From: Massilia sp. YIM B02763
GTDB taxonomy: Bacteria > Pseudomonadota > Gammaproteobacteria > Burkholderiales > Burkholderiaceae_D
Direction of reading: 5' to 3'
DNA length: 64,000 bases
Assembly (NCBI RefSeq): GCF_030412015.1
Contig: NZ_JASNRD010000002.1
Location: 62,001 to 126,000, forward strand
Below the pieces are notes generated by a model. That model was not told the origin of the DNA and searched no databases. It saw only the letters and a list, made by a program, of their open reading frames with translations. This document shows, in pieces, positions 1-64,000 of this stretch (position 1 is the first letter of the stretch; each line of letters opens with the position of its first letter). A program made the translations under genes and the position numbers.

Positions 1-1
1 C

Positions 2-322
2 GACGACGTGCTGCGCCTGTTCGCCCGCACGGCGCGATCGCGCCTGCGCGGCACCGACATGCTGGCGCGCTGGGGCGGCGAGGAATTCCTGCTGATGCTG
101 CCCGATACCGACCCGATCGACGCCGCCGCCCTGCTCGAACGCATGCGCGCCGACGTCGCGGCCATCGCGCTGCCGGACATCGACCCGACGCTGCGCATCA
201 CCTTTTCCGCCGGCCTGGCCACGCGCCGCGGCGGCGAAGCGCTGACGGATACCGTCAACCGCGCCGACAAGGTGCTGTACCAGGCCAAGGCGGCCGGCCG
301 CAACCGCGTGGTCGCGGCCTAG
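2..322 (+). CDS. Diguanylate cyclase, C-terminal part of GGDEF domain (truncated by window edge)
   Basis: The reading frame is open from the first bases of the window and ends at a TAG, so only the last ~106 residues are present. The GGEEF active-site motif (in WGGEEFLLMLP) is intact, followed by the usual FSAG strand and the terminal ADKVLYQAKAAGRNRV signature of GGDEF domains. The family condenses two GTP into cyclic di-GMP at the membrane or in the cytoplasm. Any sensor domain lies upstream of the window. No RxxD inhibitory site can be judged because the N-terminal half of the domain is missing. Confidence 0.93.
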   Translation, partial: DDVLRLFARTARSRLRGTDMLARWGGEEFLLMLPDTDPIDAAALLERMRADVAAIALPDIDPTLRITFSAGLATRRGGEALTDTVNRADKVLYQAKAAGRNRVVAA

Positions 323-356
323 GCGTCGCCCCGGCCTGCGCGGGAGCGAACGGAAG

Positions 357-905
357 CTATCCGGCGGCAGTGCCGCGCAGGCGCGCGATCAGCGCGTCCG
401 GGTCGGCATCCGTCTGCAGCAGCGCCGCGTGGGCGGGACGCACGAAGCCCTGCTCCACCATGTGGCCGACGAATTGCACCAGGCCGTCGTAGAAGCCGGC
501 CACGTTGAACAGGCCGATCGGCTTGGCGTGGATGCCCAGCTGGGCCCAGGTGACCATCTCGAACAGTTCTTCCAGCGTGCCCATCCCGCCCGGCATGGCG
601 ATGAAGCCTTCGGCCAGCTCCGACATCATCGCCTTGCGCTCGTGCATGTCCTTCACGACGAACAGGCGCGTCAGGCCCGCATGGCCCACTTCGCGTTCGA
701 CCAGGGCCTTCGGGATCACGCCGGTGGCTTCGCCGCCCAGGCGCAGCACCTCGTCGGCGATCACGCCCATCAGGCCGACCTTGCCGCCGCCGTAGACGAG
801 GGCGATATTGTGGTCGACGAGGGCGCGCGCCAGCGCGCGGGCCGCGTCGGCATAGCGGGGGTCGGCGCCAGGACTGGCGCCGCAGTAGACGGCGATCGAT
901 TTCAT
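357..905 (-). CDS. LOG-family protein (cytokinin-type nucleoside 5'-monophosphate phosphoribohydrolase)
   Basis: 182 residues, the normal length of the family (TIGR00730). The Rossmann-like fold is shown by the GGGKVGLMG loop (residues 40-48) and the catalytic signature PGGMGTLEE (105-113), including the Glu used to cleave the N-glycosidic bond of AMP-type nucleotides. Enzymes of this family release adenine or cytokinin bases from their 5'-monophosphate ribosides; in bacteria they probably act in purine housekeeping. It lies 25 bp downstream of the TetR gene on the same strand, so the two are probably co-transcribed. Confidence 0.9.
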   Translation of the reverse strand: MKSIAVYCGASPGADPRYADAARALARALVDHNIALVYGGGKVGLMGVIADEVLRLGGEATGVIPKALVEREVGHAGLTRLFVVKDMHERKAMMSELAEGFIAMPGGMGTLEELFEMVTWAQLGIHAKPIGLFNVAGFYDGLVQFVGHMVEQGFVRPAHAALLQTDADPDALIARLRGTAAG

Positions 906-930
906 GGGGTCCTTGCTGGTTCCGCCTTGC

Positions 931-1614
931 TTATTCCTGCCTGGCCTGGGCCGGCAGTTTCTTGAGGTAGTCGTCCGACAGGCGCTCGAACAGCGCGTGC
1001 GTTTCGCCGCGCAGGTAGGGGCCGACCATCGACAGCACCTGGTAGCAGCCGCGCGCGAGCGCGTCGGCGATGGCCTGCTGCTCGCTGTACTTGCGCGGGT
1101 TGCGCACGTATTCGTAGGACAGCCAGTAGGTCGCGACGACCACCATATTGGTGGCCATGGCGCCGATCTGGGCGTCGCTCGCTTCCAGCGAACCTTCGCT
1201 GCGCAGGTCCTCGCACAGCTGGCGCGCGACCTTGATCTTGTGCGCGAGGATCGCCTTGAAGTGCAGTTCCAGCTTGCGGTTGCGCGACAGCAGGTCGTTC
1301 AGGTCGCGGTAGAAGAAGCGGTACTTCCAGATCAGTTCGAACATCAGGTGCAGGTAGGTCCACACGTCCTGCATGTTCGAGCGGCGGCCGGCCGGCACGG
1401 TCAGGATGCGCTCGATCTCGGCCTCGAACTGCACGAAGATCGAATTGACGATGTCGTCCTTGTTGCGGAAGTGGTAATACAGGTTCCCCGGAGAGATGTT
1501 CATCTCTTCGGCGATCACCGTGGTGGTGATGTTCGGTTCGCCGAACTCGTTGAACAACCGGAGCGACAGCTCGAGGATGCGTTCGCGGGTGCGGCGCGGC
1601 GCTTTTTGTTGCAT
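931..1614 (-). CDS. TetR/AcrR-family transcriptional regulator
   Basis: 227 residues from the ATG at 1614, which begins MQQKAPRRTRERIL; longer upstream frames add a low-complexity extension and are less likely. The N-terminal helix-turn-helix is typical: TRERILELSLRLFNEFG, then NISPGNLYYHFRNKDDI. The C-terminal ligand domain is rich in aromatic residues (WKYRFFYRDLNDLL), as in the TetR_C_13/PsrA-like group that often regulates fatty-acid metabolism. Its ligand cannot be read from the sequence. The LOG gene follows 25 bp downstream. Confidence 0.9.
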   Translation of the reverse strand: MQQKAPRRTRERILELSLRLFNEFGEPNITTTVIAEEMNISPGNLYYHFRNKDDIVNSIFVQFEAEIERILTVPAGRRSNMQDVWTYLHLMFELIWKYRFFYRDLNDLLSRNRKLELHFKAILAHKIKVARQLCEDLRSEGSLEASDAQIGAMATNMVVVATYWLSYEYVRNPRKYSEQQAIADALARGCYQVLSMVGPYLRGETHALFERLSDDYLKKLPAQARQE

Positions 1615-1693
1615 GGAAGGGTGCCTGGGTGGAGTCACCCGCAAGGATAACATCGACCGGCCCCGGCCACCACCCGGCCTAAAACGCGCTCTT

Positions 1694-2449
1694 TCAGGTT
1701 CTGGCGCGCAGCCGCTGCAGCACGAAGGCCTCCTGCACCGCCTGGCGCAGCGCGGCGCCGTCCCAGGGCTTGGCATAGGCGCGGTCGACCAGGCCCGCCG
1801 CCAGGGCCTGCTCGATCGCCGCGCGGTCCGTCTCCCCCGACAGGATCAGGCGCGCGCAGGCCGGATTGGCTGCGCGCACCCGCGCCAGCAGCGCCGTCCC
1901 CGCCAGGCCAGGCATGTTCTGGTCGGACAGCACCACCTCCATGCGCCGCCGCGCCAGCAGCGCCAGCGCCTCCCCCGCCGAGCGCGCGGCCAGCACGCGA
2001 TAGCGCGCATCGGCGAGCACGTCGGCCAGCACGGCCAGCATGAAGGCGTCGTCGTCGACCACCAGCAGGTTGCCGTCCGGGCCGGGCAGCACGGCCTCGA
2101 GCCCGGCGCAGAAGCGCTCCGGGTCGTCCGGCGCGCCGACGCAGGCATCGAAGCCGGCGCGCAGCAGCGCTTCCCGCTCGCCATCCTCGTTGCCATCCAG
2201 GGCGCCGAGCGCCACCAGCGACATGTGGGCGCAGGCGCGGTCCGCGCGCAGCAGCAGGGCCAGCGCCCGGCCGCCCAGGTCCGGCAGGCGCAGGCTGCAG
2301 GCCGTCAGATCGGGCCGGCGCGCCCGTGCCAGTTCCAGGCCGTCGATGCCGCTGGCGGCATCGAGGACCTCGTGTCCGCGTGCGCGCAGATGCCAGGCCA
2401 TCAGCGCGCGGCTGGGCGGATGGTCGTCGACGAGGAGGATGCGTGCCAT
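1694..2449 (-). CDS. Tandem receiver-domain response regulator; first receiver lacks the phospho-Asp
   Basis: 251 residues starting at MARILLVDDHP; the longer frame adds 14 residues with no recognisable content. Receiver 1 (1-120) keeps the acidic pair DD at 8-9 but has Ser52 where the phosphorylated Asp should be (ACSLRLPDLGG) and Ala106 where the conserved Lys belongs (VGAPDD). Receiver 2 (127-251) is complete: DDD at 132-134, D176 in LSDQNMPG, T/S in LSGE and K227 in AKPWD. There is no output domain, so it probably works as a protein-interaction switch with a dummy first receiver. The partner kinase is not in the window. Confidence 0.88.
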   Translation of the reverse strand: MARILLVDDHPPSRALMAWHLRARGHEVLDAASGIDGLELARARRPDLTACSLRLPDLGGRALALLLRADRACAHMSLVALGALDGNEDGEREALLRAGFDACVGAPDDPERFCAGLEAVLPGPDGNLLVVDDDAFMLAVLADVLADARYRVLAARSAGEALALLARRRMEVVLSDQNMPGLAGTALLARVRAANPACARLILSGETDRAAIEQALAAGLVDRAYAKPWDGAALRQAVQEAFVLQRLRART

Positions 2450-2516
2450 GCTAATTCCGGGAACGAGGGTCTTCCCGGTCAACTGTAACATGTCACAAGG
2501 TAAAAAGTAACAATGT

Positions 2517-3479
2517 TTACGCTGGTGCAGCGCTCGGCACCGGCGCCGACAACGCCGCCAGTTCGCGCATCACCTCGGCCAGCACGCGCGGATTGCTGCC
2601 CAGCGCCACGTGGCCGATGCCGCCGAAGGCGATGTTGCGGGCGCCCGGCAGCACGCTCGACGTCTGCGGCGCCACGATATTGTCGTGGTGCGTGTAGATG
2701 GAGGTGATCAGGGCGCGGGTTTCCGGGCTTTCGCTGGCGGCCAGCGCGCGCAGCCAGTCGCTGCCCTGCGCTTCTTCGCCTGCGCCGCCACGGCGCATCT
2801 GCAGCGCATTGATCCCCGGGCCCAGGTCGGCCAGCGCCGTGCCATGGTGCGGCGTGCCCAGCGTGACGATTCTCGCCACCGTGCCGCTGCCGTGCGCGCG
2901 CACCCAGGCGCGCGCCACCAGGCCGCCCATGCTGTGGCCGACGATCGCCACGCCCGCCGCGCCCGTCGCCGCCAGCAGTTCGCGCACGCGCTGCTCGACC
3001 AGCGGCACGTAGGCGTCGATGTCGCCGCCGACCGGTTCCAGGTCGACGCCGGCATGGCTGATGCCGGCCGCGTCGAGCAGCGGCAGCAAGTGCGCCCAGT
3101 AGCCGGCGTTGCAGCCGTAGCCGTGCACCAGCAGCACGGGCGGGTGCGCGCTGCCCGGATGGATGCGCATGGCGGCGCGGCCGCGCGGCATGTGCCAGTG
3201 CGAGACCAGCATGCTGGCCTTGAATTCCTCGGCGAACAGGCGCAGCGCGCCCATCGTATCCAGGCGGTGCTCGTCCGGCGTGGCGCTGGACGCGCGCGCC
3301 GCCATGCGGAAGTTGTTCAGGTTGATGAAGAGCCGCGCGAGCGCCACGGCGGCGACGCCGGCCGCCAGCGCGAGCCAGGCCCGCGCACCGAGCGACCATG
3401 CGAGCCAGGCCACCGCGAGCGCCGCCAGCGCCTGCGCCAGCAGGATCAGCTGCAGCAGGCGGCGCGCGCTCGGGTTCAT
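2517..3479 (-). CDS. Membrane-anchored alpha/beta hydrolase (triacylglycerol lipase-like)
   Basis: 320 residues. Two N-terminal hydrophobic segments (~8-30 and 35-52) are followed by an alpha/beta-hydrolase domain: oxyanion-hole HGYG (119-122), nucleophile elbow GHSMGG with Ser183, a TPHHGT loop (209-214), candidate acid D266 in HHDNIV and His290 in GIGHVAL. These fit family I bacterial lipases. The start codon overlaps the trmJ stop in an ATGA tetranucleotide (3476-3479), so translation is probably coupled to trmJ. The substrate is not known. Confidence 0.87.
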   Translation of the reverse strand: MNPSARRLLQLILLAQALAALAVAWLAWSLGARAWLALAAGVAAVALARLFINLNNFRMAARASSATPDEHRLDTMGALRLFAEEFKASMLVSHWHMPRGRAAMRIHPGSAHPPVLLVHGYGCNAGYWAHLLPLLDAAGISHAGVDLEPVGGDIDAYVPLVEQRVRELLAATGAAGVAIVGHSMGGLVARAWVRAHGSGTVARIVTLGTPHHGTALADLGPGINALQMRRGGAGEEAQGSDWLRALAASESPETRALITSIYTHHDNIVAPQTSSVLPGARNIAFGGIGHVALGSNPRVLAEVMRELAALSAPVPSAAPA

Positions 3480-4231
3480 GGCCGTTCGCGCATCATCTGG
3501 CGCGCGATGCCGCGCAGGATGTTGACTTCTTCCGTCTCCAACTGGGTGCGCGCGAACAGTCGCTTCAGGCGCGGCATCAGCTTCTTCGGGTTGTCGGCAT
3601 TCAGGAAGCCGATCGCCACCAGCGCCTCTTCCAGGTGCGCGTACATGCCCTCCACCTGGGCCATGCTGGCCGCCTCGCCGTGGAAGCCGATGCCTTCCTG
3701 GGTGCGGTTCTCGCCCTGGGCCGCGAGGCGGCACTCGTAGGCCAGCACCTGGGCCGCCTGCGACAGGTTCAGCGAGGAATACTCGGGATTGGCCGGGATG
3801 TTGATCAGCACGTTGCAGCCCTCGACGATGTCGTTCGGCAGGCCGACGCGCTCGTTGCCGAGGATGACGGCCGGGCGCAGGTCCGCATCCCGCGCCACGT
3901 GCGCGGAAAAGCCGCGCGGCGCCCATACGGGCGGCGAGAATTCGCGCAGGCGCGCCGAGACGGCGGCGGCGAAATTGCAGCCGTCCAGCGCCTCGCCGAT
4001 GGTGTCCACGATGCGCGCGCCCTGCAGCACGTCGATGGCGCCGCTGGCGAAGGCGACGGCCTCGGCGTCCTGCAGCGGGTCGGCGCAGCGCGGCGCGACC
4101 AGCACCAGGTCGGAAAAGCCCATCGTCTTCATGGCGCGCGCCACCGAACCGACATTGCCGGCGCGGCTGGTTTCAACTAACACAAAACGCAGGCGTTTGA
4201 AAAGAGACGTATCAAGTTCGTTCGGGTTCAT
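3476..4231 (-). CDS. trmJ: tRNA (cytidine/uridine-2'-O-)-methyltransferase TrmJ
   Basis: 251 residues, close to the E. coli enzyme. It is a SPOUT (knotted) methyltransferase: the substrate-side motif VETSRAGNVGSVARAMK at the N terminus, ILGNERVGLPND in the knot, and the cofactor loop PANPEYSSLNLSQAAQVL. The family methylates the ribose 2'-OH of nucleotide 32 in several tRNAs. The C-terminal ~80 residues form the dimer and tRNA-binding extension. It is divergently transcribed from suhB, and its stop overlaps the lipase start by 4 bp. Confidence 0.95.
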   Translation of the reverse strand: MNPNELDTSLFKRLRFVLVETSRAGNVGSVARAMKTMGFSDLVLVAPRCADPLQDAEAVAFASGAIDVLQGARIVDTIGEALDGCNFAAAVSARLREFSPPVWAPRGFSAHVARDADLRPAVILGNERVGLPNDIVEGCNVLINIPANPEYSSLNLSQAAQVLAYECRLAAQGENRTQEGIGFHGEAASMAQVEGMYAHLEEALVAIGFLNADNPKKLMPRLKRLFARTQLETEEVNILRGIARQMMRERP

Positions 4232-4403
4232 TTACAATAGCGGCATCGCGCGGTGACGAGCGTTGAAATCGAGACAAGGCTACAGCAGCCAGGCTCGCGA
4301 TTTTAACGGCTTCGGCACCGCTTTGCTCTTTATAATTTTCTCTCGTTCAGATCGTTCACGGCGCCTTGCGCGGTGGGCGTCAGCATTTTTTACGGAAGCT
4401 TTC

Positions 4404-5192
4404 ATGCACCCAATGCTCAATACGGCCATCAAGGCCGCCCGCCGCGCCGCGACCGTCATCAACCGCGCCTCGTTTGACCTCGATCGCATCACGATCAGCG
4501 AAAAGAGCCATAACAACTTCGTCACCGACATCGACCAGGCGTCGGAACAGGCGATCATCGAGACGCTGCTGAAAGCCTACCCCGATCACGCGATCCTGGG
4601 CGAGGAAAATGGCGCTTCCAGCAACCTGAACGACGAGAGCGAGTACGTCTGGATCATCGATCCGATCGACGGCACCACCAACTTCCTGCACGGCTACCCG
4701 AACTACTGCATCTCGATCGCGCTGCAACAGCGCGGCGTGATCACCCAGGCCGTCATCTACGACCCGGTCCGCAACGATTTGTTCACTGCCACCAAGGGCG
4801 GCGGCTCCTACCTGAACGACAAGCGCATCCGCGTGCGCAATCCGGACCGCATCAACAAGGCCCTGATCGGCTCCGGCCACGGCGCCGAGCCGCGCGACCT
4901 GGCCGAATACCTGCGCATGTACGAAGTCGTCGCGCCGCGCTGCCACGGCGTGCGCTCGGGCGGCTCGGCCGCGCTGGAACTGGCCAACGTGGCTGCCGGC
5001 CGCCTCGACGGCTTCTTCGAGAAAGGCCTGAAGGTCTGGGACATCGCGGCCGGCTCGCTGCTGGTCACGGAAGCGGGCGGCATCGTCGGCGAATTCAACG
5101 GCGAATCGCAGTACCTGAACAAGGGCGACGTGATCGCCGCCGGTCCCAAGGTCTTCGCCGGCATGGTCAACCTGCTGTCGCCGTTTGCCTGA
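4404..5192 (+). CDS. suhB: Inositol-1-monophosphatase / SuhB
   Basis: 262 residues from the ATG at 4404 (MHPMLNTAIKAARRA); an in-frame upstream extension back to 4263 has no homology-like features. All Mg2+ ligands are visible: E67/E68 in GEENG, D86 and D89 in WIIDPIDGTTNF, and the distal WDIAAG Asp near 214. The enzyme dephosphorylates inositol-1-phosphate; in Proteobacteria SuhB also joins the NusA antitermination complex on rRNA operons. It is transcribed away from trmJ. Confidence 0.95.
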   Translation: MHPMLNTAIKAARRAATVINRASFDLDRITISEKSHNNFVTDIDQASEQAIIETLLKAYPDHAILGEENGASSNLNDESEYVWIIDPIDGTTNFLHGYPNYCISIALQQRGVITQAVIYDPVRNDLFTATKGGGSYLNDKRIRVRNPDRINKALIGSGHGAEPRDLAEYLRMYEVVAPRCHGVRSGGSAALELANVAAGRLDGFFEKGLKVWDIAAGSLLVTEAGGIVGEFNGESQYLNKGDVIAAGPKVFAGMVNLLSPFA

Positions 5193-5538
5193 TCGTTCGA
5201 CCGAGGGCGGACTCGCGCCCTTTCGCGTAGAATACGCCCCCGTGTAAGTCCGGGGAATGCCGCGGGCCTGCTGGGCCGCGCGGCACCCCTGCCGCAGGCT
5301 TCGCGCGTGCCCCCGCCCACGAGGCGCCATGCCTCCCCGCTCACCAGCCTGCCCAACGGCAGCGCTGCGCTGGAATTTCCCTAGCGAAACATTTTTAACT
5401 ATAATGCCGCGTACCTGTGACATTTCGTCCATGGTGCGTCTTGGCGCGCCGGCTCCAGTACCGGCCGCCCTGTGTTGTGTAACCGATCGGCTGGACTGGC
5501 GCCCCCCAGGGCGACGCGCCGATCCCTACAGAAAACTT
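5193..5538 (+). promoter_or_regulatory. Intergenic leader of the RNA helicase gene with a candidate sigma70 promoter
   Basis: This 346-bp stretch holds no convincing gene. Just after suhB, AGGGCG (5204-5209) can pair with CGCCCT (5216-5221), a weak hairpin with only a short T stretch. A perfect TATAAT lies at 5400-5405, but the matching -35 (TTTCCC near 5376-5381, 18-bp spacer) is poor. That would leave a 5' leader of ~125 nt before the helicase ATG, plausible because DEAD-box helicase mRNAs often have long regulated leaders; the regulation itself is inferred. Confidence 0.4.
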
Positions 5539-7026
5539 ATGTCATTCACTACTCTCGGTCTTTCCGACGCCATCGTGCGCGCCGTCACTGAAGCGGGCTA
5601 TACCGCTCCGACCCCGATCCAGGCACAGGCCATTCCGGCCGTCCTCGGCGGCGGCGACCTGCTGGCCGGCGCCCAGACCGGCACCGGCAAGACCGCCGGC
5701 TTCACCCTGCCCGTGCTGCACCGCCTGTCGACCGACGCGGTGGGCGCGGCCTTGACGAACAAGACCTCCAAGCGCGCCATCCGGGCGCTGGTGCTGGCCC
5801 CGACCCGCGAACTTGCCGCCCAGGTCGAGGAAAACGTCCGCATCTATTCCAAGTATACGAACCTGAGCTCGGCCGTCATCTTCGGCGGCGTCGGCATCCA
5901 CCCGCAGATCAAGCTGCTGGCCAACGGCGTCGACATCCTCGTCGCCACCCCGGGCCGCCTGCTCGACCACGTGGCCCAGGGCACCATCAAGCTCGACAAG
6001 ATCGAGATCCTGGTGCTGGACGAAGCCGACCGCATGCTGGACATGGGCTTCATCCACGACATCCGCAAGGTGCTGGCCGTGCTGCCGCCGAAGCGCCAGA
6101 ACCTGCTGTTCTCGGCCACCTTCTCGGACGAGATCAAGGCCCTGGCCGACCGCCTGCTGGACAAGCCGGCCATGATCGAAGTCGCGCGCCGCAACTCGAC
6201 CGTGGAAGTCATCGCCCAGAAGATCCACCCGGTCGACCGCGACAAGAAGCACCCGATGCTGGCGCACCTGATCAAGACCAACGACTGGAAGCAGGTGCTG
6301 GTATTCACCCGCACCAAGCACGGCGCGAACAAGCTCGTCGAGCAGCTCGGCAAGGACGGCATCGGCGCGATGGCGATCCACGGCAACAAGAGCCAGTCGG
6401 CGCGCACCAAGGCGCTGGCCGAGTTCAAGGACGGCAGCCTGACGGCCCTCGTCGCGACCGACATCGCGGCGCGCGGCATCGACATCGACCAGCTGCCGCA
6501 CGTGGTCAACTACGACCTGCCGAACGTGCCGGAAGACTATGTCCACCGCATCGGCCGCACGGGCCGCGCCGGCGCCACCGGCGAAGCCGTGTCGCTGGTC
6601 TGCGTCGACGAGCACCAGATGCTGAAGGACATCGAAAAGCTGATCAAGCAGACGCTGCCGCGTGAAGTGATCACGGGCTTCGAGCCGGATCCCAACGCCA
6701 AGGCCCAGCCGATCCAGCTGCGCAGCGGCGACCGCGGCCACGCGAACGGCCGTGGCGGCCGTCCGGGCGGCGGTGGCCGTCCTGCCGGCGGCAACGGCGG
6801 CAACGGCGGCAACAAGCCGCGCACCCAGGCGGCGCCGAGCGGCCAGCGCAGCGGCGGCGGCAACGGCGCCCGCACCGGCGGCAACGGCGGCGGCGCAGCC
6901 CTGCTGGGCGGCCGTGCCCAGCCGTCCAACCGCGGTAACGGTAACGGCGGCGCCGGCAATGGCGGCAACCGTGGCCAGGGCCGCGGCCCGCGTCCGGCCG
7001 GCCAGCGTTCGGGTGGCGATCGCTAA
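5539..7026 (+). CDS. rhlE: DEAD-box ATP-dependent RNA helicase, RhlE type
   Basis: 495 residues from the ATG at 5539 ([16 protein letters not shown]), where the Q-motif begins. Helicase motifs are in order: Q motif [10 protein letters not shown], Walker A AQTGTGKT (45-52), [16 protein letters not shown] (161-164), SAT (192-194), [13 protein letters not shown] and HRIGRTGR (334-341). The last ~110 residues are a low-complexity Gly/Asn/Arg tail (GGNGGN and RGG-like runs) that normally gives non-specific RNA affinity. The family remodels ribosome assembly intermediates and mRNA, especially in the cold. Interspersed repeat A1 begins 22 bp after the stop. Confidence 0.95.
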
Positions 7027-7048
7027 GCCAGCCCGCCTTCCGTAAAAC

Positions 7049-7136
7049 CGTCGCCCCTGCGCAGGCAGGGGTCCAAGTATTGCTTGCGTTGTGCATGCGC
7101 ATGCAACATTGGGCCCCTGCCTGCGCAGGGGCGACG
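7049..7136. repeat. Interspersed palindromic repeat, family A copy 1 (88 bp)
   Basis: Two inverted arms, CGTCGCCCCTGCGCAGGCAG on the left and its near-complement ending GCAGGGGCGACG on the right, enclose a variable centre. Each arm is itself a small hairpin. It lies 22 bp downstream of the rhlE stop. Confidence 0.85.
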
Positions 7137-7164
7137 CTGTTTCATGGCTCGCCCTCGCAAATAG

Positions 7165-7176
7165 TTGAGCACTCAA
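7165..7176. promoter_or_regulatory. MarR-type operator half 1, TTGAGCACTCAA
   Basis: A perfect 5-bp inverted repeat, TTGAG-N2-CTCAA. It is almost identical to a second copy 44 bp further on, and both lie in the 108 bp before the marR-family start codon. Such inverted repeats are the usual binding sites of MarR dimers, so autoregulation is likely. Confidence 0.65.
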
Positions 7177-7208
7177 ATACTTTACAAACATTATGTCCGC
7201 GTATATAT

Positions 7209-7220
7209 TTGAGGACTCAA
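7209..7220. promoter_or_regulatory. MarR-type operator half 2, TTGAGGACTCAA
   Basis: Second copy of the TTGAG-N2-CTCAA inverted repeat, 24 bp before the ATG of the MarR-family gene and overlapping an AT-rich TATATAT stretch that could be the -10 region. Binding here would block transcription. Confidence 0.65.
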
Positions 7221-7243
7221 CCATCTCTCAAAGGTAAGCCGCC

Positions 7244-7735
7244 ATGAGCACCGATACCCTCACTACCGAATTCGCCCTGCGCATGTCGCGCGCCTGGGCG
7301 ACGCTGCAGCGCCGCCTGGACAATGCGCTGGGCGGCCACCACGGCATCAGCTTCGCCGACTACCAGTTGCTGCTGCAATTGCAGCGCGCGCCTGGTGGGC
7401 GCCTGCGCCGCGTCGACCTGGCCGAGAAGCTGGGCCTGACCGCTTCCGGCGTCACCCGCTCGCTGCTGCCGCTGGAAAAGATCGGCCTCGTCGCGCGCCA
7501 GAGCGACCCGCGCGACGCCCGCGTCGGCTATGCCCTCATCACGCCGGCCGGCAGCGAGCTGGTCACGAACGCGACCGTGGTGGTCGACAACGTCAGCCGC
7601 ACCGTGCTGGGCGGACCGTCGCGCGCCCAGCTCGAGGCGACGTCGACGCTGATGGCGCAGATCGCCGGCGTGCCGCCGGTGGCATCCCTAACGCCGACAG
7701 GCGACCGAGCCCCCGTCCCACAGCAGCACGGGTGA
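7244..7735 (+). CDS. MarR-family transcriptional regulator
   Basis: 163 residues. The winged-helix domain is clear: FADYQLLLQLQ, then RRVDLAEKLGLTASGVTRSLLPLEKIGLV as the helix-turn-helix, and the wing with RQSDPRDARVGYALITPAG (the DxR motif of MarR wings). The C-terminal tail after residue ~145 is unstructured and Pro-rich. Two TTGAG-N2-CTCAA operators sit directly upstream, suggesting self-repression. The hydroxypyruvate isomerase-like gene 72 bp downstream may be a target; this is inferred from position only. Confidence 0.92.
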   Translation: MSTDTLTTEFALRMSRAWATLQRRLDNALGGHHGISFADYQLLLQLQRAPGGRLRRVDLAEKLGLTASGVTRSLLPLEKIGLVARQSDPRDARVGYALITPAGSELVTNATVVVDNVSRTVLGGPSRAQLEATSTLMAQIAGVPPVASLTPTGDRAPVPQQHG

Positions 7736-7807
7736 CACGCGTCTGCAGGAACGCCGCGGATCGGCTAGCATGTCGGGCTGTTTCTATTTAGTTAAGCAAA
7801 GACCGCC

Positions 7808-8590
7808 ATGCCACGATTCGCTGCCAACCTGAGCCTGCTGTTTCCCGAACTGGGCTTCCTGGAACGCTTTGCCGCCGCGCGCGACGCCGGCTTCGACGGC
7901 GTCGAGTTCCTGTTCCCCTATGCCTTCGAGCCGGAACAGATCGCCGGCCGCCTGCAGCGCTATGGGCTGGAACTGGCCCTGTTCAACCTGCCTGCCGGCG
8001 ACTGGGTGGCGGGCGAACGGGGCATGGCTTGCGATCCGCGCCGCATCGGCGAATTCCAGGATAGCGTCGAGCTGGCGCTCGAATATGCGCTCGACCTGGG
8101 CGTGAAGCGCATGCACTGCCTGGCGGGCAAGCAGCATCCGGCCGTGTCCTCCGAGCGTGCCCACGCCACCTTCGTCGATAATTTGCGTTTTGCCGCGGGC
8201 AAGCTGGCCCCGCACGGCATCGAGCTTCTGATCGAGCCGATCAACGACCGCGACATCCCCGGCTACTTCCTCACGCGCAGCAGCCAGGCCGCCGCCATCA
8301 TCGCCGAGTGCGCCGTCCCCAACCTGTTCCTGCAGTACGACGTCTACCACATGCAGCGCATGGAAGGCGACCTGGCCCACACGCTGCGCCAGCTGCTGCC
8401 GCTGATCCGCCACATCCAGGTCGCCGACGTGCCGGGCCGCCACGAGCCGGGCACGGGCGAGATCAACTACGCCTTCCTGTTCGGCCTGCTCGACGAGCTC
8501 GGCTACGCTGGCTGGGTCGGCTGCGAATACAATCCGCGCGGCGACACCGTCGCCGGCCTGGCCTGGCGCGACGCCCTCGGCACGCGTTGA
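7808..8590 (+). CDS. Hydroxypyruvate isomerase-like TIM-barrel protein (Hyi/OtnI family)
   Basis: 260 residues, the family length. It starts with the typical MPRFAANLSLLF strand and carries the metal and catalytic residues of the xylose-isomerase-like barrel: E143 in LIEPIND, D178 and H181 in QYDVYH, and E240 in CEYNPRG. The family interconverts hydroxypyruvate and tartronate semialdehyde, or (OtnI) 2-oxo-tetronate derivatives. No glyoxylate carboligase or tartronate semialdehyde reductase gene is adjacent, so the exact substrate is uncertain. Confidence 0.87.
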   Translation: MPRFAANLSLLFPELGFLERFAAARDAGFDGVEFLFPYAFEPEQIAGRLQRYGLELALFNLPAGDWVAGERGMACDPRRIGEFQDSVELALEYALDLGVKRMHCLAGKQHPAVSSERAHATFVDNLRFAAGKLAPHGIELLIEPINDRDIPGYFLTRSSQAAAIIAECAVPNLFLQYDVYHMQRMEGDLAHTLRQLLPLIRHIQVADVPGRHEPGTGEINYAFLFGLLDELGYAGWVGCEYNPRGDTVAGLAWRDALGTR

Positions 8591-8676
8591 GCTTGATACC
8601 AAGCAATATCCCCATAAAACGGGTTTGAAAGAATGGAGCCTTTCGGGCTCGGCCTCTTGCCGACCAGAAAGGACCC

Positions 8677-9528
8677 ATGGACTTGCGCCGCATTCCCTTG
8701 CTGTTTGTCCTCGGCGTCGCCCTGCTGCTGGGCGGCTGCGCCGGTACCGGCCAGGTCAGCCTGGCCGAAGTACGCGAATTCGCCGACGCGTCGGCGCGGC
8801 TGGGCGGCTACGGCGAGCTGTCGCGCCGCTACCGCGACACCTACGAGCGCGAACAGCCCTACCTGTCCCCGGCCGCCGACCGCATCGCGAAGGAAAACGA
8901 TGCGCGCCGGCGCGCCGTCTACGACGACTTCGTCAGCATCCAGAAAAGCGTGGTGCTGTACATGCAGACGCTGAGCGTGCTGGCCGGCGACGTGCGCTAC
9001 GACCTGTCCGACCGCATCGACGACCTCGGCAACGGGCTCAAGGCGAACACGGAATCCAGCCTGCAGCAGCGCCATATCGCCGCCTACACGGGCCTGACGC
9101 GCCTGCTCACGCGGGTGATCGCCTCGAACTACCAGAACCGCAGCGTGGAGACGATGGTGCGCGATGGCGATGCCGACGTGCAGGTGCTGCTGGACGCGAT
9201 GATCGCCCTCACGCGCCTGTACGCCAAGACCAACGAGAACGAGAAGAAGACGGTGCTCGGGATCTTCGACGTCGAGATCCCGTTCTCCGCCAAGAATGCC
9301 GACCGCATGCTGGTGACGCTGGCCAAGGTCCACTACCTGAACAAGTCGACCGAATACCGCCTCGTCGACAAGCGCTACGACGTCGCCCTGCAGGGGCTGA
9401 CCAAGGTCGCGCTGGGCCACCAGAAGATGCGCGAGCACCTGAACGACCTGCGCAGCGACGAATTCCGCAAGCAGCTGGCCGCCTACGTGCGCGACCTGCG
9501 CAATCTGCGCGACGCCCTGTCCGAGTGA
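8677..9528 (+). CDS. Predicted lipoprotein of unknown function
   Basis: 283 residues with a clear lipoprotein signal: positively charged MDLRR, a hydrophobic stretch and the lipobox LLGGC (Cys22). The mature part is almost entirely predicted helix, rich in Arg, Asp and Leu, without a domain I recognise. A good ribosome site (AAAGGA) precedes the ATG. The next gene starts 16 bp after the stop and probably belongs to the same transcript. Confidence 0.8.
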   Translation: MDLRRIPLLFVLGVALLLGGCAGTGQVSLAEVREFADASARLGGYGELSRRYRDTYEREQPYLSPAADRIAKENDARRRAVYDDFVSIQKSVVLYMQTLSVLAGDVRYDLSDRIDDLGNGLKANTESSLQQRHIAAYTGLTRLLTRVIASNYQNRSVETMVRDGDADVQVLLDAMIALTRLYAKTNENEKKTVLGIFDVEIPFSAKNADRMLVTLAKVHYLNKSTEYRLVDKRYDVALQGLTKVALGHQKMREHLNDLRSDEFRKQLAAYVRDLRNLRDALSE

Positions 9529-9544
9529 ACCCGAGGAGCCCCGC

Positions 9545-10054
9545 ATGACGAGCGATCCCCCCAAGCCGAACATGCCGACGCCGCGGCCGGCGCCGCCTTC
9601 TGCCGGCGAAGCGATGGCCAGCGCGCGCCAGGTCGAGGAACTGGCCGACCGCCTGTCCGTCTGCGCCGACAGCATCCACGAGCGCGTGATGCGCGACATC
9701 CGCCGCCACGGCGGAGGCACTGTCCCGGAGTCCGAGCAGGCGGCCGCCCGCGCCATGCTCGACGCCGAGATCGAGCTGCGCCAGCGCGCGAACCGCCTGT
9801 ATGCGGACGCAGCCGCCTGCATCGTCGCCGGGCTCGGCCGGCCACAGGCCCAGCTGGTCAAGCTGACGGCGGACGCGGCCGTCAAGATCCGCCACATCAC
9901 CCGCATCGGCGACGGCATCACGCTCGTCGCGCGCCTGCTGGGCTTCGCCGCGGCGGCGGCCTCGACCGATCCCGTGGCGATCCTGGCGGCGATCGACCGG
10001 CTCAAGACCCATCTGGATACGGTGGCGCTGCACACGCCGCCCGCATCGGCCTGA
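9545..10054 (+). CDS. Hypothetical helical protein, partner of the preceding lipoprotein
   Basis: 169 residues preceded by GAGGAG. A Pro-rich N terminus (1-25) is followed by helices and a hydrophobic Ala-rich segment (about 128-145) that could touch the membrane. I do not recognise the family. Its 16-bp distance from the lipoprotein gene suggests joint function at the envelope. Repeat A2 begins 36 bp after the stop and separates it from the convergent phaB. Confidence 0.75.
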   Translation: MTSDPPKPNMPTPRPAPPSAGEAMASARQVEELADRLSVCADSIHERVMRDIRRHGGGTVPESEQAAARAMLDAEIELRQRANRLYADAAACIVAGLGRPQAQLVKLTADAAVKIRHITRIGDGITLVARLLGFAAAAASTDPVAILAAIDRLKTHLDTVALHTPPASA

Positions 10055-10090
10055 CAAAGGCAGGGCTTCGTAATAGGTAAGAGTAAACAA

Positions 10091-10201
10091 CGTCGTCCCT
10101 GCGAAGGCAGGGACCCAATCTTGCCAGCGCATCGATACCGCAAGCAGAACTTGGGTCCCTGCCTTCGCAGGGAGTCGTTTCCGGCAATGCCGGGAACGAC
10201 G
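10091..10201. repeat. Interspersed palindromic repeat, family A copy 2 (111-bp composite)
   Basis: Left arm CGTCGTCCCTGCGAAGGCAG, right arm TCCCTGCCTTCGCAGGGA, then an extra hairpin (CGTTTCCGGCAATGCCGGGAACG). It lies between the convergent ends of two genes. The same 111-bp composite occurs in reverse orientation at 20308-20418. Confidence 0.85.
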
Positions 10202-10220
10202 TGTTTCAGACGTAACTAGT

Positions 10221-10967
10221 TCAGCACATATGCTGCCCGCCATTGATGGCCAGGTTGGCGCCGGTCATGAAGCCGGCTTGCTCGGACGCCAGGTAGGCGA
10301 CCAGGCCGGCGATCTCGTCCGGCTCGCCCAGGCGGCCCATCGGGATCTGCGGCAGGATCTTGTCGCGCATGACCTCGACGGGGACCGCCTCGACCATGCG
10401 CGTGCGCAGGTAGCCCGGCGACACCGTGTTCACGGTCACCCCGTGGCGCGCGACCTCCAGGGCCAGCGCCTTCGTGAAGCCGTGCATGCCGGCCTTGGCG
10501 GCGGAATAATTGGCTTGGCCGAAGGCGCCCTGCTGGCCATTGACGGAAGAAATATTGATGACCCGGCCCCAGCGCTGCGCCATCATGGGCTCGATCGCCT
10601 GCTTGGTCATGTTGAAGACGCTGTCGAGGTTGGTGTTCAGCACGGCCTGCCAATCCTCGCGGCTCATCTTGCGCAGGCTGCGGTCGCGCGTGATGCCGGC
10701 GTTATTCACCAGCACGTCGAGCCGCCCCATGTCGGCCAGCAGTTTCTGCACCATCCATTCGCAGTCGCCGTAGTCCGTCACGTCGACCTTGAAGGCGGTA
10801 AAGTGATAGCCGTCGTCGCGCTGGGCCGCCAGCCACGCTTCCGGCGTCGCATTGCCCGGCGAGTACGTCACCGCCACCTGGAAGCCTTCCGTCTCCAGGC
10901 GCCGGCAGATCGCCGTCCCCAATCCTCCCATTCCTCCAGTCACCAAAGCCACTTTATCTGCGCACAT
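10221..10967 (-). CDS. phaB: Acetoacetyl-CoA reductase (NADPH), PhaB-like SDR
   Basis: 248 residues from the ATG at 10967, which has a GAAGAG ribosome site; the frame continues upstream without support. Classic short-chain dehydrogenase features: TGGMGGLG nucleotide loop (10-17), NNAG (88-91), catalytic S141, Y154 and K158. The PhaB signature VNGQQGAFGQANYSAAKAG and the C-terminal AINGGQHMC are characteristic. The enzyme reduces acetoacetyl-CoA to (R)-3-hydroxybutyryl-CoA for polyhydroxybutyrate. phaA and phaC are not adjacent. An assignment as FabG is possible but less likely. Confidence 0.9.
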   Translation of the reverse strand: MCADKVALVTGGMGGLGTAICRRLETEGFQVAVTYSPGNATPEAWLAAQRDDGYHFTAFKVDVTDYGDCEWMVQKLLADMGRLDVLVNNAGITRDRSLRKMSREDWQAVLNTNLDSVFNMTKQAIEPMMAQRWGRVINISSVNGQQGAFGQANYSAAKAGMHGFTKALALEVARHGVTVNTVSPGYLRTRMVEAVPVEVMRDKILPQIPMGRLGEPDEIAGLVAYLASEQAGFMTGANLAINGGQHMC

Positions 10968-11059
10968 AGCTCTTCGTCCCGTGTCATTCCGCCGCGCGGG
11001 CTGCGCAGCAGGAAACATCGAGTCTAGGAGTTCGGACAAAGGGGTTTTTGCGAAGAATC

Positions 11060-11091
11060 AAAATCCAGCCAGTCATTTTAGGCTGGCTGGA
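11060..11091 (-). terminator. Rho-independent terminator of the glycine-zipper gene at 11153-11707
   Basis: A 9-bp perfect stem, TCCAGCCAG (11064-11072) with CTGGCTGGA (11083-11091), is followed on the minus strand by TTTTGATT. It lies 61 bp downstream of the gene's stop. Confidence 0.6.
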
Positions 11092-11152
11092 TAAGCGCAA
11101 TGGGTGAAGCGGCAATTGCTCAGCGCATACTCAGTGGAAGCTCAGCGGATGC

Positions 11153-11707
11153 TCAGCGGATAATGTCCGGCGCGCTGGACGGGTCGAAATCGGCCCAGTC
11201 GCCGTCGACGATATTGCCCCTGGCACGCTCGATCTGGGTGGCACCAAGGCCGCGCAGGACGTCGACCGCCCGTCCTTCCTGGCCGGCATCGTCGAAGGCG
11301 ACGGCGACCAGCATGCCGGCATGGCGGTTCTCGACGGGGGCACGGCCGCCCTCTTCCCGTTCGCCGGCATCCTTCATCTTGGAAAAGCTGAACAGCGAGC
11401 CGACGTGGGCGCCGACGAGCCCACCGACCACGGGACCGATCGGGCCGGTGACGGGCGCCGTGGCCGCGCCGGCGACGGCGCCGACGGCCGCGCCCGCCGC
11501 CGCGCCCTGGGCCACGCCTTCCGGCGACTCCTTGGCGCCCGGCGACGTGATGTGGTCGCCGCCGAGCGGCGTCATGTCGTGCTGGCCCGGCTGGCTCAGG
11601 TAGAACCCGCTGATGCGCGCGGCATCGAAACCGGCGTCGACGAGGGCGCGGCGCGCCTGCTCGACTTCATCCTGAAGCTGGAAGTGCCCTGCAATGATCA
11701 TGGACAT
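11153..11707 (-). CDS. Hypothetical protein with central glycine-zipper membrane segment
   Basis: 184 residues from the ATG at 11707, which has GAGGAG seven bases upstream. An N-terminal alpha/beta part (MSMIIAGHFQLQDEVEQAR, similar in layout to general-stress 'heat induced stress protein YflT'-like domains) leads to a Gly/Ala-rich double segment (~70-110: GAAAGAAVGAVAGAA, GPVVGGLVGAHVG), then a second alpha/beta part ending in an acidic tail. The glycine-zipper suggests membrane insertion or oligomerisation. The function is unknown. Confidence 0.75.
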   Translation of the reverse strand: MSMIIAGHFQLQDEVEQARRALVDAGFDAARISGFYLSQPGQHDMTPLGGDHITSPGAKESPEGVAQGAAAGAAVGAVAGAATAPVTGPIGPVVGGLVGAHVGSLFSFSKMKDAGEREEGGRAPVENRHAGMLVAVAFDDAGQEGRAVDVLRGLGATQIERARGNIVDGDWADFDPSSAPDIIR

Positions 11708-11812
11708 GGCTGAACTCCTCGTGCACCCGATGAGCTGCATGATGCGCGCCCGGGCCGGCCGGGTCTGTACGCAGCCGCACGCAGCCTGCGCCAGGAGCGC
11801 TCCTGGCGATCC

Positions 11813-12682
11813 TTATTGCCACTGTCCGTAGACCGCGCCGTAGTGGACGGGTTCCGGCGCCGGCGCCGCGAACCAGTCGCGCGGGTCGACCCGGAAATAG
11901 GCCTGGAACTCGGCATACAGTTCCGGGTGGCGCGATGCCAGCGCGTGCGGCTGCTCGAAGAAGGTCTCGGTGGCGACGGCGAAGAATTCGGCCGGGTTGG
12001 TGGCGCCGTAGGGGTCGAGCACGTCGCGCTGGCCCCAGTACGTGTCCCGGCGCAGCAGCGCGAAATCGCGCGACAGGGTTTCCGACCAGCGCCGGTAGCG
12101 CTCGGCGCTGCCGAGCAGGGGCGCTCCGTTGTTGCTGCCCGATTCGCTGTCGAGCTGGTGGGCGAATTCGTGCAGCACCACGTTGTGCGTGCCTTGGGCG
12201 GGCAAGCCGGCGCGGCGCACATGCTCCCACGACAGGATCACGCGGCCGTCGCCCCAGGACTCGCCCAGCAGGTCCTGGCGCGTCTCCGTGACGACGCCGG
12301 CCTCGTCCGCTTCCTTGCGCGGCACCAGGAAGGCGCCCGGATACACGAGGACGGCGTGCAGCCCCGGATAGACGTCCGTGCGGCGGTTCAGCAGCAGCAG
12401 GCAGGCCTGGGCCGCGATTGTCACGCGCATCTCGTCGGTGACCTCGAGGCCGGCGCAGCCGACGAAGGTCTTCTGGTGCAGGAACTGCTTGACCAGGTAC
12501 TGCAGCTGCTGCCGGAGCGAGGACGGCATGCCACGGTACTGGTCGACGTTGCGCTCGATGTAGCCGAGCTGGACCGCGTCCAGCGGGCGCGCCAGCACCC
12601 GGCGCAGGCGCCAGCGCGGCAGCAGCCAGGCCAGCAGCAGCGCGCCGGCGAGGGCGGCACAGACGAGAGCGGCTTCCATCAT
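11813..12682 (-). CDS. mtfA: Zinc-dependent peptidase MtfA
   Basis: 289 residues. One N-terminal membrane segment (5-22) precedes the peptidase domain, with the zinc-binding HEFAH motif at 171-175 and the downstream NPAEFFAVATETFFEQP signature carrying the third ligand. E. coli MtfA is cytosolic, binds the Mlc repressor and so affects the glucose PTS; the membrane anchor here is common in Burkholderiales homologues. It follows the peroxiredoxin gene by 25 bp on the same strand and may be co-transcribed. Confidence 0.9.
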   Translation of the reverse strand: MMEAALVCAALAGALLLAWLLPRWRLRRVLARPLDAVQLGYIERNVDQYRGMPSSLRQQLQYLVKQFLHQKTFVGCAGLEVTDEMRVTIAAQACLLLLNRRTDVYPGLHAVLVYPGAFLVPRKEADEAGVVTETRQDLLGESWGDGRVILSWEHVRRAGLPAQGTHNVVLHEFAHQLDSESGSNNGAPLLGSAERYRRWSETLSRDFALLRRDTYWGQRDVLDPYGATNPAEFFAVATETFFEQPHALASRHPELYAEFQAYFRVDPRDWFAAPAPEPVHYGAVYGQWQ

Positions 12683-12707
12683 GCCTCCCGGATCGTTGGC
12701 GCCGGGC

Positions 12708-13460
12708 TCAGGCGGCGCCGGCGCGGCCGAAATGCGCTTCGACGTCGTCGGCGCTGCCGATCAGCTGGCCGCCGACGAAGACTTGCGGCCAGGTCATCTG
12801 GCCGGACACGGCACGCAGCACGCTGGTATTGATCTTGGCGTCCTGCGAAATATCGGTGAACACGATGCCATTTGCCTTGAGCACGGCCTTTGCGCGCGCA
12901 CAATGCGGGCAACCGGGTTTGGAGAACATGACGACGGGTTCCGGCGCCTGCGCATCCGGATTGATGTAGCGAAGCATGGTGTCGGCATCGGAGACCTCGA
13001 ACGGATCGCCCTCCTTGTCCGGCTCGATGAAGATCTTGTCGATGATGCCGTCCTTGACCAGCATCGAATAACGCCAGGAACGCTTGCCGAAGCCGAGGTC
13101 GCGCTTGTCGACCAGCAGGCCCATGCCTTCCGTGAAGTCGCCGTTGCCGTCCGGGATCATCGTGATGTTGCCGGCTTCCTGGCCGCCCTGCCAGGAATTC
13201 ATGACGAAGGCGTCGTTCACGGCGACGCACAGGATCTCGTCGACGCCGTTGTCGCGGAATGCCGGCGCCAGCTCGTTATAGCGCGGCAGGTGGGCCGACG
13301 AGCAGGTCGGGGTGAAGGCGCCCGGGAGCGCGAACACGACCACGGTCTTGCCCTTGAACAGCTCGGCGCTCGTCATGTCGCGCCATTGGTCGTTGGGCCG
13401 CGTCTTGAACGTCACGTCGGGGACCGGCTTTCCTTCCAGTGATTCGGCATTCGGTAACAT
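12708..13460 (-). CDS. Peroxiredoxin-glutaredoxin fusion (Prx5-Grx hybrid)
   Basis: 250 residues from the ATG at 13460 (AGGAGA site). Residues 1-165 form a Prx5-type peroxiredoxin with peroxidatic Cys53 in PGAFTPTC; residues 172-250 are a glutaredoxin with the CPHC active site (184-187) and the TWPQVF cis-Pro loop. Such hybrids reduce H2O2 and alkyl hydroperoxides with glutathione as the electron donor, the Grx half recycling the Prx half. mtfA follows 25 bp downstream. Confidence 0.95.
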   Translation of the reverse strand: MLPNAESLEGKPVPDVTFKTRPNDQWRDMTSAELFKGKTVVVFALPGAFTPTCSSAHLPRYNELAPAFRDNGVDEILCVAVNDAFVMNSWQGGQEAGNITMIPDGNGDFTEGMGLLVDKRDLGFGKRSWRYSMLVKDGIIDKIFIEPDKEGDPFEVSDADTMLRYINPDAQAPEPVVMFSKPGCPHCARAKAVLKANGIVFTDISQDAKINTSVLRAVSGQMTWPQVFVGGQLIGSADDVEAHFGRAGAA

Positions 13461-13544
13461 GGATTCTCCTTGTCGATCGCAGGGCGCAATGCGCCGCCTG
13501 GACGGCATATGCGTACCCTTGCTGAGTTTTCAATTGCTGGAATA

Positions 13545-13582
13545 GAAAAAAAATCGCCACCCGGCCGAAAGGCGGGGTGGCG
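13545..13582 (-). terminator. Rho-independent terminator of the winged-helix gene
   Basis: Stem CGCCACCC (13555-13562) / GGGTGGCG (13575-13582), followed on the minus strand by a run of eight T. It is 46 bp downstream of the stop of the gene at 13629-14243. Confidence 0.8.
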
Positions 13583-13628
13583 CGGGATGGGGTGCGGCGC
13601 GTGCCGGGCCGTCGAGACGGCCGGGAGA

Positions 13629-14243
13629 TCAGGCGCGCTCTTTGCCGATCTGGCTCGGTGCCGGGCCGAACAGTGCAGCGACCAGCGGGTCGCGGCTGAC
13701 CGGGCTGCGGTTCACGCGGATCGCGTAGTGGGTGTCGTCGGCCAGGATGTGGAAATGGCGGCCGGTGCCGGCCATGCTCTGCTCGCGCAGGCCCGGACGC
13801 TCCTTGCGCGGCGCGGCGCCTTCGCGCTTCGGCTGGCAGATGGCGCCCAGGAAGGCCTTGACGCGTTCCGGATCCGGGGAAATACGGTAGACGGCCTTGC
13901 CCAGGTAGGTGGCGGTGCCTTCGATATAGCGTGCCAGTTCGATCACGCCGGCCTCGCGCAGGTCGCGGATGTACTTGCGTGCGCCCGACGGCGAGAATTT
14001 CAGGAACCAGGCGATTTCGTCGGCCAGCATCTCATGGGTCTGCAGCTCGCCAATCAGCTTCTGCATGTTCTCGATGCGGCGCTGGGTGGCCGAGGTCGAG
14101 CGCACGCGCTCGATCGGTGCCAGCGAAATCGGGGCGCGCTCGGTCGGCTGCGGCGGGACGCGCTCGATCAATGCAGAATTGCTGGAAGTGTGCACTGCGT
14201 TGAGGTCGCCTTGAACCGCATTGTGGTGAGTCGCTGCATGCAT
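13629..14243 (-). CDS. Winged-helix DNA-binding protein of unknown target
   Basis: 204 residues. A flexible N terminus (1-50) is followed by a winged-helix segment: IGELQTHEMLADEIAWFLKFSPSGARKYIRDLREAGVIELARY, whose helix-turn-helix resembles ArsR/MarR-like regulators. The C-terminal half has no known ligand domain and includes RPGLREQSMAGTGRHFHILADD. It is the last gene before a 0.7-kb intergenic region shared with ompA and is transcribed away from it. Confidence 0.7.
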   Translation of the reverse strand: MHAATHHNAVQGDLNAVHTSSNSALIERVPPQPTERAPISLAPIERVRSTSATQRRIENMQKLIGELQTHEMLADEIAWFLKFSPSGARKYIRDLREAGVIELARYIEGTATYLGKAVYRISPDPERVKAFLGAICQPKREGAAPRKERPGLREQSMAGTGRHFHILADDTHYAIRVNRSPVSRDPLVAALFGPAPSQIGKERA

Positions 14244-14950
14244 ATTGGTTTACTCCGTATAAAGGACTGTGTTCTGGTGAGGCCCGGACCGCCTAGTGAT
14301 ATGACCGTCTGTCAACAAGTCGGTTCCGCTTAACTGGGTACAAGATTGCCTGCCTCACCATCCCCGGTCTGTGCGCCATCCCACATTTCTAAAAATATCT
14401 GGAAGTAATTTTCTGACATGGCGTATTGACGCGGCTCTCCTGTAGAGCCTGCCTGACCGGTGGGAGCCCTGCGTTCGATCAGTGCCGGAAATTGAACTCA
14501 GCGGATAGGCTGCTATCCAACGAATGCCGGCGAGCGGCCGTGATGACAAAACGACATCTGCGCATCCAATCGTGCGCAGGTTTGTTGTGCTGCTACAACA
14601 ATATTTTTGTGGGCAGATTCGTGCGGGCGAAACCGTGTCACCCTGCCCTACACGTGCTTTATGACATCCATATGGCAGAGCCGATCCCGCCTGGTACGCG
14701 CGTCATACCTATGTATAGCTGTAGGGACCACGCTTTTCGGCGCTAATAGGGCGATGTACGACGGTGTTCGTAACATTCAGAAACAAACAGCAATAGTGGT
14801 CGAAAAAGCTATGTTGTAAGATCACCACAACATTCGGCTCTTAGGTGCGCTAGCGCACTGACCCAAGAAAGTGCTGACTTGTAAGCTTGTCATCAACATC
14901 ACTGCAAGGCATGCGATGTCAAGTACCTTTACAACTTATGGGAGTTACCT
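14244..14950. other. Long intergenic region between the winged-helix gene and ompA
   Basis: Over 700 bp without a supportable gene; open frames here lack ribosome sites and have atypical composition. A 7-bp inverted repeat, TTGTTGT (14582-14588) / ACAACAA (14595-14601), followed by TATTTTTG, could be a terminator or an operator. The last ~130 bp, AT-rich and ending in GGAG at 14941, are the likely ompA promoter and leader; strongly expressed porin genes commonly have long leaders. Confidence 0.5.
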
Positions 14951-15997
14951 GTGAATAATACGAAGAAGATCGCCCTGGCCGTTGCCATCATGTGCTCCGC
15001 CGGTTCGGCGCTGGCTCAAGAATCCACGGCAGTCGTCAATCCGTCCTGGTATGTCGCACCGACCGTCGTCGGCATCAAGCCGGATGGCGACTTTGGCACC
15101 GACGATAAAGACTGGGGCGCCGGGTTGAAATTTGGCAAGGCAGTGCACCCGCTGTGGGACATCCAGGCTGGCGCCACCTGGGCCCGCTCGAAGGATGCCG
15201 GCAACGACTACCGCCAGGTCCTGGTGGGCGTCGACGCCCTGCTGATGCTGTCGCGCCAGAACTTCCGTCCGTTCCTGCTGGTCGGTGTCGGCGGCCAGCA
15301 TGACCGCATGGGCCGTCCGGGCCGTGGCGTCCAGGATGGCTGGTCGCCGTACGCAACCGCCGGCCTGGGCTTCCAGGTAGGCATCAACGACCAGTGGTCG
15401 CTGCAGGCCGACGCCCGCGCCGTCAAGGGCTGGATCGATGACGAAGACAAGTTCGGCTTCGACAAGTCGCTCAACAAATACGTGTCGGTCAGCCTGAACT
15501 ATGCCTTCAACCCGCCGCCGCGCCCGGCTCCGGCCCCGGCTCCGGCTCCGGTCGCAGAAGCCCCGGCACCGGCACCGGCTCCGGTCGCTCCGCCGCCGCC
15601 GCCGCCGGCACGCTTCGAGAAGGTGACCCTGGAGGCGACCAAGCTGTTCGCATTCGATAGCGCCACCCTGAACCAGCCGATGCCGAAACTGGACGAGATC
15701 GCCGCTGCCCTGCAGGCCGACACCTCGATCAACGACATCACGATCACCGGCTACACCGACCGCCTGGGTTCGGACAAGTACAACCAGAAGTTGTCGGAGC
15801 GCCGTGCCAATGCCGTGCGCGACTACCTGGTCGCCAAGGGCATCGACGGCAGCCGCCTGAAAGCCGTCGGCCGTGGCGAGGAAAACCCGGTCGTCACCGA
15901 CTGCAACCAGAAGAAGAAGTCGGAGCTGATCGAGTGCCTGGCACCGAACCGCCGCGTGGAAGTCGAGCAGATCACCATCGAACGCCGCGTCCAGTAA
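14951..15997 (+). CDS. ompA: OmpA-family outer membrane protein
   Basis: 348 residues from a GTG start with GGAG six bases upstream. A signal peptide (cleavage after ALA, ~23) is followed by an OmpA-type N-terminal beta-barrel, a Pro/Ala linker of about 35 residues (PAPAPAP repeats, ~188-222) and a C-terminal OmpA domain with FDSATL, GYTDRLGSDKYNQ, LSERRANAVRDYL and NRRVEVE, which holds meso-DAP of peptidoglycan. It ties the outer membrane to the wall. A strong terminator with a TTCG loop follows at 16112. Confidence 0.93.
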   Translation: MNNTKKIALAVAIMCSAGSALAQESTAVVNPSWYVAPTVVGIKPDGDFGTDDKDWGAGLKFGKAVHPLWDIQAGATWARSKDAGNDYRQVLVGVDALLMLSRQNFRPFLLVGVGGQHDRMGRPGRGVQDGWSPYATAGLGFQVGINDQWSLQADARAVKGWIDDEDKFGFDKSLNKYVSVSLNYAFNPPPRPAPAPAPAPVAEAPAPAPAPVAPPPPPPARFEKVTLEATKLFAFDSATLNQPMPKLDEIAAALQADTSINDITITGYTDRLGSDKYNQKLSERRANAVRDYLVAKGIDGSRLKAVGRGEENPVVTDCNQKKKSELIECLAPNRRVEVEQITIERRVQ

Positions 15998-16111
15998 TGC
16001 ACGCATGACGGCAGCATGCCGGCCCGGGTCCGCGGATCCTTGCCGGCAGCATGCCGCCGCCGGCACCCAGGTTCGCGAACCGCGGTGCCGACCCTGGGCA
16101 CAGGCCCGTCG

Positions 16112-16138
16112 AACGCGCCTTCGGGCGCGTTGTTTTTT
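16112..16138 (+). terminator. Rho-independent terminator of ompA
   Basis: AACGCGCC / GGCGCGTT stem (16112-16119, 16124-16131) closed by a TTCG tetraloop and followed by GTTTTTTT. It ends a few bases before the ribosome site of the next gene. Confidence 0.88.
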
Positions 16139-16151
16139 TGGAGGACGTACG

Positions 16152-17078
16152 ATGGCAGTACAAAACTGGGTTCCCTTCTCGCGCCAGCTCCTCCACGTGA
16201 TGCGCTGCGCCATCACCGAATGGATGGCGCACCGGGCGGCCAGCAAGGGTGCGGCCCTGGCCTACTACTCGCTGTTCTCGCTGGCCCCGATCCTGGTGCT
16301 GGTGATCGCGATCGCGGGCTTCTTCTATGGACAGGAAGCGGCGCAGGGACAATTGATCCACGAATTGCGCGGCCTCGTCGGACCGCAGGGCGCGGAAACC
16401 ATCCAGGCCATCCTGGCCGGCGCCCGCAACCACGAGAGCGGCAGGCTGGCGACGATCGTCGCCTCGGTGCTGCTGGTGGTCGGCGCGACGAGCGCCTTCT
16501 CCGAACTGAAGGACAGCCTCGACGAGATCTGGGGCGTTCCACCGCCCGCCGACGCCAGCTGGTGGGACACGGTGCGCACGCGCCTCCTGTCCTTCGGCCT
16601 GATCCTGACGCTGGGCTTGCTGCTGATGACCTCGCTGGTCGTGTCGGCCGCACTGACGATCGTGGAGACCTTCATCGGCAATATGTGGCAATCGGCGACG
16701 ATCGTGCTGGGCTGGCTGGCATCCGCCTTCGGCTTCCTCGTAATCGCCGTGCTGTTCGGCGCGATCTACAAGCTGCTGCCGCGCATCAAGCTGTCCTGGC
16801 ACGACGTGACCATCGGCGCCTTCGGCACCGCTATCATGTTCACGCTGGGGAAATATGCGATCGGCCTGTACATCGGCAACAGCAGCACGACGAGCAGCTT
16901 CGGCGCCGCCGGCTCGCTGATCGCCCTGCTACTGTGGGTGTATTACTCGGCCCAGATCTTTTTCCTGGGCGCGGAATTCGCGCGCCAGTATGCGTTGCAG
17001 CTGGGCAGCCTGCGCAAGAAGGACGTGCCGGGTGCGAAGAAGCCAGATGGCAATGCCGGCGTGAGCGCGGCGCGCTGA
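16152..17078 (+). CDS. YihY/BrkB-family inner-membrane protein
   Basis: 308 residues from the ATG at 16152 (GGAGGAC site overlapping the ompA terminator tail). Six hydrophobic segments are visible (around 37-55, 100-117, 142-167, 187-210, 225-245, 255-280), with the family signatures AAALAYYSLFSLAPIL-like at the first and WVYYSAQIFFLGAEFAR at the last. The family was once called ribonuclease BN by mistake. Its transport or envelope role is not established. It converges on the AI-2E gene across a shared terminator. Confidence 0.9.
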   Translation: MAVQNWVPFSRQLLHVMRCAITEWMAHRAASKGAALAYYSLFSLAPILVLVIAIAGFFYGQEAAQGQLIHELRGLVGPQGAETIQAILAGARNHESGRLATIVASVLLVVGATSAFSELKDSLDEIWGVPPPADASWWDTVRTRLLSFGLILTLGLLLMTSLVVSAALTIVETFIGNMWQSATIVLGWLASAFGFLVIAVLFGAIYKLLPRIKLSWHDVTIGAFGTAIMFTLGKYAIGLYIGNSSTTSSFGAAGSLIALLLWVYYSAQIFFLGAEFARQYALQLGSLRKKDVPGAKKPDGNAGVSAAR

Positions 17079-17104
17079 ACGCCCGCACCGCCGGCGCAAG
17101 ACGA

Positions 17105-17138
17105 AGGCCGGGCCGTCTCGCGACGGTCCGGCCTTTTT
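17105..17138. terminator. Bidirectional terminator between yihY-like and AI-2E genes
   Basis: A 13-bp stem with one mismatch (AGGCCGGGCCGTC / GACGGTCCGGCCT) around TCGC, followed by TTTTTCTTT on the plus strand. It lies in the 77-bp gap between convergent genes. Confidence 0.8.
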
Positions 17139-17155
17139 CTTTCCCGCGGTGGCGC

Positions 17156-18463
17156 TTATTCGCCCAGCAGTTCGGCGATGACTTCCATGCCCTCGACGCG
17201 CTCGGCCACGACCTTGATCACGACGACGACGGGCACGCCGAGCAGCAGGCCCCACATGCCCCACAGCCAGCCCCAGAACAGCAGGCTGACGAACACGGCG
17301 GCTGGGTTCATCTTGGCGAACTTGCCCGTCATCCAGGTCGTCACGACCATGCCGACGAGGGTCGCGATCGCCAGCGAGGCGCCTGCGACCAGTACCACCA
17401 TCTGCAGCGACTCGAACTGCATGAAGGCGACCAGGCCCGTGACGGCCGTGATCAAGAGGGAACCGAAGTACGGCATGATATGGGTGACGCCGGCGAAGAT
17501 CGCCCAGGCGCCCGCGTTCTCGATGCCGACGGCGCGCAGCACGCCCCACATCAACAGCGCCAGCAACGCATTGGTCACCAGCAGCATGAACATGTAGTTC
17601 TGGATCGAGGTGTTGATGTCCTCGAGGATGTGCACGGTGACCTTCTTTCTCGTCAGCGACGGCCCCGTCAGCTTGACGAGCTTGCGCTTGAACGTGTCGC
17701 CCGCCAGCAGCAGGAAGAACACGAGGAACACCACCATGGTGGCTTGCGAGATGAAGCTGGCCAGGCCCATCGACCCGGCCAGCAGCCAGTCCATCACGCG
17801 GAAATTGCTGGCGCCCGGCGTCTGCGACGGCGACACGGCGCCGGGCGGCGGTCCGCGCCGGGCCGGCGCATGGCGGGCCGTGCCGGCGTTGGCGGCGGCC
17901 TGCTCGATCTCGGCGGCGGCGGCCTGCACCTGCTGGATCGTCGACGGCTGGCCGTCGGATGCCTGCATGATCATCTTGCTGACCTTGTGCGTGATGGCGG
18001 GCAGCTCGTCGACGATATTGAAGATCTCGCCCTGCACGCGCTGGACGGTGAGCGCCAGGCCGGCCAGGATCAGCGCCGTGACGACGGACGCGCCGACGGC
18101 GCGCTTGACGTGCCAGCGCTCGAGCCAGCGCACGATGGGGCTCAGGGTGTAGGCGATGAAGATGCCGAGCAGGAGCGGCACGAAGAAATTCTTGGCCCAC
18201 TGGAGGCCGAACACGAAGGCGACGGTGGCGATCACCCCGAGCGTCAGGCCGCGTACGTTGACATGGACCGGGAGGCGCAGGTTGCCGTGCTGGGCACCGA
18301 GTTCTTCGCCGGTGGGAGCGCCTGCGTCGTTGACGAGGCCGGCCGACTTGGCCGCGGATGGGCCTTCTTCCGGGGGCGCGGCGGACGTGTCCGGCGCAGC
18401 GGATACGGGAACAGCGGCGGCGGATGCGTCGCTGGAAGAGATGCCGGATTTGGCGAGCTGCAT
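17156..18463 (-). CDS. AI-2E family transporter (PerM/TqsA-like)
   Basis: 435 residues from the ATG at 18463 (AGGTAAG site). An unusually long soluble N terminus (~1-60, Ala/Pro/Ser-rich) precedes eight hydrophobic segments. Family features include FVPLLLGIFIAYTLSPIVRWLE near the start, VTHIMPYFG, and the C-terminal WGWLWGMWGLLLGVPVVVVIKVV. Members export small molecules such as AI-2 or act as Na+/H+ antiporters; the substrate cannot be inferred. A Pro/Ala-rich insertion (SPSQTPGAS, ~190-215) interrupts the periplasmic loop. Confidence 0.9.
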   Translation of the reverse strand: MQLAKSGISSSDASAAAVPVSAAPDTSAAPPEEGPSAAKSAGLVNDAGAPTGEELGAQHGNLRLPVHVNVRGLTLGVIATVAFVFGLQWAKNFFVPLLLGIFIAYTLSPIVRWLERWHVKRAVGASVVTALILAGLALTVQRVQGEIFNIVDELPAITHKVSKMIMQASDGQPSTIQQVQAAAAEIEQAAANAGTARHAPARRGPPPGAVSPSQTPGASNFRVMDWLLAGSMGLASFISQATMVVFLVFFLLLAGDTFKRKLVKLTGPSLTRKKVTVHILEDINTSIQNYMFMLLVTNALLALLMWGVLRAVGIENAGAWAIFAGVTHIMPYFGSLLITAVTGLVAFMQFESLQMVVLVAGASLAIATLVGMVVTTWMTGKFAKMNPAAVFVSLLFWGWLWGMWGLLLGVPVVVVIKVVAERVEGMEVIAELLGE

Positions 18464-18604
18464 AAGTCTTACCTGATAATGAAACAGCCTGTGCAACCCG
18501 GCGCCGGCGGACAGGGCCGCGCTGTCCGCCTGACTGGAGCAGCCGGCCGGCGCGCGCCCGTCGATGGGCGCCACGCTACGGCCGTCGTCCAGACCGATCC
18601 GGGC

Positions 18605-18919
18605 TTATTTTACGCGGATGTCGTTCTTGACCGAGGTCACACCCTTCACGCCGCGCGCGATGTCGGCAGCTTTCTTGGCATCTTCAGCCTGGGCCACGAA
18701 GCCCGACAGCTGGACGTCGCCCTTGTAGGTCTCGACGTTGATTTCGGTCGACTTCAGGGTCGGCTCGTTGAAGATCGATGCCTTCACCTTGGCGGTGATG
18801 GCCGAATCGTCCAGGTATTCGCCGGTGCTTTCGCGGGTCGGCGACGACGAGCAGCCCACGATGGTGAAGGCGACGGTAGCGGTGAAGATGGCGGTGGCGA
18901 CACGTTTGGTGATGTTCAT
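18605..18919 (-). CDS. BON-domain lipoprotein (OsmY-like), copy 1
   Basis: 104 residues. Lipobox IVGC (Cys23) follows a short signal; one BON domain covers ~38-104 (DDSAITAKVKASIF, VQLSGFV, VTSVKNDI). BON domains bind phospholipid and are found in osmotically induced periplasmic proteins. The ribosome site AAGGAG is strong. A paralogue with the same architecture lies at 26062-26370. Confidence 0.9.
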   Translation of the reverse strand: MNITKRVATAIFTATVAFTIVGCSSSPTRESTGEYLDDSAITAKVKASIFNEPTLKSTEINVETYKGDVQLSGFVAQAEDAKKAADIARGVKGVTSVKNDIRVK

Positions 18920-19081
18920 GGTGAACTCCTTATTGTTAATGGTATTGCTGGTTGTGCTCCGACGAGCGGGATGCGGTGGGAACCGCTTGTAAAGCAGGTT
19001 CCGGCATGGTCCTGGCCGGACGGGCACTGCCCGCCATGGCCATGCCGGAACCGGCCTGTCGGCCGGCATTCACGCCAGCCT

Positions 19082-19630
19082 TCATTTGCCGAACTCCGTC
19101 TTCGCGCCGGCGACGCACTGGTCCTTCGCCGCGCCGGCGAAGGCGTCGCAGCGCTGCATCGCGACCTTGTAGGCGGCGTCCAGCTTGTCCTCGCGCGCCT
19201 CGTTGCGCGCCTCGATCTGCTTGCGGTCGGCCTGGGCGTCCGCCTGGGCGGCGACCAGGCGCGCCTTGGCCTGCGCCTTGCACACGTCCTTGTCGTTGCC
19301 CGTCAGGCCGTCGCAACGCACCTTCTCGCGGTCGTATTCGGCCGAGGCGATGCGCATGCGCGCCCGGGTATAGGCCTTGAGCGTGTCCTCGTAGCGGGCG
19401 CGCGCTTCCTCGTCGGCGCGCACGCGTGCCGCCTTCGCGTCGGCCACGCACGCGTCCTTCGGGTTGCCGGTGATCGCATCGCAGCGGGCGCGCGCATTCT
19501 TGTAGTTCGCGGCGGCGGCGTCGCGCGCCTGCTGGTACGCCGCCTTGGCTTCCGGCGTCGCGGCACGCGCATGGCTGCTCGCCCACGTCAGGGCGGCGGC
19601 AAGCAACAGGATCATGTGTGGTGTCCTCAT
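19082..19630 (-). CDS. Secreted hypothetical protein with three C-x10-C repeats
   Basis: 182 residues from the ATG at 19630 (AGGAGA). A signal peptide ends near ARA (~23). The mature chain is helical and contains three copies of a unit of the type RCDxxxGxxKDxCxxxAK: C50/C61, C106/C117 and C161/C172, spaced 55-56 residues. The paired cysteines could form intra-unit disulfides in the periplasm. Burkholderiales genomes carry similar proteins of unknown role. No enzymatic motif is visible. Confidence 0.78.
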   Translation of the reverse strand: MRTPHMILLLAAALTWASSHARAATPEAKAAYQQARDAAAANYKNARARCDAITGNPKDACVADAKAARVRADEEARARYEDTLKAYTRARMRIASAEYDREKVRCDGLTGNDKDVCKAQAKARLVAAQADAQADRKQIEARNEAREDKLDAAYKVAMQRCDAFAGAAKDQCVAGAKTEFGK

Positions 19631-19818
19631 TTTTTCTCCTTCTTCAGCACACAGTTGACGTTTTACTCTGCCGTAACGACGTTTTCTGTACGCTGACGAA
19701 CACACGACACCGCTCACTCCGCATTCGTACGGCGCCGGACGGAACGGGTGCGTCATCGCACAGACCCGTTACGCGCGGCTGCCTAATCTGGAATCACATC
19801 TTTGCAGGAGGACAAGTC

Positions 19819-20283
19819 ATGAAAGCATCTCGTAGCATTGCCGCCCTGGTGGCGGCCGGCGCGATCCTCGGTGGCTGCGCCAGCAACAATTCCCGCCCCT
19901 ATTACGCCAACGATGGCTACCGGGGCGGCTACGACAACACGGCCGCGATGGGCTACGGCACGATCGAATCGATCCAGGTGAGCAGCGGCGAAGGCCGCAC
20001 CAGCGGAGCGGGCGCGATCGTCGGCGGCCTGGTCGGCGCACTGGCCGGCAACCAGGTCGGCAGCGGCGGCGGCCGCACGGCGGCGACGGTGGCCGGCGGC
20101 GTGGCCGGCGCGGCGATCGGCAACCGCGTGGAAGCGAACCGCAATCCGGAAGGCCAGCAAATGTATTCGGTGAATGTGCGCCTGGACAATGGCGAATACA
20201 GGACCGTGGTCCAGGATAGCGTCTACGACCTGCGCGTGGGGAACCGCGTGCGCATCGTCGACGGCCGGGTGTACCGTTACTGA
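19819..20283 (+). CDS. Glycine-zipper 2TM lipoprotein (SlyB/PcpY-like)
   Basis: 154 residues from the ATG at 19819 (AGGAGGAC). Lipobox ILGGC (Cys20). The central region has the glycine-zipper pair GAIVGGLVGALAGNQVG and VAGGVAGAAIGNRVE (~66-105), followed by a small beta domain (VNVRLDNGEYRTVVQ, VGNRVRIVDGRVYRY). This is the SlyB/OmpA-like 2TM architecture, an outer-membrane stress lipoprotein. A longer homologue lies at 27746-28543. Confidence 0.9.
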   Translation: MKASRSIAALVAAGAILGGCASNNSRPYYANDGYRGGYDNTAAMGYGTIESIQVSSGEGRTSGAGAIVGGLVGALAGNQVGSGGGRTAATVAGGVAGAAIGNRVEANRNPEGQQMYSVNVRLDNGEYRTVVQDSVYDLRVGNRVRIVDGRVYRY

Positions 20284-20307
20284 GAGGTTTCTTCGCTAAC
20301 GGAAACG

Positions 20308-20418
20308 CGTCGTTCCCGGCATTGCCGGAAACGACTCCCTGCGAAGGCAGGGACCCCATGTATTTTTGCGCCGTGGCTGCGCATGCAAAATTGGGTCCCT
20401 GCCTTCGCAGGGACGACG
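20308..20418. repeat. Interspersed palindromic repeat, family A copy 3 (111-bp composite, reverse of copy 2)
   Basis: Begins with the CGTTCCCGGCATTGCCGGAAACG hairpin found at the other end of copy 2 and finishes with CCTGCCTTCGCAGGGACGACG-type arms. Its length is identical to copy 2. It starts 25 bp after the stop of the preceding gene. Confidence 0.85.
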
Positions 20419-20576
20419 TCGCTGATGTAACCGGCCAAAAAAAGACGGCGTCCAATCGAAGATTGCGACGCCGCTCAAGCCCCACCATATTCGTGACGGC
20501 GTGAAGCGGACATCGCTCCACGCCTGATGACAGCAGGAAACAGGCCTTGCAGCCTGCTCCCTCAATCACATCGCTT

Positions 20577-20945
20577 TCAGTATGCCACGTCGCGCGCACG
20601 TTTGCGCTGCAAATACCAGGCTGCCGCGCCGAGGACGGCGGCGACGCCCAGCGCGGGCTTGCCGAGACGACGCTTTCGGATAAAGCCTAACACGGTTAGG
20701 GCATAGGGGGCCAGCACTGATACGCTTGTCCCCGTCGGTTTCAGCAGCGCATCGGCGCGCGTGCGCAGGGCCCAGGTCGCATGATCGATAACCGAGTGAA
20801 ACATCACTTCGGGCCGCGACGCGGTCCTGATCTGGGCGCGCGCGTGGGCCACGCCGGTACGGTAGAACTCGCCTTCGCGCAGCAGCGCGCGCTTGCGTTC
20901 TTCATGGGAACCGTGGTGCCCGCTCGCATAGCTTCTCTTTTCCAT
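20577..20945 (-). CDS. Hypothetical small membrane protein of the yqjDE-like operon (YqjK position)
   Basis: 122 residues with a basic N terminus (MEKRSYASGHHGSHEERKR) and one hydrophobic segment near 95-112 before a basic tail. It occupies the place of YqjK, third gene after the YqjD-like and YqjE-like genes, 20 bp from the holin-like gene. Function unknown; probably part of a membrane stress module. Confidence 0.72.
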   Translation of the reverse strand: MEKRSYASGHHGSHEERKRALLREGEFYRTGVAHARAQIRTASRPEVMFHSVIDHATWALRTRADALLKPTGTSVSVLAPYALTVLGFIRKRRLGKPALGVAAVLGAAAWYLQRKRARDVAY

Positions 20946-20964
20946 GATATGAGCTCCCGTGTTC

Positions 20965-21351
20965 TTACATGAGCATGTCGCGGTCGTTGCGCAATTCCTT
21001 CATCGTTTCCGGGAAGGCCAGCTTGCCCTGCTTGAGCATCGACAGCCCCTTCATGACGAGAATGGCGGTGAGGACCGCGAACACGATGAACAGCACCAGC
21101 AGGATCTTCCATCCCATTTCGTCCCAGGCCAGGGCGACGATCGTGGCGGTACCGTAGGCCAGTGCGAACCAGGTGAACAGGACGGCCGCGGCGAAGATCG
21201 CCAGCAGTTCGATCACGTGGTTGCGCACCTCCGACAGTTCGAGCGCGGCGAGTTCGACGCGCGATACCACCAGGCCGAACGCATTCCTTGCCAGGCCGGT
21301 GATGCCACCCAGGAGTCCGGGGCTTTGCACGTAGGGTTCGTTGTTGTCCAT
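20965..21351 (-). CDS. Phage-holin-family membrane protein, YqjE-like
   Basis: 128 residues. An amphipathic N-terminal part (LVVSRVELAALELSEVRNH) is followed by two membrane segments (~48-70 and 80-100), the layout of holin superfamily III / YqjE proteins. Despite the name these are chromosomal membrane proteins of stationary-phase operons. It is flanked by the DUF883 gene 20 bp upstream and the small YqjK-position gene downstream, so an operon is very likely. Confidence 0.85.
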   Translation of the reverse strand: MDNNEPYVQSPGLLGGITGLARNAFGLVVSRVELAALELSEVRNHVIELLAIFAAAVLFTWFALAYGTATIVALAWDEMGWKILLVLFIVFAVLTAILVMKGLSMLKQGKLAFPETMKELRNDRDMLM

Positions 21352-21371
21352 GGCTTTGCCCCCGACCGCGA

Positions 21372-21731
21372 TTATTTACGGCCCAGGATGACACCCAGCA
21401 GCAGGCCGACGCCCGCCGCGACGGCGACGGTACGCCACGGGTTGTCCTTGACGTAGACATCGGTCGCGTGCGCCAGCTCCTTGCCCTTGACCACGGCCTG
21501 GCCCTGGACCTTGCCGGCCTTGCCGAGCGCCACGTCCAGCATCTGCATGCCGCGCTCGCGCAGCTCGTCGGCCTTGTTGCCGGTCAGGGCGGCGGCGGCC
21601 GTCAGCAGCGACTGGGCATCCTTGACCAGGGCCTTGACGTCGGCGCTGGCATCGTCGAGGCTGCCGTTGGCCGACATGGCATTCGCGTTGGCGCGGGCGG
21701 CGTTGGCGTTGGCGCGGAGGGATTCGAGCAT
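21372..21731 (-). CDS. DUF883 / ElaB-YqjD family ribosome-associated membrane protein
   Basis: 119 residues. The N-terminal two thirds is helical and Ala-rich; the C terminus has the family signature YVKDNPWRTVAVAAGVGLLLGVILGRK, a tail anchor with a glycine zipper. E. coli YqjD and ElaB bind ribosomes at the membrane in stationary phase. First gene of a three-gene operon with a strong AAGGAG site. Confidence 0.92.
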   Translation of the reverse strand: MLESLRANANAARANANAMSANGSLDDASADVKALVKDAQSLLTAAAALTGNKADELRERGMQMLDVALGKAGKVQGQAVVKGKELAHATDVYVKDNPWRTVAVAAGVGLLLGVILGRK

Positions 21732-21780
21732 GATGTACTCCTTGTTCTTGGTGGGTAGGTAATGGATAGGCTACGCCGTT

Positions 21781-22317
21781 TCAGGCGAGCAGGTCGCGCA
21801 TGTCGTCGGCATGTTCCTCTTCGGTGGCGAGGATCTCGATCAGCATGTTCTTGGTGGTCGGGTCCTTGTCGCCGATTGCCTGGATCATCTGGCGGTAGGA
21901 CTCGATGGCCACGCGCTCGGCGATCAGGTCGGCGCGGATCATCGCCTGCACGTCCTCGGAATCGTCGTACTCCGCGTGGCTGCGCTGGGTCAGCGTGGCC
22001 GGATTGAAGTTCGGCGAGCCGTTCAGCTGCACGATGCGTTCGGCGATGCGGTCGGCGTGGTCCTGCTCCTGCTGGGCGTGTTCCAGGAACTCGTCCTTGA
22101 TGTGGCCCGTGTTCGGGCCGCTGACGGTGTAGTAGTGGCGCTTGTAGCGCAGCACGCACAGCAGTTCGGTGGCGAGCGCCGCGTTGAGCATGGCGATCAC
22201 CGCCTCGCGGTCCGCCGCGTAGCCCTCGGTGACGGCGCCGTCTTCCAGGTTGGCTGCGGCGCGGCGGATTTCCTGGATGTCGAAGCCGTGGGCCAGGTTC
22301 GATGCGTTCTGTTCCAT
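21781..22317 (-). CDS. Ferritin-like / bacterioferritin-related protein
   Basis: 178 residues forming a four-helix ferritin-like bundle. Di-iron ligand patterns are visible: E in LLCVLRYKRHYY helix 1, FLEHAQQEQDHADRIAERI (E-x2-H) in helix 2, and IEILATEEEHADDMRDLL (E-x2-H) in the last helix. Members store iron or act as Dps/bacterioferritin-like protectants against oxidative stress. No haem-binding Met can be assigned. It lies 50 bp upstream of the DUF883 gene and may share its stress regulation. Confidence 0.85.
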   Translation of the reverse strand: MEQNASNLAHGFDIQEIRRAAANLEDGAVTEGYAADREAVIAMLNAALATELLCVLRYKRHYYTVSGPNTGHIKDEFLEHAQQEQDHADRIAERIVQLNGSPNFNPATLTQRSHAEYDDSEDVQAMIRADLIAERVAIESYRQMIQAIGDKDPTTKNMLIEILATEEEHADDMRDLLA

Positions 22318-22353
22318 GATGAAGCTTTCCTTACAGTGGGGGCAAAAAACTGA

Positions 22354-23268
22354 TCAGCGCTGGGCCGCGCGCGGCGGCACCGTGGCACCCTCGTTCGACA
22401 GCACGATCTCGACGCGGCGGTTGAGCTGGCGGTTGGACGCGGTGTCGTTGGCCGCGACGGGGTACGCTTCGCCGTAGCCGCGCATGTCGACGCGCTGGCG
22501 CGGCACGCCCAGGCTGGTCAGGGCCTGCGCCACGGATTGCGCGCGGCGCTCGGACAGGTCCTTGTTGTGCGCGGAGCTGCCGGTGCTGTCGGTAAAGCCT
22601 TCGACCAGCACGGAGCGGTCCGGGTTCTGCATCATGACCTCGGCCAATTTGCGCACCGTCGCCATGCCGGCCGGCGTCAATTCGGCGCGGTCGGTGCCGA
22701 ACAGCACGTCGCCGATGGTGACGACCATGCCGCGCTCCGTCTTCTGCGCATGCAGTTCGACCAGCAGCGCTTCCAGGCGCGACGAGCGCTCGGCCAGCTG
22801 GGCCGCCTGCTGCTGCGCGGCCTGGGCCTGCATCTGGGCGTCGGCCGCCTGGGCCTGGGCGGCGGCGGCGTCGCGCTTGGCGCGCTCGGCTTCCGCGGTG
22901 CGGGCTTCCAGCTGCACGCGGTCGCGTTCGCGGCTGGCGTTGGCGATGTCGGCTTCGGCCGTCTTGGCCTTGGCCACTTCCTGGGCCGTGGCGATGCGCT
23001 GCTTGGCGACATAGGCCAGGCGGTCGATCGTGTTCAGGTCCTCGCGCTTGGCCGCGGCCTGGTTGGCGCGGTCCAGGGCCTCGCTGGCCTGGCGGAATTC
23101 GTTCGGCGCGTACGAGGACACGGCCGGGTTGTTGTTGGCCGCGACGAAGTCGGCGCGCGCCTCGTCCAGCGTCGGGGTGGTGGTCGGGGTGCTGCTGCAG
23201 GCGGCCAGCGACAGCACGCCGGCCAGGGTCAGGGCCTGCACGAGGGCTTTCGGGAACGATGTTTTCAT
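22354..23268 (-). CDS. OmpA-domain lipoprotein with DUF4398 and coiled coil
   Basis: 304 residues. Signal with lipobox LAAC (Cys24), a DUF4398-like segment (~34-70: EARADFVAANNNPAVSSYAPNE... ), a long Ala/Gln/Arg coiled coil (~95-175) and a C-terminal OmpA domain (GDVLFGTDRAEL, VEGFTDSTGSSAHN, LSERRAQSVAQAL, NRRVEIVLSNEG). It likely bridges outer membrane and peptidoglycan. The DUF4398 protein encoded immediately upstream (34-bp gap) may be its partner. Confidence 0.9.
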   Translation of the reverse strand: MKTSFPKALVQALTLAGVLSLAACSSTPTTTPTLDEARADFVAANNNPAVSSYAPNEFRQASEALDRANQAAAKREDLNTIDRLAYVAKQRIATAQEVAKAKTAEADIANASRERDRVQLEARTAEAERAKRDAAAAQAQAADAQMQAQAAQQQAAQLAERSSRLEALLVELHAQKTERGMVVTIGDVLFGTDRAELTPAGMATVRKLAEVMMQNPDRSVLVEGFTDSTGSSAHNKDLSERRAQSVAQALTSLGVPRQRVDMRGYGEAYPVAANDTASNRQLNRRVEIVLSNEGATVPPRAAQR

Positions 23269-23302
23269 GATGCTTCCTTTGTTCTTGTTGTTGAAGGACG
23301 AA

Positions 23303-23692
23303 TTACTGGCTCGAGTTGGCGCGGTCCACTTCCTGGCGCAGCACGCGCAGGTCCTGGTTCAGGGCGTCGGCGGCGGCGGTGGCCTTGGCCGAATTGGCCT
23401 TGCTCTGCGCCAGCTTGGCGTCGGCCTGCGCCTGCACGGCCAGTTCGCGCGCCGTCTTGTAGTCCTTGGCGGCCAGCGCCTGGTTGGCGCGCATCATCTT
23501 CTCGCGCGCCGCATTGATTTCCTGCGGCGCCAGCTCGGGCGCGCCGGCCGATACGGCGTTCTCGACGGCGTTGTGCGATACCGCGACGGCGGCGGTCGCC
23601 GGGGTCTTTTCCGGGCTGGCGCAAGCAACCAGCGCGAGGGCCACGGTCACCATGGCGGCATGCAGCGGCAGGTTGATCGATTTGATGTCCAT
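23303..23692 (-). CDS. DUF4398-domain lipoprotein
   Basis: 129 residues. Lipobox LVAC (Cys24) and a DUF4398 helical region (APELAPQEINAAREKMMRANQAL) followed by a coiled coil. Its sequence resembles the N-terminal part of the OmpA protein encoded 34 bp downstream, so the pair looks like a split and a fused version of one module. The ribosome site GGAGAAC is strong. Confidence 0.87.
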   Translation of the reverse strand: MDIKSINLPLHAAMVTVALALVACASPEKTPATAAVAVSHNAVENAVSAGAPELAPQEINAAREKMMRANQALAAKDYKTARELAVQAQADAKLAQSKANSAKATAAADALNQDLRVLRQEVDRANSSQ

Positions 23693-23897
23693 GTTGTTCT
23701 CCGGTCTTGGTTCTAGGGATAGTGTTGGTAACGTTATAACCCTCCCGTCGAGCCTTCATCGGTTCGGTGCCGCACATTGGCGCCGCCCTGCTCTACCGTT
23801 GCCCTTGCACGGTGCGGCACCGCACATTGGTCCCCCGACCTTTCCGTTAGTCTGATACCAACACTCAGACCCACTCAGCTCCCACCAGAGGAAGGCC

Positions 23898-25955
23898 ATG
23901 ACGACACAAACCCCTACGGGCCGGCACATGCCGCGCCCGCTGAAGATCACGCTCGGCATCGTCGGCGCCCTGGTGGCGATCCTTGCCATCGCCATCATCA
24001 TCGTGCTCACCTTCGACTGGAACCGCATCAAGCCGTGGCTCAACGAGAAGGTCAGCGACGCCATCGAACGCCCCTTCGCCATCCGCGGCAACCTCGCCGT
24101 GCACTGGGAGCGTCCGGCCGCCAGCATGCCGGCCAGCCAGCGCACCTGGCGCGACCACATCCCCTGGCCGCACCTGTACGCGGACGACACGCACGTCGGC
24201 AACCCGGCCGGCATGCCCGCCGGCGACACGGCCAGCGTGCGCCAGTTCTCGTTCTCGCTCGACCCGTTCGCCCTGCTCGGCCACCGCATCCACGTGCCGA
24301 TCCTGCGCTTCGACGGCCCGCGCGTCGACCTGCTGCGTACCGACGCCACCCACTACAACTGGGCCTACCAGAAGAAGGACAAGGAATCGAAGTGGGAGCT
24401 CGACCTCGAGCGCGTGGTGCTGAACCGCGGCACGATCCGCCTGCAGGACGCCGTCACGAAGGCCGACATCACGGCCGACGTGGCGACCATTGCCAACGAC
24501 CCGACCTACGGCATCGGCTTCACCGTCAAGGGCGAGTACAACGGCGCCCCGGTCGGCGGCGGCGGCAAGACCGGCCAGGTGCTGTCGCTGAAGAACGAGG
24601 ACGTGCCCTTCCCCGTCCAGCTCGACGTGCATTCGAAGGACACCCGCGTGGCCATCGAGGGCGTCGTCATGCGCCCGACCAAGCTCGAAGGCATCGACAT
24701 CAAGCTGCGCCTGGCGGCGCCGTCGATGGCGCGCCTGTATCCGTTCACCGGAGTGCTGCTGCCCGAGACCCACGCCTTCGATACCCAGGGCCACCTGACC
24801 GGCACGCTGGAAGACGGCAAGTCGCGCTGGGTGTACGACGACTTCAAGGGCAAGGTCGGCGAGTCCGACATCGCCGGCCGCTTCGAATTCGTCACCGCCA
24901 AGCCGCGCAACAAGCTGACCGGCAACGTGCGCTCGCGCCAGCTGCGCTTCGCCGACCTGGGCCCCGTGGTGGGCGCCGACTCCAACGAAAGCAAGCGCCA
25001 GCGCGGCGTGGCCGCCGTGCAGCCGAAGGACAAGGCGCTGCCGGTCGAGAAGTTCAATACCGACAAATGGAAGACCATCGATGCCGACGTGCGCTTCGCC
25101 GCCGACCGCATCGTCAAGGACGCCGACCTGCCGATCAGCAAGCTCTCGACCCACATCATCATGAAGAACGGCGTGCTGACGCTCGACCCGATGAACTTCG
25201 TGCTGGCCGGCGGCAGCGTCAAGTCGGACGTCAAGCTCGACGGCAGCGCCGGCGGCACCGCACCGATCAAGGCGACGCTGAACGCCACGGCCAGCGGCGT
25301 CGAGATCAAGCAGCTGTTCCCGCAGATCGAGAAAATGCAGGCAACCGTCGGCAAGATCTATGCGCAGACCAAGCTCACCGCGACCGGCGACTCGGTCGGC
25401 GCCATGCTGGCCGGCGCCAACGGCGAAGTGAAGGGCCTGGTGAGCCAGGGCGTGGTCAGCAAGCTGCTGCTCGAGGAGGCCGGCCTGAACGTCGGCAACA
25501 TCATCATCACCAAGCTGTTCGGCGACAAGCCGGTGCAGCTGAACTGCCTGGCGGCCGACCTCGGCGTGAAGGACGGCGTCGCCTCCACGCGCACCTTCGT
25601 GCTCGACACGGAAGAGGCGATCGTCGACATCAACGGCTGGGTCAACATGTCGAAGGAACAGCTGGACCTGCGCGTCAAGCCGGAGACCAAGGCCGTGCGC
25701 ATCTTCACGCTGCGCTCGCCGTTCTACGTGCGCGGCACCTTCAAGGATCCGGACCTGCAGCTCGACAAGAAGGTGCTGGCGATGAAGGGCGGCGCCGCCG
25801 CCGCGCTGGCCGCCATCGTGGCCCCGCCGGCCGCCCTGCTCGCGCTGATCAACACGGGCCCGGGCGAGGACAGCCCCTGCAATGCCCTGCTGGCCAAGGC
25901 CGGCGCCAAGCCGAAGGCCCCGCCGCCGGGCAAGAGCAACGGTCCGAAGTCGTGA
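23898..25955 (+). CDS. AsmA-family protein
   Basis: 685 residues. One N-terminal membrane segment (~18-40) is followed by a large AsmA domain: FDWNRIKPWLNEKVSDAIERPF at the start, typical beta-strand repeats, and the closing AsmA-like C-terminal block (NCLAADLGVKDGVASTRTFVLDT, INGWVNMSKEQLDLRVKPE). AsmA proteins are bridge-like phospholipid transporters between inner and outer membranes. It is divergent from the OmpA/DUF4398 operon. Confidence 0.9.
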   Translation: MTTQTPTGRHMPRPLKITLGIVGALVAILAIAIIIVLTFDWNRIKPWLNEKVSDAIERPFAIRGNLAVHWERPAASMPASQRTWRDHIPWPHLYADDTHVGNPAGMPAGDTASVRQFSFSLDPFALLGHRIHVPILRFDGPRVDLLRTDATHYNWAYQKKDKESKWELDLERVVLNRGTIRLQDAVTKADITADVATIANDPTYGIGFTVKGEYNGAPVGGGGKTGQVLSLKNEDVPFPVQLDVHSKDTRVAIEGVVMRPTKLEGIDIKLRLAAPSMARLYPFTGVLLPETHAFDTQGHLTGTLEDGKSRWVYDDFKGKVGESDIAGRFEFVTAKPRNKLTGNVRSRQLRFADLGPVVGADSNESKRQRGVAAVQPKDKALPVEKFNTDKWKTIDADVRFAADRIVKDADLPISKLSTHIIMKNGVLTLDPMNFVLAGGSVKSDVKLDGSAGGTAPIKATLNATASGVEIKQLFPQIEKMQATVGKIYAQTKLTATGDSVGAMLAGANGEVKGLVSQGVVSKLLLEEAGLNVGNIIITKLFGDKPVQLNCLAADLGVKDGVASTRTFVLDTEEAIVDINGWVNMSKEQLDLRVKPETKAVRIFTLRSPFYVRGTFKDPDLQLDKKVLAMKGGAAAALAAIVAPPAALLALINTGPGEDSPCNALLAKAGAKPKAPPPGKSNGPKS

Positions 25956-26061
25956 ACGGCATGGCAGGCTCGCCAGTGTTATTTGTCGTACAGAGCCAGG
26001 CGCGAGAGCGGCGTAATCTGCAGCCATACGGCATGAACAAAAACGCAACAAGGAAGGTGAA

Positions 26062-26370
26062 ATGAATCGATTGGGCACGACCGCGGCGCTGCTGGCAGCA
26101 CTCCTGCTGGGCGCGGCGGGATGCGCCAGCGAAGGCGGCACCGCCGCCGCCGAGCGCCGCGCCGACGACGCGTCGATCACGGCCGGCGTGAAGGCCGCGG
26201 TGGCGGCCGACGAACGGCTGCGGACGACCGAGATCGATGTCGACACCGACCAGGGAATCGTTCAGCTGAGCGGATTCGTCAGCTCGGCCGAGGATGTGGC
26301 GGCCGCCGCCGCGGCGGCACGCACGGTAAGAGGCGTGCTATCGGTCAGGAATGACCTGCGCCTGAAGTAG
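26062..26370 (+). CDS. BON-domain lipoprotein, copy 2
   Basis: 102 residues. Lipobox GAAGC (Cys21), then one BON domain (DDASITAGVKAAVA, VQLSGFV, VLSVRNDLRLK). Its layout matches the BON protein at 18605-18919. Strong AAGGAAGG site. A glycine-zipper gene follows 34 bp downstream and is probably co-transcribed. Confidence 0.9.
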   Translation: MNRLGTTAALLAALLLGAAGCASEGGTAAAERRADDASITAGVKAAVAADERLRTTEIDVDTDQGIVQLSGFVSSAEDVAAAAAAARTVRGVLSVRNDLRLK

Positions 26371-26404
26371 AAAAAGCAAACAACCCCATCGTAAGGAGAT
26401 CATC

Positions 26405-26626
26405 ATGAAAACCATCAAGACCGTCATCGTTACCGCTTCGCTCGCCACCGCAGCCCTGGGCCTGACCGGCTGCGCCGGCATGTCGCAACAGGACCGCAAC
26501 ACCGCGATCGGCGCCGGCGCCGGTGCCGTCATCGGCGGCGCCGTCTCGGGCGGCAGCGCCCTGGGCACCGTGGGCGGCGCAGCCGTCGGCGGCGTGATCG
26601 GCAACCAGGTCAAGACCACGCACTAA
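26405..26626 (+). CDS. Small glycine-zipper 2TM lipoprotein
   Basis: 73 residues. Lipobox LTGC (Cys23) after a 22-residue signal, then one glycine-zipper pair (GAGAGAVIGGAVSGG and GGAAVGGVIGNQVK). It resembles the N-terminal third of the larger zipper-OmpA protein at 29338-30009. Strong AAGGAG site. Repeat A4 starts 17 bp after the stop. Confidence 0.85.
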   Translation: MKTIKTVIVTASLATAALGLTGCAGMSQQDRNTAIGAGAGAVIGGAVSGGSALGTVGGAAVGGVIGNQVKTTH

Positions 26627-26643
26627 GCACAGCTGCACCAATA

Positions 26644-26731
26644 CGTCGTCCCTGCGAAGGCAGGGACCCAATGTCGGCATGCGTCACCGCGGCGCTTGCA
26701 AGATTGGGTCCCTGCCTTCGCAGGGACGACG
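26644..26731. repeat. Interspersed palindromic repeat, family A copy 4 (88 bp)
   Basis: Arms CGTCGTCCCTGCGAAGGCAG and TCCCTGCCTTCGCAGGGA facing each other around a variable centre. It lies between convergent gene ends, 17 bp after one stop and 37 bp before the other. Confidence 0.88.
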
Positions 26732-26768
26732 CCGTTTTGCGTTCGTGATTCCGTCGACGCGCCGCGTG

Positions 26769-27500
26769 CTACGCGAACGCCGGCGCCGCCACGCCCGCTC
26801 CCGCCTCGCGCACGATCTCGTAGCAGGTGCAGGCCGCCGCCGCCAGGCGTTCCGGATCGAGGATCTCGATGTTCCCGCGGCTGTAGATGATCAGCCCCTG
26901 CTGCTGCAGCGCGCTGGCGGCCTTGGTGACGCCCACGCGGCGCACGCCCAGGGCGTGGGCGAGGAACTCGTGGGTCAGGTGGAATTTGTCGGACTGCAGG
27001 CGGTCGCGCGTGATCAGCAGCGAACGCGCCAGGCGCGCTTCCAGCACGTGGTAGCGGCTGCAGACGGCGATCTGGATCGCCTGCGCCAGCAGCGCATCGG
27101 TATAGCGGTACAACACGCCCTGCAGCGAAGGGCTGCGCGCGAACTCGGCACGCAGGCGCGCGGCGTCGATGCGGCTGGCGCTGCCCGCGCGCTGCACGAC
27201 GGCGCGCACCTGCGTCGTGTCGTGGCCCAGCGCGACGGTGGCGCCCAGCATGCCTTCCCGCCCAACCTGGCCGACTTCGAGCGTCATGCGCCCTTCGGCC
27301 ACGGCCATCAGCGAGATCAGGCAATCGTGCGGAAAATAGACATGGCGGATCGGGTCGCCCGGCTCGCACAGCACGTCGCCGATCGCCACCTGTACCTGGT
27401 CCAGCGCCGGCAGGATGCGCGCCAGCTCGTCGCGCGGGAGCGCGGCCAACAGCAGGTTGGCATTGTGCTCGGCGGCCAGTGGCGGGGCGGCGGAATTCAT
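26769..27500 (-). CDS. Crp/Fnr-family transcriptional regulator
   Basis: 243 residues from the ATG at 27500, chosen because GAGGGACC lies just upstream; an ATG eight codons earlier has no ribosome site. A cyclic-nucleotide-type beta-barrel (~25-130; VLCEPGDPIRHVYFPHDCLIS) precedes a Crp-type winged helix (LTHEFLAHALGVRRVGVTKAASAL). The FNR cluster cysteines are absent, so it does not sense oxygen through an Fe-S cluster. Homologues near stress genes often respond to redox or light. Target unknown. Confidence 0.9.
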   Translation of the reverse strand: MNSAAPPLAAEHNANLLLAALPRDELARILPALDQVQVAIGDVLCEPGDPIRHVYFPHDCLISLMAVAEGRMTLEVGQVGREGMLGATVALGHDTTQVRAVVQRAGSASRIDAARLRAEFARSPSLQGVLYRYTDALLAQAIQIAVCSRYHVLEARLARSLLITRDRLQSDKFHLTHEFLAHALGVRRVGVTKAASALQQQGLIIYSRGNIEILDPERLAAAACTCYEIVREAGAGVAAPAFA

Positions 27501-27745
27501 CGGTCCCTCACGGTTGGACTTCATCGGTTCAAGCTTGCGGGCTGGATGGAATGGGCGGTGTTCGCATCGTCGAACTTACATTTGCAAACAATTGAAGTCA
27601 GCATAGCGGCCGTGCCAGGGCAGGTATGTACGGTGACGCACGGAATGCGGTGTTGTTGCTGAGGACAATGACGGCATACCGGCCCCAGGCGTAGCGGACA
27701 CCGACACGATGCGCGCCGGCCCCAACGAATCGACGAGGACACACC

Positions 27746-28543
27746 ATGGATACGCACCAGACGCCGGCCGCAAGGCCCCGCCAACACCCGCTCCTGATCG
27801 CCGCCGCCATCGCGGTCATCCTGTTCTGCGCCGTCGGCACGGCCGCCGTCATGGGCTGGCTGCCGTCGACCAAGGGCGGCAACCGCGACAACCTGACCGA
27901 CGCCGACCGCGCCGCCCTGTCGGCCGGCCTGCAGCAGCCGGGCCAGCCGCTGGCCGCGACTGTGCCGGCCCCTGCCCCCGGCACCGCCACCGCGCTGGCC
28001 CCCGCCTACCCCGCCGCGCCGGCTCCGGCGCAGGGCTACGCACCGAATGCCTACCCGGTCCAGCCCGAAGCGCAGGCCTATGCCGCGCCGGGCGCCGCCT
28101 ACGGGTCCGGCGTCGCCCAGGGCGCCACCGCGTCCGGCTATGCGGAACCGGTACAGGACAGCCATCCAAAGGCCAAGGAAGTGGCCGCCAACGACGGCGC
28201 CGAACGCTGGTGCGCCAGCTGCGGCAACGTCGAGTCGGTGCGCACGATCACGCGCCGCGCCCAGGGCAGCGGCGTGGGCGCGGCCGGCGGCGCCATCCTC
28301 GGCGGCCTGCTCGGCAACCAGATCGGCGGCGGCCACGGGCGCCAGCTGGCGACGGTGGCCGGAGCGGTCGGCGGCGCCGTCGTCGGCAACCAGGTCGAGG
28401 GCAATATGAAGGCGACCACCAGCTACGAGATCCGCGTGCGCCTGGACGACGGCACGCTGCGCACCTTCCACCAGAGCAGCGCGCCGCGCTGGCGCAACGG
28501 CGACCGCGTGCGCGTCGTGAAGGGCTCGCTGCGCGCCGCCTGA
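27746..28543 (+). CDS. Glycine-zipper 2TM protein with N-terminal membrane anchor
   Basis: 265 residues. One N-terminal membrane segment (~16-37) without a lipobox, a Pro/Ala-rich linker (~60-130), a C-x2-C pair (RWCASCGNVESV), the zipper pair GAAGGAILGGLLGNQIGG and VAGAVGGAVVGNQVE, and a small beta domain (IRVRLDDGTLRTFHQ, GDRVRVVKG). The C-terminal half is closely related to the lipoprotein at 19819-20283; this is the membrane-anchored long form. Confidence 0.88.
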   Translation: MDTHQTPAARPRQHPLLIAAAIAVILFCAVGTAAVMGWLPSTKGGNRDNLTDADRAALSAGLQQPGQPLAATVPAPAPGTATALAPAYPAAPAPAQGYAPNAYPVQPEAQAYAAPGAAYGSGVAQGATASGYAEPVQDSHPKAKEVAANDGAERWCASCGNVESVRTITRRAQGSGVGAAGGAILGGLLGNQIGGGHGRQLATVAGAVGGAVVGNQVEGNMKATTSYEIRVRLDDGTLRTFHQSSAPRWRNGDRVRVVKGSLRAA

Positions 28544-28598
28544 CACGTCTCGCATTCCACCAGCGGCGCATGCGCTTACGCGCCGCGCATGGCTTCCG

Positions 28599-28622
28599 AC
28601 CGGGCTATATGCCCGGTTTTTG
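28599..28622 (+). terminator. Rho-independent terminator
   Basis: ACCGGGC / GCCCGGT stem (28599-28605, 28611-28617), TATAT loop, then TTTTTG. It ends the transcript of the gene at 27746-28543. Confidence 0.8.
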
Positions 28623-28728
28623 TTTACGTTTTCTCAATGTGCGCCAGCGTACGGACCTTTACTGTCGAGCAGGTAAGAATAGTTCTACGCTGCAACATAT
28701 AGCGAACCATTCAACGAAAGGAAGCCAC

Positions 28729-28974
28729 ATGAACAGCCTTGCATGGATCGGCATCATCTTCTGGGGACTTCTCGTGACCGGCTTCGGCCTCGCCAGCGTC
28801 ACGCCGCCGCAGCACGCGCCGGTGGGCGACATGGCCGCGCAGGACATCATCTTCCTGATCGCGGGCGGCCTGCTGACCTGCCTGATCGGCATTGCCGGCC
28901 TGATGGGTTTCATGGGCTGGATCCCTGGCTTGAACGGCGCCGGCATGCATGGCGCGGGATTGCGAAAAGAATAA
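28729..28974 (+). CDS. Small two-helix membrane protein
   Basis: 81 residues starting at the ATG preceded by AAAGGAAG. Two hydrophobic segments (~5-24 and 41-65) separated by an acidic loop (PPQHAPVGDMAAQD). No family recognised; it belongs with the other small stress-type envelope genes here. Confidence 0.72.
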   Translation: MNSLAWIGIIFWGLLVTGFGLASVTPPQHAPVGDMAAQDIIFLIAGGLLTCLIGIAGLMGFMGWIPGLNGAGMHGAGLRKE

Positions 28975-29082
28975 AAAAACGCGCCGTAATGTACGTCAAC
29001 GTACGGAGCGTGATGAGCAGAAAGTGGAAACTGGATTCACGGCAAACGGATCGCCGTTTCAGATAAAAGAGAGGACCCCATC

Positions 29083-29229
29083 ATGCTCTATACCATCGCT
29101 GTCATTCTTATCATCCTGTGGCTGCTCGGCCTGGTCACTTCGTACACCATCGGTGGTTTCATCCACATCCTGCTGGTCGTCGCCGTCATCATGATCCTGG
29201 TGCGCCTGATCAGTGGCCGAGGCATCTAG
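29083..29229 (+). CDS. lmo0937-family small membrane protein (48 aa)
   Basis: 48 residues: MLYTIAVILIILWLLGLV, then TSYTIGGFIHILLVVAVIMI and a basic end LVRLISGRGI. This is the characteristic pattern of the lmo0937 family, widespread two-helix membrane peptides. The ribosome site GAGAGGA lies 8 bases upstream. It is shorter than most gene-finder cut-offs. Role unknown; members are often stress-induced. Confidence 0.85.
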   Translation: MLYTIAVILIILWLLGLVTSYTIGGFIHILLVVAVIMILVRLISGRGI

Positions 29230-29337
29230 CATCCTGTTCGTAACGCGTAGTACCGACCGATCCGTTTCGCGGTCGCGCCCTGTGGCAAGATGGGCGTGAC
29301 CACGAAACGGATATTTTTTTTCTGGAAGGAGACCACC

Positions 29338-30009
29338 ATGAAGACAACCCTGATCCGATCGACCCTGTGCGCCACCGCCCTCGCCGTGGCCGCCAGCGGC
29401 TGCGCCGACATGAACGCCACCCAGCGCGGCACCGCCACCGCCGCCGGCGTGGGCGCCGGCCTGGGCGCGATCCTCGGCGCCGCCACGGGCGGCGGCGGCG
29501 GCGGCCGCGCGGCCGGCGGCGCGGTACTGGGCGCCGCGGCCGGCGCGGTGGTCGGCAACATCTGGTCCAAGCGCATGGAGCAGCAGCGCCAGCAGATGGA
29601 AGCGGCCACGCGCGGCACCGGCGTGCAGGTCTCGCAGACGGCCGACAACCGCCTGAAGCTGGAGATCCCGAGCGACATCTCGTTCGACACCAACCGCTCC
29701 GACATCAAGGCGAATTTCCGCCCGATCCTGGACCGCTTCGCCACAACGCTGCAGGACAATCCGGCCACCTACGTGACCATCATCGGCCACACCGACAGCA
29801 CCGGCGGCGACGGCATCAACCAGCCGCTGTCGCTGGACCGCGCCAGCCATGCCCGCGACTACCTGGCCGGCCGCGGCGTGGCCGCCAGCCGCATCACCGT
29901 CGAAGGCCGCGCCGCGCGCGAACCGATCGCCTCGAACGACGACCCGGCCGGCCGCGCCCGCAACCGCCGCGTCGAGATCTTCGTGACGGAACCCGCCACC
30001 CAGGGTTGA
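29338..30009 (+). CDS. OmpA-family lipoprotein with glycine zipper (YiaD-like)
   Basis: 223 residues from the ATG at 29338 (GAAGGAGA). Lipobox ASGC (Cys21), a glycine-zipper segment (~38-80, with a run of five Gly) and a C-terminal OmpA domain (DISFDTNRSDIKANF, IIGHTDSTGGDGINQPLS, RASHARDYLAGRGV, NRRVEIFV). This is the YiaD/Pal-like arrangement, anchoring the outer membrane to peptidoglycan. A terminator inside an inverted repeat follows. Confidence 0.92.
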   Translation: MKTTLIRSTLCATALAVAASGCADMNATQRGTATAAGVGAGLGAILGAATGGGGGGRAAGGAVLGAAAGAVVGNIWSKRMEQQRQQMEAATRGTGVQVSQTADNRLKLEIPSDISFDTNRSDIKANFRPILDRFATTLQDNPATYVTIIGHTDSTGGDGINQPLSLDRASHARDYLAGRGVAASRITVEGRAAREPIASNDDPAGRARNRRVEIFVTEPATQG

Positions 30010-30014
30010 CTTCC

Positions 30015-30178
30015 CTCAAACCTGGGTCAGAGCCGGGGTCAGAGCCCGGTTTTGGGCAATAGCCCAAACGACACTTGGCCTCACGGAGCCGGCATTGGAC
30101 ACGCATCCATGCCGGCTTTTTTCTTTTGCGCCATTTCCAAAAACCGGGCTCTGACCCCGGCTCCGACCCCGGTTTGAG
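30015..30178. repeat. 39-bp near-perfect inverted repeat bracketing a terminator
   Basis: Left arm 30015-30053 (CTCAAACCTGGGTCAGAGCC...) and right arm 30139-30178 (its reverse complement, ...GGCTCCGACCCCGGTTTGAG) differ at a few positions only. Each arm contains a tandem GGGGTCAGAGCC-type unit. The arms enclose the OmpA terminator. This resembles a miniature inverted-repeat element or REP pair. Confidence 0.8.
30087..30124 (+). terminator. Rho-independent terminator inside the inverted repeat
   Basis: AGCCGGCAT (30087-30095) pairs with ATGCCGGCT (30109-30117), followed by a T-rich stretch. It ends the transcript of the OmpA-like gene at 29338-30009. Confidence 0.8.
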
Positions 30179-30401
30179 ATAAGTCGTCTATACCGCGTCG
30201 AATCGCACCAAAGCAGTGCAGTCATTACCGCGATGTATACCCGTTGCATAAAGTGCACACTATTTCGGGGCACATTTGACGGATATCCCTCAACAATGGT
30301 CAGATGCCGCCCTTCGGCCGTCTTGACGGACCGAAATAAAAAGAGAGCCCGGACGTCCGGCCACGGATGCGACGGTTCACTGCACAAGTATTGGAGAGAT
30401 T

Positions 30402-33251
30402 TTGACTAAGCAATTCGCCGTAAAGCACAGCGTGCTCGCTGTCGCGCTCACCCTCGCCTCCCCCGCACTCGTCCTGGCGCAGTCCCAGGAGCCGGTCCAG
30501 AAGGTCTACGTCACCGGTTCGAACATCAAGCGCGCCGCCAAGGAAGACTCGTCGCCGATCACCGTGATGTCGGCCAAGGAAATCGCCAGCACCGGTGCGA
30601 ATACCGTCGCCGAACTGCTGCACTCGATCCCGGCCTTCGGCTCGGGCACGGCCAACGACACCTTCAACGACAACGGCTTCTCGAAGGGCGCCTCGACCGC
30701 GTCGCTGCGCAACCTGGGTTCCTCGTCGACGCTGGTGCTGCTGAACGGCCGCCGCATCGCCGCCGCCGCCTACGCCGACCCGAACCAGGGCAAGTCCACC
30801 GTCTACGACCTGAACAGCATTCCCGTGTCGGCCATCGCCCGCGTCGAAGTGTTCAAGGACGGCGCCTCGGCCGTGTACGGCTCGGACGCGATCGCCGGCG
30901 TCATCAACTTCATCACCCGCGACGACTACCAGGGCGCCGAGATCTCGGCCTCGACCGCCGCCAACGACGACGGCGAATTCAACCGCAACAACGTGAACGG
31001 CATCGTCGGCTTCGGCGACCTGGACAAGGACCGCTACAACGCCTTCATCAGCTTCGACCTGTCGAACCGTGGCCAGACCGGCATCAAGGACGTCAAGGAC
31101 ATCGAGCGCGGCGTGCTGGCCGACGTCAACGCGCGCCTGAACCCGTACGCCAGCTACGTGTCGGGCTCGCCGTTCTTCTTCAAGGAACGCACCCCGGGCG
31201 CCAAGAACTACTCGACCGCGTTCTCGAACAACGCCAACATCGTCAACCGCACGGCAGGCTGCCAGGGCAACCTGATCACCGGCGGCGCCGCCAACAACAT
31301 CCTGCCGACCTCGATGCTGTACGGTCGCCAGTTCTGCAACTTCGACAGCAACGACTACTACGAAGCGCAGAGCAAGGGCAACGACGCCAACCTGCTGTCG
31401 AAGATCACCTTCAAGCTGGGCGAGAACGTCACCTCGTTCAGCGAGATCGGCTATACCCGCGTGGAACGCGAATACATCGGCCTGCCGAAGACCATCGCCT
31501 CGACCACCCCGACCACCGTGTTCCGCGTGGGCGGCCTGCCGTCCAGCTACCAGCTGCTGCTGCCGGCCGGCCATCCGGACAATCCGTTCGCGACCGGTAA
31601 CACCGCCACCGCCTTCCGCATGGTCGGCACCAACGGCGGTTCGGAAAACGTCAACGAAACCTACCGCTTCCTGACGGGCCTGAAGGGCACCGTGGGCAGC
31701 TGGGACTGGGAAACCGCCTACCTGTACAACCGCACCGAACGCGAAGACACGGGCCACGGCTACCTGTACCGCCCGGTGATCGACCGTATCGCGACCGAGA
31801 ACCGCACCATCGCCGCGACCATCGCCGACCCGAACGCCGTGCGCGACGTCGTCAACACCGGCTTCTCGCAAGTGCAGCAGATCGACGCCAAGGCATCGAC
31901 CAGCTTCGGCAAGCTGGGCGGCGGCGAGATCGGCCTGGCCTTCGGCGGCGAGATCCGCCAGGAAAAGACCGGCCTGACCTCGGATCCGGAACTGGCAGCC
32001 GGTAACATCATCGGCCTGTCGAACTCCGTGCTGAACGGCCGCCGCATGGTCAAGTCGGCCTTCGTCGAACTGCGCACGCCGTTCACCAAGACCTTCGAGA
32101 TGGACTTCGCCGGCCGCTACGACAAGTACCCGACCGCGCACAGCTTCGTGCCGAAGGTCGGCGCCAAGTGGGAAGTGAACGACAAGGTCACCTTCCGCGC
32201 CAGCTACGCCGAAGGCTTCCGCGCACCGGCGCTGTCGCAGGTGTCCCCGGGCGGCGTGCAGACCTTCAACAACAACTTCGTCGACCCGATCCGCTGCCCG
32301 GACGGCATCAATCCGGTCAACGGCGCCGACAAGCTGGACTGCGCACGCAGCATCTCGTCGGTCTCGACCCCGAACCCGGACCTGAAGAACGAAGAGTCGA
32401 AGAGCTGGTCCGTCGGCACCATCCTGGCGCCGACCCGCAACCTCGACATCCTGGTGGACTACTACAACATCCGCAAGGACAACGAAACCGCCCTGCTGTC
32501 GGCCGGCTACGTGGCCGAGCACCCGGAACTGTTCCCGGGCCTGGCGCTGCGTGACGCCAACAACCTGGTCGACGCCAACGGCAACGTGATCCCGAACTCG
32601 GGCCAGCTGCTGGCGATCAACCGCACCTTCGTCAACCAGGGCACGACCCAGACCTCGGGCCTGGACTTCGAAGTGGCGCACCGCCTGAACCTGGGCGACA
32701 AGGGCCGCGTGGCGACCCGCTTCAACTACAACTACACGCTGCGCTTCAAGCGCATCGAGCGTCCGGGCGAGATCGCGCACGACCTGACCGGCACCAACGG
32801 CGGCCTGTCCGACTGGGCGACCACCGTGGACGACATCCCGCGCCACCGCTTCAACCTGTCGAGCACGTGGTCGCGCGACGTGCACGCCGTCACCGTGTCG
32901 GCCGACTACGTGTCGTCCGTCTCGCTGCTGCGCCGCTACGACAACGACGTGACCTACCCGGTCCCGTACTGCCACTACGGCGTGGGCCAGCCGGCCGGTG
33001 CCTACCAGCTGGGCGGCCTGCCGAAGTTCAGCAACTACAGCAAGGACTGCAACGTCGACGAGTGGCTGACCTTCAACGTGGGCTACACCTACACGGGCTT
33101 CAAGGACTGGACCCTGTCGGCCAACGTGCGCAACATCTTCGACACCGAAGCGCCGTACGATCCGCGTTACGACCGTGAAGGCTACAACTCCCAGCTGCAC
33201 AACGGCATGGGCCGCTACTTCCGCCTGACCGCATCGTACAAGTTCAAGTAA
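30402..33251 (+). CDS. TonB-dependent receptor (Oar/BtuB-type outer membrane transporter)
   Basis: 949 residues from a TTG start with GGAGAG just upstream. Signal peptide (~1-26), then the plug domain: VYVTGSNIKRAAKEDSSPITV, NTVAELLHSIPAF, LRNLGSSSTLVLLNGRRI, VEVFKDGASAVYGSDAIAGVINFI. A 22-strand barrel follows, ending with a TonB-box C-terminal aromatic (SYKFK). It imports a large, unidentified substrate (carbohydrate or chelate) using TonB energy. It is monocistronic with a strong terminator. Confidence 0.93.
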   Translation: MTKQFAVKHSVLAVALTLASPALVLAQSQEPVQKVYVTGSNIKRAAKEDSSPITVMSAKEIASTGANTVAELLHSIPAFGSGTANDTFNDNGFSKGASTASLRNLGSSSTLVLLNGRRIAAAAYADPNQGKSTVYDLNSIPVSAIARVEVFKDGASAVYGSDAIAGVINFITRDDYQGAEISASTAANDDGEFNRNNVNGIVGFGDLDKDRYNAFISFDLSNRGQTGIKDVKDIERGVLADVNARLNPYASYVSGSPFFFKERTPGAKNYSTAFSNNANIVNRTAGCQGNLITGGAANNILPTSMLYGRQFCNFDSNDYYEAQSKGNDANLLSKITFKLGENVTSFSEIGYTRVEREYIGLPKTIASTTPTTVFRVGGLPSSYQLLLPAGHPDNPFATGNTATAFRMVGTNGGSENVNETYRFLTGLKGTVGSWDWETAYLYNRTEREDTGHGYLYRPVIDRIATENRTIAATIADPNAVRDVVNTGFSQVQQIDAKASTSFGKLGGGEIGLAFGGEIRQEKTGLTSDPELAAGNIIGLSNSVLNGRRMVKSAFVELRTPFTKTFEMDFAGRYDKYPTAHSFVPKVGAKWEVNDKVTFRASYAEGFRAPALSQVSPGGVQTFNNNFVDPIRCPDGINPVNGADKLDCARSISSVSTPNPDLKNEESKSWSVGTILAPTRNLDILVDYYNIRKDNETALLSAGYVAEHPELFPGLALRDANNLVDANGNVIPNSGQLLAINRTFVNQGTTQTSGLDFEVAHRLNLGDKGRVATRFNYNYTLRFKRIERPGEIAHDLTGTNGGLSDWATTVDDIPRHRFNLSSTWSRDVHAVTVSADYVSSVSLLRRYDNDVTYPVPYCHYGVGQPAGAYQLGGLPKFSNYSKDCNVDEWLTFNVGYTYTGFKDWTLSANVRNIFDTEAPYDPRYDREGYNSQLHNGMGRYFRLTASYKFK

Positions 33252-33274
33252 TCACCTGAGCTGTCGTCCCTGAA

Positions 33275-33306
33275 AGCCGCCCGGTTCGCGCCGGGCGGCT
33301 TTTTTC
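33275..33306 (+). terminator. Rho-independent terminator of the TonB receptor gene
   Basis: AGCCGCCCGG / CCGGGCGGCT stem (33275-33284, 33291-33300), loop TTCGCG, followed by TTTTTC. Confidence 0.92.
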
Positions 33307-33350
33307 GTCTGGGAGGAGGTATCCTGCTATACACTGCTACAGGAGAACCC

Positions 33351-33950
33351 ATGCCAGACGACGATCCCATCCGCATCGTCCGCGAAGACATCCTTGCGGA
33401 CCATTACTACACGCTCAAGAACATCACCTACGCGCAGCGCCGCCTGGACGGCAAGGTGCAGCAGCAATCGCGCGAAGTCTACGACTGCGCCAGCGGCGCT
33501 TCCGTGCTGCTGTACAACCGCGCCCGCCGCACCGTCGTGCTGACGCGCCAGTTCCGCCCCGGCGCGCGCCTGAACGGCCATGACGGCTTCCTGCTGGAAG
33601 CGGCGGCCGGCGTGCTGGACGGCGCCGACCCGGCCGAGCGCGCACGCGCGGAGGCGCTGGAAGAGACGGGCTACGCAATCGGCACGCCGCAGCCGGCCAT
33701 GAGCCTGTTCGTCAGCCCCGGCAGCATCACCGAACGCAACCACCTGTTCGTCGCCGAATACGACCCGGACAATCGTCCCGGCGCCGGCGGCGGACAGGCC
33801 GAGGAAGGCGAGGACATCGACGTGGTCGAGATGGATTTCGACGACGCGCTGGCCCTCGTCGACAATGGCGGCATCATCGACGCCAAGACCGTGCTCCTGC
33901 TGCTGCACCTGGAGCGCAAGGTGCTGGGCCGCCATGGCGAAGCATCGTGA
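33351..33950 (+). CDS. nudK: Nudix hydrolase, GDP-mannose pyrophosphatase NudK-like
   Basis: 199 residues, NudK-sized. It shows the NudK N terminus (ILADHYYTLKNITYAQRRLDG) and a Nudix box AGVLDGADPAERARAEALEETGY in which the usual Arg of REUXEE is Ala, as NudK-type enzymes tolerate substitutions here. The family hydrolyses GDP-mannose and related sugar nucleotides to sugar-1-phosphate and GMP. The DUF3617 gene follows 16 bp downstream. Confidence 0.85.
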   Translation: MPDDDPIRIVREDILADHYYTLKNITYAQRRLDGKVQQQSREVYDCASGASVLLYNRARRTVVLTRQFRPGARLNGHDGFLLEAAAGVLDGADPAERARAEALEETGYAIGTPQPAMSLFVSPGSITERNHLFVAEYDPDNRPGAGGGQAEEGEDIDVVEMDFDDALALVDNGGIIDAKTVLLLLHLERKVLGRHGEAS

Positions 33951-33966
33951 ATCGAAAGGAAACCAC

Positions 33967-34527
33967 ATGAAACCAGTCTTTACGGCGGGCGTCCTCGCCT
34001 GCACCCTGTTCGCGGCATGCGCCCTGCCCGCTTCCGCGCAAACCATCAAGCCCGGCCTGTGGGACTTGTCCAGCCAGTTCAGCTCGCCGGACAAGCAGGT
34101 GCAATCGGCCATGAACGCGGCCCAGCAAACCATGCAGAACATGTCGCCCGAACAGCGTGCCCAGATGGAAACCCTGCTGCGCCAGAACGGCGTGCAGCTC
34201 GACATCGGCAGCGGCGGCGCCGTGCGCACCAAGGTATGCGTGACGCGCGAGATGGCCGAGCGCAAGGAATTTCCCATGCAGCGCGGCGACTGCACGCAGA
34301 AATACACCCAGCTGCCAGGCAACCGGGGCAGCATCGCGTTTTCCTGCTCCAAGCCCAAGGTCAGCGGCCAGGGCGAGATCGCCATGGTCAGCGATACCAG
34401 CTACCGGGCGAACATGCGCGTGACCAGCGAGCAGCAGGGGCACAGCCAGGTCGTCGATACCAACGTCACGGGGACGTGGGTGGGGGCCGATTGCGGCGGG
34501 TTGAAGCCTGTTGCCGCTGGCAAATAG
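33967..34527 (+). CDS. DUF3617-family secreted protein
   Basis: 186 residues from the ATG at 33967 (GAAAGGAAA). Signal peptide cleaved after ASA (~24). The mature start QTIKPGLWDLSSQF is the DUF3617 signature; conserved cysteines occur in KVCVTREMAE, RGDCTQ, FSCSK and ADCGG. Family function unknown; periplasmic. Repeat A5 begins 19 bp after the stop. Confidence 0.88.
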   Translation: MKPVFTAGVLACTLFAACALPASAQTIKPGLWDLSSQFSSPDKQVQSAMNAAQQTMQNMSPEQRAQMETLLRQNGVQLDIGSGGAVRTKVCVTREMAERKEFPMQRGDCTQKYTQLPGNRGSIAFSCSKPKVSGQGEIAMVSDTSYRANMRVTSEQQGHSQVVDTNVTGTWVGADCGGLKPVAAGK

Positions 34528-34546
34528 AGACTGCTGCATACCGCTA

Positions 34547-34671
34547 CGTCGTCCCCGCGCAGGCGGGGACCCATACTGAAGAACCGGATTCCGTACTCGG
34601 AAATACCCGGACTTCCCGGAGATACGGGCTTCGGAAGCTCAGCTTGGATCCCCGCCTGCGCGGGGATGACG
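34547..34671. repeat. Interspersed palindromic repeat, family A copy 5 (125-bp variant)
   Basis: Arms CGTCGTCCCCGCGCAGGCGG and GATCCCCGCCTGCGCGGGGA diverge from the other copies and enclose a longer centre, itself containing partly self-complementary sequence (34585-34640). Begins 19 bp after a stop codon. Confidence 0.82.
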
Positions 34672-34791
34672 GTCTTACTGTCGCCACGTACGCCTTCCGC
34701 GCGCCCCACCCTCCCCGCTCAGTACGCTGCCGTACAATGCGCCAATGATTCCTCCACTACACTTGTCTTACCACGCTGTCAGCCTTTCCCC

Positions 34792-36906
34792 ATGCTCTCG
34801 ATTCTAGAACGCCTCGACCCGAACAGCGACCGCATCGACCTGCTCGTCGACCTGGTCGACCAGCTGCGCCCGCGCCGCCCCGGCGACGTCGCCTATGCGC
34901 GCGGCCAGGTGCGCACGCTGTGCCAGTTATTGAAGGGCCATCCGGGCCAGGCCTGGGCCTTGCGCCGCTACATCGTCACCCTGCTGGAGACGCGCCGCCA
35001 CACGAGCCTGTACTCCGACGTCGGCATCCTGTCCAACGACGGCTTCTTTACGGAACTGAAGAAACGCATCGCCTACCGCGTGCTGCCGCCCGCGCTCGAC
35101 GAGCTGTACCTGTCCGATACCCTCGACCGCCTGCTGTGCCGCGACGACGACCACGCCTGGATCCGCGGCGTGCCGAACGCCGACTGGCTGGCGCTGTTCG
35201 ACGTGATCGCGGCCGCTGCCCCGCCTGGCGGCGCCCCCGACGATTCGCCCAAGCGCGCCCGCAACATCATGCTGCGCGGCCTGCTCGACGCGATCCGCAC
35301 GCTGTCCGCCCGCGTCTGCGCGCTGGGCCTGGAGCCGCGCCTGATCCACGCCCGCCGCGAGACCGAGGAGGTCGACTCGCCCTTCCTGATGCAGAACATC
35401 GAGGCCAACGCCTACCTCGACGCCTACGCGCGCCTGCTGGCCGGGGAAATCGGGGAAATGGAGGACGCGCGCCACCTGCTCGTCATGCTCGACCAGTGCG
35501 AGGAAGTGGTCGGCAAGATCCGGCGCGGCGCGCTGGCTTCCGGCACCACGGTCGCCCTCACTTACCTGCTGGTGGCCCTGACGCAGAGCATCGACCGCCT
35601 GCGCAAGCTGCTGTTCCTCGTCGACGTCAGCGGCACGCTGCCGGCCGCGCCGGGCGTCGACCTGGCCAAGGTCACGGGCGAATCGGAAGGCGCCGACCTG
35701 GAAGCCAGCCCGCGCCGCCGCGCCGCCGTCGCGCTGGCGCACGAACTGGCCGAGGCGCACAACACCAAGTACGAGGTGCGCGGCCTGCTGCGCGACAATA
35801 TCGACTTGCTGGCCCGTAACGTCACGGAAAACGCCAGCCGCACGGGCGAGCACTACATCGCCGAGCGGCGCGCCGACCTGCGCGGCATGTTCGCCTCGGC
35901 GGCCGGCGCCGGCGTCGTGATCGGCTTCATGGCCCTGGTGAAGATCCTGATCTCGTACATGCACCGCGCGCCGCTGATCGAGGCCCTGCTCTACAGCATG
36001 AACTACGCGATCGGCTTCATGCTCGTGCACGTGCTCCACTTCACCATCGCCACCAAGCAGCCGGCGATGACGGCCGCCCGCATCGCCGCCGCCCTGCACG
36101 AGAGCAGCCACGGCGGCTCGCGCAAGCAGGTCGACATCGACAGCATGGCGGCCCTCGTCAACAAGGTGTTCCGCAGCCAGATCGTGGCGGTGCTGGGCAA
36201 CCTGGCCACCGTGATCCCCGTCGCCTACCTGATCGCCATGGGCTGGTACTGGGTCTTCGGCAGCCACCTGGTGAACGTGTTCAAGGCGCGCCACCTCATC
36301 GAGGACAGTCACCCGTGGGAATCGCTGGCCCTGCTGCACGCGGCCATCGCCGGCGTGTGGCTGTTCGTCTCGGGCCTCGTGTCCGGCTACTACGACAACA
36401 AGGCCTTGTATACCCGCATGGGCCGCCGCGTCGAGCAGCTGCGCTGGCTGCGCCGCCTGCTGGGGCGCGAGCGCCTGGCGCTGTTCGGCCGCTACATCGA
36501 GGACAACCTCGGGGGCCTGATGGGCAATATGGTGTTCGGCATCCTGATGGGCATCACGGCCACCGTCGGCTTCCTGCTCGGCCTGCCGCTGGACATCCGC
36601 CACGTGACGTTCTCGTCGGCCAACGCCGCCATCGGCTTCGTCGGCCTGGAACAGAACGTCGATCCCGAGACGATCGGCATCACCTTCCTCGGTATCGCGC
36701 TGATCGGCATGGTCAACCTCCTGGTCAGCTTCGGGCTGGCCCTGTGGGTGGCGCTGCGCGCCCGCAAGATCCGCTTCCGCCACGGCTTCAGCCTGCTGCG
36801 CGCCCTCGGCCGCCGCCTGCGCACGGCGCCGCTGGATTTCTTCGTCGGCCCGCGCGACCTGGAGACGCTCGCGCCGGATCCGGTCCACCAGAGAGGACTC
36901 AAATGA
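34792..36906 (+). CDS. 'Site-specific recombinase' Gcr-family membrane protein (name historical)
   Basis: 704 residues from the ATG at 34792 (MLSILERLDPNSDRI). Residues 1-360 are helical and soluble; at least six hydrophobic segments follow (about 375-395, 415-435, 475-500, 520-545, 585-605, 645-665). It matches the family first named gcr in Neisseria. No tyrosine- or serine-recombinase active site is present, so a recombinase role is doubtful. Its stop overlaps the phospholipase D start (ATGA), implying joint work in the membrane. Confidence 0.82.
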   Translation: MLSILERLDPNSDRIDLLVDLVDQLRPRRPGDVAYARGQVRTLCQLLKGHPGQAWALRRYIVTLLETRRHTSLYSDVGILSNDGFFTELKKRIAYRVLPPALDELYLSDTLDRLLCRDDDHAWIRGVPNADWLALFDVIAAAAPPGGAPDDSPKRARNIMLRGLLDAIRTLSARVCALGLEPRLIHARRETEEVDSPFLMQNIEANAYLDAYARLLAGEIGEMEDARHLLVMLDQCEEVVGKIRRGALASGTTVALTYLLVALTQSIDRLRKLLFLVDVSGTLPAAPGVDLAKVTGESEGADLEASPRRRAAVALAHELAEAHNTKYEVRGLLRDNIDLLARNVTENASRTGEHYIAERRADLRGMFASAAGAGVVIGFMALVKILISYMHRAPLIEALLYSMNYAIGFMLVHVLHFTIATKQPAMTAARIAAALHESSHGGSRKQVDIDSMAALVNKVFRSQIVAVLGNLATVIPVAYLIAMGWYWVFGSHLVNVFKARHLIEDSHPWESLALLHAAIAGVWLFVSGLVSGYYDNKALYTRMGRRVEQLRWLRRLLGRERLALFGRYIEDNLGGLMGNMVFGILMGITATVGFLLGLPLDIRHVTFSSANAAIGFVGLEQNVDPETIGITFLGIALIGMVNLLVSFGLALWVALRARKIRFRHGFSLLRALGRRLRTAPLDFFVGPRDLETLAPDPVHQRGLK

Positions 36907-38333
36907 ACCTCCCGTCGCCGTTCCCCCAACTGCTGCGCTGGATGCGCGCCCACCCGGGCGCGCGTCCGCTCGCCGCCGTGCTCGCCCTCGGCCTGTGCGC
37001 CGCCATCGTCTCGTGCAAGACCCTGCCCGACGTCGAGCCGGAGGCGCCGCCGAAAGCCGTGCCCACGATCGCCACGACGAGCGGCACGCTGCCCGCGCAG
37101 AAGGCCTCGGCCCTGGTGGCGCGGCGCTGGGCCAATGCCAGCGGCGACCTGAAGGCGCTGGCCGTGATGGAGGAACAGGCGACGGGCGTGCCGCTCATCG
37201 CCGGCAACAAGGTGACGCTGCTGTTCGACGGCCCGGCCACGATGCGCGAGATGATCGCCGCCGCGCGCACGGCGAAAAGCTCGATCAACCTCGAGACCTA
37301 TATCTTCGACCCCGACGAGATCGGCACCGAATTCGCCGACCTGCTCATCGAGAAGCAGAAGAGCGGCGTGCAGGTCAACATCATGGTCGACGCGGTCGGC
37401 AACCTCACCACCCCGCCCGCCTTCTTCGACCGCATGCGCCAGGCCGGCATCCGCGTGGTCGTGTTCAACCCCGTCAACCCGGCCAAGGCCAAGGGCAAGT
37501 GGGAAGTGAACAACCGCGACCACCGCAAGCTGATGATCGTCGACGGCCGCGTCGCCTTCACGGGCGGCATCAACATCAGCAGCACCTATGCCAACAGCTC
37601 GCTGTTCCGCTCCAAGAACAAGAAAAAGCAGATCAACGGCGACAAGGTCGGCTGGCGCGACACCCATATCCGCATCGAGGGCCCCGCCGTCGCGCCGCTG
37701 CAATGGTCGTTCGTGAACCTGTGGGTGCGCCAGGAAGGCGGCGAACTCACGCAGGCGGACTACTTCCCCGCGCTGGCGCCCGTGGGCGACAAGTTCGTGC
37801 GCGTACTGGCCACGACGCCGGAGCGCGACTCGGAAATCTACAAGTCGCTCGTCACCGCGATCAACGAAGCCAAGAGCTCGATCCACCTGACGGCCGCCTA
37901 CTTCGTGCCGGACCAGCAGATCGTCGACGCCCTCGTGGGCGCGGCCAGGCGCGGCGTCGACGTCAAATTGATCCTGCCCGGCGTCTCGGACCACAGCCTG
38001 ATCCGCTACGCCGGCCAGAACTTCTACGAGCCCCTGCTGGCCGGCGGCGTGCGCATCTTCGAGCTGCAGATCGCCGTGCTGCACGCGAAGACGGCCGTGA
38101 TCGACGGCGCCTGGTCGACGATCGGCTCCGCCAACATCGACCGCCGCAGCTTCATCCACAACTACGAATTGAACGTGGTCGTCATCGACCCGGCGTTCGG
38201 ACGCGACATGGAGAGCGCGTTCAACGAGGACATGCGCGATTCGAAGGAAGTGCTGCTGGAGCAGTGGCGGCACCGGCCGTGGATGGACCGGATCAAGGAG
38301 ACGGTGGCGCGGTTGGGGGAGTACTGGATTTGA
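36903..38333 (+). CDS. Phospholipase D / cardiolipin synthase-like lipoprotein
   Basis: 476 residues. A lipobox IVSC (Cys38) follows a hydrophobic signal. Two HKD motifs are complete: H207, K209, D214 (DHRKLMIVDG) and H394, K396, D401 (LHAKTAVIDG), each followed by the GGxN/GSANID Gly-Ser part. This fits bacterial cardiolipin synthases (ClsC-type) or secreted PLDs. The ATG overlaps the preceding gene's TGA, so translation is coupled. Repeat A6 lies 20 bp downstream. Confidence 0.9.
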   Translation: MNLPSPFPQLLRWMRAHPGARPLAAVLALGLCAAIVSCKTLPDVEPEAPPKAVPTIATTSGTLPAQKASALVARRWANASGDLKALAVMEEQATGVPLIAGNKVTLLFDGPATMREMIAAARTAKSSINLETYIFDPDEIGTEFADLLIEKQKSGVQVNIMVDAVGNLTTPPAFFDRMRQAGIRVVVFNPVNPAKAKGKWEVNNRDHRKLMIVDGRVAFTGGINISSTYANSSLFRSKNKKKQINGDKVGWRDTHIRIEGPAVAPLQWSFVNLWVRQEGGELTQADYFPALAPVGDKFVRVLATTPERDSEIYKSLVTAINEAKSSIHLTAAYFVPDQQIVDALVGAARRGVDVKLILPGVSDHSLIRYAGQNFYEPLLAGGVRIFELQIAVLHAKTAVIDGAWSTIGSANIDRRSFIHNYELNVVVIDPAFGRDMESAFNEDMRDSKEVLLEQWRHRPWMDRIKETVARLGEYWI

Positions 38334-38353
38334 GCACCTGCCATCGAACATCC

Positions 38354-38440
38354 CGTCGCCCCTGCAAAGGCAGGGGCCCAATCCAGCATGCGCAGCCGTA
38401 ACGCATGCAACATTGGGTCCCTGCCTTCGCAGGGACGACG
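38354..38440. repeat. Interspersed palindromic repeat, family A copy 6 (87 bp)
   Basis: Arms CGTCGCCCCTGCAAAGGCAG and TCCCTGCCTTCGCAGGGA. It sits between convergent gene ends, 20 bp after the phospholipase D stop and 17 bp before the phosphoesterase stop. Confidence 0.87.
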
Positions 38441-38457
38441 GCATTTATTGCAGGGGC

Positions 38458-39294
38458 TTAGATTCCGGCCGCGTACAACCCCTCCGCCTGCTCCGTCCAC
38501 ACATTCCCCGCCCGCATGAACTTTTCCGTCGCCATGACCTGGAACTGGTTGTGCACCGTATCCCACCCATAGCGGTCGACCTCGATGCGCTCGCGCTCGA
38601 TGCGGATCACGTTGAAGGAATTGACCTCGCCGCGGCCGCGCGTGGACGTCGCCGTGCCGGCCTGGACGACCAGGGCCGCATATTCGCTGATCTTGTAGCG
38701 CGCCTGCGTGTTGCCAGCGTGGCTCAGGTGCAGGTGGCCGGCCATCAGCAAATCGACGCCCAGGTCCTTGAACACGTCCATCGCCATGCCGGCGCGGTCG
38801 ACCAGGTCGCGCTCTTCCGAGCCCTGCGGCAGGTCGAACGGGTGGTGCGTGACGACGACGCGCGTCATCTTCGGGTCCAGGCCGGACAGCGTTTCGCGGA
38901 TCTTCGCGACCTGCTCCTTGTTGACGCGGCCGTCCTTGAAGGTCAGCGAGCGCGCCGTGTTCACGCCCAGCACGGCGATCTCGTCGTCGATATAGACGGG
39001 ATCGAGGTCGTCCGTGATGTAGCGCTTGTAGCGGTCCAGCGGCAGCACGAAGCGGCGGAACACGTTGTACAGCGAGATGTCGTGGTTGCCCGGCACGATG
39101 ATCTGCGGTTCGGGCAGCGTGTCGAGCCAGGCGCGGGCCTGCTCGAATTCCTCGGACTTGGCGCGCTGGGTCAGGTCGCCGGAGACCACGACAGCCGTCG
39201 GGGCGATGCGGTGGACGAGGTCGCGCAAGGGATCGAGCAAAGCGGGATCGACGCGGCCGAAATGCAGGTCGGAAAGATGAACGAGTGTACGCAT
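38458..39294 (-). CDS. Calcineurin-like metallophosphoesterase
   Basis: 278 residues. All metal motifs of the fold are in place: SDLHFGR (8-14), SGDLTQ (38-43), PGNHD (68-72), THHPF and AGHLH. This is the 3',5'-cyclic-nucleotide phosphodiesterase-like (CpdA/Rv0805) branch, though lipid or nucleotide phosphomonoester substrates are equally possible given its neighbours. It follows the lipid kinase gene by 36 bp; PAP2, kinase and phosphoesterase form a likely operon. Confidence 0.9.
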   Translation of the reverse strand: MRTLVHLSDLHFGRVDPALLDPLRDLVHRIAPTAVVVSGDLTQRAKSEEFEQARAWLDTLPEPQIIVPGNHDISLYNVFRRFVLPLDRYKRYITDDLDPVYIDDEIAVLGVNTARSLTFKDGRVNKEQVAKIRETLSGLDPKMTRVVVTHHPFDLPQGSEERDLVDRAGMAMDVFKDLGVDLLMAGHLHLSHAGNTQARYKISEYAALVVQAGTATSTRGRGEVNSFNVIRIERERIEVDRYGWDTVHNQFQVMATEKFMRAGNVWTEQAEGLYAAGI

Positions 39295-39330
39295 GGTCTG
39301 GGTTTCCGTTTCTGGTCTTGTGACGGTGAT

Positions 39331-40242
39331 TCAGCTTGGTCCCGTCATTGTTGCCGCCGGCACCATCACCGTCAGTGCGCCAGGTCGCACCCGGTAGCGA
39401 AGAGGCGGCTTCATGACCGTCACTTCGCCGTCCGTGGCCACGCGCAATCGTTTGCGGTGCGTGACGATGTCGAGCGCCGGCGCGTGCAGCACGTCGAAGT
39501 CGTCGCGGTCGCCCAGCCTGCCGCGCAACGCGTCGAACGCGAAGCGCAAGAGGCCCAGGCGGGTCGGGCTCTGGGCCACGTAGAGGCTGAGCAGGCCGTC
39601 GTCGATGCGTTCGCGCTCGCCGATCGCCAGCCCCTCCATCGTGTAGCGGTTGTTGCCGATGAAGACGAAGGGCGTGCGCCGCGCCAGCTCCTCGGGGCCC
39701 ACGTGCAGGCGCATGGACAGGAAGGGATAGCGGCGCAGCGCCGCCAGCGTGGCCCACAGCGCCGCCGGCCACTTGCCGCGGCCCAGGCGGCGCTGCTGGC
39801 GCTCGCGGTCGCGCACGATGTCCGGGTAGAGCCCGAGGCTGGAATTGTTGAGGAAGACGCGGCCGTTGACCTCGCCCACGTCGACGCGCTTGGGGCGTCC
39901 CCGGGCCAGGTTGCGGATCGCCTCGTCCAGGTCGAGCGGGATGCCGAGGTCCTTGGCGAAATGGTTCAGCGTGCCCATCGGCAGCACGCCGAACACGACG
40001 CCGGTGCCGGCCAGCACCGAGGCGACGGCGTTCATCGTGCCGTCGCCGCCGCCGGCCGCGACGAGGCGCGCGCCGCCGTCGACGGCGCGGCGCGCGGCCG
40101 CGATCATCTCGTCGCCGCTGCCGGCCAGCACCAGTTCGGCGTCGAGCCCGGCGTCGCGCAGCGCGGCGCGCATGCGGCCGGCCGCTTCCTCGTCATGGCC
40201 ATTGCCGGCGCCGCCATTGACGACCACGAGGACCGGTTTCAC
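39331..40242 (-). CDS. Diacylglycerol/sphingosine kinase-family lipid kinase (YegS-like)
   Basis: 303 residues from a GTG start that overlaps the PAP2 stop (GTGA, 40239-40242). DAGK catalytic motifs: VVVNGGAGN, the GGGDGTMNAV phosphate loop (~76-85), GVLPMGTLNHFAKD, and the C-terminal SLYVAQSPTRLGLL. The fold phosphorylates lipids such as diacylglycerol. Coupled translation with a PAP2 phosphatase suggests opposed phosphorylation and dephosphorylation of one lipid pool. Confidence 0.9.
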   Translation of the reverse strand: MKPVLVVVNGGAGNGHDEEAAGRMRAALRDAGLDAELVLAGSGDEMIAAARRAVDGGARLVAAGGGDGTMNAVASVLAGTGVVFGVLPMGTLNHFAKDLGIPLDLDEAIRNLARGRPKRVDVGEVNGRVFLNNSSLGLYPDIVRDRERQQRRLGRGKWPAALWATLAALRRYPFLSMRLHVGPEELARRTPFVFIGNNRYTMEGLAIGERERIDDGLLSLYVAQSPTRLGLLRFAFDALRGRLGDRDDFDVLHAPALDIVTHRKRLRVATDGEVTVMKPPLRYRVRPGALTVMVPAATMTGPS

Positions 40243-41006
40243 GCGCCGCCCCGCGCCTGGGCCCGCGCGCGTTCGCTCCACGAGGGCTTGCCGCGCGCCA
40301 GGCGGCGCCGGTGCAGCGTGGCCACGGCGGTCACGCACACGGACAGCCAGGCGGCGCCCTCGAGCGTGGCGGCCAGCACGTCGGACAGGTAGTGCGCGCC
40401 CAGGTACATGCGCGACAGCGCCACCAGCGCCACCATCGCGCAGGCGCCAAGCACGACGAGGACGCGCAGCGCCCTGCCGTGCACGCGCCGCACCAGGTAG
40501 CAGGCCAGCAGGCCGTAGAACACGGTGGCGGCGGCCGTGTGGCCGCTGGGGAAGCTGTAGGTGGTGAGCGTGAGCAGCGGCTCGTCGAAGCTGGGCCGGG
40601 CGCGCTGGAACACATGCTTGAGCGCGACGTTGAGCAGCATGCCGCCGGGGATCGCCGTGACGGCCACGAGCAGCCAGTAATGGGCGCCGCGGCGCCAGAA
40701 CCACAGCGCCAGCAGCACGCCCATGATGCTGGAGCCGACGATGCCGTTCCAGTGCGTGATGAAGAACATCACCTGGGTGAACACGGGATGGGCGCGCGTA
40801 TGGAACCACTGGGCGAGCTGGGCGTCGATGACGGTGATGGTGTCGCCCTCGACGACGTCCTCGGCGAGCTCGCCAAACACGAAGCCGGCGAACAGGATCA
40901 GGCACACCCCGATGGTGAGGTGCAGGCCCATCTCCCCTTCGGGAGAGAAGCGCGCCGCCAGGAACGCGCGCAGGCGCTGGTGCAGGTTGGCAGATGTGGT
41001 GGACAT
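40239..41006 (-). CDS. PAP2-family membrane lipid phosphatase
   Basis: 255 residues with six hydrophobic segments. The three PAP2 motifs are complete: KHVFQRARP, PSGHT and SRMYLGAHYLSD. Such enzymes dephosphorylate phosphatidate, PGP or undecaprenyl pyrophosphate. First gene of a group with the lipid kinase and metallophosphoesterase. Its start lies 51 bp from the nearer of two LexA boxes that face the small gene at 41159, so damage-dependent control of this operon is also possible. Confidence 0.92.
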   Translation of the reverse strand: MSTTSANLHQRLRAFLAARFSPEGEMGLHLTIGVCLILFAGFVFGELAEDVVEGDTITVIDAQLAQWFHTRAHPVFTQVMFFITHWNGIVGSSIMGVLLALWFWRRGAHYWLLVAVTAIPGGMLLNVALKHVFQRARPSFDEPLLTLTTYSFPSGHTAAATVFYGLLACYLVRRVHGRALRVLVVLGACAMVALVALSRMYLGAHYLSDVLAATLEGAAWLSVCVTAVATLHRRRLARGKPSWSERARAQARGGA

Positions 41007-41056
41007 AAGCTCTACATGTGGCTTGCTGGCAAAAAAACCACAATTTCTTTCTTGGA

Positions 41057-41072
41057 CTGTTTTTTTATACAG
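41057..41072. promoter_or_regulatory. LexA box 1, CTGTTTTTTTATACAG
   Basis: Exact CTGT-N8-ACAG, the proteobacterial SOS box, AT-rich in the centre as in true sites. A second box begins four bases after this one. Confidence 0.75.
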
Positions 41073-41075
41073 TAA

Positions 41076-41091
41076 CTGTAGATTTATACAG
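41076..41091. promoter_or_regulatory. LexA box 2, CTGTAGATTTATACAG
   Basis: Second exact CTGT-N8-ACAG. Centres of the two boxes are 19 bp apart, nearly two helix turns, which allows two LexA dimers on the same face. It ends 67 bp before the ATG of the 70-aa gene; a -10-like TATGCT follows at ~41097. Confidence 0.75.
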
Positions 41092-41158
41092 TAGTTATGC
41101 TATTCTTTATTCACCTGAGCAACACGTCAACATACTTTACTCGATGAAAGGGATCATC

Positions 41159-41371
41159 ATGACCACTCTGAACAGCTCCTTCGGCCTGGAATATGCCCCT
41201 ACGCCTTTCCTGGTGCGCTTCGGCCGCCGCGAAATGCTCGTGACCCGCGACTTCCGCAAGCGCTTCTACCCGGTCAACCCGATCATCGAATGCGATACCG
41301 GCGTCGAGCCGGGCCATGTGGAAGTGCTGCTGTTCAAGCGCTGGCTGCTGATCCTCTCCAAGGGCCGCTGA
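41159..41371 (+). CDS. Small basic protein under apparent SOS control
   Basis: 70 residues from the ATG at 41159 (AAGGG seven bases upstream); an ATG five codons earlier has no site of its own. The chain is compact and basic: LEYAPTPFLVRFGRREMLV, DFRKRFYPVNPI and a C-terminal amphipathic VEVLLFKRWLLILSKGR. No family is recognised. Two tandem LexA boxes stand upstream, so it is probably induced by DNA damage; a cell-division or nucleoid role is possible but not shown. Confidence 0.78.
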   Translation: MTTLNSSFGLEYAPTPFLVRFGRREMLVTRDFRKRFYPVNPIIECDTGVEPGHVEVLLFKRWLLILSKGR

Positions 41372-41465
41372 AAGTCGCTGACTGCATAAGGTTCATCGTT
41401 TTCATTCGTTTTCTTTCGCTCGGCAGGAACCTAATCTATTGGCTCCCCTTCCCCGAAAGAAAACG

Positions 41466-42476
41466 ATGTTTCATAAAAAAATCACTGCCGCACTGGCCGC
41501 CATCGTCCTCCTTGCACAGTCGGCCGCCTTTGCCGCCGACATCACGCTGCTGAACGTCTCCTACGACCCGACGCGCGAGCTGTACCAGGACTTCAACCAG
41601 GCCTTCGCGCGCCAGTACAAGGCCAAGACGGGCGACAACGTCACCATCAAGCAGTCGCACGGCGGTTCGGGCAAGCAGGCGCGCTCCGTGATCGACGGCC
41701 TGCAGGCCGACGTTGTCACGCTGGCGTTGGCCTACGACATCGATGCTATCAGCGAACGTGGCCTGATTGCGCACAACTGGCAGGGGCGCCTGGCCCACCG
41801 CAGCACGCCGTACGCGTCGACCATCGTGTTCCTGGTCCGCAAGGGCAATCCGAAAGGCATCAAGGACTGGGCCGACCTGGTCAAGCCGGGCGTGTCCGTG
41901 ATCACCCCGAACCCGAAGACCTCGGGCGGCGCCCGCTGGAACCACCTGGCCGCCTGGGGCTACGCCCTGCGCCTGCCGGGCGGCAGCGAGGCCACGGCAC
42001 GCGACTACCTGGCCAGGCTGTACAAGAACGTGCCCGTGCTGGACTCGGGCGCGCGCGGCGCCACCACCACCTTCGTCGAGCGCGGCATCGGCGACGTGCT
42101 CATCGCCTGGGAAAACGAGGCGCTGCTGGCCGTCAAGGAACTGGGCCCCGACAAGTTCGAAGTCGTCGCCCCGTCCGTCTCCATCCTGGCCGAGCCGCCC
42201 GTTGCCGTCGTCGACAAGGTCGTCGACAAGCGCGGCACCCGCGCCGTGGCCGAGGCCTATTTGCAATACCTGTACACGGCCGAGGGCCAGAAGATCGCCG
42301 CCAAGCACTACTATCGCCCGCTCGTCGAGCCGTTCAACAAGCAGTACGCGGCGCAATTCCCGAACGTGAAGCTGTTCACCATCGACGAGGTGGCGGGCGG
42401 CTGGACCAAGGCGCAGAAGGCGCACTTTGCGGATGGGGGGTTGTTCGACCAGATCTATCAGCCGGGCCGTAAATAA
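41466..42476 (+). CDS. sbp: Sulfate/thiosulfate-binding protein (Sbp/CysP)
   Basis: 336 residues from the ATG at 41466. Signal peptide ends [10 protein letters not shown] (~24). Family signatures: [46 protein letters not shown] and KHYYRPLV. It binds sulfate in the periplasm for an ABC importer. The cysTWA permease and ATPase genes are not adjacent. An AT-rich stretch with two near-copies of TTCGTTTTC upstream (41397-41425) could bind CysB; this is not proven. Confidence 0.92.
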
Positions 42477-42494
42477 CGTAGTCAGCCCAAAAAC

Positions 42495-42577
42495 CGTCGC
42501 CCCTGCGCAGGCAGGGGCCCAATTTCTGCGCGCAGTGGTGCAAGCGAACTTGGGCCCCCGCCTTCGCGGGGGCGACG
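42495..42577. repeat. Interspersed palindromic repeat, family A copy 7 (83 bp)
   Basis: Arms CGTCGCCCCTGCGCAGGCAG and GGGCCCCCGCCTTCGCGGGG. It begins 18 bp after the sulfate-binding protein stop. Confidence 0.85.
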
Positions 42578-42736
42578 GCGTTTACACTTGCAAATCCTTG
42601 CCCCAAACACCATCTTGTAAAAAATGACTTGAAATCCGCGGCTGGGCCACGATTGTCTAATCAATCAAGCCTGGCCGTTCGGATACGCACGCCGCGTGCC
42701 GGCGGCCGTTCTCCAACCCACGAGAAGGAGCAAGTC

Positions 42737-43774
42737 ATGGCAGTGCAACTACGTAAGCTCGACGAACAAGTCGTCGTCATCACCGGCGCCACCAGCGGCA
42801 TCGGCCTCACGACGGCGCGCCAGGCGGCCGAGGGCGGCGCCCGGCTGGTGCTGGCGGCCAGGAGCGGCGATGCGCTGGACCAGCTGGCCAGCGAGCTGCG
42901 CCGCACCGGCACCCAGGTCGCGACCGTGGCGGCCGACGTCGGCAAGGCCGAGGACGTCGAACGCATCGGCCACACGGCGATGCAGCGCTTCGGCCGCATC
43001 GACACCTGGATCAACAATGCCGGCGTCTCCATCTTCGGCCGCAACGAAGACATCCCCATCGAAGACATGCAGCGCCTGTTCCAGACCAACTACTGGGGCG
43101 TGGTGCACGGCTCGCTCGAAGCCGTCAAGCACATGAAGACGCGCGGCGGCGGCGCCATCATCAACCTTGGCAGCGAACTTTCGGACCACTCCATTCCGCT
43201 GCAGGGCATCTATGCCGCGTCCAAGCACGCGGTCAAGGCCTTCACCGACTCGCTGCGCATGGAACTGGAAAAGGACAAGGCGCCCATCTCCGTGACCCTT
43301 GTGAAGCCGGCCGGCATCGAGACCATGTTCGTGCCGCATGCGCGCAACTACATGGACAAGGAACCCGCGCTGCCGAAACCCGTCTACGCGCCGGAGCTGG
43401 CCGCCAAGGCGATCCTGTACGCGGCCCAGCACCCGAAGCGCGACGTGTTTGTCGGCGGCGCCGCGAAGGCGCTGTCGAGCTCCAACTTCGCCATGCCCGG
43501 CGTCATGGAACGCTTCCTGCGCGCCACCATGTTCGCCCAGCAGAAGTCCAAGCAGGCCAGCCCGCCGAACCGCCGCGACGCCCTGTACGAGCCGGATCCG
43601 CGCAGCGAACTGCGCCAGCGCCAGGATGCGTCGAAGCCCGTCATCGAAAGCTGCGCCTACACGTCGGCCGCGCTGCGCACGCCCAAGCTGCTGCCGCTGC
43701 TGGTCGGCGGTGCCGCGCTGTTCGGCGCATGGAAGCTGGCGCGCCGTCCGGGTGGATTGCGCTCAGCGTTTTAA
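42737..43774 (+). CDS. Short-chain dehydrogenase with C-terminal membrane anchor, paralogue 1
   Basis: 345 residues from the ATG at 42737 (AAGGAG). Residues 8-250 are a classical SDR: TGATSGIG loop, NNAG, catalytic YAASK. The last ~35 residues form a hydrophobic anchor (LLPLLVGGAALFGAWKLA) followed by basic residues. Length and layout equal those of the next gene, so they arose by tandem duplication. Substrate unknown; the anchor implies a membrane lipid or quinone. Confidence 0.88.
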   Translation: MAVQLRKLDEQVVVITGATSGIGLTTARQAAEGGARLVLAARSGDALDQLASELRRTGTQVATVAADVGKAEDVERIGHTAMQRFGRIDTWINNAGVSIFGRNEDIPIEDMQRLFQTNYWGVVHGSLEAVKHMKTRGGGAIINLGSELSDHSIPLQGIYAASKHAVKAFTDSLRMELEKDKAPISVTLVKPAGIETMFVPHARNYMDKEPALPKPVYAPELAAKAILYAAQHPKRDVFVGGAAKALSSSNFAMPGVMERFLRATMFAQQKSKQASPPNRRDALYEPDPRSELRQRQDASKPVIESCAYTSAALRTPKLLPLLVGGAALFGAWKLARRPGGLRSAF

Positions 43775-43790
43775 GCCAGCGTCCGCGCAC

Positions 43791-43811
43791 GGTGGGCACG
43801 TGGTGCCCACC
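43791..43811. repeat. 21-bp palindrome, family B copy 1
   Basis: GGTGGGCAC-GTG-GTGCCCACC, a near-perfect palindrome between the two SDR paralogues, 16 bp after the first stop. Confidence 0.75.
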
Positions 43812-43844
43812 GGCCTCTCAACGACAATGAATGAAGGAAGCATC

Positions 43845-44882
43845 ATGGCCAAGAAGCTCAAGAAACTCGACCAGCAAGTGATCGTCCTGACCGGCGCCAC
43901 CAGCGGCATCGGCCTCGCCACCGCGCGCATGGCCGCCGAGGCGGGCGCCAAACTCGTCCTCGTCGCCCGCGACGGCGACGCCCTCGACACCCTCGCCCAC
44001 GAGATGCGCCAGCGCGGCGTGGACGTGGCGACGGTGGCCGCGGACGTGGGCGACACGGCGGACGTGGAACGCATCGGCAAGGAAGCCATCGCGCGCTACG
44101 GCTGCATCGACACCTGGATCAACAATGCCGGCGGCAGCGTCTACGGCACCAACGAGCAGGTGCCGCTGGCCGACATGGAACGCGTGATGCAGACCAATCT
44201 GTGGGGCTGCGTGAACGGTTCGCTGGAAGCCGTCAAGCGCATGAAGACGGGCGGCGGCGGCGCCCTGATCAACGTGGGCAGCGAAGTCTCGGACCGCTCC
44301 ATTCCCCTGCAGGGCACGTACGCGGCGTCCAAGCACGCGATCAAGGCCTTCACGGAATCGCTGCGCATGGAACTGGACAAGGAAAACGCGCCGATGTCCG
44401 TCACGCTGATCAAGCCGTCCGCCATCGCCACGCCGTTCGCCGAACACGCGAAGAACTACATGGAGCAGGAGCCGGCCCTGCCGCCGCCGAACTACGCGCC
44501 GGAGATCGTCGCGGAGGCGATCCTGCACGCGGCCGTCAAGCCGGAACGCGAGCTGTTCGCGGGCGGACATGCGAAGGCGGCCTCCGTGCTGGGCGGCCTG
44601 CTGCCGCGCGGCATGGACCGCTTCATGCGCGGTTCGATGTTCGACCAGCAGCAGTCCGACAAGCCCAGCCGTGCGGGACGCAAGGATGCGCTGCACGGGC
44701 CCGACCCGGCGCAGGAACTGCGTTCGCGCAACCGTTCGCCGGCCCGCGTGAGCGAGTCGAGCCCGTACACCGCGTTCGAGATGAAGCCGGCGTCGCTCAA
44801 GGCGGCGCTGGTCGGTGGCGTGTTGTTGGCGGGGTGGGCGCTGGCTGGACGGCCGGGCTTGCGCAAGACGTGGAAAGCGTGA
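43845..44882 (+). CDS. Short-chain dehydrogenase with C-terminal membrane anchor, paralogue 2
   Basis: 345 residues from the ATG at 43845 (GAAGGAAG). It repeats all features of its upstream neighbour: TGATSGIG, NNAG, YAASK, and a C-terminal hydrophobic anchor (KAALVGGVLLAGWALAG) with a basic end. A family B palindrome and a bidirectional terminator follow. Function beyond NAD(P)-dependent redox activity is not evident. Confidence 0.88.
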   Translation: MAKKLKKLDQQVIVLTGATSGIGLATARMAAEAGAKLVLVARDGDALDTLAHEMRQRGVDVATVAADVGDTADVERIGKEAIARYGCIDTWINNAGGSVYGTNEQVPLADMERVMQTNLWGCVNGSLEAVKRMKTGGGGALINVGSEVSDRSIPLQGTYAASKHAIKAFTESLRMELDKENAPMSVTLIKPSAIATPFAEHAKNYMEQEPALPPPNYAPEIVAEAILHAAVKPERELFAGGHAKAASVLGGLLPRGMDRFMRGSMFDQQQSDKPSRAGRKDALHGPDPAQELRSRNRSPARVSESSPYTAFEMKPASLKAALVGGVLLAGWALAGRPGLRKTWKA

Positions 44883-44903
44883 TGGGGTGATCTGGCGGTG
44901 AAT

Positions 44904-44924
44904 GGCGGGCACATGGTGCCCACC
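44904..44924. repeat. 21-bp palindrome, family B copy 2
   Basis: GGCGGGCAC-ATG-GTGCCCACC, two mismatches to copy 1, 22 bp after the second SDR stop. Confidence 0.72.
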
Positions 44925-44943
44925 ATCACGTTCGCATGGATAC

Positions 44944-44981
44944 AAAAAGGGCCGTCCGGCGCATGCCGAACGGCCCTTTTT
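44944..44981. terminator. Bidirectional terminator
   Basis: AAAAAGGGCCGT / ACGGCCCTTTTT stem between the convergent SDR and acidic-protein genes, T-rich on both strands. Confidence 0.88.
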
Positions 44982-44997
44982 GTTTGCGAATACCGGC

Positions 44998-45435
44998 TTA
45001 CTTGCCCGGCGCCGGACCGCGCGGCGGTTCGCTGCCGAGGAAATCGACGTCCTCGTCCGTCAGCGGCAGATCCGGGATCGATTCGACGTGGTCGGTATCG
45101 ATGTCGGCGCCGTCCTTGACGACCGTGTCGCGGCCGGCCGAGGCGCGTTCGCCCGTGCCGCCGTAGTCGCTGTCGCCGTCGAAGTTGGCGTCGCCGACGT
45201 CGGGGCCGGCGCTGTCGTGGGCGTAGCTTTCCTCGTTGTCCGAGTTCGTGCCGCGGTCCAGGTCGAGGGTCTGGTCCTCGTCCAGGTTGGCGGCAAAGCC
45301 GGGTCCGCCGACGACGTCGCTGCCGGAATCGGAAATATCGCTCGGGCCGAGCGAGTCGATGCCGTGGCCTTTGCCGAGGCTACGGTCTGGTGCTTCCGGA
45401 AAGTTATCCGGATCAAGTGTGCTCGTGCCAGTCAT
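44998..45435 (-). CDS. Highly acidic hypothetical protein
   Basis: 145 residues from the ATG at 45435 (GGAGGACATC site; a Met four codons earlier would use the same region). About one residue in four is Asp or Glu, with many Gly and Ser (DISDSGSDVVGG, NFDGDSDYGG, DADIDTDH-type runs). Such composition indicates an unfolded, possibly Ca2+-binding or chaperone-like protein. No domain is recognised. It is monocistronic. Confidence 0.72.
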   Translation of the reverse strand: MTGTSTLDPDNFPEAPDRSLGKGHGIDSLGPSDISDSGSDVVGGPGFAANLDEDQTLDLDRGTNSDNEESYAHDSAGPDVGDANFDGDSDYGGTGERASAGRDTVVKDGADIDTDHVESIPDLPLTDEDVDFLGSEPPRGPAPGK

Positions 45436-45569
45436 GATGTCCTCCATGGTGATGCCAAAAGAATACGAGTACAGGCTACCCGCTTTCGCGATTTTGCGGC
45501 GCAACGCTGTTTCCCGAGGAAAGAAGATTGCCGGCGACTCCAGGATGGCCGGCGCCTCCGCGCGCCGGC

Positions 45570-46589
45570 TCAGAACGCCCGGCGCATGCCGATGTTCAGC
45601 GCCGAGCTGCCGTTCAGGCGCTGGGCGCCGTCGATCGGAATGCCGGCGCTGTTGGTGTTGACCGTGTGCGAGAACGCCGCGTAGAAGTCCGTCTTGCGCG
45701 ACACGACGTAGCTGGCGCCGATGGCGAACTGGTTGGCGTCGCGGTTGGCCAGGTCGCGGTCGTTCTTGTGGATGAACGAGGCCAGGAAAGTGACCTGGCG
45801 CGTCAGCGGCACCGCCACGCCGGCCAGCGTGTCGCGGCTGTCCGTCGACGAGGTGCTGGCCACGCCGGCGCTGTACGGGTTGTCCGGGTTGTACAGCGGC
45901 GAATTGCCCCAGCCGCGGTTGGCGGCATAGGCGGCATAGGCCGTACCCCAGCGCGTGCGCAGGTTGGCGGCGATGATGGAATTCTTGGCCGCCATCGTGT
46001 TGCCCACCAGGTTGTACAGCTGGACCTGGGCCACGTGGCGGTTCTGGTGCGCCGCGCGCAGCGACAGCGGACCGATGTCGTAGCCGACCGTCATGCCCCA
46101 GGCGCGGTTGGCCATCGAGTTGCCGCCGAGGCTGTCGACGGTCCAGGAAGCGTCCGTCGACACGCCGCTCATGCGGCTGCTGTAGTAGCGCACGTCGCTG
46201 TTGACGGGCGTGCCGGTGGGATTGACGAGGTTGCTGGCCTGCCCCGCCGTGCCGGTGTGGAACAAGTCGCCGACGTCGGCCTGCGTGAGGTATTCGAGGT
46301 TGTACTGGCGGCCCAGCGTGAACTTGCCCGGACCGTCGCCGGGGCCGAAGCCGCCGAGGCGCCCGTAGACGCGGCGCGGCACCTGTTGCCCCGGCCACTC
46401 GGCATGGGCGGCGGTGGCCGGGGTGCCGGTGAACACGGCGATGTCGTGCCCTTCCGGCGCCTCGCCGACGTAGTGCAGTTCCCCGGTGCCGACGGCGGCC
46501 GGGGTCGTGGTGTCCTGGGCGCAAGCGTGTCCACAAGCGAGCGTCGCATAGCCACCCAGCGCAACGCACGCAACGAAAGCCTTGTTCAT
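45570..46589 (-). CDS. Gram-negative porin (betaproteobacterial OmpC-type)
   Basis: 339 residues. Signal peptide (~1-24), then a porin barrel: VYGRLGGFGPGDGPGKFTLGRQYN with the PGGF-like first turns, ending LNGSSALNIGMRRAF with the C-terminal Phe required for BAM recognition. It forms a general diffusion channel in the outer membrane. Start chosen at 46589 with AGGAACTC ahead. About 230 bp separate it from the amylase remnant and probably hold its promoter. Confidence 0.9.
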   Translation of the reverse strand: MNKAFVACVALGGYATLACGHACAQDTTTPAAVGTGELHYVGEAPEGHDIAVFTGTPATAAHAEWPGQQVPRRVYGRLGGFGPGDGPGKFTLGRQYNLEYLTQADVGDLFHTGTAGQASNLVNPTGTPVNSDVRYYSSRMSGVSTDASWTVDSLGGNSMANRAWGMTVGYDIGPLSLRAAHQNRHVAQVQLYNLVGNTMAAKNSIIAANLRTRWGTAYAAYAANRGWGNSPLYNPDNPYSAGVASTSSTDSRDTLAGVAVPLTRQVTFLASFIHKNDRDLANRDANQFAIGASYVVSRKTDFYAAFSHTVNTNSAGIPIDGAQRLNGSSALNIGMRRAF

Positions 46590-46820
46590 GATGAGTTCCT
46601 CTTTAGGCTAACGTTATCCTCTCGTTTGGCGGTCTTATCTGTCCAATATCGCACAATTCGAGGGCATATTTACCTCGTGTTTTTGTCGGCTAATTCCGAC
46701 GCGACCGTGACAACGAAATTCTTGCCGATTGCTCGGCAGTAAACACCTGTCCAAGGGGCAGGAAAATGCTTGCATTTGCACAAATGACGTACCTAAACTA
46801 CAGCAAGAGGCGGCGTCTCG

Positions 46821-47195
46821 ATGGCCGTGCTGGCCGCCACGCTGCCGGGCATGCCCCTCATCTACGGCGGCCAGGAGTCGGGCCTGGACAAGCGCATCTA
46901 GTTCTTCGAGAAGGATCCGATCGCCTGGAAGGACTATCCCTACGCGCCGTTCTACGCCGACCTGCTGAAGCTGAAGCACGACAACCCCGTGCTGTGGAAC
47001 CGCCAGTACGGCGGCGCCGTGCAGGTGCTGGACACGGGCAACGACAAGGTCTTTGCCTTCCGCCGCCACCGCGAGGGCAACGTGGTGCAGGTCGTGGTGA
47101 ACGTGTCGAATGCGGCGCAGCGCTACACGCTGCCGGGCGCGCCGGCGCAGACGCTGGGCGCGTGGCACTATGTGATCGGCAAGCAGCCGCGCTGA
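46821..47195 (+). pseudogene. Remnant of an alpha-amylase-family glycoside hydrolase (C-terminal part)
   Basis: One frame encodes MAVLAATLPGMPLIYGGQES, the end of a GH13 (alpha/beta)8 barrel, then continues through an amber codon at 46899-46901 (LDKRI-stop-FFEKDPI) into a C-terminal beta domain (KDYPYAPFYADLLKLKHDNP, VLWNRQYGG, VNVSNAAQRYTLPG, AWHYVIGKQPR). The 5' two thirds are missing; only unrelated sequence precedes 46815. It is therefore both truncated and interrupted, and unlikely to be functional. Confidence 0.85.
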
Positions 47196-47307
47196 CCGAC
47201 GCGCTGACCAATTCGTCACGGCGTTCGGTGCATTCATCCCATTGTTGCACCCGCGCCGCGGGAGGTGTCGAATAATCGGGCGGTCTACATTCCATCCCGC
47301 CGCCTTC

Positions 47308-49437
47308 ATGCGCAACGCCCGCTCCGCCGCCGTCCTGCTCCTCGTCACGCCAGCCTGCCTGCTCGCCCAGACGGCGCCGCCGCAGCAGGTCGTCATCAGC
47401 GCCAACGCCGATGCGCAGCGCGCGCAATCGACGACGACGTCCATCGTCGTGGGCCGCGACGAGCTGCTGCGCCACGGCGACGCCACGCTGTCCGACGTCC
47501 TGAAGCGCCAGCCCGGCATCACCGTGGACGCCAGTCCCGGCAAGCCGGCCGCCATCCGCATGCGGGGCATGGGCAGCGGCTACGTGGCGATCCTGCTGAA
47601 CGGCCTGCCCGCGCCGGCCGGGTTTTCGCTGGAGTCGCTGAATCCGGACGCCATCGAGCGCATCGAGATCGCCCGCGCGCCCACGGCCGAGACGAGCAGC
47701 CAGGCCGTGGCCGGTACCATCAACGTGATCCTGCGCCGCGCGGGACCGGGCAAGGACGGCGCCGCGAACGAGATCAAGGTGGGCAGCGCCGTCGTCGACG
47801 GCTACGCGGCGCCCCAACTCATCGGCCAGCACAGTGGCCGCGCGGGCACGCTGGCCTATACGCTGTCCGCGACGCTGCAGCGCACGGAAAACCCCGTCAC
47901 GGCCGTGACGACCGAAACGGGAGCAGACCCTTCCCTGCTGCGGCGTACCGCGTGGCTCGACCACCAGGTGGGAGATGTGCTCGAACTGGCGCCGCGGCTG
48001 TCGTGGACGCCGAACGCCCGGGACACGGTGACGTCGCAGGCCTACGTGCGCAAGCGCCGCATGGACAACGCCAAGCGCGAGACGGAGACGACGCTCATCG
48101 GCAGCCCGACCGCCTTCCCGCACGCGGCGCAGACCTACCGGGCGGATGCCGAACAGGCCTACGCGGACGTCACGTGGGCCCGCAAGCTCGACGGCGGCGC
48201 GCGCCTGTCGACCAAGCTCTCCGGCTTTCGCACGCAGCGCGACGCCGACTTCGTCTACCGCGGATCGAGCCTGGCGGACGTGCTGCTGCAGACGAACCGC
48301 GTCGCCTCCGGCCCCACCGAGCGCGAATGGACGTTCAATGGCACTTGGCGCAAGCCACTGTGGCGGAATCACGCGCTGGCGGCGGGCTGGGAGGTCGGCC
48401 GCAAGCGGCGCACCGAATACCGCAACGAGCGCCAGGTCGACGCCGCCGGCACCCTGCTGCTGGCCAGTGACGAGGACTACCGCGCCACGGTCGCAAGGAC
48501 GGCCTTCTTCGTGCAGGACGAATGGGACATCGACGCCGCCTGGTCCGCCTACGTAGGCTTGCGCCGCGAAGACCTGCACACGACGGGCGAAGGCAATGCC
48601 CATGCGGCCGTCGACGTGGACGCCGGCGCCTGGAGCCCCATCCTGCAGGCGCTGTTCAAGCCGCAGCGCGCGGAAGGCGGCGCGGGCCCGCGCGACCAGT
48701 TCCGCCTTGCCGTCAGCCGCACCTACAAAGCGCCGAACATCGTGCAGCTGATGCCGCGCCGCTACACGGTCGACAACAACAACGGCCCCACCAACCCGGA
48801 CCAGCAGGGCAACCCGAACCTGCGGCCGGAGCTGGCGCTGGGCATCGACCTGGCGTGGGAACGGTATATCGGCAAGGACGGCATGGTCAGCGTCAGCCTC
48901 TTCCAGAAACGCATCCACGACGTGACGCTGTACCGCACCGAGGAGGAGGCCGGCACGTGGATCTCCACGCCGGACAATATGGGCGGCGCCACCGTGCGCG
49001 GCGTCGAGTTCGAGGCGAAGGGCACGCGCGGAGCGCTGTCCGCACGCATGAACCTGGCGCGCAACTGGTCGCGCGTGGATGCGATACCGGGGCCCGACAA
49101 CCGCATCGAAGGACAGGCGGCCTACAGCGGCAATGTCGGCATCGACTGGGCACCGAAAGGCAGCCGCGTCGACGCGGGCGGCACGTACACCTACCGCGGC
49201 CCCGTCACGAGCCGCCCCGGCGCCCTGTTCCTCAGCGACGACGCCATCAAGCGCCAGCTGGACCTGTACGCCGTGTGGAAGCGCGACGCGGCCTCGCGCC
49301 TGCGCCTGTCCGCCTCCGACCTGCTGCACCAGGACTATCGCGAGAGCTACGCCTACCTGGGCACCGGCGCCGTCACCCGCACGACGCGCTATCGCACGCG
49401 CACGACGTGGCGGCTCGTGTGGGAACAGTCGCTGTGA
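47308..49437 (+). CDS. TonB-dependent receptor (smaller, siderophore/cobalamin type)
   Basis: 709 residues from the ATG at 47308. Signal peptide (~1-20), plug domain (VISANADAQRAQSTTTSIV, ATLSDVLKRQPGITVD, IRMRGMGSGYVAILLNGLPA, IERIEIARAPTAETSS, AGTINVILRR) and a 22-strand barrel ending VTRTTRYRTRTTWRLVW. The plug is of the FepA/BtuB type. No siderophore genes are adjacent. It follows the amylase remnant in the same direction; the neighbourhood may have been a glycan-uptake locus. Confidence 0.92.
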   Translation: MRNARSAAVLLLVTPACLLAQTAPPQQVVISANADAQRAQSTTTSIVVGRDELLRHGDATLSDVLKRQPGITVDASPGKPAAIRMRGMGSGYVAILLNGLPAPAGFSLESLNPDAIERIEIARAPTAETSSQAVAGTINVILRRAGPGKDGAANEIKVGSAVVDGYAAPQLIGQHSGRAGTLAYTLSATLQRTENPVTAVTTETGADPSLLRRTAWLDHQVGDVLELAPRLSWTPNARDTVTSQAYVRKRRMDNAKRETETTLIGSPTAFPHAAQTYRADAEQAYADVTWARKLDGGARLSTKLSGFRTQRDADFVYRGSSLADVLLQTNRVASGPTEREWTFNGTWRKPLWRNHALAAGWEVGRKRRTEYRNERQVDAAGTLLLASDEDYRATVARTAFFVQDEWDIDAAWSAYVGLRREDLHTTGEGNAHAAVDVDAGAWSPILQALFKPQRAEGGAGPRDQFRLAVSRTYKAPNIVQLMPRRYTVDNNNGPTNPDQQGNPNLRPELALGIDLAWERYIGKDGMVSVSLFQKRIHDVTLYRTEEEAGTWISTPDNMGGATVRGVEFEAKGTRGALSARMNLARNWSRVDAIPGPDNRIEGQAAYSGNVGIDWAPKGSRVDAGGTYTYRGPVTSRPGALFLSDDAIKRQLDLYAVWKRDAASRLRLSASDLLHQDYRESYAYLGTGAVTRTTRYRTRTTWRLVWEQSL

Positions 49438-49535
49438 CGCTTGCCGAACGGAGGACGTGACGATGACACGATGGATCTGCTTCGGGCTGATCCCGGCAGC
49501 CCTGATCGTGCCGGCCGCCGTTCGTTGATGCGCAT

Positions 49536-49604
49536 GGTGGGCACGTGGTGCCCACCCTACCGGCTCCGCTGACGACATCGTGGGGCGGGCACCACGTGCC
49601 CACC
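49536..49604. repeat. Inverted pair of family B palindromes (copies 3 and 4)
   Basis: Copy 3 (49536-49556, GGTGGGCAC-GTG-GTGCCCACC) and copy 4 (49584-49604, reverse orientation, GGCGGGCAC-CAC-GTGCCCACC) form a 69-bp hairpin-capable unit between the TonB receptor and the regulator gene. Confidence 0.78.
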
Positions 49605-49620
49605 GAACCTTTGCGTGATG

Positions 49621-50352
49621 CTAGCGTCGGAGCCCAGCAAACGCCGCCGGCTCCCACTCCCTCAACGCCAGCAGCAAGCCACTCCCGCGCCGCTTCGGCA
49701 ACGGCGACGCCAGGCTCTCCTCATGCAGCTCCGCGAACCTCGCCCGCAGTTGCCGCAGCTCCGACTGCATGCGTGCCAGCGCGCTCTCCGTCAGCATCGC
49801 GTGCGTAAAGGTCAGCGTCTCGTCCTGGCGCTCGAAGCGGCTGCCGAGGAAATCGTCGAGCCCTTCGGTGCGGAAGTATGCGCGGATCGGTCCGTCCGGC
49901 AGCCAATCGAAATCGCGCGCCACGTTCAGGCGGATGCGGTTGCCGGGCATGAGGGCGATCAGGTGCAGGCGGTCCAGGTGCAGCAGCTTCTGCAGCGCTT
50001 CCGCCTCGGTCAGTTGGTAGACAGCGACCATGTCGGCCAGCGTCCAGTGGTTCAGCGCGCACACGGCGACGACCATCAGCTTGGTGTCCGACACGAGCTC
50101 CTTCTCCTGGGCCGGCGTGAGCGTGCGCAGGCGCGATTCCGTCACCGCCGCCTCCTGCGCCAGCTCGGCGAGCGTGAAGCCGAGCATATTGCTGACCTGG
50201 ACCAGGCGGTCGACGCCCAGCGTGTCCGACGTCAGCAGGCGCTTGACGCTCGCCTCGGAGAGACGCAAGGTCGCGGCCACGTCGCGGTAGGTCTTGCCCT
50301 GCAATTTCAGCTGGCGCTTGATCGTGACGAGCAGTTGGTTGACTTCGGACAT
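49621..50352 (-). CDS. HTH transcriptional regulator (XRE-type)
   Basis: 243 residues from the ATG at 50352 (GAGGTCCC). Helix-turn-helix near the N terminus: IKRQLKLQGKTYRDVAATLRLSEASVKRLLTSDTLGVDRLVQV. The C-terminal 170 residues hold no recognised ligand domain; AVYQLTEAEALQKLLHLDRLHLI resembles a small wing-like segment. It is divergent from the amidase gene 119 bp away and may regulate it. Confidence 0.85.
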   Translation of the reverse strand: MSEVNQLLVTIKRQLKLQGKTYRDVAATLRLSEASVKRLLTSDTLGVDRLVQVSNMLGFTLAELAQEAAVTESRLRTLTPAQEKELVSDTKLMVVAVCALNHWTLADMVAVYQLTEAEALQKLLHLDRLHLIALMPGNRIRLNVARDFDWLPDGPIRAYFRTEGLDDFLGSRFERQDETLTFTHAMLTESALARMQSELRQLRARFAELHEESLASPLPKRRGSGLLLALREWEPAAFAGLRR

Positions 50353-50471
50353 GGGACCTCGGACTTCGATACGGAACGCTACTGCCGGGATCGTAGCATG
50401 CCCAGCCTTGCCGCGGCAGAGCGGCTGTGCCAAGATGCCCGCCACATAAGGACAAGAACAGGCCGAGACAC

Positions 50472-51977
50472 ATGAATCACGATGAATACCTGCGCCACGA
50501 CGCGACCGCGCTCGCGCAACTGGTCGCGCGCGGCGACGTGACGAGCGCCGAACTGCTCGACCTGGCGCTGGCGCAGCAGCGGCGCGTCCACGGGGACGTC
50601 AACGCCATCGTGCGCCTGATGGAGACGGAGGCGCGCGAACGCACGGCCGCTCCACTGGCAGGCCCGCTGGCCGGCGTCCCCTTCCTGATCAAGGACGGCG
50701 TGCAGGATTACGCGGGCGTGCCCACCACCTACGGCAGCCGCGCCATGCAGCATTACGTGCCGACGCAGCACGCCCACGTGGTGCGGCGCTACCTGGAGGC
50801 GGGCCTCGTCATCTTCGGCAAGACGAACCTGCCCGAATTCGCGATCCGCGCCGTCACCGACCCCGTGCTGTTCGGCCGCGCCAACAACCCCTGGGACCTG
50901 TCACGCACGCCGGGCGGATCGAGCGGTGGCGCGGCGGCGGCCGTGGCGGCGGGCATCGTGCCGATGGCGGCGGGGAACGACGGCGGCGGCTCCATCCGCA
51001 TCCCGGCCGCCTGCTGCGGCCTGTTCGGACTGCGGCCGTCGCGCGGGCGCGTGTCCTCCGGCCCGGACATCGGCGAAGTGTGGTTCGGCGCATCCAGCGA
51101 AGGCGTGCTGTCGCGCAGCGTGCGCGACACGGCGCTGGCACTGGACGTGCTGCAGGGCGCGGAACCGGGCGACCCGTTCGTCATCACGCCGCCGTCGGCA
51201 CCGTACGCGGACCTGATGCGGCGCGACCCGGGCCGGCTGCGCATCGGCTTTTCCAGCGCCTCGCCGATCGGCACGGAAGTACATCCCGAGGCCGTGGCGG
51301 CCGTCCACCACGCCGCGGCGCTGCTGGAAAAACTGGGCCACGACGTCGAGGAAGCCGCGCCGCAAATCGACGGCGACGCGCTGGCGCGCAGCTACCTGCA
51401 CCTGTACTTCGGCCAGATCCCGGCCGCGGTGGAACGGGCCAAGGCGCTGGGCGCGAAGGAAGGCGACCTGGAACTGATGAACCGCATCCTGGTGACGCTG
51501 GGCGAACACGTCTCGGCACGCCGGCTGACGACGGAACTGAACCGCTGGAACGACTTCGCCCGCGCGCTGGGCGACTACCACAAGCGTTACGACGTCTTGC
51601 TGACGCCGACCCTGGCCGCCCCACCCGTCAAGCACGGCACGGGCGACCCGTCGTCGTTCGAACAGGGCGTATTGGGCTTCCTGCAAGGCACCGGCATCCT
51701 GGGCGTGCTGGCGCGCCTCGGCCTGCTGGACAAGACGGTCGACCGCATCGCCACCGACAACCTGCGCGCGGTGCCGTTCACCCAGCTGTCGAACCTGACA
51801 GGCACGCCGTCGATGAGCGTGCCCCTGTACTGGACGCCGGACGGCCTGCCGCTGGGCGTGCAGTTCGTCGGACCGTTCGGCAGCGAGGACAGGCTGCTGC
51901 AGCTGGCGCACCAGCTGGAGCTTGCCCAACCCTGGTTCGATCGGCTACCGGCAATCGCCCGTAGGGTGGACGGCTAA
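50472..51977 (+). CDS. Amidase-signature-family hydrolase
   Basis: 501 residues from the ATG at 50472. The Ser-cisSer-Lys triad is complete: K74 in FLIKDG, S150/S151 in TPGGSSGGAAAAVAAG, and nucleophile S174 in NDGGGSIRIPA. It hydrolyses a carboxamide; substrate not predictable (members range from fatty acid amides to indoleacetamide). The divergent XRE regulator upstream is a candidate controller. Confidence 0.92.
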   Translation: MNHDEYLRHDATALAQLVARGDVTSAELLDLALAQQRRVHGDVNAIVRLMETEARERTAAPLAGPLAGVPFLIKDGVQDYAGVPTTYGSRAMQHYVPTQHAHVVRRYLEAGLVIFGKTNLPEFAIRAVTDPVLFGRANNPWDLSRTPGGSSGGAAAAVAAGIVPMAAGNDGGGSIRIPAACCGLFGLRPSRGRVSSGPDIGEVWFGASSEGVLSRSVRDTALALDVLQGAEPGDPFVITPPSAPYADLMRRDPGRLRIGFSSASPIGTEVHPEAVAAVHHAAALLEKLGHDVEEAAPQIDGDALARSYLHLYFGQIPAAVERAKALGAKEGDLELMNRILVTLGEHVSARRLTTELNRWNDFARALGDYHKRYDVLLTPTLAAPPVKHGTGDPSSFEQGVLGFLQGTGILGVLARLGLLDKTVDRIATDNLRAVPFTQLSNLTGTPSMSVPLYWTPDGLPLGVQFVGPFGSEDRLLQLAHQLELAQPWFDRLPAIARRVDG

Positions 51978-52055
51978 CCCCCAACGCACGCGTCAACGCG
52001 GCCTTACCGCCGTCCACGCGTCCAACCACCGCGTGCATCGTGTGGCACCATCGGC

Positions 52056-52706
52056 TCACGCCTGCCGATGCCCACACTCCGTACAAAACTTCGTCCCCGG
52101 CTCCAGCATGGTCGGACACGCCTGGCACTGCACCTGCTGCGCCATCTTGAACCCGCACTCCGGGCAGAATTTGGCGCCATGCGTCTCCGTACGGCACTGC
52201 GGGCACACGAGCTGCATCTCCTTGCGCACGTCATGCCGCAGCCCGCGGCTCTGCCCTTCGTCATTGGCCCGCTGCGACGCGCTATAGACCTCGCCCTGCG
52301 CCCGCGAGCGCGTGATCGCCACCTGGACGTTCGGCGCGCAATCGAAGCACAAGCCATTGGCGCCATCGAAGCACTGTCGACAGACGTAATCGTGGCAATT
52401 CCCGCAGCGATTGAAATGCCGCTTGCCCTCCTCAACCGCCTCCTTGAACGCCGTATCGCGCGCACTGTGCCAGCCGGCCTCCGCCATACTGTTCAGCACC
52501 GAGCCCGCATTGCCGAGGATGCCGCCGAACAGGCTGGCCCCCTTCTGCAACCAGCCGCCAGCCTGGGCGCTGCGATAAGGTTTGAATGCGGTACGCCAAC
52601 GGTCGCGGCAGCGCTCGCAATAGAACTCGAACTGGAAGCCGGCGTCGACGCCGGTGGAATTGCTGAGGTCCTGGACGTTGCTGGCGAACTTGGTTTCGGT
52701 CGACAT
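52056..52706 (-). CDS. Multi-zinc-ribbon protein
   Basis: 216 residues. Eight C-x2-C pairs are present (CERC, CGNC, CRQC, CFDC, CPQC, CPEC, CQAC, CTEC), arranged as an N-terminal zinc motif, a central pair and a C-terminal double zinc-ribbon of the DZR type (CPQCRTETHGAKFCPECG, CQACPTMLEPGTKFCTECG). The middle contains a Gly-rich segment (QKGASLFGGILGNAGS). Function unknown. It is the last core-type gene before the AT-rich region. Confidence 0.85.
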   Translation of the reverse strand: MSTETKFASNVQDLSNSTGVDAGFQFEFYCERCRDRWRTAFKPYRSAQAGGWLQKGASLFGGILGNAGSVLNSMAEAGWHSARDTAFKEAVEEGKRHFNRCGNCHDYVCRQCFDGANGLCFDCAPNVQVAITRSRAQGEVYSASQRANDEGQSRGLRHDVRKEMQLVCPQCRTETHGAKFCPECGFKMAQQVQCQACPTMLEPGTKFCTECGHRQA

Positions 52707-52874
52707 GTTCTTATTTTCCCCCGCGGAAATTGTCGCGGGATTACAGCATAACTGTTGAAGCTACGGCGCCCGATATATAAAAATATTCGATTTTGCCATC
52801 GATTGTGAGTGTTCGTGAGTTTTTAGCTAGGCGAACAATTGTATGATTGATGTTTTGCAAATATAGTTTCCGCG

Positions 52875-53999
52875 ATGACAACCCCCGAATACTTGGATGA
52901 CCCGTTCTATCACGCATTAAAGTCGATGTCTCAACGCATGGATTACTTGCCAGGAAAATATCTGCTACAAAGTTATGCTCTTCCAACTTCAGTTGGTTGG
53001 GAGAGCACTCTGCAGCGCGCCGTAGTTGCGGCCCGCACAAGGCCAGATCGTGAAAAACTTTATACGAACCTGGCGACGTCCTTCCAGCAACACACGCTTG
53101 TGGGAGAGAAGGCCGTGCTCTATTATGGCTTTGCTGGCCTGTCTGAGGAAACTAAGCAAATACATAAGAGAGCAGTCTACAAGAAAGTTGGAGACCATAT
53201 CCCCTTATCCCAATTCTCAGCAGTTTTCCCTTTCGCAGTCCACGATCAAGAAACATTAAGATCTTTGGAGAATACGCCACCGACCTTAACTATATGCTAC
53301 CCCGAGGCGAACGGCGTCTTCTTTTTATTTTCCTCGGTGCGCTCCTTTAACGAACGCGTGCCTCTAGACCGAACACTATTTGATGATGATGACCAAGCCA
53401 AACTAGCTGATTACTCCGAATTAATAGGAGTTCGATCAATACGACGACAATGCTACGACTATATCATATACGATACGGATCGCGAGTTAGTTGAGGTGCG
53501 CATCGACTGCCCTGATGGCATGCCGAGCGTGCAAAAGCAAACCGCATTGCAAAAACTCCAAGCCGCCTTCAAAGATCTAAACATTTTTCCTGATGGATGG
53601 TCTCCTTTCGGCACAACACCACATAATTTCCATTCCCTAATGGAAAGATTATACAAAACCAGTGGCGAAGGGACTGTATTTCAACTGGGCTTTACAGCTA
53701 GCACCGAAAAAACCTCATCTAATAACGGTGCGAGCTTATTAAGACGAAAGAATGTGGACCTACGTCGGGATGAGTTTCATGTGGGCGGAAAAAACAATGT
53801 GAAGGATTTAAGCGTTTATACTATCGGCGTCGAGTGGAAAAGCGACTTCGGGATCAACAATCCCACGCTAATCGTTCCCGGGAGCGTCCGAATGCTTTAT
53901 TCTTCCCCTGTTATCTTTCCTGAACTCTACATCCGCAACTGCATGACTATTGCGCAGTATGCTCTTATCACAGCGAAAATTGATAAATATTTCGAATGA
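52875..53999 (+). CDS. Hypothetical protein A of a three-gene overlapping operon
   Basis: 374 residues; no family recognised. It is a mixed alpha/beta protein without membrane segments; notable stretches are YLPGKYLLQSYALPTSVGW, SSVRSFNERVPLDRTLFDDDDQ and SVYTIGVEWKSDFGINNP. No clear ribosome site precedes the ATG, and codon use is much more AT-rich than in the core genes. Its TGA overlaps the ATG of the next gene (ATGA, 53996-53999). Together with the nuclease-like third gene this suggests a defence or mobile-element module. Confidence 0.8.
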   Translation: MTTPEYLDDPFYHALKSMSQRMDYLPGKYLLQSYALPTSVGWESTLQRAVVAARTRPDREKLYTNLATSFQQHTLVGEKAVLYYGFAGLSEETKQIHKRAVYKKVGDHIPLSQFSAVFPFAVHDQETLRSLENTPPTLTICYPEANGVFFLFSSVRSFNERVPLDRTLFDDDDQAKLADYSELIGVRSIRRQCYDYIIYDTDRELVEVRIDCPDGMPSVQKQTALQKLQAAFKDLNIFPDGWSPFGTTPHNFHSLMERLYKTSGEGTVFQLGFTASTEKTSSNNGASLLRRKNVDLRRDEFHVGGKNNVKDLSVYTIGVEWKSDFGINNPTLIVPGSVRMLYSSPVIFPELYIRNCMTIAQYALITAKIDKYFE

Positions 54000-54391
54000 G
54001 AAATCTCTTGGAACAGTTCAAGAAAGACTGGGCTAATGATGAACTCGTGGCCGAGATATGCACACGTTTATATAACTATTTGGAAGATCCAGCAAATAGA
54101 TTGGATCACTTCAGTTTTTATCATCTTGCCAATGCCACTCGGCTCAATGATGACAAAAGATTATCGAAAGCATTGCAGTACCTCAGTTCGCCAAGATGCG
54201 AGGTATTAACACAAATTTTTTTCTACTTTGATATCGATGAGTCGTGGGAATTTGAGTCCGCGGATATGATTGATTTTTTTAAGGAGGGAAGATTCGCTCA
54301 TCCACGCACTGGCGCGGTGATGAATTTAGATGCGATTTCAGTTGCTTTCGCGATCGGAAAACACTTCCTTGAAGCGAGGCAAAAGCTATGA
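53996..54391 (+). CDS. Hypothetical protein B of the overlapping operon
   Basis: 131 residues, helical and acidic (KDWANDELVAEICTRLYNYL, FFYFDIDESWEFESADMIDFF). No motif recognised. It starts inside the stop of protein A and ends inside the start of protein C (ATGA at 54388-54391), so all three are translationally coupled, as is usual for subunits or for a toxin and its immunity partner. Confidence 0.8.
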   Translation: MRNLLEQFKKDWANDELVAEICTRLYNYLEDPANRLDHFSFYHLANATRLNDDKRLSKALQYLSSPRCEVLTQIFFYFDIDESWEFESADMIDFFKEGRFAHPRTGAVMNLDAISVAFAIGKHFLEARQKL

Positions 54392-55131
54392 AGCATATAG
54401 GAGCCGGAGCGTTCGCTCAAAATCTCGGGGGATTAAGCATTGCTGCTCGCTACCAAGAACGGAATGTTATTGCTGGCAAGTCGGAGTATGAGCCGTTTGT
54501 TGAACTGCTTTATACTGACATAAATGACTTGATCAACCATATGCAAGCAAATCCGCAGCGCCGACACGCACTGGGTGAAGACAGTCTAACGGAAGAACTT
54601 ATTATGGGTCTATCAGTTGCGGGCTATGACGCCTCGCATGATACTTCAGCCGGAGGTCACGTTGATATCACAGTTAAGCTTGGCCCACATTCATGGATAG
54701 GCGAGGCGAAAAAGGACCAAAAATATTCCGACGGCTACCGTCAACTTGTAACACGTTATCGGCCCGCCTCCGGAAACTTTGACCATAATCATGGCGGTAT
54801 GCTTTTATACTGCACGAGCCAGACAGATTTATTAACACTTAGACAGCGCTGGAAGGAAAAATTTGAAGAAGACTTTAAAGGATCCTATTCCCCTTTGAAT
54901 ATTACTGACTGTTCAAAAAGCCGCTACGCGTTTTACTCGAGTCATAAACATCCGGTTTCTGGTCATGATTGGGTAGTACGACATATGCTCGTCGGCCTCC
55001 AGTTCGTACCTCAAGATGCCTCAGCGCGAGGTGTACAGGCGCGCAAAGCCAGCGTTAAGAAACCTCGGCGTAAGAGAACAGCCAGTGCAGCTAATATAAA
55101 TGTACAAAAAACGTTGAAGTCTAGCACATAA
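54388..55131 (+). CDS. Putative PD-(D/E)XK nuclease, protein C of the overlapping operon
   Basis: 247 residues. A helix with acidic residues (E69/E70 in SLTEELIMGL) is followed by D93 in GGHVDITVK and, 13 residues later, E106-A-K108 in SWIGEAKKDQ, then a helix with Q119 in YRQLVT. This D-xn-ExK order is the restriction-endonuclease-like fold used by many restriction, repair and anti-phage nucleases. The C-terminal 50 residues are basic (KKPRRKRTAS), suited to nucleic-acid contact. Family identity is not established. Confidence 0.75.
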   Translation: MKHIGAGAFAQNLGGLSIAARYQERNVIAGKSEYEPFVELLYTDINDLINHMQANPQRRHALGEDSLTEELIMGLSVAGYDASHDTSAGGHVDITVKLGPHSWIGEAKKDQKYSDGYRQLVTRYRPASGNFDHNHGGMLLYCTSQTDLLTLRQRWKEKFEEDFKGSYSPLNITDCSKSRYAFYSSHKHPVSGHDWVVRHMLVGLQFVPQDASARGVQARKASVKKPRRKRTASAANINVQKTLKSST

Positions 55132-55143
55132 TCTTTGTGCTTT

Positions 55144-55186
55144 TCCGCTATCCGATTAATTTAATTTAGCGGATAGCGGATAAAAA
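55144..55186. terminator. Terminator shared by two convergent accessory operons
   Basis: 11-bp stem TCCGCTATCCG (55144-55154) / CGGATAGCGGA (55170-55180), AT-rich loop, followed by TAAAAA and preceded by TTTT, so it can act on both strands. Confidence 0.75.
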
Positions 55187-55245
55187 CTCCTCCATAATTC
55201 TTATTATTACAGTTTAGCAATGCGTAAGTTTGGCAAGGCAATCAG

Positions 55246-55257
55246 CCCCCCCCCCCC
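55246..55257. repeat. Poly-C tract of 12 bases
   Basis: An uninterrupted run of 12 C ends two bases before the stop of the HEPN gene on the other strand. In this AT-rich stretch it stands out; it is outside any coding sequence. Confidence 0.9.
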
Positions 55258-55259
55258 TA

Positions 55260-56231
55260 TTAATCGTTATAGTCCGGCTCAAACTGACTTTTAAAGTTAC
55301 GCTCAGCTTCGTCAACAGCAGATTCAATATCAGCTTCAGTATATAGGCCATAGAATGTAGAGGGCTCGAAACGAGTCGTCGCGGTAAACATATTTCCTAG
55401 ATTACAAGACGCTAGCTTTGAATACCCTACAATACGAAGTCCGCATGCTACACACTCAAAACCCGATGGCAATTGCCCCTGTTTTTGCTCAATTCCATCA
55501 TCATCTGCTAGCGTAGTTACTGGTCCAGTAGGCGTTCCGAACACTAACGACTCGCATCCGCAAGCTGGACAATTCACTCTGTGGCCAGTATGACGCGAAG
55601 CCCAAAGACGGGCGCGCTGCGTAAGCAATTCCTTATCGGCCTCAGATTTGTCTGCCCAAACCTTCTTATAAGCGGCGATATCGGTACTAACACTTTGAGC
55701 AGCTTGATCGGAGAGAGAATCGATGAGCCCACGAATGTGGGGCACATCATCAAATATGTCACTAAGCTGTCGATTCATGGAGACAAGGAAAACTTCAGCC
55801 GCATGATAAAACCTTGGCAACCAGGATGATGAGCCATAGCCTGCGAACGCAAACTCCCCAGAGTGCAATTCAGAATTACGCTTATCAAAGTGCGAGGCAC
55901 AAAAATTAATTACCTCCTGTGTTACTCTAGCATCAAATTCACCGAGCCTTGCAAGGACCTCTTTAACGCCGATTGAACTAGGATTGAAGCGTTTAGCCGT
56001 AGGATTTTTTCCAAGCGCGAATGAAATGTTTCTCCAACTCTTTTCATCTGCAAGTAGTACTGGTGAAACATTGGACAGAGCTGCACGAGCCAACAACTCA
56101 AGTAATACCGCTGACCAAAGTGCCAGCTCCCCCGTTTCACTCTCCGCAGCCATCATCCGATCGGCGTATATCTGCGCCTTGGAAAACAGAGCTTCAACAG
56201 ACCAGACGTGTGCCTCAATTTGAGATGCCAT
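55260..56231 (-). CDS. HEPN-like protein with C-terminal zinc ribbon (putative ribonuclease)
   Basis: 323 residues from the ATG at 56231 (MASQIEAHVW), preceding Met has no support. The N-terminal ~170 residues are helical and contain R118-N-x3-H123 (FDKRNSELHSGE), which matches the RNxxxH catalytic motif of HEPN RNases, with the expected upstream helix (GELALWSAVLLELLARAAL). The C-terminal part carries a zinc ribbon, C221-P-A-C224 and C260-V-A-C263. Its start lies 16 bp inside the dioxygenase gene, so the two are coupled. HEPN proteins act as toxins or anti-phage effectors. Confidence 0.68.
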   Translation of the reverse strand: MASQIEAHVWSVEALFSKAQIYADRMMAAESETGELALWSAVLLELLARAALSNVSPVLLADEKSWRNISFALGKNPTAKRFNPSSIGVKEVLARLGEFDARVTQEVINFCASHFDKRNSELHSGEFAFAGYGSSSWLPRFYHAAEVFLVSMNRQLSDIFDDVPHIRGLIDSLSDQAAQSVSTDIAAYKKVWADKSEADKELLTQRARLWASRHTGHRVNCPACGCESLVFGTPTGPVTTLADDDGIEQKQGQLPSGFECVACGLRIVGYSKLASCNLGNMFTATTRFEPSTFYGLYTEADIESAVDEAERNFKSQFEPDYND

Positions 56232-56937
56232 AAATACTCTCCAAATAGATTCGTTCGATTGATCTTTTCCGGTCAGCGAAAGGTACAGCACTTCGCCCGT
56301 GCAAACACCGCCAATTATCTATAACTAATGTCGTAGTTTGAAGCGCCAAATTTATTGAAGTAGAAGAAGCCCGACAAGTAGATGATCGAAAGATTTCGGC
56401 GCAAATACTGGCTTGGGTGTTGGCTGGCCGAATAAAAATCGGGTCCCACCTGAGACTAAACGCTAACGTTCGCGATATGCGAAAAGAGAGCGCTGTAGTA
56501 ACCCTAGACTGTCTAGGAAAAAAAAGGGCACGCTGAGTTACCGATTGTGGCAACAAGCCACTCAGTGTTGGGGCATCTAAAACGAATGTACTCACCATTC
56601 CTAGCCCCATACGACCTCGCAACAAAAGGTAACGGGGCGGCACTATCCAATGTGCAAGGTCTGTATGTAGAGGATACTCCTCAAAGCCAAAATTACCGTG
56701 ATACCGATTTAATTCTTGCCTGCATTTCTCTTTTGGAGTCAATACATCAACCGAGCGATTAGGATAATCCTTGCTTAACGCATGCAAGTTCAATACGCTC
56801 CCAATTGTTTCGGCAAAACCTAACGTACTTGCACTGCGGGAGACATTGACACATACAGTGAAGCCAAATCTTCGCAAATTTTCGAGGTCAACTGGCGCTA
56901 ACATATAAATATAACACCAAAATCTTGGACGGCACAC
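56215..56937 (-). CDS. TauD/TfdA-like Fe(II)/2-oxoglutarate dioxygenase
   Basis: 240 residues from the ATG at 56937; a second Met at residue 12 is possible, and neither has a strong ribosome site. The facial triad is visible: H91-x-D93 in PLHTDLAHW and H213 in IDNWRCLHGRS, with a basic cluster (RKRSIERIY, R225-R228) for the 2-oxoglutarate carboxylate. This is shorter than most TauD enzymes (~280). It overlaps the HEPN gene by 17 bp. Substrate unknown; a role in modifying a small molecule, peptide or the HEPN partner is open. Confidence 0.65.
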   Translation of the reverse strand: MCRPRFWCYIYMLAPVDLENLRRFGFTVCVNVSRSASTLGFAETIGSVLNLHALSKDYPNRSVDVLTPKEKCRQELNRYHGNFGFEEYPLHTDLAHWIVPPRYLLLRGRMGLGMVSTFVLDAPTLSGLLPQSVTQRALFFPRQSRVTTALSFRISRTLAFSLRWDPIFIRPANTQASICAEIFRSSTCRASSTSINLALQTTTLVIDNWRCLHGRSAVPFADRKRSIERIYLESIYGISN

Positions 56938-56976
56938 ATGTTAATTTTTATTTATTTTTACTTCAGCAGCAAGATA

Positions 56977-57123
56977 ATGAACGAAGAAAGGAACACTTAT
57001 AAAGTATCGCACGCGAAGGGGCAAACGCACGTATCGATCGATTTGAGTTCAAAGGTTTACTCTTTTGACATTCAAAAACTGATAGAAGCTAGTGTACGCA
57101 TATGTTATCCCGGTGGCAAGTGA
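56977..57123 (+). CDS. Possible short protein (48 aa), low confidence
   Basis: A short frame divergent from the dioxygenase gene, beginning MNEERNTYKVSHAKGQTH. Its ribosome site is weak and no family is recognised; it may be chance sequence in a promoter region. Confidence 0.25.
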   Translation: MNEERNTYKVSHAKGQTHVSIDLSSKVYSFDIQKLIEASVRICYPGGK

Positions 57124-57462
57124 AGTCGTCACGCTCAGCCGTATTCGTTAGCGACCTTGTCTGAAGTGCAGATGCTATAAAATTGAGTGGCCCAACTGAG
57201 CCTACGCTAAAACGCCGATATACTATCGAAGAATCGATATCAAGTGGAATGTTCTCAAATCGCTGTAGAAGTTTCGCTCGCCTTTCCCGAAAGCAATCAA
57301 CGCAGTATTCGTTACTATCTTCATTTTGACTATTGAACTGCCAACCCTAACTCCGATTACATGCGTTTATGGAGACTAATAGCCTCTTTAGACTACCGAG
57401 AAACTATGCAATGAACGATATACCTAGAGACATTGATTTTATCAAAATGATAACATTTCGTG

Positions 57463-57502
57463 AAATAAAAAACCGCGTACTCACTAAGAGAAACGCGGTT
57501 TT
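57463..57502 (-). terminator. Terminator downstream of the tRNA fragment
   Basis: 10-bp perfect stem AAAACCGCGT (57469-57478) / ACGCGGTTTT (57493-57502); on the minus strand it is followed by a T-rich run. It lies 30 bp past the CCA end of the tRNA-Ser fragment, the normal place for a tRNA terminator. Confidence 0.75.
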
Positions 57503-57531
57503 AGTACATAGTAGTACGTCGATTCAATTCT

Positions 57532-57559
57532 TGGCGGAAGCGGTGAGATTCGAACTCAC
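57532..57559 (-). other. tRNA-Ser 3'-end fragment (T arm, acceptor strand, CCA): probable attachment-site scar
   Basis: Read on the minus strand it gives GTGAG-TTCGAAT-CTCAC, a perfect T arm, then CGCTTCC-G-CCA, which is the 3' acceptor strand and CCA of a serine tRNA of the UGA type. The upstream sequence cannot form D or anticodon arms, so it is only the last 28 nt. Such partial copies arise when an integrase inserts an element in a tRNA 3' end. The intact gene should lie at the other end of the element, outside this window. Confidence 0.8.
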
Positions 57560-57762
57560 TAACCTCAATTCCCTTTAATTTCAAGGACATATACTACACC
57601 CAACACAGCATTTTGTCACACCATTTTGTCCCATCGCCCACATTGGCCAAGTGCCGAAACCTCCGCTTCGATTTGGGCTAGAGCAGTAGGTCACACGTCC
57701 TACCTTTGCCATGCCACAGCGTAGATTAAACAGCGCAAATAAACAGTCGCGCTAGGCGGCTG

Positions 57763-57975
57763 CTACCGCGACTTTTGCCCTTTCTCAAGTAATGCTTTGT
57801 AAGGCGTCTTCTCATTAAGTTCTGCGCTGCGCGGCCCACCAAGCAGGTGGAAGTCCGGCTCCGACCAGGACGCAGGCGTGAAGCCGATTGCAGGAAATGG
57901 TCGGGGGTCTGACAAATAATGTGTTCGCTGAGCCTCGGTTTCGCTCGCCTCTCGATAATGGCGCAAATCTGGCAT
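57763..57975 (-). CDS. Possible short protein or gene remnant
   Basis: A 70-residue frame 39 bp downstream of the small HTH gene and in the same frame, ending EKTPYKALLEKGQKSR. The C-terminal layout (WSEPDFHLLGG, then TPYKALL) weakly recalls DUF2384-type antitoxin tails, but the match is too loose to name. It may be the degraded end of a longer gene. Confidence 0.3.
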   Translation of the reverse strand: MPDLRHYREASETEAQRTHYLSDPRPFPAIGFTPASWSEPDFHLLGGPRSAELNEKTPYKALLEKGQKSR

Positions 57976-58014
57976 TCGAACACGCTACGAACACAGAGAT
58001 AGCAAAGACGCTCG

Positions 58015-58254
58015 TCACTTACTCCAGTCAGCCCAAGTTAGGTGAAAACTGTTCAATGGGTTCGTGTTCCTTCGGGAGTCCGCGAGCATCATAGACACTT
58101 CAACATCGGTCGGGCGCCAACGGAGTAAACGCGTTCCAGACAAATCCAAGTGAGCCAGAACACATGCCGGGTGGCGTTTGATGTCGCGCTTAATCCTCGC
58201 GGGACTGCGGCCTGTCACCATCGCTAGCTCATCTAAATCCAATAGATTATCCAT
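58015..58254 (-). CDS. Small HTH protein, AlpA/excisionase-like
   Basis: 79 residues from the ATG at 58254 with a strong AGGAG site six bases upstream. The N terminus is a helix-turn-helix of the MerR/AlpA type: LLDLDELAMVTGRSPARIKRDIKRHPACV. Such proteins on mobile elements control excision or transcription. It is the nearest DNA-binding gene to the palindrome array and a candidate reader of it (inference). Confidence 0.7.
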   Translation of the reverse strand: MDNLLDLDELAMVTGRSPARIKRDIKRHPACVLAHLDLSGTRLLRWRPTDVEVSMMLADSRRNTNPLNSFHLTWADWSK

Positions 58255-58461
58255 TGTCACTCCTAGCAAGGTTTCCGCGACCAAAATATGAGTATCCACG
58301 TAACAATAAGTATAGAAAATCTGTCTAAAAAAGCTTAGGGTGAAAAAAGTGAGCGTTGCCAGAAATAATTTAACGGAGACGGCGGAAATGGCTAAAACAC
58401 TGAAGCGGGCAGCTCTATACATATCATCGGTGCAAGACACCTCAACTAGGAAAGATGCAAG

Positions 58462-59163
58462 ATGACTGACCTGAAATGTATTGAAACCAATGAATCGCTA
58501 AGCTTTTACCTGCCATACGAACTAAATGCAGGGTTCAAAGTTCTGTTTAAAACCGCGCGCTGGAACTCAAGCATAAAAGCCTACGAGGCCAAGAATACTA
58601 CTCAGAACAAGAACAAGTGGAAGCTGTTCTTGGAACACGCTGGCGAGGCGAAATCTGCACTCAAAGCTTACGATGTGCTTGAGCCTTCGATGAGCGAGAT
58701 AGAGAAGCTGTGCGAAGAGTTAAAAGTCTGTACGAAAGAAGCAACTTCAAAACTACAGCGAGCACGAGAACAAATAGCGCTGCTTACACCGGAACATGAA
58801 CGGCTCGTAGCGCAGTACAGTAAAGTTGCAAATGAGTTGAAGGATGTCGAAATTCAACGCGAAAAATTAATTGCCCCCGTTCTTGACCTGTACCGGAAGC
58901 ATGGATTTGACGCGATAATGCTCGAATATCAGTCCGGCGCTAGGCGCGGCTATGCTGGCAAAGATAAATGTAGCGCGGCTGAAGAAAAACTTCGATTACT
59001 GAGAAAAGAACTCAAATTGTCGGGCTTTGTTGTAAAAGGAATGTCTGAGCTGTTAGAAACCTCCTTAAATCGCGCAGACCAACTCCTAGAGCGGTCAGAA
59101 CGGCTGGCAAAAAATAAGCTTACCGGAATCGAACCTTACATCGAGAAGACTTCGAACCTGTAA
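58462..59163 (+). CDS. Coiled-coil protein with N-terminal DUF5710-like domain
   Basis: 233 residues (AGGAAAG site). Residues 8-55 (ESLSFYLPYELNAGFKVLF, KTARWNSSIKAYEA) resemble the small beta domain DUF5710 that binds in other mobile-element proteins (pattern of Ala-Arg-Trp then Lys-x-Tyr/Trp). From 75 to 225 the chain is a long coiled coil rich in Glu and Lys. Function unknown. A GC-rich hairpin lies ~100 bp downstream. Confidence 0.7.
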   Translation: MTDLKCIETNESLSFYLPYELNAGFKVLFKTARWNSSIKAYEAKNTTQNKNKWKLFLEHAGEAKSALKAYDVLEPSMSEIEKLCEELKVCTKEATSKLQRAREQIALLTPEHERLVAQYSKVANELKDVEIQREKLIAPVLDLYRKHGFDAIMLEYQSGARRGYAGKDKCSAAEEKLRLLRKELKLSGFVVKGMSELLETSLNRADQLLERSERLAKNKLTGIEPYIEKTSNL

Positions 59164-59262
59164 AACTACGGAATCCATTTGAACTTCATTTAGGAGAGCT
59201 GCGTCGCCTTCGGCAAAGAATTTTAGCTCAGAATGTGTTTGAAAAACCATTAGGTTGAATGC

Positions 59263-59284
59263 GGCCCGCGATGCGGGCCCCCCT
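59263..59284 (+). terminator. GC-rich hairpin after the coiled-coil gene
   Basis: GGCCCGC (59263-59269), loop GAT, GCGGGCC (59273-59279), then CCCCTTATTC. The T run is short, so it may be a weak terminator. Confidence 0.45.
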
Positions 59285-59463
59285 TATTCTTCCTACATTG
59301 CTTCAACGATATGCATCTTTGCGCATACCGCTGATACCTATCTGATAGGTTCCTTTGTAAGGCTACCAACAAATGACGAATGATTGACGATGTTACGTGA
59401 GACACCGCGTGTCAAGCGGCGATACCATAAAAATCCAGACAGATGCATAATTTACCGTCGCTA

Positions 59464-60274
59464 ATTTCAGCGCTGAAATCTGCGCTTTAGGCGTTGACGT
59501 GTGTGGTCTACAATGAAAACTCGTCGGCACGTATCAGAATCATTGAGTGTCTGTGTACTGCCCTTCGGGTTACTTACTTTTAGCAGCTCATCCTACACAT
59601 CATAGGTTTCCTTCAAATTTCAGCGCTGAAATCCGTTTATCTTCGATACAACGTGTAGCGAACGGAACGTACTCCATAGTACGAATGTACCGATTCGGTC
59701 AGCAAGCAATGGCTTCGTTTAAGTGTGGTAGGCCTTTACTTCATCTATTGCTTTATAGAACGTAAGGCCGACTTTTGCTGCCGATTTCAGCGCTGAAATC
59801 TCCAAGACGCTCTAGTGCAGACCAGCCGGACCGTCCCTGATAGTACGACTTCAAAGACACGGGCTCGACTGACAGATTTTGTAAAAAGTGCTGCCTTCAG
59901 GGCTGATGCGAAATCATTCTTGAGCGGCCAACTGAGACCATGCTGCGTGTCCCGGCAATTTTCAGCGCTGAAATTCACAATCGCGTTGATGCGAGCCGCC
60001 GAGGCGGCCCTAATAGTACGACTCTCTCGACATTGTTAGAGGTCGATAAATTCGACCTAGGCTTCCCATTTATCCACAGAGCTTAGCAGCAAAGTTCCAA
60101 AGCGAGGTGTAGTATGGCTCCGCAAATTTCAGCGCTGAAATCGTTTTACACCAGTTTTGCGTCAACTAGGCGTTACGCTAATACAAACGCGGCAACATAA
60201 ACCAGCATCGAATTTTTCTGGATGCTTAATGCCTGTCGGGCAGGAATGAGCTTAGCCAATTTCAGCGCTGAAAT
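59464..60274. repeat. Regularly spaced array of six copies of the 16-bp palindrome ATTTCAGCGCTGAAAT
   Basis: Copies start at 59464, 59617, 59784, 59959, 60126 and 60259 (start-to-start 153, 167, 175, 167, 133). Five are exact; the fourth has an extra T before the core, leaving the 14-bp TTTCAGCGCTGAAA intact. The spacers (117-159 bp) are unrelated to one another except for TAGTACGA at 59677, 59841 and 60014, 39-45 bp after the palindrome. No coding frame spans the array. It resembles a set of operators or a centromere more than any repeat-encoded locus; function unknown. Confidence 0.93.
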
Positions 60275-60470
60275 TTTCCGTATCCAAGACTCTCGGACTG
60301 GTGACTAACCGTCTAAATGCTACCGCATGACGCAATTTGAAGGCCGGTCGATAATGCCTAAGCTCCATGCATCGAATGCTACAAAAACTTAGTACAACGC
60401 CCGTGCTATTAGAAGCACTGGCGCAGTGCATCGATTGAACTGTCGCGCCCTACGTTTTTTCACCATTAGC

Positions 60471-61121
60471 TCACGTTTTTGAACTATTTTTCCTGACATA
60501 ACCTCCTTTTTGCAACAACGGCAGCAGAATTGCTTGCGCTTTAGACAGTTCCTGCCATTGTTTCCCTATGGCACTACGAAGGCCGTTGGGCGAATTGGGA
60601 AGCCCCGCTTCTCGTACAATTGTTGCCGCAAGCTCAATTTCTGACACTGCACCGGACATCAGTTTTGTTACTCGAGCTGATGTGTCCGAGGTGGCACCAA
60701 CCGAGTCTACCTCGGGCAAAATGCTAAGCTCCGCTCGGATTTTCTTTATCTTCTCAGCATCGCAGCCGACTTGATACTCGCGACAGACCGCTACCGCATC
60801 AGAGAGCAAACGTAAAGCATCCGCTAGTCGCCAGCCAGGGTCACACTCGTGCTCTTGAGCCAACCTCTCTCGTTCTTTTCTCTCCGTGCGCGCAGGTCCG
60901 AAAATGCGACGCTCAAGATATTCCAACTCTTCGCTGGTATAGCTGTATTCCTCCTGCATTGCCTGCGGCACCTCTTCTGCGTCTATCGGAAGCGTCCCTG
61001 CGCTTTTGTACACTCGTTTTCTGTGCACGACTTCTTTGTCTTCACATAACGCTCGGTATCGAACTTCATCGACGCTCGTTCGCGTCAAGCGCCATCTATC
61101 ATTTTCAATTTTCGCGTACAT
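60471..61121 (-). CDS. Hypothetical accessory protein next to the palindrome array
   Basis: 216 residues from the ATG at 61121 (GGAG six bases ahead). N-terminal half mixed, with MYAKIENDRWRLTRTSVDEVRY; C-terminal half helical (DALRLLSDAVAVCREYQVG, SAIGKQWQELSKAQAILLPLLQ). No domain recognised. It is transcribed toward the array and ends ~200 bp from the last palindrome. Confidence 0.72.
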   Translation of the reverse strand: MYAKIENDRWRLTRTSVDEVRYRALCEDKEVVHRKRVYKSAGTLPIDAEEVPQAMQEEYSYTSEELEYLERRIFGPARTERKERERLAQEHECDPGWRLADALRLLSDAVAVCREYQVGCDAEKIKKIRAELSILPEVDSVGATSDTSARVTKLMSGAVSEIELAATIVREAGLPNSPNGLRSAIGKQWQELSKAQAILLPLLQKGGYVRKNSSKT

Positions 61122-61199
61122 CAGTTTCTCCGCAGTTAAAACCTGTATAGCAATCGGCACGGCTTCGCCGTCAGCGTGGAAAATTAACCGTAACCACTA

Positions 61200-61920
61200 G
61201 TGCCCGTATCTCGAGGCGCGGTGACGGCACTCTTACCATCGGCTAGAACAACTTCATTTCGCGTCAGGCCTGAGGGCGCTGAGCGGCAACCGTTGGATAA
61301 CCAGCGGCGGGCGGGACGGCGTTCAGCCGTCGCCATTGACAGACCGTTAGGCGTGCATAGGTCGCAGCGGAACCGAAAGAGCGTTATCGCGAGAACAGCT
61401 GCTCGCGAACGTGGCGGGCTGAGGCGGGGCGAAACCCCGCCGCCGGACAAGCGCGTGAGCGCTCGGCTGTTGGCCGTAGGCGTTCTGGCGCGGGCCCCCA
61501 AGTTGCGACGACGATACAACTGCTCGCAACTTGGGGAAGCCAGGTGTGCACGCACGCAGGTTCACGGCTGCATGCCGACGGGCCATGTGAACAGGGTGGC
61601 CTTACAGGTACGGTAGGGGTCCGGCGGCGGGGTTTCGCGCAGGCGAAGCCTGCCCGAGTGCACGTTTGCCTAGACAGACGTCGCGACGAATACACAGATG
61701 ATGCGCGCCCCAGCGCGCAAGGCAGGACAAGGGGACAGCACAGTTGCCCTGCCCGCGTCCGGCCGTGCATCGTTCCCTCGAGCGCACCAACAGTTGCTTT
61801 TGCGCGAGCGGTGGAGGTTATTGCATCGACGTAGCACGGTACCTATACGAGGGAGCTAGACAGTTCGCGCAAAGGTTCGCGAGCGGTCGACGGCCACCTT
61901 CGAAAACATCCATTTTTAGG
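61200..61920. other. GC-rich, hairpin-dense non-coding segment before the replication-relaxation gene
   Basis: Open frames here are Arg-rich and uncharacteristic and lack ribosome sites. Structure is abundant: GACGGC/GCCGTC near 61316, TCGCGAG (61387-61393) / CTCGCGA (61402-61408), CCCCAAGTTGCGA (61496-61508) / TCGCAACTTGGGG (61524-61536), and a 20-bp perfect inverted repeat, 61429-61448 against 61619-61638. Its composition is far more GC-rich than the flanks. Position upstream of a mobilisation-type gene makes an origin of transfer or replication, or a structured RNA, the leading options. Confidence 0.6.
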
Positions 61921-61927
61921 AGTACCA

Positions 61928-63073
61928 ATGAGACACGTCCCATTTCGGCGACCCGCAGTATCCTCACCTCAACAATCCCGACAAAAGTCACCTCCGCGCC
62001 AGGTCGAGCGCGGATTGACGAAGTATGTTCACGCGTCCATCTTGAGGCAAAAAATCGAGTTCCGTGCGTTGATGTGCTTAAATCGCTTTCGCTACGTACG
62101 TGCCATAGACATCGCTATTGATTGTTTTGCTGAACGGCCATACGCAGCAGCACGCCACGCGGCGCGGTTAGCAATCAGAGGACTAGTCAAAGGCGGCTAC
62201 GCGCTGAAATACCGCACCAAACGGCACCATACAATTTACGCGCTGACAGCCGCAGGCGCCAGACGGCTTGTCGAGGCATCCAGCAGTAGCATAGACGCCA
62301 GGTCGAGCATTCGCTCGGCAGCGAATCTTACTAATCCTGAACATTTGCTCTGGGCGAACTTCACAGTGCTTGCCTGCGAAGCTCGTGGTGTCCATGCGCT
62401 AACCGAATCTGAAGTCATGCGTGAGTTAAACGTTGGTACTAAAAAAATACCTCAAGCGGTCCAAGGTCTGCTGACGGTAAAGGCGCGGCGCAAAGTAGTG
62501 AACGCCGATGACGACGAGCCAACGAAAGTTCACCTTCGCCCAGATGCGTTGGCGTTCGAGGACGACGGCTTGGTTTGGTTTGAAATCGACGCAACGAAAC
62601 GGAGCGAGACAAGGCGAGCGCGATTGCTAGCATTGATACGCGCACTTGGCACCCAAATTCCCCTACTACGGACCTCAGCACGGTCTCGAGGTAGCAATCA
62701 CACTCTCGTTCGAATCGTGGTCTTAACGCTCGAGCCAGCAATGCTGGAAAGGTTGCGCTCCCTTATCAGGCAAGAGGTAAATAAATCAGCACGTCGAATC
62801 CTTACTGTGGATAGCGGCCACACACGACTCACTGGAGTTGAGCCAGATACGTACGCAGTATGGCGTGCAGTCTACAAGGAAGACGGTACCGAACAGGTCG
62901 ATGTTTGCGTCGGCCACATCGTGCTTCAGCTAGCGCCCACCTGGCTTCCTAATTACCAAGGAAATGACCCCTTTAAAAGCAAACCGAGAGGATGGTTTGA
63001 AGAAAACTACCTTCCTTATCGCCGAGCAGCATCCTTACCTACATGGCCAGCACCGATTACACCATTTATCTAA
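61928..63073 (+). CDS. Replication-relaxation-family protein (MobC-like, plasmid/ICE)
   Basis: 381 residues (AGGAG six bases before the ATG). An N-terminal winged helix (ALMCLNRFRYVRAIDIAIDCF, ARLAIRGLVKGGYALKY, HTIYALTAAGARRL) precedes a PD-(D/E)XK-like segment: D214-x in HLRPDALAFEDDGLVWFEIDATK. This is the architecture of the replication-relaxation family found on conjugative plasmids and ICEs, linked to relaxosome function. It follows the structured GC-rich segment directly. Confidence 0.7.
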   Translation: MRHVPFRRPAVSSPQQSRQKSPPRQVERGLTKYVHASILRQKIEFRALMCLNRFRYVRAIDIAIDCFAERPYAAARHAARLAIRGLVKGGYALKYRTKRHHTIYALTAAGARRLVEASSSSIDARSSIRSAANLTNPEHLLWANFTVLACEARGVHALTESEVMRELNVGTKKIPQAVQGLLTVKARRKVVNADDDEPTKVHLRPDALAFEDDGLVWFEIDATKRSETRRARLLALIRALGTQIPLLRTSARSRGSNHTLVRIVVLTLEPAMLERLRSLIRQEVNKSARRILTVDSGHTRLTGVEPDTYAVWRAVYKEDGTEQVDVCVGHIVLQLAPTWLPNYQGNDPFKSKPRGWFEENYLPYRRAASLPTWPAPITPFI

Positions 63074-63285
63074 CGTGCAACATGATTAACGTGGAGGCGC
63101 AGTATCAGCCGGATGCTTAATCGTGAATGCCGCAATTTTCCTGCTCGTCGGATTCGCATCAGCGTATATCAAATCTAAGGACCAAACACTGATGTTCAAC
63201 TCCGTTGCCGCCAGCGAATATCGATAGTTGCTATACGTTGTTGGAGCAGCTCAAACGTAGCTCCTTTTCTAGATAAGGACAGCAC

Positions 63286-63621
63286 ATGCAAGCATTTGCA
63301 AACGTAGCAACTCAGCCAGAACGTAAAGTAAGCAAAACCACGCAGAGAGGATATTACGAGTTTCGTGCATGCGAAAGTCAGCGGGGGGAAGACAAGTTTC
63401 CAACATGGTACACGATACGAATTATGAAGGATGAAGACCCCAAACTATTCAAGGGGGACTTCGTTAAGGTAACCGGAAAGTTAAAAGCAGATTTCTATCT
63501 TTCGCGGGAAGGCAAACCCACCGGCACGCTGCTCATCATTGCCTTTGAAGCGGCGAAGATTAGCAAGCCGGTCACTCAAATGCAAATTCAAAAAACTGAG
63601 GCCGACTTGGCCACCTCGTAG
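63286..63621 (+). CDS. Single-stranded DNA-binding-like OB-fold protein
   Basis: 111 residues. Beta-strand pattern and the sequence FPTWYTIRIMKDEDPKLFKGDFVKVTGKL, followed by LLIIAFEAAKI, fit an OB-fold of the type found in mobile-element SSB or STY4534-like replication proteins. It lacks the acidic C-terminal tip of housekeeping SSB. A terminator follows at 63631. Confidence 0.7.
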   Translation: MQAFANVATQPERKVSKTTQRGYYEFRACESQRGEDKFPTWYTIRIMKDEDPKLFKGDFVKVTGKLKADFYLSREGKPTGTLLIIAFEAAKISKPVTQMQIQKTEADLATS

Positions 63622-63630
63622 CTTATTGAT

Positions 63631-63657
63631 GGCGTCCCTCAACGGGGCGCCTTTTTT
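63631..63657 (+). terminator. Rho-independent terminator of the SSB-like gene
   Basis: GGCGTCCC / GGGGCGCC stem (63631-63638, 63644-63651; one G-T pair), loop TCAAC, followed by TTTTTT. Confidence 0.85.
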
Positions 63658-64000
63658 AATTGCCAAAATAAGCTTCTTGTCCGACAAATCGTCCCGGGAT
63701 TGAGGTGCTGTTCCGTGCTAGTCGCCCATGCGTGAACTGGGCAACATCTTCAGCGTACTCCTGCGTATAACACCCTCGCGACGAGCTTGCTCTTAGCCAA
63801 GATGTTATCGCATTCGTCGAAGATGCCTTGCCCAGTATCCCAACGATATAAATGTGATAGATAGCGGTGGCGTCATGTCACCTTAAAGGGCGATTTCAGC
63901 GCTGAAATTCTGAACGAATTTATGACGTTTCCCTGCCCTGCTATCGCGAGCTAAGTCTCCAGCCCCAGCTTTTGGGAGCCCGCTAGCTGTCCTGAGCCAG
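63658..64000. other. Non-coding end of window with a seventh palindrome copy
   Basis: No gene is supportable in the last ~340 bp. The one clear element is an exact ATTTCAGCGCTGAAAT at 63893-63908, identical to the array copies at 59.5-60.3 kb. A new array may begin here beyond the window. Confidence 0.75.

Follow-up and report, generated by a model that had tools for sequence, protein, structure and literature searches.

An array of Bsr-type parS palindromes in a defense-bearing integrative element of Massilia that has no recognizable ParA/ParB

Introduction

The closest described precedent for the locus reported here is SGI1, an integrative element of Gammaproteobacteria whose two parS mimics (DR1/DR2) bind the ParB of IncC plasmids (Muranyi et al. 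2024, PMC10954446). SGI1 is stabilized by the IncC ParAB and destabilizes the IncC plasmid, with dose dependence (PMC10954446); it is the only published integrative element exploiting plasmid partition that our literature search found. The same source also mentions KorB as a ParB-family protein that binds dispersed palindromes. In Burkholderiales, the parS sites of secondary replicons (Bsr) follow a palindrome rule laid out by Pillet et al. (2017, PMC5450999). In B. cenocepacia, additional copies of the parS of any of its replicons slow the appearance of colonies and produce anucleate cells (PMC4948915).

Here, we describe a window, by which we mean the whole stretch of 64,000 nt that was analyzed, from Massilia sp. 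YIM B02763 (NZ_JASNRD010000002.1, positions 62,001 to 126,000). Coordinates marked C12 refer to the entire contig and equal the window position plus 62000.

A set of palindromes confined to one integrative element

The 16-bp palindrome ATTTCAGCGCTGAAAT, with its 14-bp core TTTCAGCGCTGAAA, forms the six-site array that a first-pass annotation had reported at 59464 to 60274, and a seventh exact copy, absent from that annotation, lies farther right. The sites in the window are as follows.

59464–59479, no strand: parS-type palindrome 1, exact 16-mer
59617–59632, no strand: parS-type palindrome 2, exact 16-mer
59784–59799, no strand: parS-type palindrome 3, exact 16-mer
59959–59974, no strand: parS-type palindrome 4, exact in its 14-bp core, with T replacing A at the outer position
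60126–60141, no strand: parS-type palindrome 5, exact 16-mer
60259–60274, no strand: parS-type palindrome 6, exact 16-mer
63893–63908, no strand: parS-type palindrome 7, exact 16-mer

Start to start, the six array sites are spaced by 153, 167, 175, 167, and 133 bp. The copy at 59959, thought earlier to be shifted by a base, is unshifted and carries one substitution instead (TTTTCAGCGCTGAAAT). At up to three mismatches, 0.21 palindromes are expected per window, and none of 100 shuffles reached seven or more. The claim that the spacers do not resemble one another stands for most pairs; it fails for 2 of the 15 pairs formed by the five spacers and the right flank (pairs 1-5 and 3-4, which outscore all 200 Markov shuffles) and for a similar 31-nt stretch in three spacers. 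This stretch starts 34 to 39 bp after the palindrome start and contains ATAGTACGA, found at 59676, 59840, and 60013, that is, 54 to 59 bp past the starts of three palindromes.

Rather than being scattered at random through the 5.9-Mb, 68-contig genome, all 12 exact copies of the 16-mer lie within C12:121464–150831. With up to two mismatches allowed, the 173 kb of C12 covered holds 17 sites (14 with a perfect 14-bp core), ten of them to the right of the window (C12:126074, 126907, 127022, 127133, 128665, 129714, 131393, 131711, 150762, and 150816), and three of these ten have one or two mismatches in the core. A 116-bp block occurs twice (C12:126875–126990 and 128633–128748, 77% identical) with one palindrome in each copy; going by this block, the sites may have spread by duplication.

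All 17 sites are confined to one 33.4-kb integrative element, enclosed by 33-bp direct repeats of 97% identity. The element has a GC content of 50%, against mostly 65 to 72% in the flanking chromosome, and it has both an integrase-like gene and direct-repeat ends, the features by which we recognize an integrative element. Its ends and the genes around the array are listed below.

57531–57563 (C12:119531–119563), no strand: attL-type direct repeat, 33 bp, resembling a tRNA 3' end, 97% identical to its partner
58462–59163, plus strand: 233-aa protein on the left side of the array, possibly a coiled coil, with marginal Pfam, NCBIfam, and PHROGs matches only and no family
60471–61160, minus strand: 229-aa protein on the right side of the array, its gene converging on that of the 233-aa protein; no family, with nothing found in Pfam, NCBIfam, or PHROGs
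61928–63073, plus strand: replication-relaxation-like protein (PF13814, 24.5 bits, cut-off 25.3)
63286–63621, plus strand: probable single-stranded-DNA-binding protein (weak NCBIfam match; 36% identical to proteins annotated as SSBs on Variovorax megaplasmids)
C12:150956–152812, outside the window: integrase-like gene, 618 aa, with the right repeat just past the gene start
C12:152876–152908, outside the window: partner direct repeat, adjoining the integrase-like gene

We call the 618-aa protein integrase-like on the basis of a marginal DUF6538 match (26.7 bits, slightly below the cut-off), an alignment at 28% identity, spanning 40% of its length, with a protein annotated as a site-specific integrase, and its position; NCBIfam, PHROGs, and the PDB gave no match. 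A tRNA-Ser gene lies 2 kb beyond this gene and the right repeat. The cargo includes homologues of MkoA and MkoB of the Mokosh system (C12:144336–149332, outside the window); the methyltransferase and restriction subunits of a type III restriction-modification set with an SNF2-type helicase and a DUF4391 protein (C12:135045–143977, outside the window); and an AbiEi-like protein (the DUF6088/AbiEi-like gene) and an XRE regulator. The 311-aa product of another gene is a DnaD-like helicase loader of phage type; its prophage-like relatives were followed without yield. No relaxase or conjugation gene was recognized among the scanned element ORFs, which cover the small ORFs only in part.

Three further stretches deserve mention. 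To the left of attL, a low-GC stretch (52875–57530) holds a cluster of three genes, none of them matched in Pfam, as well as a TauD-like ORF, and is perhaps a separate island. Inside the element, 61200–61900 is GC-rich with no convincing genes. Outside the window, between attR and the tRNA-Ser gene (C12:153037–155043), lies an ORF that reads as resembling a group II intron reverse transcriptase.

The palindrome follows the Bsr parS rule

The palindrome had been described as akin to known ParB-type sites without being any of them; on the contrary, it fits the published Bsr parS rule. As given by Pillet et al., that rule calls for a 16-bp palindrome with a T-rich 5' end, a 6-bp core of two C, two G, one A, and one T with a central CG, and a tolerant outer position (PMC5450999). 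The sequence ATTTCAGCGCTGAAAT is 16 bp long with a T-rich 5' end, its central AGCGCT has exactly this composition with a central CG, and across elements the outer pair (positions 1 and 16) around one core is A-T, C-G, G-C, or mismatched. At position −2 outside the core, A is the commonest base in all sets (68% of half-sites in the Massilia element, 100% in Duganella, and 77% at eight ParB-bearing loci).

The genomic company of the core points the same way. A collection of 84,980 species was scanned for two TTTCAGCGCTGAAA cores 93 to 153 bp apart, a setting that misses other spacings, and it returned seven loci, all from Burkholderiales: a Lautropia MAG, Duganella flavida, Paraburkholderia humisilvae, an Acidovorax MAG, Burkholderia aenigmatica, Paenacidovorax caeni, and a Polaromonas MAG. 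At six of the seven, a parA-parB pair (ParB_N, HTH_ParB, AAA_31) adjoins the sites, and at four of those six one core lies inside parB; the Lautropia and Acidovorax loci (G680 and G683) encode identical ParBs and so count as one case. Rep3-type initiators are found near the sites in G683 and G684. Among 18 annotated parAB loci fetched for variety (13 of 629 records and 5 of 597), the exact core is present at four (the Comamonadaceae OTU4 plasmid, C. metallidurans CH34, Cupriavidus EM10, and P. aromaticivorans pBN2), other repeated palindromes such as TTTCTACGTAGAAA, TTTCCACGTGGAAA, and TTGCACCGGTGCAA at eleven, and no repeated palindrome at three, one of which, from B. plantarii, was covered for only 100 bp upstream of parA. 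In total, 12 loci on Burkholderiales plasmids or chromids, some of them not independent, have the core within a parAB operon or next to one. The second replicon of CH34 (NC_007974) has one copy of the identical core upstream of parB and one inside it, and pBN2 (NZ_CP022992) has six upstream of parA, compared with six in the window array; both are complete parABS systems, whereas the window has sites only.

The idea of a protein-coated centromere, one of those in the first-pass annotation, is borne out in kind, since other replicons of Burkholderiales have the identical 14-bp core within their parAB operons or next to them. We conclude that the window palindromes are very probably plasmid-type ParB binding sites, and their assignment to the parS type of the Bsr class is strongly supported by this sequence comparison.

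The core is not the signature of a lineage. In a tree of 18 ParBs, drawn with no support values, five of the eight core-bearing ParBs group together (G680, G683, G685, G686, and OTU4), CH34 falls among ParBs of other specificities, and G682 and G684 stand apart; the ParB of Paraburkholderia D15, 49% identical to that of G684, goes with a different palindrome. Because of these splits and the D15 palindrome, the core marks no single clade.

KorB operators of IncP plasmids (TTTAGCSGCTAAA) likewise consist of numerous palindromes at scattered positions, to which a ParB-family protein binds. They differ from the window palindrome in sequence and length, and no KorB-like gene was recognized in the scanned element ORFs.

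One specific identification was rejected, namely, that the 16-mer is parSG4, the parS of B. vietnamiensis G4 plasmid 2, an idea prompted by the names of mutations in PMC5450999. That plasmid, which we take to be pBVIE02 (CP000618), carries a different palindrome, TCTCCACGTGGAGA, in four copies at 20692–20914, just upstream of parA at 20971; three of the four have the 16-bp form ATCTCCACGTGGAGAT. No TTTCAGCGCTGAAA core is present in 250.0 of its 265.6 kb (all but 150001–165616). We infer that its palindrome is parSG4 from two letters (A1 and C5) named in the text of PMC5450999. The case also serves as a check of method, since pBVIE02, taken as the plasmid of the ParB-parS assay of Pillet et al., does show a repeated palindrome of its own directly before parA.

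A full-text literature search, which covers text and not figures, found no paper with the 14-mer core; no DNA match of the array was found in plasmids; and no viral contig held a pair of exact 16-mers, six having a single copy each, which we take as background. Separately, two partial IMG/VR contigs, L122 (3577–3721) and L123 (10930–11074), each carry three CTTTCAGCGCTGAAAG sites within 145 bp. Neither gave a ParA/ParB match, and L122 has phage terminase genes; they are a possible third ParB-less case.

Two islands and the search for a partner ParB

The seventh locus of the scan, in Duganella flavida, is an island in a state similar to that of the Massilia element: nine exact cores lie on one contig. 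In both islands, sites adjoin the integrase (C12:150762 and 150816; Duganella C66:191279); the integrase of Duganella is matched in Pfam and lies next to a tRNA-Met, and the left end of that island was not found. Both islands come from assemblies of many contigs.

Is there a partner ParB in either genome? The 335-aa G683 ParB gave no match at E 0.001 in the Massilia or Duganella genome, in a search sensitive enough to recover the 28%-identical G684 ParB at E 4e-34. In the Massilia genome, PF02195 has one match over the cut-off (C56:197066–197347) and three more below it (12.8 to 13.5 bits). Near the first lie chromosomal parS sites at C56:202212 (exact) and 201076 (one mismatch), 4.9 and 3.7 kb away; with standard parS nearby, the only clear ParB of this draft genome is, by its sequence context, the chromosomal one. 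PF02195 is a weak detector here and alone would not settle the absence of a ParB, because a true member, G686, scores only 16.5 bits, below the cut-off. A profile of 18 ParBs searched in six frames found no ParB in 41.5 kb around the element, and Pfam found none among 26 element and flanking ORFs.

In Duganella, the same profile reached a best E of only 0.3 over 60 kb of the core-bearing contig. Another contig, C7, encodes a ParB-family match over the cut-off and a weaker neighbor (profile E 1e-7 and 5e-7); the locus shows 26% identity to the G683 ParB over 116 aa, and no repeated palindrome occurs in the 15 kb covered there. We count it as a distant ParB, which leaves room for a private partner in Duganella.

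The window array is thus not a complete parABS locus in the sense of parA and parB together with sites, and it departs in this from the Bsr parS centromeres of Pillet et al., which obey the same palindrome rule and whose published sites sit on replicons that own parAB (PMC5450999). It instead resembles SGI1, an integrative element with no Par system of its own and with sites that match plasmid parS, that is, parS mimics without ParAB (PMC10954446). No partner replicon is apparent in the host genome now, which is a draft of 68 contigs from which a plasmid could be missing, and any benefit would be intermittent.

Could the element instead encode its own, unrecognized site-binding protein, the array being a private centromere or organizer? 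Several element proteins belong to no family, and candidates are the XRE or DUF6088 protein, the 233-aa protein, and a 127-aa protein shared with Duganella. The last, itself of no known family, is encoded near palindromes in both islands (C12:150272–150655 and Duganella C66:173439–173984) and is 52% identical between them; however, its structure model (mean pLDDT, 52) is too poor to use for a fold search. Given that sites at the parAB operons of other replicons have this very 14-bp core, and that neither Pfam in 26 ORFs nor the six-frame profile found a ParB, we regard a private binder as unlikely.

Placement and number of the sites

The first-pass annotation had also suggested a battery of small promoters or RNAs. 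The data do not support this: the intergenic region 59164–60470 has one promoter-like and no terminator-like match, fewer than the shuffle means of 2.1 and 1.2; Rfam gave no match in 57000–64000 up to an E of 1; and no site lies in a divergent gap. By gap type, 11 sites fall in 2417 bp of convergent gaps, 5 in 2685 bp of tandem gaps, and 0 in 2082 bp of divergent gaps, and one overlaps a gene end, counts that rest on a hand-made gene list and on clustered sites that are not independent.

The same placement bears on whether the sites are regulatory, such that a plasmid entering the cell would be sensed when its ParB, or a KorB-like regulator that it encodes, controls element genes through them. 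In SGI1, one parS does sit next to a promoter under regulation, and loss of this parS reduces copy number (PMC10954446); the Massilia site at C12:129714 lies a short way upstream of where the DUF6088/AbiEi-like gene probably starts. Yet 11 of the 17 sites are in convergent gaps and none in divergent ones, and the six-site array sits between two converging genes with fewer promoter-like matches than in shuffles, which makes such a role improbable.

The number of sites is unusual as well. Exact cores number 14 in the Massilia genome and 9 in Duganella versus 4, 4, 4, 7, 4, 3, 2, and 2 in ParB-bearing genomes, a count in which one of the four in G682 is on another contig and G680 and G683 are near-duplicates. 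The exact core occurs in 11 of the 399 genomes sampled from the order, one of the 11 being the Massilia genome with its 14. The only others with two close cores, 850 bp apart, are G447 and G598, of one genus, where a core lies inside a parB gene whose product is 52% identical to the G683 ParB; G471 and G579 have two far-apart cores each, and six genomes have one core each. A reversed control pattern also turns up once per genome in about a dozen genomes, so lone cores resemble background. Within 392 genomes of the family, core pairs 41 to 101 bp apart occur in the Massilia genome and in one other (G742), apparently Duganella again: G742 and G681 share contig number and coordinates, so that Duganella seemingly belongs to the same GTDB family. 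The exact 16-mer is found in 3 of 294 family genomes, namely, the Massilia genome and two singletons.

Attempts to find sister elements by other markers failed. Homologues of the Replic_Relax-like protein occur in pPNAP03 and in two genomes (G579 and G582), and no repeated palindrome was found in the stretch of pPNAP03 covered or in 40-kb stretches of either genome; the G579 and G582 elements also hold distant integrase relatives. The closest integrase relative outside the Massilia genome (G348, 42%) is on an 18.7-kb contig without repeated palindromes.

Are the sites simply a relic of a parABS plasmid from which the element descends, left over after the loss of parAB? Its replication-type genes (DnaD-like helicase loader, SSB-like, and Replic_Relax-like) favor this reading. 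Against it are the 14 perfect cores distributed over 29 kb with mostly unrelated spacers, more than in the ParB-bearing genomes counted, and the similar state of a second island in Duganella, and we consider a relic very unlikely.

A model for an orphan centromere array

In total, the observations outlined above identify the array, as far as sequence goes, as Bsr-type parS centromere sites in an integrative, defense-bearing element with no recognizable ParA/ParB. We propose that this orphan array most likely takes advantage of, or interferes with, the partition machinery of a plasmid in the same cell. In this model, a plasmid with a matching parABS enters the cell, and its ParB would load on the array of the element. 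The plasmid ParA would then partition the element, above all when it is excised and replicating; the array would also titrate or mispair ParB and so destabilize the plasmid, a centromere-type incompatibility. By analogy with SGI1, the element probably uses the ParABS of a partner replicon in trans, with either or both of these outcomes. Does the benefit lie in being partitioned, in evicting a competitor, or in both? The sequence cannot tell. We speculate further, and with more doubt than conviction, that the defense island might bear, alongside its Mokosh-like and restriction-modification genes, a centromere decoy, an over-dosed parS array acting as a protein-free anti-plasmid immunity module by centromere incompatibility.

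The analogy has its bounds. SGI1 has two sites, of the IncC type and in Gammaproteobacteria, whereas the window element has 17 of the Bsr type in Burkholderiales; SGI1 also has AcaCD control, transfer genes, and Sci, and the likeness is one of working only (PMC10954446). In that system, the 14-bp core alone is not bound, and some 15 extra parS have a much weaker effect than the whole of SGI1, a second factor, Sci, helping; identity of the core and dose are for these reasons no proof (PMC10954446).

If the proposed use of a partner's ParABS is true, the Massilia element would be a second, unrelated case in another bacterial class, with eight times as many sites as SGI1 and a similar second island beside it, and centromere mimicry would be a general strategy of integrative elements. 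It would also allow prediction of which plasmids get excluded or borrowed. Should the decoy reading hold, a host of such an island would turn away plasmids that share one type of partition system, and perhaps even chromids of that type, and a protein-free module would be added to the means by which islands defend their territory.
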